Assembly (NCBI GenBank): GCA_030040915.1
Contig: JASHSI010000007.1
Span: 1-34,446 of the forward strand
DNA length: 34,446 nt
Direction: 5' to 3'
Source of the DNA: Thermoplasmata archaeon
GTDB taxonomy: Archaea > Thermoplasmatota > Thermoplasmata > Lutacidiplasmatales > UBA184
Below, one piece after another: positions 1 to 34,446 of the stretch; position 1 is the stretch's first letter, and every line of letters begins with the position of its first letter. The notes below the pieces were generated by a model. It was not told the origin of the DNA. It searched no databases and saw only the letters and a program-made list of their open reading frames with translations. Both the position numbers and the translations under genes were made by a program.

Positions 1-360
1 GGGCGAGAGGACGGCCACGTTCAACGGTCGCCCGGAGAATCTCGGCGGACGCGACGGGAACGCCCCCGAACGAACGAGCCGAGCCCGAGGGCGAGCTCTC
101 CGAGGCCGATTCCGGCGAGGGGCCGGACGCAAGGTCGACTGGGAGGGTCCGGGGTTCGGGTCCGGGTCGCCCGCCGGTTCACGCCGCGAGTTCCCCACCG
201 ACCATTCGGCCACGGCGCGGTCGGATCGCCCCGCGGCCAGATCCCGTAGTAGAGCTCGCGGGCCCAGGACGCTCGGAGCGCGGGCCCGCCCTGACCGGGT
301 CGGTTGAAATAGGTCGATGCCCTGACCCGGCCGTCGATTCGTCGGCCACCGGGGAAGCGG

Positions 361-900
361 ATGAACCGAGGACGCCCACGCCGCCGCGCGCCGAGCCGAA
401 GGGCCATCTCGGACATCATCGGCGAGCTCCTCGTGATTGGTTTCACCGTCACGCTCGCGGCCGTCCTGGTCGTCGTCGTCACGGGCCTCGTCCGCTCGCC
501 GGCCTCCCCGCCGATCGGCTCCGAGCTTGCGGCCACCGCGACGCCCGGAGGCACATCGGCTTCGAGCTCGGGCGGCTACGTCTACAACTTCACCCTCACG
601 TACGTCGGCTCCTCGGTGGAGGTCGGGGACCTGGGCTTCCAGGTCCATGGCGCCTCCGGAGCGATCGTCTCGATGGCCGGCGGTAGCGTGGCGATCGTGG
701 GGACAGCCCCCGGCGTCCTCGCCACGTATTCTTTCGTCACGATGAGCTGGCAGTCCGGGCTCTCCTCGAACCCGACGAGCGTGATGCTCTCGAGCGACGA
801 CTCGCTCAGCCTGACGAGCTCCGTCCCGCTGGACGGGGATCTGTTCGTCATCTTGGGCCAGCACGCCTTCGCGGGGCAGGTCACGGCCCTCATCGCCTGA
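361..900 (+). CDS. Archaeal type IV pilin-like secreted protein (class III signal peptide)
   Basis: ATG start; N-terminus RRAISDIIGELLVIGFTVTLAAVLVVVVTGL matches the archaeal pilin pattern (basic residues, short A-I-S-D/E motif, long hydrophobic helix), followed by a Ser/Gly/Thr-rich extracellular domain. Confidence 0.8.
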   Translation: MNRGRPRRRAPSRRAISDIIGELLVIGFTVTLAAVLVVVVTGLVRSPASPPIGSELAATATPGGTSASSSGGYVYNFTLTYVGSSVEVGDLGFQVHGASGAIVSMAGGSVAIVGTAPGVLATYSFVTMSWQSGLSSNPTSVMLSSDDSLSLTSSVPLDGDLFVILGQHAFAGQVTALIA

Positions 901-1036
901 GGGGCTGTCTCGATCGCTCGCTCTACGGGTCCTTTCGAGCGAAGGCGATCGGCGAACCCCTCCCGAACCCCAGCGATCCGGCGCCCTCCCGACCGATTCT
1001 CCCCCGGGAGGGCCGCGTGGTTTCCGCCTCGCGGCC

Positions 1037-4000
1037 TCACGCGGCGAGGACGCTCATCGTGCCGGCGTAGGCGTTCACCACGAACATCTCCCCGAGACCG
1101 CTGTCGTAGGCGAGCATGAACGGACCGTAGCCGACCGAGACGGTCGCGATGACCGTGTCCGATCGCTCGTCGATGACGCTCACCGACCCGGCGGATCCAA
1201 CGAAATTCGGGTCGGTATTGACCATGAACAGAAGGCCCTTGGCCGAGTCGTACGCGATTCCCGACGGGCCGGTTCCCACCGTCACGCCCGAACCCACGGT
1301 CGTCAGGGTTGCGTCGTCGATGACGGTCACCAGGGCCTGGTTGTTCACCGTGACGAACATCTCGCCGAAGGCGGCATCGTAGGCGATCCCCGCGGGGGAG
1401 GCGCCGGTCGGGAGGGAGACACTGCCGACCAGCGACAACGAGGCGCCACTCACGCTGTAGACCTCAATGATCGAGCTCGAGGGGCTTCCGACGAAGAGCT
1501 CGCTGAGCGCCGCATCGTAGGCGACGAAGGTGGAAGGGGCACCGACCGCCGTCTCCCCCACGGTGCCTATCGAGGAGGTGCTGAGCCACCCTATCCGGCT
1601 GGCCCCGGACTCCGCCACGTAGAAGTCCTGGGTAGTGGGATCGTAGGTGATGTTCTGCGGGGTTCCGGTCGTATAGAGGGTGGCGACCGCGCTGCTCGGG
1701 GAGGTCGCATCGAACAATTCAACGGTACCTGAGGCCGGACACGACACGGCGAGGTAGCCGTTTCCATCGGCGATCGCGTACGGCGAGGAAGGCAGAGATG
1801 ACACGGCTCCCATGAGGCCGAGCGTCGAGTCGGAGAAGATCGTCAGGGTATCGGCCCCCGGGTTCGTGACGTAGATCATCGACGAACCGGGGTCGTAGGC
1901 CGCTCCGAACGCCCCGAGGCCGGATGGGTTCGCGTTCGCGGTCACCTCGTCGACCGTCGAGGATGGTGCCGGGGGGATCCCGTTGGTGTCGGCGACCCAT
2001 ATCTCGTTCAGGGCCGTGTCGAAGGTCACCCCCTCTGCGCCGCTCGATGTCGAAGAGCTGAGCGAAACATGGAAGGCCGGCAGACCCGTGATGGGTGCCG
2101 TGTCGTTCACGAGGGTCAGATCGTCCACATACGTGCCGGTGCCCGTAACGGCAACCTGTCCTTGGCCCGCGTCGTACCAATCCCATTCGGGATCCGCGCC
2201 CACGGTGGCCGAACCGAGGGACGTGAACGCGGTCGTCGCAGCGTAGACCTGAACTGTCCCCGTACTAAATCCGACGCACGTGGGGAAGTTGCTGCAAATG
2301 GTGACCCAGATCTGCCCTTGACCCGAGTCGTACGCCACGCCCCACGGGTTCGAAACGGTGTACGGTGTGACGCTGTTCGAGAAAGAGGGGGCGAGGTCGA
2401 GGATCAGGTTCGCGGTGTTGGCAGAAATGTAGAGTTGTTGGCTGGAGGAATCATATGCGATGCCGAGCGTGGGGTGCCCGACGCTGATGGCCGTAGGCGT
2501 CGCGGCGTAGTTCGAGTCGGAGAGGGCGCACACGTCGTTCGAGGAGGCCATCGTGACGTAAACCTCGCTGTCGGCGCTGTCGTAGGCATCCTCCCACGGA
2601 TCGAGGCACGGCGCGGAGAGGGTTATCGTATCGATCACGTGATTGGCGTACGGCCCACTGTCGGCTATGACGTCGACGTTGTTCGTGTAATAGCAGACCA
2701 CCCAGATGGTGTTCGTGCCAAAGTCGTACGCCTCTCCAACCGGCTCGATGCATGAAGAGACCGTGTTTCCCGGAGGATACGACAATGTTGGGCTCGCCAC
2801 GTTGATCGTAGTCACCACCGAATTCACTCCCCCTGAGTTTAGGGTGGCCGGGTTTACCACGGTCACGCTATCGGGAGCCCCGTTGGCGGGGATGCTGTCG
2901 ACGTAGACGTAACCGTTCCCCGCGTCGTAGACGGCATCTTGGGGATTCTGCCCGACTCCCTCGGAGCCTACATCCGCGAACGTGTAGGAAGCCGGATTGA
3001 CGGTCCGCTCCACCTGGTACGGGGGTACGCTCGATGTGATCGTGTATGGTTGGAAGGCACTGTTCGTCCCGTCGGTGGCCGTGACGGTGTAGGGGCCGAT
3101 CGCTAGGTTCGGAACGACGAACGTGCAGGAGAAGCTTCCAACCGCCGAAGTGGGGCACATCGAAGGTGCGGTGCTCACGCCCGCTGAGCCGAACGTGATC
3201 GAGATGGCCGAAGTGGCAGCGAACCCGGTTCCGTTCGCGTACGTAACGGAGGCGACCGGGCCGCCAGTGGGCGTGAGTAGGAGGCTCGGGCCCACGGTGA
3301 AGCTCGCCGAGGCACTCAAAGTGCCGGTGGCCGCAGAGACGGTGTTCGGGCCCGCGGGGCTGGCGGGGAACGGGAACGTGCAGGAGAACACACCGGAGTT
3401 CGAGGCCTTGCACGGGTTCGGGGTCGTCGTGACCGGATTCCCCCCGACCGTGACGGTGACGGTCCCGCCCGCCAGGAAGCCCACCCCATCGGCCGTTACG
3501 GTCGTGCCTACGGTTCCGCCCGTAGGGTGGAGGGTGAGCACGCCGGTCACCGAGAAGGAGGTCGACGGCCCGCTGCCCGCCGGGAACACATCAACGCTCC
3601 CTCCCGAGGAGTCGGCTACGAAGACTTCGTTCGTTCCGGCATCGTAGGCCACGCCTTGCGCCCCGTCGCTCCCGGGCTCGTTGATCACGTTGATCTCATC
3701 CAGCGCCGAGTCGCCCAGAGCTCCGAGCGTCGAAGCTCCCGTGCTCGGCTCGAACAGATAGCCGGTGGACGGGTCGTACGCCAGTGATTCGGGTCCGCTA
3801 CCCACGGTGATGGAGGCCCAGGCGGTGTTGTTCGAATCGGAAATGACGCTGACCAGGCTCGTCCCAGAGTCCGCTACCCAGACTTCACCGCGCCCGCTGT
3901 CGTACGCGAGGCCCGCCGGGCTGGCCCCAACGTTCACCGTGGCGACGACCGTGTTGCTCGAGTCGGAGATCACCTTGACCTGGTTCGAGCTCGTGCTCAG

Positions 4001-5065
4001 GAGGGACACGAACACCTCGTTGGCCCCGGAGTCGTAGGCCAGGCCGTTCGGGTTCGACCCGGTGAACGCGACCGTGGCGACGACCGTGTTGCTCGAGTCG
4101 CTGATCACGCTCACGCTGTGGGAGTTGCTGTTGGCGACGAAGATCTCCCCCTTCCCGCTGTCGTAGGCCAACGCCACGGGATTGCTTCCAACCGTGACCG
4201 TTGCCACCACGGAGTTCGTCGCATCGTCGATGACGCTCACGGTGTCGGATATCAGGTTCGCGACGAAGACCTCTCCCTTGCCGGAATCGTAGACCGCGGC
4301 GGACGGGCTGCTGCCGACCCCTACGGTCGCGGTCACGGCGTTTGTGGAGTCGTCGATGACACTCACGCTGTTCGACCCCTGGTTCACGGCGAAAATCTCG
4401 CCCTTTCCCGGGTCGTAGGCGACACCGAGCGGGCTAGATCCAACAGTTATGGTTGCCAGTTGCGAGTTGGCCGGCATGTCGGTCGCGACAATCTGAACGG
4501 GGCCCCCCGGGAGCGGAGGGATCGTGAACGAGCATGGTTTCCCGGTCGTTCCAGGGAAGGCGCCGGTGCCATCCGTCGCGCAATTGGAGGAAACCGAAGC
4601 ACCGCCCACGGTGAAGCTAATCGGGGAGTTCGGGATGAAACCGGTGCCAGCTGCGGAAACGGACGTACCCGATGGCCCACTCGACGGCGACGTCGAAAAG
4701 GAGGCCGAGGACCCGGCGACCGAGAGGTGAGGGTTCCCAACCCCCTGAGGGAGTCGCACTGCCGGGCCATGAGGGGGGGAGGCGACGAGCGGCCCCAGGG
4801 AGGCGAACATGGGCGCGAGCAAGGTCGCTGCCAGGATCCCCCACAATAGGACCCCGCGCCACGGCGAACCGGCCAGGGCCCCACGTCGACTCCCAAACGT
4901 CCCCCAGGTCCTACGCCCGTGGGATCCGCAGGCATCCCCTCGGGAGGCCGGGGGCGTAACGGTTCGGTCTCCGACGGGCGAGGTGCCGAGCTTCCCACGG
5001 GTGAGAGCGGTTTGGAGACCGGTCGTAGCATTCTTTGGCAACAGAACAGTGCGAGCCTGCTGCAT
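1037..5065 (-). CDS. Large surface-exposed YVTN-type beta-propeller protein with three Ig/IPT-like domains
   Basis: 1342 aa; repeated 'VVATVxVGSxPxGLAYDSGxGEVFVAN' units at N- and C-terminal ends; Ig-like segments 'SPSSGPSGTSVSAAGTGFIPNSPISFTVGG', 'HPTGGTVGTTVTADGVGFLAGGTVTVTVGG', 'TPTGGPVASVTYANGTGFAATSAISITFGS'; hydrophobic segment near residues 70-95; TATA-like sequence about 25 nt before the ATG. Confidence 0.88.
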   Translation of the reverse strand: MQQARTVLLPKNATTGLQTALTRGKLGTSPVGDRTVTPPASRGDACGSHGRRTWGTFGSRRGALAGSPWRGVLLWGILAATLLAPMFASLGPLVASPPHGPAVRLPQGVGNPHLSVAGSSASFSTSPSSGPSGTSVSAAGTGFIPNSPISFTVGGASVSSNCATDGTGAFPGTTGKPCSFTIPPLPGGPVQIVATDMPANSQLATITVGSSPLGVAYDPGKGEIFAVNQGSNSVSVIDDSTNAVTATVGVGSSPSAAVYDSGKGEVFVANLISDTVSVIDDATNSVVATVTVGSNPVALAYDSGKGEIFVANSNSHSVSVISDSSNTVVATVAFTGSNPNGLAYDSGANEVFVSLLSTSSNQVKVISDSSNTVVATVNVGASPAGLAYDSGRGEVWVADSGTSLVSVISDSNNTAWASITVGSGPESLAYDPSTGYLFEPSTGASTLGALGDSALDEINVINEPGSDGAQGVAYDAGTNEVFVADSSGGSVDVFPAGSGPSTSFSVTGVLTLHPTGGTVGTTVTADGVGFLAGGTVTVTVGGNPVTTTPNPCKASNSGVFSCTFPFPASPAGPNTVSAATGTLSASASFTVGPSLLLTPTGGPVASVTYANGTGFAATSAISITFGSAGVSTAPSMCPTSAVGSFSCTFVVPNLAIGPYTVTATDGTNSAFQPYTITSSVPPYQVERTVNPASYTFADVGSEGVGQNPQDAVYDAGNGYVYVDSIPANGAPDSVTVVNPATLNSGGVNSVVTTINVASPTLSYPPGNTVSSCIEPVGEAYDFGTNTIWVVCYYTNNVDVIADSGPYANHVIDTITLSAPCLDPWEDAYDSADSEVYVTMASSNDVCALSDSNYAATPTAISVGHPTLGIAYDSSSQQLYISANTANLILDLAPSFSNSVTPYTVSNPWGVAYDSGQGQIWVTICSNFPTCVGFSTGTVQVYAATTAFTSLGSATVGADPEWDWYDAGQGQVAVTGTGTYVDDLTLVNDTAPITGLPAFHVSLSSSTSSGAEGVTFDTALNEIWVADTNGIPPAPSSTVDEVTANANPSGLGAFGAAYDPGSSMIYVTNPGADTLTIFSDSTLGLMGAVSSLPSSPYAIADGNGYLAVSCPASGTVELFDATSPSSAVATLYTTGTPQNITYDPTTQDFYVAESGASRIGWLSTSSIGTVGETAVGAPSTFVAYDAALSELFVGSPSSSIIEVYSVSGASLSLVGSVSLPTGASPAGIAYDAAFGEMFVTVNNQALVTVIDDATLTTVGSGVTVGTGPSGIAYDSAKGLLFMVNTDPNFVGSAGSVSVIDERSDTVIATVSVGYGPFMLAYDSGLGEMFVVNAYAGTMSVLAA

Positions 5066-5281
5066 GACCGCGGGTAGCCCTTAGTTCATAATCCGTCTAC
5101 CTCCGGCTCAATCAGTATCTGCGTTCAGGAGCTTGGCTCAGTCGCCGTTCGACACGGGGCCCTTTCGAGATCTCACGCCAGGCGCTGGTCACCGCGAATG
5201 CGCCCAGCCGTGGCGCGACGAATAATTTGCTGTTGGAACCGGCGATCGTTTCCCGAGGAGTTCGGTCGATGCACCGGCTAG

Positions 5282-5629
5282 TTACGGCGGGGCCGGGATG
5301 CCATCGAGGCACGATATGGTCGCATTCACCAGCCGGTCCGCATGCTGTCCCCCGGCCGTAAGCCGCACCAGGTGACCCCCTCGCTCGTCGTCGACCAGAT
5401 CCACGAGGTGACGTTCCTTGAGAAGTTCGAGATATCCCTCGAACTGCCAATAGTTGAGGCGTGCGAGGCATTGCAAATGCGTCGGCCGCACCGGGCCCTG
5501 ACTGACGAGGACGTGGAGGATCCGGCTGACCACGTAAACGTCGGGTCGAGTCCTTGGCTGGGTCGCCCATCGGCCGTTGCCGTTCGCCTTGCGCGACGCT
5601 TCAGGGCGACCGGCCATCGTGCCCCCCAT
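5282..5629 (-). CDS. Small winged-helix DNA-binding protein (same family as 21804-22085 and 24530-24934)
   Basis: 'VVSRILHVLVSQGPVRPTHLQCLARLNYWQFEGYLELLKERHLVDL' aligns by eye with the other two wHTH proteins; ATG at 5629 (alternative at 5617). Confidence 0.7.
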   Translation of the reverse strand: MGGTMAGRPEASRKANGNGRWATQPRTRPDVYVVSRILHVLVSQGPVRPTHLQCLARLNYWQFEGYLELLKERHLVDLVDDERGGHLVRLTAGGQHADRLVNATISCLDGIPAPP

Positions 5630-6386
5630 CCCCGTGATAAGCCGCCTTGTCCTGCAATTTCCGCACCCCCTCCATTTTTCCCACCTTCACCGGCGGCTCG
5701 GCCGCCCACGGCTTCGGTCGCCATCATCCCGGTTCCGGAAAGTTCGAGCCCCCGTCGCGGGGCGAACGACGGATGACGTCCCTATATCCGGCTGAACGGG
5801 AAAGGCGCCCGATGGCAATCCTGGTTCAGCGCACGCCTGGACCGCGGACTCAATCTCTTCCATCCCGGCCCCCGGGGAACGGGCAGCGACCACTTTCCAC
5901 GATGCGCATCGGCCGTGAGTCCTGCGACGTGGACCCGACGGGCAAGACGCCCCGGCCCCCGCATCCTCGCACGCCCAACGCGGGCATGTGCGGCACGTAG
6001 GCACGATGCGTCATAACGCTGACGCGCGCATCGCATCTGATCGGATCTCCTTTCGAGGACGAGGGGCCGCGGATATCGGCGCGGCGTCGTGTGGGACGGG
6101 AGGCTGCTCGAGCATCAATGGGCAGGGTGGGCCGAGAAGGAGACCTAGGTGGGAAGCCGGGCGTGGATGATCCGATCGGGACCTACTAGACCGGATTGGC
6201 CCGGCCGTTCCTCGACCGCGTCGCGACGGTCAGAGGTGCGCCGGTCGTTCGGCCCAGGAGTTGGTCTGCTACCGCCAGTGAAGGTCGTTCCTAGCGTGAT
6301 CGAGGGCGTTCCCGCAGTGTCCCCGGATCGTCTCGCCGAGGCACCCTGGGCTCTACGAATGGGATCCGGTGAGGAGAGGGCGCCCG

Positions 6387-6989
6387 CTACGCGCTCGATT
6401 CGTTCGAAGGCCGCTCGTGGGGCCTCGGCATGCGGGCCAAGGCCCGGGCCCCGTAGACGGCCGACTTCGGTGGCGGCCAGCGTCCGTGGAGCACGCGCCG
6501 GTCGATCCAGAACGTCGTCGGCGGCTCGACGTTCATCTGCCAGAGCATTGCCTCCACCTCCCCAAGATGGAGAAGGTGCTCGGTCACGCACTGGGCGAGC
6601 GCGGAGTCGCGGGTGAGTCGGAGCGGGTACTTTCGCGAGGCGACCCACACCGCGGGTTTCGCGAGCTCCCTCGGGTTGTTCCACTGGCGGAACCGTCGCT
6701 CCCCCATCGCGCGCACCTCCTTGAGCCGTCGGCGGACCGACGCGATCGAGGTGTACTGGTCCTTCGGGATTCGCATGACCTCCCGCATCCATGGGGTCGG
6801 GCGACCTTCGCAGAACTCGGTCACGTGCTGCTCCTCGACGTAGGCGAGGTGGAGGAAGATGTCCCGGAAGGAAAGCATGCTCACTTCGCGGTTCCGGGTG
6901 AACTCCTTCCGGCCGAGTTTCGCCGTCCGCTCGAAGAAATCCTCGCGGAGCTCGTGGACGAACTCCATGAGGTCGATGGTGCTCACCAT
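6387..6989 (-). CDS. DinB-like four-helix-bundle protein
   Basis: MVSTIDLMEFVHELREDFFERTAKLGRKEFTRNREVSMLSFRDIFLHLAYVEEQHV...; late 'VTEHLLHLGEVEAMLWQMNVEPP' resembles the DinB C-terminal helix. ATG at 6989 selected within the longer ORF. Confidence 0.65.
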   Translation of the reverse strand: MVSTIDLMEFVHELREDFFERTAKLGRKEFTRNREVSMLSFRDIFLHLAYVEEQHVTEFCEGRPTPWMREVMRIPKDQYTSIASVRRRLKEVRAMGERRFRQWNNPRELAKPAVWVASRKYPLRLTRDSALAQCVTEHLLHLGEVEAMLWQMNVEPPTTFWIDRRVLHGRWPPPKSAVYGARALARMPRPHERPSNESSA

Positions 6990-7078
6990 CGGGCCGCTCC
7001 CCTGGCCACCGTACCGACGCCGGGCCGATCCGCCAAGGAGGGGACACGCCGACGGGAGATCCTCGGAAGCGCGTTCGC

Positions 7079-7537
7079 CTACCGCCGGCCCTTTCGGGCG
7101 TGACCCTTGCGCGCGGCCGCCTTCTTGGCGGGCTTCGCTTTGCGTGGGGAGGGGCGGCGCGCGGGGCGCATCGGCGCCGACGGCTGCCAGAGCGCGAGGA
7201 CGTTCCCCTCGGGGTCCGCGCCGATGAAGCTCCATCCCATCTTCGGGACCTCCTGCTTCCCGACGACCTGGCTCCCCCCGGCGGAAAGGAACCGCTCGAT
7301 CGCCGAGTCGATGTCCTCCACCCCGACGAAGTTCCTCGGCCGGTCGTCCGGGCCCATCCGCCGGTACATGCCGCCGCCGAGGCTCTTGCCCATCGGGCCG
7401 GTCGAGATCATCCAGTACTCCATCCCCGGCATGCCGGAGTCCTGGAACTTCCATCCGAAGCAGGCCGAATAGAAGCTGCGCATTCGCGCGACGTCGCTCG
7501 CCGGGATCTCGAAGTGGACGATCGTTTGGGTCGCCAT
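7079..7537 (-). CDS. VOC (glyoxalase/bleomycin resistance) family protein with Lys/Arg/Ala-rich C-terminal tail
   Basis: 'IVHFEIPASDVARMRSFYSACFGWKFQDSG...WSFIGADPEGNVLALWQ' is the VOC pattern; tail PARRPSPRKAKPAKKAAARKGHARKGRR. ATG at 7537. Confidence 0.85.
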   Translation of the reverse strand: MATQTIVHFEIPASDVARMRSFYSACFGWKFQDSGMPGMEYWMISTGPMGKSLGGGMYRRMGPDDRPRNFVGVEDIDSAIERFLSAGGSQVVGKQEVPKMGWSFIGADPEGNVLALWQPSAPMRPARRPSPRKAKPAKKAAARKGHARKGRR

Positions 7538-7716
7538 GGGTCCTCGTGCGCGGGCAAGGCGGTTCATTCGATAAAGGGCGGGGGTGGACCCCTTGGGCCA
7601 TGGCACGTTCGACCACCCCCGGGAGGTGGATCGCCCACGAGTGCGAAGGCCCCGGGGCCAGCGTGCAAGGAGCGGCTGGACCCTCTCTCGAACCTCGGCG
7701 ACCCGTTCGTTCGGAG

Positions 7717-7938
7717 CTACGCCCGTGGGTCCTCCTCGAAGAGGAGCAGGTGGCAGGCCCGGCAGCGCCACGCCGGAAAGTTCTGGATGGTCGTGATCAC
7801 CGTCCGGCCGATGGTCTCGCCCTGGAGCCCCCATCGGCCGGCCTCGTTCTCCCAGGCGAGCTTCCCGTTCGTCCCGAGCGTCCCCCCTTCCATGGGTTGT
7901 CGGCAGCGGGGACAGCTCGGGCTGGACGTGCCGGCCAT
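7717..7938 (-). CDS. Small zinc-ribbon protein (DUF6487-like)
   Basis: CPRCRQPMEGGTL...WRCRACHLLLFEEDP: two CxxC pairs around a beta-rich core; ATG at 7938. Confidence 0.65.
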   Translation of the reverse strand: MAGTSSPSCPRCRQPMEGGTLGTNGKLAWENEAGRWGLQGETIGRTVITTIQNFPAWRCRACHLLLFEEDPRA

Positions 7939-8284
7939 CCGTTGGGGCAGTGATGGGACCAGGTAAACGTTCGGGGGCAGCGCCGTTTCGGGGATACCGG
8001 CCCGGGTTCGGGTGGACCCGACCACCCTGGGAGTCCCGCGCGGAGCTCGAGCGCAATTCCGGGATTCCCTCAACCGCCGAGGCACGTCCGGAGACGGGGG
8101 CTTGGCGGAGGCCCTGCCAAGGCCTGAGCGGCGGGAGAGCGTTGCCGCGCCGAGCTCCCAAGGGAACCGCCCCCCGTCGTCACCGGAGTCCAAGACCGGA
8201 GCTGCGGCCGGCTCCGGCCTCGTCCGGTCCTCGGCGTTGGCCGCCTGACCCGGGTCCGTTTCCTGCCGTGAACGAGCCGCCCTA

Positions 8285-8725
8285 CTACTTCGAGCCCCGG
8301 TGGAACGCCTTGATCCCGGCCGAATCCTCGGTGTAGGCCATCTCCCACGCGCCCCGGACCATCGCCTCGAGCTGGGCGGGGGGCACGCCGGCCGCTTGCA
8401 TCTCCCCGTAGACCGAGACCTCGGTTTGGTGCCCGTGCGGAGTGTATACGGTGAACATCTTCGAGCCGGTCATCGGCCCCTCGATCGCCTCGGCGACCAT
8501 CCCGAGCGGGGGGAACACCGTGATCCGGTTCGCGACCTTCACCCAGTTGCCATTGACGTTCTGCTCCCAGGAGACGACGAACGACGAGTCCGTGAGCGGC
8601 TTCATGGCCCGGTTTCGAGACCCTTGGTGGGCGTTCCCATGGGCGTCGGGGCTCTGAAGGTATTTCCAGACGATCTCTAGCGGGGCGTCGAACTTGCTCC
8701 CTTCTTGGTCGTTGATCCGGGCCAT
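8285..8725 (-). CDS. SRPBCC-like hydrophobic ligand-binding protein
   Basis: MARINDQEGSKFDAPLEIVWKYLQSPDAHG...PMTGSKMFTVYTPHGHQTEVSVYGEM; 'DAPLEIVWKYL' start resembles START/SRPBCC folds. ATG at 8725. Confidence 0.55.
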   Translation of the reverse strand: MARINDQEGSKFDAPLEIVWKYLQSPDAHGNAHQGSRNRAMKPLTDSSFVVSWEQNVNGNWVKVANRITVFPPLGMVAEAIEGPMTGSKMFTVYTPHGHQTEVSVYGEMQAAGVPPAQLEAMVRGAWEMAYTEDSAGIKAFHRGSK

Positions 8726-8971
8726 ACGGGAGGCAACTTCCCCGTCTACATCAACCCCACCGGTCGTTCCCACGGGAGGGAGCACCTTCGCCAGACCGCG
8801 GTGGCGAGCCCCGAGAGCTCGGAGAGCGGGCGATGGCCCCCGGAGCTTACCCCGATGGCGCCCAGCCCCTCGATCCGCTCGGTTCGTCCCCCGGCGGACC
8901 CTCCCCCGTCCGGCCGAGCCGTGGACCGGCCGCCTTCCACGCGGCGGCTCATCCGGCCGGCGGGTCCCCGG

Positions 8972-10114
8972 TCATCGTTCCGTGGCGACCTCCTGGAACA
9001 TCGCCACATAGCGCGGGCCGAGCTCCTCCCAGGAGCAGCGCCGGGAGGTGAGCGCGCCGTTCCCCCCAAGTCGGCTCCGGCGCGTCGGGTCCTCGAGGAG
9101 CTCGCGGATCGCCGCGGCCAGCGGCTTGGGCGCTCCGGGCGGTACGAGGAGCCCTTCCTCCCCGTCCCGCAGCATCTCCGGAACTCCCCCGACGCGCGTC
9201 GCGACGACGGCCAACCCCATCGCCATCGCCTCGCGGACCACCACCGGCGCGGAGTCGAACCGCGACGGGAGCACGAACAGATCGGCGCGGGCGTACTCTT
9301 GGATCACCTGCGAGCGGGCGAGGGCGCCCGTCAAGTGGACCGTCTCCGAAACGCCGAGCCGATGCGCGAGGGCCCGGAGGGCGGCGCCGTCCCCCCAGTC
9401 CTCGCCGACGATCCGCAGATCCGGCCGGGCGGGTTCGGGGAGCCCGGCGACGGCTTCGAGGAGGAGGTCGAGCCCCTTCTGGGCTACGTTGAGCCGGCCG
9501 ACGAACAGGACCACCGGCCGGGTCCGGTCCGGTCTCGGTTCGAGGGGGCCCGGGAACTCCGCGAGGTCGATCGGGGTGGGGATCTCGACGATCCGGCCCG
9601 GATCGACGCCGGCCGCGGCGAGCAGGCGGGACTCGGTCGGGCTTTGCGAGACGACCCGAGCCGCGGGCGCGAGGGTCGAGCGGGCGACGAACGCCGAGAA
9701 CAGCCGGGTGGCCTCCGACCCGGAGCCGGCATCGAAGTGCGGGGTCACCACCAGGGGGGTTCCACGGAGCCGTCGCGCCATGGCACCCGCCCAGGTCGGG
9801 AAATGGGCGAACGCGTGGGCGTGGATCACGTCGGCGCGGGTCCGTAGCGCGTCCGCGAGCATCCCGGGCGCCGCGACGCCGAGGGCGTTCGGGGCCGGGA
9901 ACGCCTCCACGGCGGTGTGGCGGCGGACCCCGGGGAGCGCCGGGGCCCCGCTGGGGAGGCGGCGGAGCGGGTGGTCCCGGTCGAGGTCGGTCGTGCTGAC
10001 CTCGACCTGGAAACCGGACGCACGCGCGTGGCGGACGAGCCGTTCGACGTGCTGCTCCACGCCCCCGATCGCCGGGGGGTAGCGTTGCGTGAGCTCGAGG
10101 AGGCGGAGCGTCAT
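8972..10114 (-). CDS. Glycosyltransferase family 4 (GT-B fold)
   Basis: MTLRLLELTQRYPPAIGGVEQHVERLVRHA...VVLFVGRLNVAQKGLDLLLEAV...DLFVLPSRFDSAPVVVREAMAMGLAVVATRVGGVPEML: classic GT4 motifs. ATG at 10114 overlaps the upstream stop (ATGA). Confidence 0.92.
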   Translation of the reverse strand: MTLRLLELTQRYPPAIGGVEQHVERLVRHARASGFQVEVSTTDLDRDHPLRRLPSGAPALPGVRRHTAVEAFPAPNALGVAAPGMLADALRTRADVIHAHAFAHFPTWAGAMARRLRGTPLVVTPHFDAGSGSEATRLFSAFVARSTLAPAARVVSQSPTESRLLAAAGVDPGRIVEIPTPIDLAEFPGPLEPRPDRTRPVVLFVGRLNVAQKGLDLLLEAVAGLPEPARPDLRIVGEDWGDGAALRALAHRLGVSETVHLTGALARSQVIQEYARADLFVLPSRFDSAPVVVREAMAMGLAVVATRVGGVPEMLRDGEEGLLVPPGAPKPLAAAIRELLEDPTRRSRLGGNGALTSRRCSWEELGPRYVAMFQEVATER

Positions 10115-11463
10115 GTCGGGGCCGGCCGGGCCCGATGCCAGATCCACGCGAACGGGGCGACCAGCCACGGCACGGGGCGGTCCTCGTCGGTGAGGAGGAC
10201 GTACACGACTTGGGCGAGCGCGATCGTCACCAGCACGGCGATCACGTAGAGGCCGTCGGTGCGGAAGAGCCCGTAGCCCGCGCTCGCGTCGAGCGCGGAG
10301 CTCGTCCCGACGACCGCCGGGTCGATCGGGCTCACGAACCGGTAGAGGAAGTCGTTGTTGAAGACAAGGAACGCGGCGCAGATTCCCACGAGATAGACGA
10401 ACAGCGCCCGGCGGCCGGGATGGTAGAGGGCGAGGTCGAGCGCGAGCGGGGCGAACAGGTAGAGCATGTACTGCTCGTTGACGCCCCAATGCAGGAGGAG
10501 GAACGCCGCGAGGACGAGGGACATCGCCCGGAGCTCCGTCGCGGTTCGCGCGTCCCGGGAGAGCCAGCGGGCGCCGACCCACCCGGCGAGGACGATCCCG
10601 ATCACCCACAAGTAGGAGGCGTACGGGAAGAAGCCCGGGACGGCGGCGAGGGAGCGCTCCACCGCCTGGAGGTTGAACAAGAGGGCGTAGTTCATGCCCC
10701 CGGGGCCCTTCGACGCCTGCGAGGTCGCCGTCGCGGAGAACCCGGTCAGGAACCCCCACCCCGCGCCGAGGAAGACTGCGATCGTCAGCCCCGCCGCGAC
10801 GGCGGGGCCGATGAGCGCCTTCGCCCGGTCGAGCCCCCGGGCGCGGAACAGCTCGAGCGGGACGAAGATCGCGGTGACGAACTTGACGAACACCCCGAAC
10901 CCGATCTCGACGTTCCGTTCGACCGCCGACCGCGCCCAGAGCATCGCGAGCAGCACCGCCACGATGATCGCGTCGAACTGGCCCCAGATCGCCGAGACGA
11001 GGATGGAATAGGGGAACAGGGCCCAGAACCAGGCGATCCATCGCGCCCGCGCCCGGTCCCCCGTCCACCGCTCCGCCAGGCGGTAGAGGAGGTAGACGGC
11101 CGCGAGGTCGCCGGCGATCGGCGGCTGCTTCAGGAGGAAGTACAGGACGAACCGGTTCCCGCCCCCGATCGCCATCCACAGCCGGTAGATCGCGCCGACC
11201 AGTCCGGACCAGAACGGCGGGTATGCCGCGAGGGGGAGCTGGGTCCCCAGGTAGGCGAAGCTCCCTGGGACCGGGCCCTCGAGCCCCAGGTACGGGTTGT
11301 GCCCGTGGGCGACGACGTAGCCGGTCCGCACCCAGATCTCGAAATCGAACGGGTGGCCCGTCCAGAACGAGAACACCTCCCGAACGGCGAGCGCCACGAG
11401 GACGATCGGGGCGAGCGGGGAGCGCCAGCGCGGCCAGCTCCGGCGAGCGGCGGGCTCGTTCAC
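10111..11463 (-). CDS. Polytopic membrane glycosyltransferase-like protein (GT-C / GT87-DUF2029-like)
   Basis: About ten hydrophobic segments; 'GHPFDFEIWVRTGYVVAHGHNPYLG...AAYPPFWSGLVGAIYRL' resembles GT87-type mannosyltransferases; GTG start at 11463. Confidence 0.7.
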   Translation of the reverse strand: MNEPAARRSWPRWRSPLAPIVLVALAVREVFSFWTGHPFDFEIWVRTGYVVAHGHNPYLGLEGPVPGSFAYLGTQLPLAAYPPFWSGLVGAIYRLWMAIGGGNRFVLYFLLKQPPIAGDLAAVYLLYRLAERWTGDRARARWIAWFWALFPYSILVSAIWGQFDAIIVAVLLAMLWARSAVERNVEIGFGVFVKFVTAIFVPLELFRARGLDRAKALIGPAVAAGLTIAVFLGAGWGFLTGFSATATSQASKGPGGMNYALLFNLQAVERSLAAVPGFFPYASYLWVIGIVLAGWVGARWLSRDARTATELRAMSLVLAAFLLLHWGVNEQYMLYLFAPLALDLALYHPGRRALFVYLVGICAAFLVFNNDFLYRFVSPIDPAVVGTSSALDASAGYGLFRTDGLYVIAVLVTIALAQVVYVLLTDEDRPVPWLVAPFAWIWHRARPAPT

Positions 11464-11643
11464 GCGGATTGCGGGGCCCCCGCCGCCCGCACGGGCCGCT
11501 CGCTCTTACCGCCTCGGGCGGGCGCGCCGGGCGGTCCCGTCGGGCCGGGTCCGATCCGCGCCGACCGCCCCGCCCGTGACGCCGGAGAGCTCGTTCGTCC
11601 CCGGTGGGTCACGGGTTCGGGGGGCGCCCTCGCACCCCCTCGC

Positions 11644-12669
11644 TCATCGGCTCCTCGGATCGAGCGGAGCGGCCCGCGCCGGGATCATGCGGCGGACGGC
11701 CGCCGGGGTGGGCGGAGGAACGGAACTCCCGAGGTAGGCGGCCCGGGTCCGCTCGAACCGTTCGGACGCGTAGGTGAGACGGTCGAGGCGGGTCTCGGTC
11801 CGATAGCGGAGCTCGATCTCCCCACGGCGGCGGAGGCGCGCGTTGCGTCGCAAGCCCTGGGCCTGCAGGTACGCCGCGAGGATCGGAAAGACGACGGCGT
11901 TCGCGAGTCGGATGGGCCAGGGCGCTCGAACGTCCCGCCCCGATGGCGCGGCCGAGGCGGTCCGGCGTCCCTCGTAGAGCTTCGGCAGCTCCCGGCCGAT
12001 CCACGGGGCGCCGGCGAGGAGCTCGGCATAGTACTCCTCCCCCCAGACCATTCGGGCCGCGAGGGCCTCGCGGGCGAAGAGGAAGTCCTGCGGGGTGGCG
12101 AACTCCCGCCGGGCGGCGCCGGATTCCCGCACGAAGTTGAGGCAGATCCTCCCGGGGGCTGGCCGCGCCTCGCCGCTCGGAGGACGGAAGCGGACCGCGA
12201 GGTAGGCGAGCGCGAGGACAATCCAGAGCGATCCCTCCCGCGTAATCAGCATCAGGTCGAGGTCGTCGTCCTCCTGGGGTTCCCCGTACGCCGTCGATCC
12301 GGTGACGCCGATGGCGAGGAGGAGCGGGAGGAGCGGCCGGAAGCTCGACCCCTTGAGGGCCACGGCGGTCTGCCAGAACCGCTCCCCCCGGCGCCCCCGC
12401 TCCGGGTCCGGGTCCTCGACCGGGATCCCGGGGGCGTACGCCCGTTCGTGCCGCAGCTCGGCGAGCATGGGCCGCCGGGCGAGCCAGCTCGAGAGCTCCG
12501 CGGGAGAGGCCGGAGCGTCCTCCGGCAACAGCTCGGCGAGCTCGCGTATCCGGACCCCCGTACGGGCGCCGGCGGCGACGCCGAGGATCGCCGAGATCCG
12601 CTGCTCGAGGGCGAGCTCCCCCGCGGCGGCGGCCGGTACGGCGAGCCCGGGCCCCGCGTCGGCGGTCAC
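11644..12669 (-). CDS. Nucleotidyltransferase-fold protein
   Basis: 'AIGVTGSTAYGEPQEDDDLDLMLIT' is the Pol-beta-type minimal NTase motif (GS-x-A-x-G-x10-DxD); later 'ICLNFV...DFLFAREALAARMVWGEEYYAELLAGAPWI' resembles a recurrent C-terminal block of uncharacterised NTases. GTG start at 12669 gives a GTGA overlap. Confidence 0.7.
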   Translation of the reverse strand: MTADAGPGLAVPAAAAGELALEQRISAILGVAAGARTGVRIRELAELLPEDAPASPAELSSWLARRPMLAELRHERAYAPGIPVEDPDPERGRRGERFWQTAVALKGSSFRPLLPLLLAIGVTGSTAYGEPQEDDDLDLMLITREGSLWIVLALAYLAVRFRPPSGEARPAPGRICLNFVRESGAARREFATPQDFLFAREALAARMVWGEEYYAELLAGAPWIGRELPKLYEGRRTASAAPSGRDVRAPWPIRLANAVVFPILAAYLQAQGLRRNARLRRRGEIELRYRTETRLDRLTYASERFERTRAAYLGSSVPPPTPAAVRRMIPARAAPLDPRSR

Positions 12670-12962
12670 GGTCCGTGGGCCTCGACCGAGGCGACCACGA
12701 GTCCGAGCCCGGCGAGGAGACCGATCATCGAGGCAAGGCTGCACTCGAGGATGTCGTGGGTGCCAAGGTACATCGTGACCCAGACGAGCGGCATTCCGAC
12801 GGAGAGGACCAAGACCCCGCCCGCCAGCAGGAGGAGAGGGGTCGCCCGGCGGTCCCGGTACGCGTGCAGCGCCCGGACGCCGATCCATCCCCCCACCACG
12901 GCGATCGCCGCGAGGACGCCCCAGAGCGCCCACAGCATGGCCTGGTACTCGTTCCAGCTCAT
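12666..12962 (-). CDS. Small three-TM membrane protein (resembles haloarchaeal small membrane proteins paired with HTH genes)
   Basis: 98 aa with three hydrophobic helices; 4-nt overlaps with genes on both sides. Confidence 0.65.
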   Translation of the reverse strand: MSWNEYQAMLWALWGVLAAIAVVGGWIGVRALHAYRDRRATPLLLLAGGVLVLSVGMPLVWVTMYLGTHDILECSLASMIGLLAGLGLVVASVEAHGP

Positions 12963-13360
12963 GGTCCCCCGTCATTCCGAACGTCGTTCCACAGCTCCGC
13001 GAGGCGGGCGGCCGAGAGGTCCCGGCGCCGCACCTTCACGTCCAGCGTCGGCCCGTGGAGATGGACGACGACCTCCTCCACGCGGCTCCGGAACAGCTCC
13101 GTGCGCTTCCCGTCCTCGCTGATGACGGCTCGCTGGACGTCGATGAGCCCCGCAGCCCTCATCTCGGCGAGCCTCCGGTAGAGCGTGCTCTGCGGGACGT
13201 CGACGCGGCGCAACAGCTCGCGCGCGGGCTGGGGGGCGTCGGCGAGCCCGACGAGGATCGCCCGCGAGAGCGGGTCCCCGAGGGCGGCGAGGATCGTCTC
13301 TCGGCTCCCCCGCGGCGGGGGCGCCGGGGGTTCGATCGGGCCCTGAACCGGTTCGTCCAC
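12959..13360 (-). CDS. ArsR-like winged-helix transcriptional regulator
   Basis: 'SRETILAALGDPLSRAILVGLADAPQPARELLRRVDVPQSTLYRRLAEMRAAGLIDVQ'; GTG start at 13360 inferred (ORF open to 13561); promoter-like AAAGGTATTTT upstream; ATGA overlap with next gene. Confidence 0.75.
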   Translation of the reverse strand: MDEPVQGPIEPPAPPPRGSRETILAALGDPLSRAILVGLADAPQPARELLRRVDVPQSTLYRRLAEMRAAGLIDVQRAVISEDGKRTELFRSRVEEVVVHLHGPTLDVKVRRRDLSAARLAELWNDVRNDGGP

Positions 13361-13448
13361 GGCGTAGGCTCTTCCAACGGGACCCTCCAAAATACCTTTC
13401 GCGGGGGCCGGGAGCGTGTCCGAGCTCGCGGGCCCCACCACCCTCCCC

Positions 13449-14456
13449 TCATCCTCCCTCGGGGTTCGCGGGGGCGGACGACGCTCGGGCTTCAGAGCGC
13501 CCGATCGGGGTCGTGGCGTTCCGGGCGGCGGGGGGAACGGTCTCCCACAGCACGTGCCCACGACCCGTGACCTTCCTGTCCCATCCGGCGAGCAGGACGG
13601 CCTCGATCTCGATCGCCGCGAGCAGCGGAAGCGCCGGGATCGCGCCCGGGCGCTCGCGCACCGTGCCGACCATCGTCCGGACCGCCGTCGGCAGGTCGTG
13701 CCGGGCGAGCCACGGCCACGTCGTCGGAGGGGTCCCCATCAGCTCGGCGATCTGCCGGTTCCCCCAGGCGATCCGGCGCCGCTGACGCAGATGCTCCGCC
13801 GGCGTTCGAGGGATCTCGATCCGCACCCGGGCCCCGCGGGCGAAGAGGAGCCGACCCCCGTGGAAGCGGAGCCATCCCCCGAGGAAAGCGCCGTCGTTGA
13901 CGACCCCGACCGGCAGCGGGACGGGGATGGGCAACGGGAGGAGCAAGAGCTCGTCGGAGAGGTGGTTCCCCCCCCCGAGGCGCGAGAGGGTCTCCTCGTG
14001 CACACGGTCATGGAGGTCCCAGAGCGCGGCGAGGCCAGCGCGGAACCCGCGCTCGGGTCCCGGCGGGAGCGTCGGGCGGGCCATCACGGCGAAGGCGCCG
14101 CGCATGCCGGACGCCGCGCGGAGGAGCTCGGCGACCGCCCCGGGCTCGGCGGAGGCGTCCCCGTTCAGGAGGAGGAGGTAGGAGCCCTCGGCCCGCTCGA
14201 AGATCGCCCGGAGGGCCGAGGCCTTCCCCTCGCGGCGGGGCTGGTGCACGAGCTCGATCCGCTCGTCGCGGGCCGCGAGCCGCTGGGCAACGCGGAGCGT
14301 CTGGTCCGGTTCGCCGCTCACTACGATCACGATCCGGACCCACCGGGCCCCCCTCGGCATCGTCTGCGACACGAGGGACTCCACCGCCTCCTCGAGCCGC
14401 TCCCCCACCTGGAACGCCGGCACTCCGGCGGTGAGCGTGATCGCGCGACCGTTCAT
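13449..14456 (-). CDS. Glycosyltransferase family 2-like protein
   Basis: 'ITLTAGVPAFQVGERLEEAVESLVSQT...VRIVIVVSGEPDQTLRVAQRLAARDERIELVHQPRREGKASALRAIFERAEGSYLLLLNGDA': GT-A motifs including ND/GDA block. ATG at 14456. Confidence 0.8.
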   Translation of the reverse strand: MNGRAITLTAGVPAFQVGERLEEAVESLVSQTMPRGARWVRIVIVVSGEPDQTLRVAQRLAARDERIELVHQPRREGKASALRAIFERAEGSYLLLLNGDASAEPGAVAELLRAASGMRGAFAVMARPTLPPGPERGFRAGLAALWDLHDRVHEETLSRLGGGNHLSDELLLLPLPIPVPLPVGVVNDGAFLGGWLRFHGGRLLFARGARVRIEIPRTPAEHLRQRRRIAWGNRQIAELMGTPPTTWPWLARHDLPTAVRTMVGTVRERPGAIPALPLLAAIEIEAVLLAGWDRKVTGRGHVLWETVPPAARNATTPIGRSEARASSAPANPEGG

Positions 14457-14619
14457 CGCGCCTTGACAGGACGCGTCGGATATGCCGCGTGGGTCGATTC
14501 CCACCCCCGAGAGGAACCCGACCTCCGGGGGCGCATTCCGGAAGGCCGACCGGGGGTCGGCGGCCGCCCTCCCCTGCCCCGGGGGTGGATTAATCCGAGC
14601 GGGCTTTCGGGGGGGGACC

Positions 14620-15807
14620 ATGCATCGCGTCCCGGCGGACCCCGAGGCGCTCTCGTTGCGCACGCCGCACGGGGCGGTCCCGCTGGGCTTCGCCAAGGAA
14701 GGGACGACCGTCTACCTCGTCGCCCGCGAGCGTTCGGCCCAGTGGCCGGTCGACCTCTTGCGGGCGGGCCGCGCGGAGCTCGCCCTACCGGACGGGCCGG
14801 CCCGCGGCCGGGCCGAGATGATCGTGGACCCGGCCGAGAAGGCGCGGGTCCTGCGTCTGTTCGCGGATCGGTACGGCGCGGAGAGGTACCGTCGATGGTA
14901 CGAGCACCCGGCGCGGGTGGTCCGGGTCGACCTCGACGCCCTCCCCGGGGCGGCCGGCCCGGACCGCGACTGCTACTACCGCTGGCTCACCGCGGAGTTC
15001 GACAACATCGCCGAGGAGTACGACCATCACATCACCGGGAACCGGATGAACCGGCTCCTCCGGGACCGCTCGCTCGCTTGGTTGGCTCCCCGCTTCGCGG
15101 GACGGCGGCGCCTCCTCGAGGTCGGCTGCGGCTCCGGGCTCGAGACCCTCGCCCTCCTCCGGGCCGGGCACGAGGTCGTCGCGGTCGACATCTCCCCGAA
15201 GATGCTCGGGGTGGTGCGGGCGAAGGCCGACGCCGAGGCGCTGGGCGGGCGGTTGACCACCGTGGAGGGAAGGGCCGGTGGCCTGGACCAGCTCGTGGAC
15301 CGGCTCGGGGCCGGCTCGTTCGATGGGGCGTACTCGACCTACGGGGCGATCAACTGCGAGCCCGACATCGCTCCGATCGTGCGGGGGCTCGCCCGACTGC
15401 TCGGCCCCGGCGCCCCGTTCGTCGCCGGCGTCTACAACCGGTGGTGCGTGTTCGAGATCCTCGGCTACTCCCTCACGGGACGTTTCGCCCGGGCGACGGG
15501 ACGGGCGACGAACCCCGTTCCGGTCGGGGCCTCCCGGTTCTGCGTCGACGTCTACGCCTACTCGGCCGCCGAGTTCCGGTCGGCGTTCCGCGGCGATTTC
15601 CGCTGGGAGCGGACCGAGGGGGTCCCGGTGCTCCTCCCGCCCTCCGACCTGGTAGGATATTCCGAGAGGTTCGCCCGTCGGTTCAATCGGTTGGCGGCGT
15701 TGGACGCTTGGATCGGGCCCCGCTGGCCGTTCAACGGCCTAGGCGACCACTTCCTGATGACGTTCGTACGCGGCGGGGAGGCTGGGCCGCCGGGGCCGAC
15801 CCACTAG
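14620..15807 (+). CDS. Class I SAM-dependent methyltransferase with N-terminal PNPOx/nitroreductase-like (split-barrel) domain
   Basis: 'LLEVGCGSGLETLALLRAGHEVVAVDISPKML' SAM motif; N-terminal 'GAVPLGFAKEGTTVYLVARERSAQWPVDLLRAGRAELALPDGPARGRAEMIVDPAEKARVLRLFADRYG' resembles F420/FMN split barrels. ATG at 14620, TATA-like attaat about 29 nt upstream. Confidence 0.82.
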   Translation: MHRVPADPEALSLRTPHGAVPLGFAKEGTTVYLVARERSAQWPVDLLRAGRAELALPDGPARGRAEMIVDPAEKARVLRLFADRYGAERYRRWYEHPARVVRVDLDALPGAAGPDRDCYYRWLTAEFDNIAEEYDHHITGNRMNRLLRDRSLAWLAPRFAGRRRLLEVGCGSGLETLALLRAGHEVVAVDISPKMLGVVRAKADAEALGGRLTTVEGRAGGLDQLVDRLGAGSFDGAYSTYGAINCEPDIAPIVRGLARLLGPGAPFVAGVYNRWCVFEILGYSLTGRFARATGRATNPVPVGASRFCVDVYAYSAAEFRSAFRGDFRWERTEGVPVLLPPSDLVGYSERFARRFNRLAALDAWIGPRWPFNGLGDHFLMTFVRGGEAGPPGPTH

Positions 15808-16687
15808 GCGCCGCGGGCGAACGGGCCCCCGCCGTTCGCACGAGGCGGGCCCATCGTTGGGGGTCGAGGAAACCCCGCGTCAAGTGGAGGGCGAACAAGG
15901 GTGAGAAGGCGAGGGCGCGTGCCGTGCCGGCGTTCGCGCTGATGAGCAGGATGACGAGGTAGGAGTAGGCCAGCTCCCGGGGGCTCCCGCGGGAGACGAG
16001 GCGGACCCAGGCGCCCTGGAACTCGGCCCAGTTCGATTGGGCCCGGTAGGTGCCGTAATGTCGCATCGCCTCGGGAACGTACCGCACCCGGAGGCGTTCC
16101 GCACGGGCCGCCCGCTGGAGGTAGTAGGTCTCCCGGCTGAGGACCGCGTCCGGAATTCCGGCCCGTAAGGACCACGCGCGCCCGATCATCGTGAGGCCGA
16201 GGGGGAGGCCGTAGGCAAAGCGGTGCCCGACCGACATGCCAACGACCGCCACCGTACCGGGGCGGCGGAATTCTTGACATGCCCTCGGGTAGAAGTCGGG
16301 GCGGACAATCACGACGTCGCTGTCGAGGAAGAGCACCGGCTCGGTCCCGGCCGCCTCCAGCGCGGCATTGCGAGCGCGTCCGAGGCCGGCCTGCTCGTCA
16401 ATGAGCTCGGCGCCGAAGCTCCGGGCGATCGCCTTCGTCCCGTCGGTACTTTGGTGGTCGACGACGATGAGATGGCGAATGGGCAGGTGCCGGCGGGCCG
16501 AGGCGAGAGACTCGGCAAGGGTCTGGCCCGAGTTGTAGGTCGCGACCAGGACGTCGATGGGCGGACCCGGGGGTCCGGCGGGATACGGCTCCGACTCTCG
16601 GGGGACGGGTGGCGACGCTCCGGGGCTCGGTCCGATGCCACCGTTCGCTCGGAGGTCGGACGAAGGGGCGGCCACGGGCCGGGCCAC
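15731..16687 (-). CDS. Glycosyltransferase family 2
   Basis: 'IDVLVATYNSGQTLAESLASARRHLPIRHLIVVDHQSTDGTKAIARSFGAELIDEQAGLGRARNAALEAAGTEPVLFLDSDVVI' textbook GT2; GTG start. Confidence 0.88.
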   Translation of the reverse strand: MARPVAAPSSDLRANGGIGPSPGASPPVPRESEPYPAGPPGPPIDVLVATYNSGQTLAESLASARRHLPIRHLIVVDHQSTDGTKAIARSFGAELIDEQAGLGRARNAALEAAGTEPVLFLDSDVVIVRPDFYPRACQEFRRPGTVAVVGMSVGHRFAYGLPLGLTMIGRAWSLRAGIPDAVLSRETYYLQRAARAERLRVRYVPEAMRHYGTYRAQSNWAEFQGAWVRLVSRGSPRELAYSYLVILLISANAGTARALAFSPLFALHLTRGFLDPQRWARLVRTAGARSPAAPSGSAPAAQPPRRVRTSSGSGRLGR

Positions 16688-16884
16688 GCCCTCGTGGGCT
16701 TAATTCGCCGTCGGCGACCGAAGCCCGCTTCGCGGTGCCGGGGAGGTTAACGTTAGGTTCGGTGGGGCGCTCGGGGATCGACCATGGCGAGGACGCACCG
16801 ACCGGCCGGCGGGGAGCGGTCCCATCGGCCCGGCGAGTCGGCCGCTCCGTCCTCCCCCCCTCCTCAAGGGGCGGGGCGTCCGGG

Positions 16885-17262
16885 ATGAACGCCCCGCCCC
16901 GGCGCTTGGAAGGTCCCGGCACTGCCTCGTCCGACGCCTCCGCGGGGGCCGGGCATCCCCGGCCCGGTCCCCGGGGAGTCGATCGGGAGCTCAGCCGATG
17001 GGAACTCGACGCGGGCCACATCAAGGTCTTCTCCGAACGGTGGCCGCTCAAGTACCTCGTCTCGAACGAAGGTCTCTGCCTCGGCGTCGACCTCGTGCGC
17101 GCCTCCTACCTCCTCCTGCTCCACCGGGGCGGGTTCATATTCGAACGCCGACCCGTGGGGGACACCGTCGTCGAAGACCTCAATTATGAGATCCGGGCGA
17201 TCGTCGCGGAGCTCCGCCGGGAGCACGGGCAGGTCCTGCCCTCCCCCGCGCCGGCACGGTGA
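16885..17262 (+). CDS. Conserved-looking small protein of unknown function
   Basis: 126 codons; 'SRWELDAGHIKVFSERWPLKYLVSNEGLCLGVDLVRASYLLLLHRGGFIFERRPVGDTVVEDLNYEIRAIVAELRREHG' has balanced, protein-like composition. Confidence 0.5.
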   Translation: MNAPPRRLEGPGTASSDASAGAGHPRPGPRGVDRELSRWELDAGHIKVFSERWPLKYLVSNEGLCLGVDLVRASYLLLLHRGGFIFERRPVGDTVVEDLNYEIRAIVAELRREHGQVLPSPAPAR

Positions 17263-17598
17263 AGCGGTCCCCGAGAGGGACCTCGGGCGACCCGAGACCG
17301 GGGCGACCCCGACGACGCGAGACGTCTCGCCCTCGATCTGGACGCCTCCGCCCTTTGCGGGCCTGGCGGCTCCACCGTGGGTGCTTCCTCGTCCATGGCC
17401 GTCGGCCCCCCTGTTCGGCCACGTGCGAAGTCATTGCGTTCCCGGTGAGCCGGTCCATCGGCCATCCGATGGCCACGAATTCCGGGAACATCTTTTCCTC
17501 GTGGGCCGATCCACGAGGATAGGGTGATCCGGAGAGACCCTTCCGCGAAGGCGATCTCGGGCGAGAGCTATCGAGGCGGGCCAGGATTCCGCGACTCA

Positions 17599-18294
17599 TT
17601 ACGGGGCCTGGGCCCCTTTCGCGCCGGCCCGAAGCACCAGTATCCGGGTGGGAAAGAGGGGCGCGCGGCCCAGCCGGTCTCCGATGCGAACCATCCATCG
17701 GACAGGGACATGTTCGAGGATGGGCAGCTCCTCGAAACCGCAACCGAACTCGCCGACGATCTCGAGACCGGCGGATTCAATCACGGTCTGGAACTCCCTC
17801 CGAGTCAGGGCTCCGGGGCGGGGGTCGGGACTCCCTTGAAGGTGCTTCCAAAGCCGGTAGTACCACGTCTTCAGAGAGGGATCGGGAACGTGGGACAAGA
17901 CCACCACCCCACCGGGCGAAATCACCCGCGTCAATTCACGCACCGTTCCGACAGGGTTCGTCAGCCGATGGAAGACTCGAACGAGAACGATCGTGGAGAT
18001 GGACTGATCGGGGAACGGTAGACGCGCCGCGGCCGCGCAGATCAGCGACAGCTTGAACGGCGAAAGACCCCGACGTCGAGCGCCGAGTAGGAACCTTCGA
18101 TTCATGTCTACGGCATACAGCTGCGTGGCCCGGCCGCTCAACACGGGGAGAAGTCGGCCCGTGCCGGCGCCGATTTCCAGCACCCTCCCCGGTCTCGCGA
18201 AGCGAAGAGCCTGCTCGATCAGCATCTCCTCGACCTGGTCGGCGGTTCGCCCCCGCATCCACTGATCCGGCGAATCCCCATCGTCCCAACTCAT
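17599..18294 (-). CDS. Class I SAM-dependent methyltransferase (UbiE/Methyltransf_11-like)
   Basis: 'PGRVLEIGAGTGRLLPVLSGRATQLYAVDMNRRFLLGARRRGLSPFKLSLICAAAARLPFPDQSISTIVLVRVFHRLTNPVGTVRELTRVISPGGVVVLS'; ATG at 18294. Confidence 0.88.
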   Translation of the reverse strand: MSWDDGDSPDQWMRGRTADQVEEMLIEQALRFARPGRVLEIGAGTGRLLPVLSGRATQLYAVDMNRRFLLGARRRGLSPFKLSLICAAAARLPFPDQSISTIVLVRVFHRLTNPVGTVRELTRVISPGGVVVLSHVPDPSLKTWYYRLWKHLQGSPDPRPGALTRREFQTVIESAGLEIVGEFGCGFEELPILEHVPVRWMVRIGDRLGRAPLFPTRILVLRAGAKGAQAP

Positions 18295-18592
18295 TGCGCG
18301 GTAGGTCCCCCCGGGGAATCCCGCATCCTTTTCGGCCAGGTGATGGCGATCCGGAACTCTTCCCCACGGAACACGGCGGCCCTCCCCGATCGCGACCCCG
18401 CCGAAAAGAGTGGGCCGAGTCTTCTCACGGGGAGCCTCGGGCCGATCGTTCGGCGGACACGGCTGAGCCACAGTGGCCCGGAGAGGTTGAAGAACCGGGG
18501 AGATGAATCCCGCCGGGAGCATGATCCCTTCGTCCGGCCCCGCCCTTTCGGGCGGCCCCCATCCACCAATCCAAGGTGGGGACCTGGTGGAA

Positions 18593-18622
18593 TTCATATA
18601 GTCCGTTTACGTTTAAACGTGC
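18593..18622 (+). promoter_or_regulatory. vapBC-like promoter/operator: TATA-like TTCATATA plus perfect 12-bp palindrome ACGTTTAAACGT
   Basis: TATA-like at 18593-18600 and palindrome at 18609-18620, directly before the ATG at 18623. Confidence 0.6.
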
Positions 18623-18835
18623 ATGTCAGTTCGAACCATCACCGTAACCGAGGAGGCCTACCGTCGGCTGCGCGCCCACAAGGCGGGTTCGGAGAGCTTC
18701 ACCGACGTCGTACTTCGGCTGACGGACCGGAGGCCACTCACGGAGTTCGCCGGGGCCCTTTCGCCCGGGACCGCCGATGCCCTCCGCGCGGCGGTCGAAG
18801 AGGACCGTCGGCGTCGCCGGCATCTGGACGACTAG
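18623..18835 (+). CDS. vapB: VapB-type antitoxin
   Basis: MSVRTITVTEEAYRRLRAHKAGSESFTDVVLRL typical of archaeal VapB; 1 nt before the PIN gene. Confidence 0.85.
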   Translation: MSVRTITVTEEAYRRLRAHKAGSESFTDVVLRLTDRRPLTEFAGALSPGTADALRAAVEEDRRRRRHLDD

Positions 18836-18836
18836 C

Positions 18837-19253
18837 ATGCTGCTCGACACGAACTTCCTGATCGACCTGCTGGCCGGGCAGCCCGAGGCGGTCCGGCTCG
18901 CGGCGGAACTCGATCAGGAGGGGGACCGGCCGCGTCTCCCGGCCCCCGCCCTGTACGAGTTGTGGCAGGGGGCCGCCCGGACCGTTCGCCGGGAGGGAGA
19001 GCGTCGCCGAATCGAGGAACTGCTCTCGGCGTACGAGACCGTCGGGTTCGACGGCGAGGCGGCGAAGTCCGCCGGTCTCCTCCAGGCCGAACTTGCCCGT
19101 ACCGGAAAGAGCCTCGGCACCATCGATGTCCAGCTGGTCGGGATGGCAATCGCTCGCACCGAGACCTTGGTCAGCGGAGACCGGGCTCTCGCTCGCCTCG
19201 GTCATGGGCTCTCGGTCCGGGCCTACACCCGGGCTCCGGCCGCCGGTCGGTGA
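18837..19253 (+). CDS. vapC: PIN-domain ribonuclease toxin (VapC)
   Basis: MLLDTNFLIDLLAGQ...(A/E pattern)...GTIDVQLVGMAIARTETLVSGDRALARLGHGLSV: PIN acidic residues. Confidence 0.88.
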   Translation: MLLDTNFLIDLLAGQPEAVRLAAELDQEGDRPRLPAPALYELWQGAARTVRREGERRRIEELLSAYETVGFDGEAAKSAGLLQAELARTGKSLGTIDVQLVGMAIARTETLVSGDRALARLGHGLSVRAYTRAPAAGR

Positions 19254-19387
19254 CCCTCTGGGCGGCCCGATACCGGGGAGGGATGGGTTAACCTCCTGCC
19301 AGAACGGGGAGGCTACCCGCCGGGAGCACTGCCATTCCTTGGGCCGTGAATCGGATGGCGGCAGGCGCACGGCGCCATCATCGGGCG

Positions 19388-19645
19388 TCAGCGACTTCTC
19401 TCATAGATTCTGGAGCGGCGGTCCACACGCTGTACGATGATCGATCTCTCCGGGAAGAGAAGGACTGCGAGAACCCGGTAGTCCCCGACTCGCAGTTTGT
19501 AGTCGGGAGAACCGCTCAGTCTCTCGAAGGCCCGTTCCGGTCGGTCCCCGATTTGCTCCAACTTGGCCCCGATCCTCCGAGCAACTGGGGGATCCAGTCG
19601 TCGAAGATCCCGGACGGCCGTTTCGGTCCACTGAAGGGACCACAC
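19388..19645 (-). CDS. relE: RelE/ParE-family toxin
   Basis: MWSLQWTETAVRDLRRLDPPVARRIGAKLEQIG...RLSGSPDYKLRVGDYRVLAVLLFPERSIIVQRVDRRSRIYER: classic RelE. Confidence 0.9.
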   Translation of the reverse strand: MWSLQWTETAVRDLRRLDPPVARRIGAKLEQIGDRPERAFERLSGSPDYKLRVGDYRVLAVLLFPERSIIVQRVDRRSRIYERSR

Positions 19646-19647
19646 GA

Positions 19648-19887
19648 TTAGAATCCTAGCCTCTTCTTTACGGTCTCGTGGTCGACCACTCGACCCTGAC
19701 GAATATCCAATCGCGCCTCCACCAGGCCAACGCGGAACGCTGCGGTGTAGGCCCCCTCTTCGTCCCCCTCCGGAACCAGCGTCAGCAACCGGTTCAGCAG
19801 CTCATCGTAGGATTCTCGAGCATGCACCTTGAGCCGCGCGAGCCGCTCTCGTGTTTCGGGCGTCACCTGGATTGTTGTAACTGCCAT
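19648..19887 (-). CDS. relB: RelB-type antitoxin
   Basis: MAVTTIQVTPETRERLARLKVHARESYDELLNRLL..., 2 nt upstream of relE; ATG at 19887. Confidence 0.82.
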   Translation of the reverse strand: MAVTTIQVTPETRERLARLKVHARESYDELLNRLLTLVPEGDEEGAYTAAFRVGLVEARLDIRQGRVVDHETVKKRLGF

Positions 19888-19900
19888 GGCCGACAATATG

Positions 19901-19918
19901 ATGCCTGTGGCATACATA
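19901..19918 (-). promoter_or_regulatory. relBE-like promoter: inverted repeat ATGCC-TGT-GGCAT and TATA-like ATATGTAT
   Basis: Inverted repeat at 19901-19913 and TATA-like element about 28 nt before the ATG at 19887. Confidence 0.5.
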
Positions 19919-20100
19919 TGGGGTTCGTATACTCGGGCTCGCCCCATGGCACAACCTCGCCCAGTTCTGGGTTCGCATCTCCGCCGCCCGGAGCGATTCG
20001 TGGGCGCGCGTCGTAAGGATGTGAACCAATTATGGGGTGCTTCCCATCGGTAACGAGACATTCCGCGGGCGTTCGATCCCGCTTCTGCGGGGACGTCCTC

Positions 20101-20279
20101 GCGCATTCGGCGCGGGGGTTCGAGCGATGGTTCGCGCCCGGGTCCTCCCCCGACCCCGTCGAGGGGGTCCCCATCCTATTGCCCTCCTCCAACCCCACCG
20201 GATACGCCGAGAGGTCCGGGTTGTTCCCCCGATGGGATGAGCGGTTCGATCGTTCTCGATGCTGGTCGACCACTTTCTC
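20101..20279 (+). pseudogene. Decayed C-terminal fragment of a methyltransferase paralogous to 14620-15807
   Basis: Frame +1 reads AHSARGFERWFAPGSSPDPVEGVPILLPSSNPTGYAER, matching YSAAEFRSAFRGDFRWERTEGVPVLLPPSDLVGYSER; after frame disruption 'LVDHFL' (20262-20279) matches GLGDHFL. Confidence 0.65.
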
Positions 20280-20335
20280 CGACGGCCCCGGAGAATCCCT
20301 TGGGAGGGGTAGCTCGCCCCGGAGGAGGGCCGGCC

Positions 20336-20590
20336 CTATTGGGGGGCCGCGGCGGGTCGCTCCCGCCGGGGGAAGTAGACGTACCAGAGGTAAGCTAGGA
20401 TCACCCCGTAGAGGATGAGGCCCCCCACGATGGCCAGGGCGGCGTTCTCCCAGACCCGCGATGTGCCGACGTCCTGGAGGTAGCCGAGAAGGCCGGAGAC
20501 GACGATCGTGAAGGCGACGCCCAAGGCGATCTGAAGCGCCGACGGTCGGCGCCGGTAGAAGACCGCCGAAACGAGCCCCGGAGCGAACAT
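20336..20590 (-). CDS. Small two-TM membrane protein
   Basis: MFAPGLVSAVFYRRRPSALQIALGVAFTIVVSGLLGYLQDVG...AALAIVGGLILYGVILAYLWYVYFPRRERPAAAPQ. Confidence 0.6.
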   Translation of the reverse strand: MFAPGLVSAVFYRRRPSALQIALGVAFTIVVSGLLGYLQDVGTSRVWENAALAIVGGLILYGVILAYLWYVYFPRRERPAAAPQ

Positions 20591-20609
20591 CGGTCCCGCG
20601 AAGACCTCC

Positions 20610-21143
20610 CTATTCGTTCGCCGGTGAGGCCGGGGGGACCGGCTCTGACTTGCGGGCCTCGGCCGGGTCGGGCCCCTTATGGCGCGACATGGCCAGAATG
20701 ATGATCCCGACGAGCATCGTGAGGAGCAACACGGCGAGGAGGGCGTCGAAGAGGTAGCGGATGTTCCCGCCGTAGTAGGTGATCCCGAAGAGGTACTGGG
20801 CCATCAACGTGGCCGTCTTGAACCCGACCTCCTGGTAGGTCAGGATCCCCCCGAGGAGGATCGCGGCGAGAAGACCGGAACCGACCACGCCCGCCTTCAC
20901 GGCGAGCCGGGAGCGCGCCGCCACGAGCAACAGCCCGCCGACGAGCTCCGCCGCTGCGAGCGCGGCGATGACGTACCAGTGGACGAAGTAACCGGAATGG
21001 ACCGTGCCGAAGTCGGTCTGCAGGTTCTTGTCGGTGGCGAGCATGAGCACGGCGAGCCCGAACCCGAGGAAGAAGAGCAGGCTGTACAATGCGGCCGCCG
21101 GGCGGACGTTCTTCATGGGCCCGTCGAGCCGGTTCGGGGACAT
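20610..21143 (-). CDS. Four-TM membrane protein of unknown function
   Basis: MSPNRLDGPMKNVRPAAALYSLLFFLGFGLAVLMLATDKNLQTDF... four hydrophobic helices, charged C-terminus. Confidence 0.65.
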   Translation of the reverse strand: MSPNRLDGPMKNVRPAAALYSLLFFLGFGLAVLMLATDKNLQTDFGTVHSGYFVHWYVIAALAAAELVGGLLLVAARSRLAVKAGVVGSGLLAAILLGGILTYQEVGFKTATLMAQYLFGITYYGGNIRYLFDALLAVLLLTMLVGIIILAMSRHKGPDPAEARKSEPVPPASPANE

Positions 21144-21269
21144 GGCACCCGGGCACGATTCCCACGCTCGGGAGAGGGCCCTGGGCCGGTCCATCCGGGT
21201 CGCCGGGACATCGAGTCCCGGGCCCGACTCGACGGAGGCTTTATTCCGGACCGCCCCCTCGGCCGGGTC

Positions 21270-21791
21270 GTGAAGGTCCGGGAGCTCCGCTGGGAGGACT
21301 TCCCGGCGCTGGTCGAGAACTACTACGCGCTCTATGAGGAGGTCCGCGAGGACCCGGACCTCGGGATCACGCTGCCGAAGGAGCGTCCGACGATGGCGGA
21401 GGAGGTGGAGTGGTTCGCCGGTCGGTACCGGGGGGTCCTCGATGGGGACGCCGTCGTGGCGGTGGCCGAGATGGACGGCCGGGCCGTCGGCGTCTGCGTG
21501 GTCGACCGGAAGAAGGTCCCGGAGTGCCAGCACATCGGCGGGCTCGGGATCCTGGTCGCCCGTTCGGCGCGCGGCCAGGGGGCCGGTCACGCGCTCCTGG
21601 CGAGCGCGCTCGGACAGTGTCGGGGAAAGTTCGACATCGTCACGCTCTCGGTGTTCGCGACGAACTCGCGGGCGCAGCGCCTCTACGAGTCGTTCGGGTT
21701 CCGGCGGTACGGGCTCCTCCCTAAGGGCGTCCTCCGGGGCGGACGGTACATCGACCTCGTCGAGATGTCGCTCGAGCCACCAAGGGTGTGA
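21270..21791 (+). CDS. GNAT-family N-acetyltransferase
   Basis: VKVRELRWEDFPALVENYYALYEEV...GGLGILVARSARGQGAGHALLASALGQCRGKFDIVTLSVFATNSRAQRLYESFGFRRYG; GTG start at 21270. Confidence 0.9.
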   Translation: MKVRELRWEDFPALVENYYALYEEVREDPDLGITLPKERPTMAEEVEWFAGRYRGVLDGDAVVAVAEMDGRAVGVCVVDRKKVPECQHIGGLGILVARSARGQGAGHALLASALGQCRGKFDIVTLSVFATNSRAQRLYESFGFRRYGLLPKGVLRGGRYIDLVEMSLEPPRV

Positions 21792-21803
21792 GCGGGCCGG
21801 CGC

Positions 21804-22085
21804 TCACCCGGCCCGGCCGAAGAACCGCTCGATGCTGCGCGCGAGCATCGCGAACATGTCGTATCCCTCCCGGGTCAGCTCGTACAGGGTGCCGCCGTCC
21901 TTCTCTGGAACCGCCCGTACCCACCCCCGGCTCACGAACAGATCGAGGTAGCGCTTCAGGCGCTCGTAGTTGACGTCCGACGAGCGCTGGAGCTGGGTCG
22001 GGCGCATCGGCCCGTTGTTCCGCCAGAGGGCCTCGAGGATCCGGGCCGCGACGACCAGGTCCGGGTTCGGAAACTCCTCCGGCAT
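21804..22085 (-). CDS. Small winged-helix transcriptional regulator
   Basis: VVAARILEALWRNNGPMRPTQLQRSSDVNYERLKRYLDLFVSRGWVRAVPEKDGGTLYELTREGYDMFAML; 3 nt after the stop of 22089-23327. Confidence 0.8.
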   Translation of the reverse strand: MPEEFPNPDLVVAARILEALWRNNGPMRPTQLQRSSDVNYERLKRYLDLFVSRGWVRAVPEKDGGTLYELTREGYDMFAMLARSIERFFGRAG

Positions 22086-22088
22086 CCC

Positions 22089-23327
22089 CTACGACGGCGC
22101 TCCGCTCCAGAACTCCCGTTCCAGCCCACGCCGCCACTCCTCGGCCCGGGTGATCCCCCCGTCGAACTCGTCGATGGGCCGGAGGAGACGGAACCCGACC
22201 CAGATCGTCGCGAGGACGGCGAGGCCGGCCCCGAGGGTCGGGGCCCACGCCAGTCCCGACCCAAAGCCGGAACCGTGCGAAAGGACCACCGCGAGAACGT
22301 TCGAGACGAGGAGGGCGAGCGGGGTTCCGACGATCAGCACAGTCGCCACGGCGACGGCCGCGCACCGGCGGCTAAGCGTGGTCATTCGCCGGCCGAATTC
22401 GACCGCGGTCAGGGCATTGGCGACCGAGCTGTCCCCGGGTCGATAGTCGTGGTCTCGTAGGATCCGGCCGGGTGATCGCAGGGCCAACGATAGCGGAATG
22501 AGCGGAAACCGGTCGAACTCGGAGGAGAGTGGGATCCCTTCGGCGTCCAGGATTTGGCGGAACCGTTGGAATCGGCGATCCCAAGCCCACCACAGGAGGA
22601 TGAGGATCGGGAGGGAGCTGAGGACCAATGGCCACTCCCAGCTGGCCTGGCTTGGAAAGAAGAGCACCCACGAGGCGACCCCGACCGCCCCCGCCGTGAG
22701 CAGGAGGAATAGGCCGGCGAAGTAACGGCGGCCGAGGCGAAGCGAGGCACGGTAGGCAACCCGTCCATCCGCGGCGATCTTCGCGAGGAGCGCATCGACC
22801 TCCGGACGGGGATATGGGCCTTGGGCCCCAACGTTGTTGCCTCCGGGAACTGGATCCCGGCCGTTACGAACTGGGCCGCGCAGGAGACCAAACCCCGCCG
22901 GTGAAGTTTCGGGCCGAACGGCGGGTTGTCGGCCCCAGACGACTAGAATGACAACCGCGACGAAGAATACGGCCGAGACCGGCACCGACGGTCCGATCTC
23001 ACCTAGCGATTGGGCAAAGAGAAGGTTGACGGTGGCCAGGGCCAGTAGGACCCCCGCCGCAACGAATGCGAGGAGCGTCCGGAGGCTCGATGTCGCCCCT
23101 CCGGGAGATGGTTGCCGGTCCCCGACAGCGCTTCGGCTCGCCCCCCAACCGCCTAGGAGACCCCCGACAAGGAGCAGCGGGACCGACGTGGCGAGGAAGG
23201 GCGCCACCGGCCGGTGCGTCGCGAGCGCGAAGAGGAGATTCGCCAGGCCAAGGACGACTAGAGCGAGTCCGCTAGCGACGGCGGCGAGTCTAAGTCTCGG
23301 TCTACCAGTCTTGATCGCGGCGCCCAT
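22089..23327 (-). CDS. Polytopic membrane protein of unknown function
   Basis: MGAAIKTGRPRLRLAAVASGLALVVLGLANLLFALATHRPVAPFLATSVPLLLVGGLLGG... about eight hydrophobic helices; ATG at 23327, 25 nt from TATA at 23352. Confidence 0.75.
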   Translation of the reverse strand: MGAAIKTGRPRLRLAAVASGLALVVLGLANLLFALATHRPVAPFLATSVPLLLVGGLLGGWGASRSAVGDRQPSPGGATSSLRTLLAFVAAGVLLALATVNLLFAQSLGEIGPSVPVSAVFFVAVVILVVWGRQPAVRPETSPAGFGLLRGPVRNGRDPVPGGNNVGAQGPYPRPEVDALLAKIAADGRVAYRASLRLGRRYFAGLFLLLTAGAVGVASWVLFFPSQASWEWPLVLSSLPILILLWWAWDRRFQRFRQILDAEGIPLSSEFDRFPLIPLSLALRSPGRILRDHDYRPGDSSVANALTAVEFGRRMTTLSRRCAAVAVATVLIVGTPLALLVSNVLAVVLSHGSGFGSGLAWAPTLGAGLAVLATIWVGFRLLRPIDEFDGGITRAEEWRRGLEREFWSGAPS

Positions 23328-23351
23328 CAGGTTTCGATTCCTCGGACTTCG

Positions 23352-23379
23352 TATAGAAGGCTGCCTTACCCACCGTAAG
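23352..23379 (-). promoter_or_regulatory. TATA plus upstream inverted repeat CTTAC-CCACC-GTAAG
   Basis: TATA at 23352-23355; inverted repeat at 23365-23379; same layout at 25030-25057. Confidence 0.65.
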
Positions 23380-23475
23380 TCGGGTCCCACCCGCCGAGAT
23401 CATGACCGCACTAGGCGGGGTGCGGCCCCCCCGGCGGTGTTTCGTGGGTCCTGGAGCCCATCACGGCCGTTCAGG

Positions 23476-23512
23476 TCATGTACCGCTTGCATGCGAGGTC
23501 GTCTCATGTACC
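23476..23512 (+). repeat. Direct repeat TCATGTACC x2, 28-bp period, upstream of the secreted-protein gene
   Basis: TCATGTACC at 23476-23484 and 23504-23512. Confidence 0.5.
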
Positions 23513-23558
23513 CATGGGGAGGCAGGATTAAGAAGCGGTTCCCCGAACGACGCTCCTA

Positions 23559-24476
23559 ATGGCACCTTCCGTGGGCTTTTCGGGGTGGTCCGGTCGGGGT
23601 CGAAAGAGCGAATTGGGCGGCTCGAAGCGAAGGCTCGCTTCGATTCTTACGCTGACCGGACTCGTCGGCCTTAGTCTAGCCGTTCTTCTTGGTGGCCTCG
23701 GTTGGTTGCCCACGGACCACGGAGGGTCACCGAACGCGTCGTCCGGAGTTCGGATTGCGAGTTCGGGAAATCCTTGGACCCTCCTCGCTCAAGCCGAGCA
23801 GACCTATTGCTTGACCAACACGACTTCCTCCACGACCTCGAACTACGCCTCGAACATCACCTCGACTGCGGAGCTTCTGAACTCCACAGGCCCATCGTGC
23901 CCCGGTTTTGCCGCGCTGAACTTCGGAATGACCGTAGAGGTGGTCGACCCGGCGACCCAGACGCTCACCAGCCTTCTCTTGGTCGATGTGGTGGACGCGA
24001 CTGGCACCGGGAGCTTCTCAGCGGTGAACGTTACGTACGACCCGATCGTCGGTACTACGATCGTCGGGGTCCAGACCGTACAGATCGGCTCGAGCGCCAG
24101 CGGCGCGGCCCAGGTCCATTCCGCCTCATCCCTGACCTCGTGCTCCTCGTCCGGTAGCTACTCCTCGGGGTGGGGTGGTTGGGCCGTTAGCTTGGACCAT
24201 TGCGCGGTGGGAGTCCTCGCTACGCGCCTCATCACTGCTGGAGTCGTGGTGAGCTACCTCAGTACAATCCTCAGCGCTCCCGCTTCCGCGATGGGGTTGG
24301 CCGCCGGAATGGCCATCGCGTACGGCGGATACAGCTTGAATTACATCGATCACGCAGGCGGATCGAACGGCCTTTTCTTCTACGGCTGGCACTACTCGGG
24401 CTGCTTCTTCTGGTCGTGCTACAGCTACTGGTACGCCGGCGGCGCCTGGTTCAACCCCGTCTGGTCGGGGTACTGA
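23559..24476 (+). CDS. Secreted/membrane-inserting protein with hydrophobic Gly/Ala core and aromatic, Cys-containing C-terminus
   Basis: Signal-peptide-like N-terminus (KRRLASILTLTGLVGLSLAVLLGGLGW), several N-x-S/T sequons, hydrophobic segment LITAGVVVSYLSTILSAPASAMGLAAGMAIAYGGY, C-terminus GWHYSGCFFWSCYSYWYAGGAWFNPVWSGY. Confidence 0.75.
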   Translation: MAPSVGFSGWSGRGRKSELGGSKRRLASILTLTGLVGLSLAVLLGGLGWLPTDHGGSPNASSGVRIASSGNPWTLLAQAEQTYCLTNTTSSTTSNYASNITSTAELLNSTGPSCPGFAALNFGMTVEVVDPATQTLTSLLLVDVVDATGTGSFSAVNVTYDPIVGTTIVGVQTVQIGSSASGAAQVHSASSLTSCSSSGSYSSGWGGWAVSLDHCAVGVLATRLITAGVVVSYLSTILSAPASAMGLAAGMAIAYGGYSLNYIDHAGGSNGLFFYGWHYSGCFFWSCYSYWYAGGAWFNPVWSGY

Positions 24477-24529
24477 GGGCGGGAACGACCCGGGCTCGAC
24501 ACGTGACGGTAGGGCGGTTCGAACCCGGA

Positions 24530-24934
24530 CTAGGCCCGGGGCCAACTTAGGGCCGAGGTCGCCACCCGGGCCTCGAGCCCGGCGGCAAGGTCGGCGAGCG
24601 CCCGGTCGGCCGTTTCGTCGAGTGTGGCCCCCCCTTGGATCTCCCCGAGGATGCGGACCCCGGACCTGAGGATGCCGAGAGCATCCTTCCCCCGCTCGGT
24701 CATCCAGACGCGGCCGCCCGCCTGCTCGTCGACCTCGAGCCCGACGAGGCCCGCGCGGGCGAGGAGCTTCAGATACCGGGAGAGCCGCGTGTAGTTGAGT
24801 CCGGAGGCCCGTTGCAGCTTGGTCGGGCAGATTGGCTTGAGCGACCCCTCGAGCGAATCCAGGATCCGCGTTACCACGAACAGATCGAGGCGCAACGGAG
24901 CCTCGGCCCGGGAGGGGGTGTGGGAGGGGCTCAT
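24530..24934 (-). CDS. Small winged-helix transcriptional regulator
   Basis: LDLFVVTRILDSLEGSLKPICPTKLQRASGLNYTRLSRYLKLLARAGLVGLEVDEQAGGRVWMTERGKDAL; ATG at 24934 chosen, upstream GTG at 24973 possible. Confidence 0.8.
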   Translation of the reverse strand: MSPSHTPSRAEAPLRLDLFVVTRILDSLEGSLKPICPTKLQRASGLNYTRLSRYLKLLARAGLVGLEVDEQAGGRVWMTERGKDALGILRSGVRILGEIQGGATLDETADRALADLAAGLEARVATSALSWPRA

Positions 24935-25029
24935 CGGAACCCTCCTTGCCCCTTCCCCGCGCGCATCGTCCACCCTCGACCGGAACCCCGAAAAGGCCCT
25001 CAGCAACAGGGAATTCTCCGAAATTGTAC

Positions 25030-25057
25030 TATACAAACCTGCCTTACTCAGGGTAAG
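25030..25057 (-). promoter_or_regulatory. TATA plus upstream inverted repeat CTTAC-TCAGG-GTAAG
   Basis: TATA at 25030-25033; inverted repeat at 25043-25057; matches 23352-23379 in sequence and spacing. Confidence 0.65.
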
Positions 25058-25186
25058 CCAGTTCCTTAAGAACGGGACCCCAAGGGGCATGTCGGAAACA
25101 TGCTCCGCATCGACCCCCTTGATCGGCCGCTAGGCTCGGGAGGGCCCCGATGCCCCGCCGGGGCCGCGCGGAGACGCGATCGCTCG

Positions 25187-25200
25187 CCCGAGATCTCGGG
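25187..25200. repeat. Perfect 14-bp palindrome CCCGAGATCTCGGG
   Basis: Read directly; followed by a partial echo TCCGAGATTTCCGGG. Confidence 0.6.
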
Positions 25201-25706
25201 TCCGAGATTTCCGGGCCGTTCCGCTCGACCCATCTCTCCGCGTTCACCGGCCGATCGGTCCCGCACCTCGGTCGAGAAGGTCGCTCGTCGCACGGGGACG
25301 GGCGGGATCGGGGGAAGGGGCCGAGGATGAGTTCGGAGGGAGACGTGGAAATGGACGCAACATCGAAGGATGGCCTCAGGAAGCAGGGATCGAGACTGGC
25401 GCGGATCGCGACCCGGACCTCGCGTTCGACCTCGGGGATGCCACTCGACCCGGTGCCGCGCTGGCTCGACCGGTCGACGGCGGGCGCGTTTTGGCTGTCG
25501 GTCGATCCAGCCGACTCGGAGACGTCTCCTCTGCCCTGGCCAGCCTGGCTCGCCCCGGTCGGATCGATCGCTCATCTGACGGGCGTTCCCCACCGTCCCG
25601 CGCCGATCGGTCGACTCGTTCGGCGCCGGCGGGAGTCCCCGGGTCCTGGGTCCACCGGGGAGTACTTTTCCGAGGACTAGGCAGCTGGGCCGACCATGGA
25701 TCCGAT

Positions 25707-25729
25707 CTCGTGACCTCCCCGGTCACGAG
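25707..25729. repeat. Perfect hairpin CTCGTGACC-TCCCC-GGTCACGAG
   Basis: 9-bp arms, 5-nt loop, in a gene-poor interval. Confidence 0.65.
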
Positions 25730-25897
25730 GTGGGGCGGTCCCGCGCCACTCGCCTCGGGAGTGGCTCCCTCCGCGTTGAAGGCTTGTCTAGAGGCCGGTC
25801 CTTTGTTGTTGGCTCCCGCTCGACGGCGCGAAACCGTTCCTCCTGGGGGGATCTGGGCGTGGTCCCCTCCGTAACGGGACCCTGTGAACGGATCGGG

Positions 25898-28363
25898 TCA
25901 GCGGCCCGGTGGTCGTCGAGCGCGACGGAGGGTCCAGGCAATGACGGTGCCCGTTCCGGCGGCCGCCGCCGCGCCGAGGATCCCGAGCGCTTCGAGGGGG
26001 GTGAGCCCGAACGGTCCCGCCGCGGTGGAGGCCGGGGGCCCGACGGGTTTCGTCACGGGGGAGAAGTGGATCGCCACGGAAGCGTCGCTCCCGTTGACCG
26101 TCACCTGCCCCGAGGCCGGATGGGCCGTGTAGTTCGCCGGGCCCTCGACCGCGAACGAATAGCTCTCATTCGCCGCCTCGAAGACGATCGAACCCGAGGT
26201 GGCTCCCCTGGGTCCGAGGGGCGAAAGGGAGATCGTCCAGGGGGTCGACGGCGGGAGGCCGGTCTCCTCGAAGGCAAGCGAATACGTGACGGCGGAGAAG
26301 GTGACGGCGAGCGACCGGTTCATCGAAGACACGTCGAAGGTGCCGTTGGCGGGATCCGGCCGATACCCCGGGACCGGCGACAGGTCGTAGCTCAGGGGGC
26401 CCGGAGGGCTCGCGAGCTCGATCGAGGAGTTCGTCGAGCTGGTGACCGTGTTCCCCCAGTCGAGTCCCCAGAAGGTGCCCGGCGTGAGCCCGGTCTCGTT
26501 GATCCAGACCGGGAGCAAGACGAGCGAGAAGCGGATCGTGAGGTTGACCCCCTCCCCTTGGACCGCGATCGTGCCGGTCGGCCGGGTCGACTGGTAGCCG
26601 GGGGGCGCCTCCACCTCGAACGGAAGGTCCGTGGAGTTCGCCTCGAGGAAGGTGAGCCAGGCGTCCGTGGTCGTGTTGAGCGAACCGGAGAGGTTGACCC
26701 CCCAGGCGACGGCCAGGGGCAGCCCTTCCTCCGTGAAGTTGACCCAGAACGCCCGCTCGAACGTGACGGTCCGGGTCCCGTTGGCGCCGTCGACCCGGAT
26801 GACCCCGGTCTGGTTCACCACGACATGGGGGACCCCCCACGAGAGGGCCTCCGCACGGTACGGGTACGAGCCGTTCGCCTCCTCGTACAGGAAATCCTGC
26901 CCCGCATCGAGGATGTACCAGTTGATCCCGAAGTTGACCGCCCACAGGACGTTCGCCGGAAGTCCCACCTCGCGGACGATGATCCAGAAGACCAACCAGA
27001 GATCGAGCTCGACCGATACGTTCGTTCCGTCGACCTGGACGGTCCCGTACGTTTCGCCGTTGATGTTCAGGCTCGAATTCGACAACAGGAAGAACGTGTA
27101 CGTGCCGTTCGGTAGGTAGAAGAGTACCGACGTTCCGTTCGTCCACTCGATCCGCGGGGCCAGGTAGATCCCCCAGTACGTGCCCGCGTACAGGCTCGAC
27201 TCGGCGAGGATGACCGGGTAGGTGGGCGAGGCCGGCAGGACGAGGAGGTTGTTGGAAAGGGAGTCGGCCACGTAGAGGCCGTTGTTCCATGGATCGTACA
27301 CGTCGGCGTACGGACCCGAGCCGCCCGGGATCGTGCCCACGACCGCCATACGGGTCGCGTTGACCACGGTGACGTTCTCCTGGAACACCTCCGTCACGAA
27401 CACCTCCCCCGTCACGGGATCGTCCGCGACGCCGAGCGAGGTGTTTCCGAAGGCGAGCTCCCCCCGGACGGAACCGTTCCCCCCGTACAGGGCGGTCAGC
27501 CCCGAAGTTGTTCCCACAAAGATGTCCCCGCTCCCGGGGTCGTAGTCGATCCCCTGGGGGTCGGACCCAACCGCGACCTCCACGACGTCCGACGTGTTCG
27601 AGGCATTGAACTCGCTCACCTCGCCGGCGCCGGTGTCTGCGACGAACATCCAGCCGGTCTCGGCGTCGAACGCGATCCCCCCCGGATACGCTCCGACGGA
27701 CACCGAGCCGACCACCCGGTCCGTGTTGCCGTTGATCACCGTCGCGTTGGCGCTGTCGAAGTTGGAGACGAAGACCAGTCCAAGACCGGGGTCGAACGAG
27801 AGCCCTAGGGGCCCCGTACCGACGGCAAGGGTGCGGATCGGGGTCAACGTGGAGGCGTTCAGGATGGACACGGTGTTGGAGAAGGAGTTCGCCACGAACA
27901 GATCGTTCGTCTGGTAGTCGTAGGTGAGTCCGCTCGGGCAGCTCCCGACCGTACCCTCGCTCACCACCTGGCTCGTGAACGGGTCGACCGCCCGCACGTC
28001 GTCCGAGCCGCAATCGGCGACGAAGACGACGCCCGTGCTGTTGTCGTACGCCACGGCGTCCGGGTCGGTGCCGACGGGGATCGAGCGGTTCAGAGGGTCG
28101 GTGCCGGCGGGGGACGCCCTAGAGGGCGATGCGGTCGAGGTCGGTCCAGCTCCCTCGGATGTGGTCACAGGTTGGCTGCCCATCCGATCCGGGAGGACCT
28201 GCGAGGTCGTGCTCCCCGCCGAGGGGGGAAGAAGATGAATCGGGGACGACCGAGGGCTCGGGGCCAAGGCATGCCCCACCGGTCCACCGATCGCGCCGGC
28301 CGGCAGCCAAAGGATCGCGAGGATGAGGACGGTCCCCCAGACAGTGGTTCGGAAGGCACGCAA
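25898..28363 (-). CDS. Surface YVTN beta-propeller protein with GLP/W-type repeats and C-terminal membrane anchor
   Basis: 821 aa; signal peptide; repeats 'VAVGSDPQGIDYDPGSGDIFVG'; then 'REVGLPANVLWAVNFG', 'TEEGLPLAVAWGVNLSG', 'NETGLTPGTFWGLDWG', 'EETGLPPSTPWTISLS'; C-terminal TM LEALGILGAAAAAGTGTVIAW + RRARRPPGR. TTG start with AGGGAG SD. Confidence 0.88.
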   Translation of the reverse strand: MRAFRTTVWGTVLILAILWLPAGAIGGPVGHALAPSPRSSPIHLLPPSAGSTTSQVLPDRMGSQPVTTSEGAGPTSTASPSRASPAGTDPLNRSIPVGTDPDAVAYDNSTGVVFVADCGSDDVRAVDPFTSQVVSEGTVGSCPSGLTYDYQTNDLFVANSFSNTVSILNASTLTPIRTLAVGTGPLGLSFDPGLGLVFVSNFDSANATVINGNTDRVVGSVSVGAYPGGIAFDAETGWMFVADTGAGEVSEFNASNTSDVVEVAVGSDPQGIDYDPGSGDIFVGTTSGLTALYGGNGSVRGELAFGNTSLGVADDPVTGEVFVTEVFQENVTVVNATRMAVVGTIPGGSGPYADVYDPWNNGLYVADSLSNNLLVLPASPTYPVILAESSLYAGTYWGIYLAPRIEWTNGTSVLFYLPNGTYTFFLLSNSSLNINGETYGTVQVDGTNVSVELDLWLVFWIIVREVGLPANVLWAVNFGINWYILDAGQDFLYEEANGSYPYRAEALSWGVPHVVVNQTGVIRVDGANGTRTVTFERAFWVNFTEEGLPLAVAWGVNLSGSLNTTTDAWLTFLEANSTDLPFEVEAPPGYQSTRPTGTIAVQGEGVNLTIRFSLVLLPVWINETGLTPGTFWGLDWGNTVTSSTNSSIELASPPGPLSYDLSPVPGYRPDPANGTFDVSSMNRSLAVTFSAVTYSLAFEETGLPPSTPWTISLSPLGPRGATSGSIVFEAANESYSFAVEGPANYTAHPASGQVTVNGSDASVAIHFSPVTKPVGPPASTAAGPFGLTPLEALGILGAAAAAGTGTVIAWTLRRARRPPGR

Positions 28364-28374
28364 GGGCTCTCCCT

Positions 28375-28395
28375 ACATCTCGGGCCGCGAGATGT
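28375..28395 (-). promoter_or_regulatory. Hairpin ACATCTCG-GGCCG-CGAGATGT abutting the Shine-Dalgarno of 25898-28363
   Basis: 8-bp perfect arms; adjoining AGGGAG (complement of 28369-28374) and TTG at 28363. Confidence 0.6.
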
Positions 28396-28794
28396 CTCGC
28401 TCCAGCTTATCGTTTGTCGACTCGCTCCCGTACGATCAGATGGCATCCGCCGCCGCGGCAGCGGCCCGGACGTTCCGATAGGGGCTTACCCCTGGCGGGG
28501 TGACGGAATCGGCCCATTGGCTCCCTAGGATGCTAGTGGACCAACTGAGGGGCCGTCCGCCACGATCGATCCAGAAATGGCCGAGAAGGGTCCGACTGGC
28601 GGGGATGCAGCACCCGGTCGAAGGCGACGGGCCATTTCCACGGGCTCGGCGGAGCCTTTGCAGGGGACGGCTTGGCTCCCGAACGGCCCGTCGCCCCCGG
28701 CTCGAGCCCTCAGCCGTGAGGGTTGGGTGACGTAGGTGACCCCAAGGGCCTCGTCGAGAGAAGCTACCTATCTCGTCAACTCCGCCGAGACCAG

Positions 28795-29085
28795 TCACTG
28801 CACTGGCACGTACAGAACCGTGAGCATCTTAGAGGGATCCTTCGGGTGCTCCATCGGCCCGCAGAGGTAGACATCCCCCGGCGGTCCGCGCGGCGCCGAG
28901 CGGGCGGCTTCCAGAGCCTCGCGAGCAAACCTCGACCAGGCATTTGGCAGCTGGTCATACGATCCTAGGAGGACCCGGTAGGCTACCCGCCCCCGAACGT
29001 TCGTCCAATCCGGCAGGAGCCCGATCCGAATCCCCTTGTCGACCAGGGGATTGAACACCTTGTGCGCCGTCTCGCAGCTCGCCAT
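28795..29085 (-). CDS. Small protein resembling C-terminal half of GyrI-like/effector-binding domains
   Basis: 'RGRVAYRVLLGSYDQLPNAWSRFAREALEAAR...GDVYLCGPMEHPKDPSKMLTVLYVPVQ'. Confidence 0.45.
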   Translation of the reverse strand: MASCETAHKVFNPLVDKGIRIGLLPDWTNVRGRVAYRVLLGSYDQLPNAWSRFAREALEAARSAPRGPPGDVYLCGPMEHPKDPSKMLTVLYVPVQ

Positions 29086-29134
29086 GGCCCGTGTTTGGTC
29101 CCACCGACGGAAAGCGTTCGCGGGGGGGGCTGCC

Positions 29135-29614
29135 CTACTTTCCCGGGCCGCTCAGCTTGTCGAGCTCGTCCATCAACGAGTCGATGTCATCCGAGGGGGC
29201 CGGGGCCGCCGGGGCTCCGCCCGAGGGAGGCTCGGGGGCGCTCTCGTCGTACGGCTCGGTCGGTCCCGCTTCGGGCGGCGCCTCCTTCGTGCCGTCGGTC
29301 GAGGCGGCCCGATCGTCGAGGGCCGAGGGTTCTGGCGCGCCACCGCCCGTGCCCGATCCGCCACCCGCCGACCCTCCCCCGCCGCGCATCCGCAGGTAGA
29401 GCACGGCGCCGGCGATCACCAGGATGGCCACGACCGGTACGATGACGTAAATCCAAGGGAACGGCGCGGTGGAGGTCTGACAGTCCCCGTATTGGCAACT
29501 CGAGGTCGCCTGAACGGCGCCGGAGGCGGGTGCGACCACCGCGGCGACAATCACGCCCAGCATGGCTAGGCCCAGCACGGCGGGCGCGACTATCCTTACA
29601 GCGCGAGAAGTCAA
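29135..29614 (-). CDS. Secreted/membrane protein with signal peptide, one TM and acidic Pro/Ala-rich tail
   Basis: TTG start with GGAGG upstream; VRIVAPAVLGLAMLGVIVAAVVAPASGA; WIYVIVPVVAILVIAGAVLYLRMRGGGG; low-complexity tail. Confidence 0.65.
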   Translation of the reverse strand: MTSRAVRIVAPAVLGLAMLGVIVAAVVAPASGAVQATSSCQYGDCQTSTAPFPWIYVIVPVVAILVIAGAVLYLRMRGGGGSAGGGSGTGGGAPEPSALDDRAASTDGTKEAPPEAGPTEPYDESAPEPPSGGAPAAPAPSDDIDSLMDELDKLSGPGK

Positions 29615-29820
29615 AGGTACGCCTCCTCGCCTAAACTATGAATCGCAGGGTATATAATGCGTCCCCGCGAGAATACCGGTACGAACGAGTATTACACCCC
29701 CGGATCGGTTTTCGGTACGTTTCCGGGGCATTCTTCCGTGCCGTCACGCCGGGTGGTCCACCGAACGCGCCGTGAGCCGGAGGGGGTTGGCCGCCGGGAG
29801 TGGAGGACGTCTAGACCACG

Positions 29821-31869
29821 ATGACTTACCCGGGGCCGTCGCTCGCGCTTTCGGCCGCTGAACTGCTCCTCGCGACACTCGGGTTCGTCGCGCTAGGGGA
29901 GCTCGTTAGACGGGGGATTGCGCAGTTCTCCAGTTGGGCCCGTACCCTCAGGCCGATTGAGCGTATAGTCGTAGACCTCTACCTAGGTGGAGCGATTCTC
30001 TTCGGGATCGCCGCGCTCCCCCTCGGACTCTTTCGTTCGTACACTCCCGGGGTCCTGTTGGCCGGGGGGGTTGCGGTCCTGTGTGTGGTTCTCGTCCGGT
30101 CGCGGGTCGCCAATCGTCGAAGCGCCGATTGGCGTACCTTCCTCGACGACTTCCAGTCTGCACCCGTCCTGATCGCATTGGCCGCCGCACTTCTACTCGG
30201 CCTCATCGAGCTTTCAACAGCCAGTACCGCCCCGGCCGGAAACACGTTCGATTCGAGCCTGCTCACCTTCTACATCGCCCGCCTCGAAGCAGCGCACTCC
30301 ATACCCCTGAGCTTCGCTCCCTCGACGCAGTTCGCCGTGGTGTACCCACAAGGGACCACGGTGTGGCTCGCTTCTATACAATCGATGTTCGGCCTTCCTC
30401 CCGCTCGCACCTCGCTCCTTGCTACCCCCCTCTTCCTTGGAATGGCCCCACTCGGCGCGTACACTGTCGGGGACAGGCTCATCGGTCGCCCCGCCGCGGG
30501 GGCGACGTTCGCTGTGGTGTTTGCTTTCATTGGTTCATGGACAAGAGTCCTCGTCTCTGGAAGCAACGACTTTGTCCTGGCCTTCCCCCTCGTGTTAATC
30601 CTGATCGCCATTATCGGAGAATGGGCGAAGGAAGGAGCCCCCTCTTGGGGGAACGCTCTCTTCTTCGGGGGCCTCACCGGAGTGGCAGTCACCTTGAACC
30701 CGGCGGGCCCGATCTGGGTCTTCCTTACCCTGGCCGGCGTACTCCTCTTGAAGTGGAACGTTCGCAGCTTCCCTGCCAAATTGGCTCTGAGTCGATTCGT
30801 GGGTTCGCTGGCCCTCGGGACGGCGTTCGCCGCTCAGAGCCTATCCGAGGAAGTAACCGGCCTCGGAGGGCTCTTCCACCCTGGTATTCCCACTGGTGCG
30901 GTGGCCGCCGGAGCCCCGGCGTCCGGACTATCGGTCGCCCAGTTCGTCGGGCTCTCAGACCCGTTCCTCTTCCGGGCGACGAGCGTGTGGCTCTCGCCCT
31001 GGGCGCCCCTTCGGGACGAGCTCGCGGTGTTGATCGTCATCGGGGTCCTCCTTCTCGTCCTCTCGTCGGTCCGTGATGAGCTGACGGAACTCTGCCAGTT
31101 CGCGCGAGTGGCGCTTGCCGGAGTCGCCGCCGGGATTGGCCTTCTTGGGGCCGGGGTCCTCGCCCACGCCGAGTCCTCTGGGCTCGGCCGGCTCATCGCC
31201 CTGACGAGCCTAACGGAGACATCGATTCTGCTCTTCGCGATCTACACTATGGTTGCCGCCGTTCCTGTCTACGTGCTGATTGACTTCGCGGCAAGGGGGC
31301 TTGCTTCACGTTGGAACCGCCTCACTCGAATGGTCTCCATTCGTTCCGGTCGATATCACAGATCACATCCTACCAGGGTTGACTTGGCAGCCGTAGCGCT
31401 GTTGGCCGCCGGGCTCTTGGTCGTGCCCGGAGTCGCCTGGACCGCGGATGGCCTTTCGGGCTATGAGTCCGGTCTCTACCGTGCGTACGGTAACCTCACC
31501 GCCGGGGATTTCGCTCTGCTATCTTGGGCGGGAGCCCACCTCCCTTACAGGGCCAGGGTTCTTGTAGCGCCAGGCAGCGCTGCGGAATTCCTACCCGGGT
31601 ACGTTCCAAGCATAATCGTCCTTTTTCCCATGGTAGACGGGTTATTGGTTAATGCTTCGTACGGAGTTCTTGTGCGGGAGCTCCAGAATGGTACGCTAGA
31701 CGCCGCCGGCTCGTCCGCCTTGTCAAGTCTCTCAGTGGAGTACATCGCGATCACTGGGCAGAACACCGAACTCGACCGGCCCTTCTCACCGGATCCGTTC
31801 TTGGGGAGCCGCGCCTTCTCGCTGCTTTTTTCTCAAGGCGACGCATACCTTTTCGAGCGGACCTCATGA
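29821..31869 (+). CDS. Large polytopic membrane protein, GT-C/DUF6541-like
   Basis: 682 aa, a dozen or more hydrophobic segments, soluble C-terminal part GDFALLSWAGAHLPYRARVLVAPGSAAEFLPGYVPSIIVLFPMVDG as in membrane glycosyltransferase-like proteins. Confidence 0.72.
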   Translation: MTYPGPSLALSAAELLLATLGFVALGELVRRGIAQFSSWARTLRPIERIVVDLYLGGAILFGIAALPLGLFRSYTPGVLLAGGVAVLCVVLVRSRVANRRSADWRTFLDDFQSAPVLIALAAALLLGLIELSTASTAPAGNTFDSSLLTFYIARLEAAHSIPLSFAPSTQFAVVYPQGTTVWLASIQSMFGLPPARTSLLATPLFLGMAPLGAYTVGDRLIGRPAAGATFAVVFAFIGSWTRVLVSGSNDFVLAFPLVLILIAIIGEWAKEGAPSWGNALFFGGLTGVAVTLNPAGPIWVFLTLAGVLLLKWNVRSFPAKLALSRFVGSLALGTAFAAQSLSEEVTGLGGLFHPGIPTGAVAAGAPASGLSVAQFVGLSDPFLFRATSVWLSPWAPLRDELAVLIVIGVLLLVLSSVRDELTELCQFARVALAGVAAGIGLLGAGVLAHAESSGLGRLIALTSLTETSILLFAIYTMVAAVPVYVLIDFAARGLASRWNRLTRMVSIRSGRYHRSHPTRVDLAAVALLAAGLLVVPGVAWTADGLSGYESGLYRAYGNLTAGDFALLSWAGAHLPYRARVLVAPGSAAEFLPGYVPSIIVLFPMVDGLLVNASYGVLVRELQNGTLDAAGSSALSSLSVEYIAITGQNTELDRPFSPDPFLGSRAFSLLFSQGDAYLFERTS

Positions 31870-32031
31870 TGGGTAAGGCTTACGCGTCCTCGCAGTAAGG
31901 CAGCCAGACAGAGAAAGAGGGACGGTGAGTTCTCCTTTGGATCGGGACAGTCGATTGACAACTCAACGGACTCGATTCTTTTCTCGCCCGACCCACGTCG
32001 ACTTTTCCGTACATTGCCCGCACGCTATACC

Positions 32032-33006
32032 TTAGGGTAACTCTTCAAGAATTGTCTTAGGGCCATCGAGAGCTCTTAGAGATCTCAAGCCACGTTGGGC
32101 ACCCTCAGATCCCTGCCGCTCATCCTCGATCGGTTTGTCCAGGGCCGGCTGTTTGACGCGCTCGCAAAACCAATATTGGTTGGGTGCGCCCACATCGAAC
32201 CAGCGCTTTCGAATTTGAAGTCCCGCGCCTTCGAGGAGTATCCGGCAGGAATCTTCGTTAGGTCCGAGTGTGACCTCAATAATGACTTGCTTCGCTCTAG
32301 ACAGGCAATTAGGGCCCCCACGAAGTACCTCCAATTCGGATCCCTCCACATCAATGAGAACCCAGTCAATTCTATCCAGGCCGACTCGGCTGGCCTCAAT
32401 ATCTAGGCCTGAGGTAGGGACCAACACACTCTCGGTAGATTCGCCGGACGTTGACGGACTCCATCCCGGTAAGAGGGAAGATAGTGTGGGTGCGGACGCT
32501 GGAACGTATAGCTGTGCCATTCCGCATGAACTTGCTAGAGCCACTCGACAAAGGGTTACACCCGAGAGCTTGTTGTTCGCGACGTTCGACTCAAGCACAG
32601 CGAACGTCTCAGGGTTTGGTTCGAACGCGACTACGCGTGCCCCCAAATTGGCAGACTCGAGCGTCCAGCGTCCGGTGTGGGCCCCGACGTCGATGACTAC
32701 TTCGCCGCGGCTTGGGTGGAACCAATCCGCGACAGCTTTCTTACTGAGGGGGAGCAAGAAAGATAGGTCTTCCGTCCGCGGCCTGACAATGAATCGTAAT
32801 CCGTGCCGCCGCACTATGATCCGTCGGACGAGGAAGAAGCCAGAGCTTCTCAAAGTACTTCTGCTCGGAGACAAACGTGCCGCCGCGGCCCGAAAATAAC
32901 AATAATATAGGAAGACGGCGTCGGAGATCGAGTCAGGGAAGAGCGAGAGATACTGCCAAGCGGTTCTCCCCCATCCTCCATGCCTTTCGTTGCGCTCTCG
33001 GAACAT
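32032..33006 (-). CDS. FkbM-family methyltransferase
   Basis: 'GEVVIDVGAHTGRWTLESANLGARVVAFEPNPETFAVLESNVANNKLSGVTLCRVALAS...DWVLIDVEGSELEVLRGG'; ATG at 33006 (ORF open to 33087). Confidence 0.88.
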   Translation of the reverse strand: MFRERNERHGGWGRTAWQYLSLFPDSISDAVFLYYCYFRAAAARLSPSRSTLRSSGFFLVRRIIVRRHGLRFIVRPRTEDLSFLLPLSKKAVADWFHPSRGEVVIDVGAHTGRWTLESANLGARVVAFEPNPETFAVLESNVANNKLSGVTLCRVALASSCGMAQLYVPASAPTLSSLLPGWSPSTSGESTESVLVPTSGLDIEASRVGLDRIDWVLIDVEGSELEVLRGGPNCLSRAKQVIIEVTLGPNEDSCRILLEGAGLQIRKRWFDVGAPNQYWFCERVKQPALDKPIEDERQGSEGAQRGLRSLRALDGPKTILEELP

Positions 33007-33992
33007 TCGATACGGATTCAGAGAGGCACTACTTACTAATTGGGGTGGGTTAGTCGAGCAGCCACGAATAGGTGTCGACGGCCACAATAGGTCGGCAACT
33101 CATCCGTTATGTGGATGAGGTTGATGCCTGTGTAAGTCCGACGCCTCTGTAGAATGGTGGTGGGCGTCTCGACTTCGGCCTCTCCTACGTGGCAGGGATT
33201 CCCAAGGTCGGGAACGACGAACCTATGGCAGTGTTGATTGACTGCTTTAGGATTCATATCTCCGGAGTTTTCAAGAGCGGACGGCAAAGAGTGCCTCGCC
33301 TGTTGTGTCGGCTACTCAACGGCTCGCACCCGGCCTCTTGGGTCCAACGACGGATGGGGGTCGCATCGTCGTATGCCGTGTATCCGGCGCACAATCCCGC
33401 AGGACTTGTGGAACGAGCCGATGCACCGGGCCATGTGCGCGTTGGGAAGGGGATGGAAAGTCATGCGTCCACTAGCAACCGTGTGCACTGGCTCGTCTGA
33501 CCCGCATCCTGAAGATCCGGATAGGTTCGAGATCGAGATGGGCCTGTTGGTAAGCCTTTCCCTTCTCCGAGCGCGCCCACGCCCGACTCCAACTAGAGGC
33601 ATTCGAATGCTGAGAGGGCGCTCCGTGACGCTTGTCTGGGCGGCTAAGCCTGGGCAAGGGGGCCAGATTGCCCGATAGAGCGACAGCTTCTGCCTAGAGG
33701 ACGACGGGCTATGGGACCGTGAAGACTGCCGCTGCTACCGGGGTTGCGACCAAACCCGATGCACCGTCGTAGTGTCCCCAGCAGGTATAGCGCTCCTACA
33801 CATCCGTCCCGTCTTGCGCGAGGTGGCCAATGGTGGGGGACAATTCCGATTGAATCGGCAGACCTCTTGGATTGGACAGAGCATCGAAGCAGCTCTGTCC
33901 CATAATTCGGTGAACGGCTGATGTTCTCGGGGAGAGGTGCCCTCTTCCAGTGGAGCGGAGTCGGGTCTAAATGACCGGAATCTCTCCTCGAG

Positions 33993-34446
33993 ATGCCCGA
34001 AGACCGCCGCGCCGCCTACCGAGCCTACGATCGGGTCCGCCGGCATGAGCTGGAGATCGTCACCCGACTGCTCGAGGAGATTCTCCCCGAGATGACCAAG
34101 CCCCGAGGCTGGAGCCACCAGCCCTACGTGGGGCGTCCCGGGCCTCACCGTCGAGGTCGTCCCGAGCGTTTCCCGTGGGAACCGATGGCGAAGGCGATCG
34201 GCCTGATGCACGCGATGGGATGGGACTACCGGCAGGCCGAGGGGGAGCTCTGGGTCGCCTCCGAGATCCGACGCCAGATCGGCCTGGAGGAGGCCCCCTC
34301 GCGCATGACGCTCTGGCGCGCGGAGCGGCGGTTCCCCGAGGAGTGGCTCCACGAGCTCAACACCCGGGTCTTGGAGGCGTTCAAAAAAAACTCCGTGACC
34401 CTGGCGGAGGAGTTCGAACGGTTGCGGCGGACTCGACGGGCCTCGG
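33993..34446 (+). CDS. Partial transposase-like protein (N-terminal part; runs off window)
   Basis: Manual translation open to the edge: MPEDRRAAYRAYDRVRRHELEIVTRLLEEILPEMTKPRGWSHQPYVGRPGPHRRGRPERFPWEPMAKAIGLMHAMGWDYRQAEGELWVASEIRRQIGLEEAPSRMTLWRAERRFPEEWLHELNTRVLEAFKKNSVTLAEEFERLRRTRRAS; 'GRP..fP.e.m.kaigL....gw.YRqaE..L' resembles archaeal transposase N-termini. Absent from the ORF track because it is truncated. Confidence 0.6.
   Translation, partial: MPEDRRAAYRAYDRVRRHELEIVTRLLEEILPEMTKPRGWSHQPYVGRPGPHRRGRPERFPWEPMAKAIGLMHAMGWDYRQAEGELWVASEIRRQIGLEEAPSRMTLWRAERRFPEEWLHELNTRVLEAFKKNSVTLAEEFERLRRTRRAS

Follow-up and report, generated by a model that had tools for sequence, protein, structure and literature searches.

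The 34,446-nt stretch of soil archaeon DNA that was analyzed (the window) contains two transcription units on the minus strand whose promoters share the inverted repeat (IR) CTTAC-N5-GTAAG. The first IR promoter precedes a membrane protein gene that is closely followed by a gene for a winged helix–turn–helix protein (wHTH1), while the second precedes a paralogous gene, wHTH2, alone (Table 1). An earlier note on this DNA had assigned the promoters to a membrane protein–wHTH operon and to a paralogous wHTH gene, and both the genes and their HTH_45 matches bear this out. The membrane protein did not match any Pfam family, and its AF2 model was of low confidence (pLDDT 62), serving for a rough helix count only. 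The gene for a predicted secreted/TM protein that lies between the two units has its own TATA-like sequence, GATTAAGAA, ~30 nt upstream; no family was matched by this protein, and it is only a candidate member of the system. Elsewhere in the window, NHL/YncE-like beta-propeller repeats were found in large proteins encoded at 1037–5065 and 25898–28363, both on the minus strand.

Table 1. Genes and promoter features associated with the two IR-bearing units; positions are those of the window
Feature	Position	Strand	Description
Membrane protein	22089..23327	-	412 aa; 7–8 predicted TM helices; C-terminal tail GLEREFW; leaderless ATG
wHTH1	21804..22085	-	93 aa; HTH_45/Sso10a-like; 3 bp after membrane gene
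wHTH2	24530..24934	-	134 aa; stand-alone paralog; HTH_45/Sso10a-like; ATG preceded by SD AAGGAGG, with a leaderless TTG at 25006 as alternative start
Predicted secreted/TM protein	23559..24476	+	305 aa; lies between the IR-driven units; divergent from membrane gene
wHTH3	5282..5629	-	third paralog in window; no IR at its promoter
Inverted repeat 1	23365..23379	-	CTTACCCACCGTAAG as given at these coordinates; gene strand CTTACGGTGGGTAAG, GCAG extension 3'; -52 to -38 from predicted start
Inverted repeat 2	25043..25057	-	CTTACTCAGGGTAAG as given at these coordinates; gene strand CTTACCCTGAGTAAG; extended palindrome CTGGCTTAC-N5-GTAAGGCAG
TATA box, membrane protein–wHTH1 operon	23352..23355	-	from sequence; IR spacing same as second promoter
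TATA box, wHTH2 gene	25030..25033	-	from sequence; IR spacing same as first promoter

Scores of wHTH1 (32.0 bits) and wHTH2 (26.8 bits) exceeded the Pfam gathering score of 25.5 bits for HTH_45 (PF14947), with wHTH3 just below it (23.4 bits). The sequences of wHTH1 and wHTH2 are most similar to Sso10a, although scores of 27.6–32.7 bits against the Sso10a chromatin protein family NF053610 lie below the NCBIfam curated cut-off of 60. In its AF2 model (pLDDT 81), wHTH2 is a winged helix extended at the C-terminus by a helical arm and matches MarR and Sso10a-2, members of families that dimerize. Five members of the wHTH family are encoded in the source genome, three of them inside the window; most relatives that carry the family hold one. 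Two arginines in the HTH (LQR and NYxR) are common to wHTH1 and wHTH2 and occur in 0/18 other family members. These two residues were picked post hoc, and private residue sharing between wHTH1 and wHTH2 was the highest among 190 pairs. A tree of the family did not resolve the two proteins as sisters. A genome contig search with wHTH2 alone as the query found no relatives, while another family query (A2) returned nine named Thermoplasmata MAG loci. The named relatives with the family are soil Thermoplasmata MAGs, including AcS5-58, AcS5-107 and AcS5-116; the AcS5 soil MAGs have been described as Lutacidiplasmatales (PMC9287336).

On the gene (minus) strand the two sites read CTTACGGTGGGTAAGGCAGCCTTCTATAC (IR 1) and CTTACCCTGAGTAAGGCAGGTTTGTATAG (IR 2). 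We confirmed the presence of the IR at both promoters with identical spacing to TATA, as well as its placement directly upstream of TATA/BRE, i.e. where archaeal activators bind. The first T of the TATA box and the A of the membrane gene ATG (23327) are 28 nt apart, a distance expected of leaderless mRNAs in archaea, and IR 1 is thereby placed at -52 to -38. In the wHTH2 promoter an in-frame TTG occupies the equivalent place, with the IR again at -52 to -38, and the ATG at 24934 is preceded by a Shine-Dalgarno sequence. It is plausible that both are leaderless/TATA promoters. The half-sites of the IR are spaced by 10 bp, and as this corresponds to one helical turn, the arrangement fits a wHTH dimer. 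On the opposite strand (25043–25070, +), GCCAG and the TATA-like CTTAAG come after the second IR, similarly spaced; judging by these letters, this IR might also serve a divergent promoter.

Dinucleotide shuffles of the window gave an expectation of 0 for the CTTAC-N5-GTAAG pair. A whole-genome scan with the motif, which the earlier note had proposed, returned two copies, both upstream of wHTH-encoding units and at promoters 1.7 kb apart, compared with ~0.43 expected from base composition; as the assembly comprises 1.81 Mb and is ~85% complete, this number of sites is a lower bound. Scanning the assembly for the IR+GCAG+TATA composite with up to 3 mismatches identified the same two sites only, and these were also the only IR+TATA sites among 78 genomes of the genus when up to 1 mismatch was allowed. 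The number expected for IR+TATA at the fixed spacing was 0.0006 per genome versus 2 present. Identity between the two promoters was 22/28 in the IR-to-TATA core, and 17/50 and 12/50 in the sequence adjoining it upstream and downstream, respectively. As identity outside the 28-bp core is at background level, the shared core is not explained by a recent duplication of the region. When all TATA pairs in the window were compared, the IR promoter pair matched at 18/24 positions upstream of TATA and the next best pair at 12/24.

The membrane protein–wHTH gene pair (dyad) recurs in relatives. The wHTH occurs in 13 of the 77 other genomes of the genus, and in every case in which the preceding gene was readable, this gene encodes a multi-TM protein and lies directly upstream. 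Across the class the family is present in 41/300 Thermoplasmata genomes, and nearly all of the loci examined have the same gene order, with a 4–8 TM partner and gaps of mostly 1–28 nt. A further dyad occurs in the source genome itself (G000:C9:24500-31500); its membrane protein is paralogous to that of the window (29% identical). We found no published description of this dyad in the open-licence literature.

In most of the genus membrane partners the C-terminal tail, which is predicted to be cytosolic from its charge distribution, ends in LExxFWxR[FY]. Long (7–8 TM) and short (~4 TM) genus proteins align over their last 35 residues only (HHalign 95.9%), and profile comparison of the membrane proteins across families detected no homology outside the genus tail. 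This motif is a plausible site of coupling to the wHTH, and the alignment pattern is as expected if the membrane partners diversify as sensors while the coupling tail is retained. In family f19 (loci L121–L127 and L129), distant wHTH homologs are encoded 1 nt after a shorter, 5-TM protein of ~245 aa that has a conserved ELRWFYxEF tail. In two relatives a gene for a small secreted/anchored protein is located ahead of the membrane gene (L046, about 2015–2447; L051, about 1965–2499) and directly behind a GGAGGAA element, suggesting a three-gene version of the dyad.

We also compared the promoters of these dyads. Dyad promoters of the genus contain CGCGGAGGAAG-N2-GTAA (also given as CGCGGAGGAAGTCGTAAG), the first G of which is 38–39 nt before the start codon in 8/12, and 5 of the 11 exact matches to GGAGGAAGNNGTAA in the 78 genus genomes are at dyad promoters. 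Outside the genus, 26 family dyads align to ACGYATCGNCGNGGAGTAAS just before a TATA-like TATCTAAC; the rows of this alignment were chosen for their GGAG core, such that only the flanking conservation is independent. The form at dyads of other families is also given as ACGTATCGCCGTGGAGTAAG, and the dyad elements of relatives are of the GGAGTAA/GGAGGAAG type. An unbiased scan of 300 genomes with the extended class motif GTATCGNNGNGGAGTAA produced 7 matches, 6 of them at dyads. The seventh (G104:C38 near 147219; L135/L138) is in the promoter of a gene for a 343-aa secreted, multi-TM protein rather than a dyad, in a genome in which the family wHTH was not detectable. Within 25 dyad loci, 15 of the 17 occurrences of the GGAGTAA core are the dyad promoter. 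The f19 dyads do not have the GGAGTAA element, but most dyads outside f19 carry a near-private element at BRE/TATA. From this near-privacy we conclude that the wHTH family has dedicated promoter elements.

The class dyad element is not itself a clean palindrome. Equating the right arm of the IR with the class GGAGTAAG element was considered and rejected, as the PWM was suggestive for gene 2 and not for gene 1: the gene-2 right arm, TGAGTAAG, ranked 18 of 68,876 window positions with the 9-mer PWM, while the rank for gene 1 was 485 and fell at a different place. In relative G037 (L017 and L019), CTTACTGGCAGTAAGGC occurs within a repeated element of ~200 bp with the ends TGTGTTGC..GCAACACA, which is probably a small mobile element.

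At the two promoters of the window the CTTAC palindrome stands in place of the genus element. None of the 77 other genus genomes contains the IR, nor do the promoters of the remaining wHTH copies in the source genome, among them that of the C9 dyad, which retains the genus-type GGAGGAACG. Orthologous operons have different conserved elements at the position of the IR. The earlier note had named conservation in relatives as a standard for its motif, and by that standard the exact motif is lineage-specific. Its claim of a two-operon regulon controlled by the wHTH family that it encodes stands in part: the IR is confined to both units and dedicated elements follow the family throughout the class, but the exact IR does not extend to relatives. 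As the IR is not conserved in the available relatives, the functional case is built on its recurrence within the genome and on analogy with the conserved elements. The first IR is a dyad-symmetric site at the promoter of the putative regulator's own operon, as for an autoregulatory wHTH operator.

The simplest model is that wHTH1 and wHTH2 regulate their own and each other's units, with the membrane partner gating them. We consider it probable, with some reserve, that the IR is the operator for this regulation and a lineage-specific version of the class-wide dyad element. A homodimeric Sso10a-like wHTH (wHTH1, wHTH2 or both) would bind CTTAC-N5-GTAAG(GCAG) on one face of the DNA beside the BRE, and would thereby control the membrane protein–wHTH1 operon and the wHTH2 gene. 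The membrane protein, presumably a sensor or tether, would bind and gate the adjacent wHTH through the C-terminal tail predicted to be cytosolic, which in the genus bears LExxFWxR[FY]. The IR site would be the local form of the dedicated promoter element of Thermoplasmata dyads. Archaeal activators typically bind just upstream of the BRE, whereas repressors overlap the promoter (PMC5512572, PMC4158304). The position of the IR upstream of the BRE slightly favors activation, but its right arm overlaps the edge of the BRE, so that repression is also conceivable.

Three other explanations were weighed against an operator for the encoded wHTHs. The IR could be the operator of an unlinked regulator that controls both units, with the encoded wHTHs acting elsewhere. 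We regard this as unlikely: although the identity of the IR-binding protein is something that we infer, and related dyads, among them the GGAGGAACG-bearing C9 dyad of the same genome, have elements other than the IR, the only two IR sites of the genome adjoin wHTH-encoding units and the class dyad elements travel with the wHTH family, not with other genes. Less likely again is a core-promoter variant, i.e. BRE plus extended upstream sequence, that was inherited by two paralogous promoters and has no dedicated regulator. Archaeal BREs are purine-rich, which counts in favor of such a variant; GTAAGGCAG adjoins the BRE position, and the class element GGAGTAA is likewise located at the BRE. However, the perfect palindrome reaches 15 bp upstream of the BRE, the background identity of the flanks argues against recent duplication, no other promoter of the genome contains the motif with up to 3 mismatches, and the class and genus elements differ from general BREs in being near-private to dyads. 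Chance, or a remnant of a mobile or repeat element, is very improbable, for although the IR is short (10 fixed bases) and a dispersed repeat accounts for its matches in G037, the rare combination of IR and TATA was found twice at paralogous promoters, with GCAG in both, and no repeat reaches past the 28-bp core.

Beyond the operator for wHTH1 and wHTH2, we tentatively propose, at slightly under even confidence, a class-wide, non-phosphorelay system of Thermoplasmata. A rapidly diversifying multi-TM sensor would use its conserved cytosolic tail to gate an Sso10a-like, autoregulating wHTH that acts at a near-private element; in this genome the system would have expanded to five wHTHs, two of which would have been rewired onto a new shared palindromic operator. 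Little is known of how signals reach transcription in uncultured Thermoplasmata. Our interpretation, if correct, would provide a small two-gene membrane-to-promoter switch with a predicted sensor tail, regulator and operator that could be tested in vitro using short DNA. It would also give a regulatory role to Sso10a-like proteins, which are known mainly as chromatin proteins, and the pair of loci would illustrate how operators turn over between paralogs in nature.

Among known systems, the one that comes nearest in function is the HAAS–PadR dyad (DUF1700/HAAS), a membrane protein with a signaling module plus a stand-alone wHTH that has been proposed as a two-component alternative (PMC11237479). 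In both cases a stand-alone wHTH shares one operon with, and is coupled as gene neighbor to, a membrane protein whose short helical module is conserved and cytosolic. The wHTH here is Sso10a/HTH_45-like, however, matching HTH_45 and not PadR, and no HAAS (DUF1700-like) Pfam match was found in the window or in related membrane proteins. The module here is a C-terminal tail, and the system is archaeal and has a dedicated operator-like promoter element. By this analysis the Thermoplasmata dyad is functionally closest to HAAS–PadR but, lacking both domains, is not a member.

The Sso10a family (HTH_45; PDB 1R7J, 4HW0) is the nearest in sequence and one of the nearest in fold. Sso10a dimerizes via its C-terminal helix, and its wHTHs act as chromatin proteins rather than demonstrated operator binders (PMC4941522), which counts against the operator reading of the IR. 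In contrast to Sso10a, the wHTHs here score ~28–33 versus 60 bits, below the NCBIfam cut-off, and their operon with a membrane protein and their promoter elements point to a local regulator instead of a chromatin protein. TrmB/TrmBL1 are archaeal wHTH regulators with palindromic operators (TACT-N3-AGTA, TGM; PMC4158304) at or upstream of BRE/TATA, the upstream sites being tied to activation; the proteins here differ in being single small wHTHs of another family, without a sugar-binding domain, and with another motif at two sites only. Finally, ArnR/ArnR1, the membrane-bound one-component regulators of Sulfolobus, also link an archaeal wHTH at the membrane to transcription control, but combine in one protein the sensor and DNA-binding domain (PMC6396743) that are here divided between two adjacent genes.
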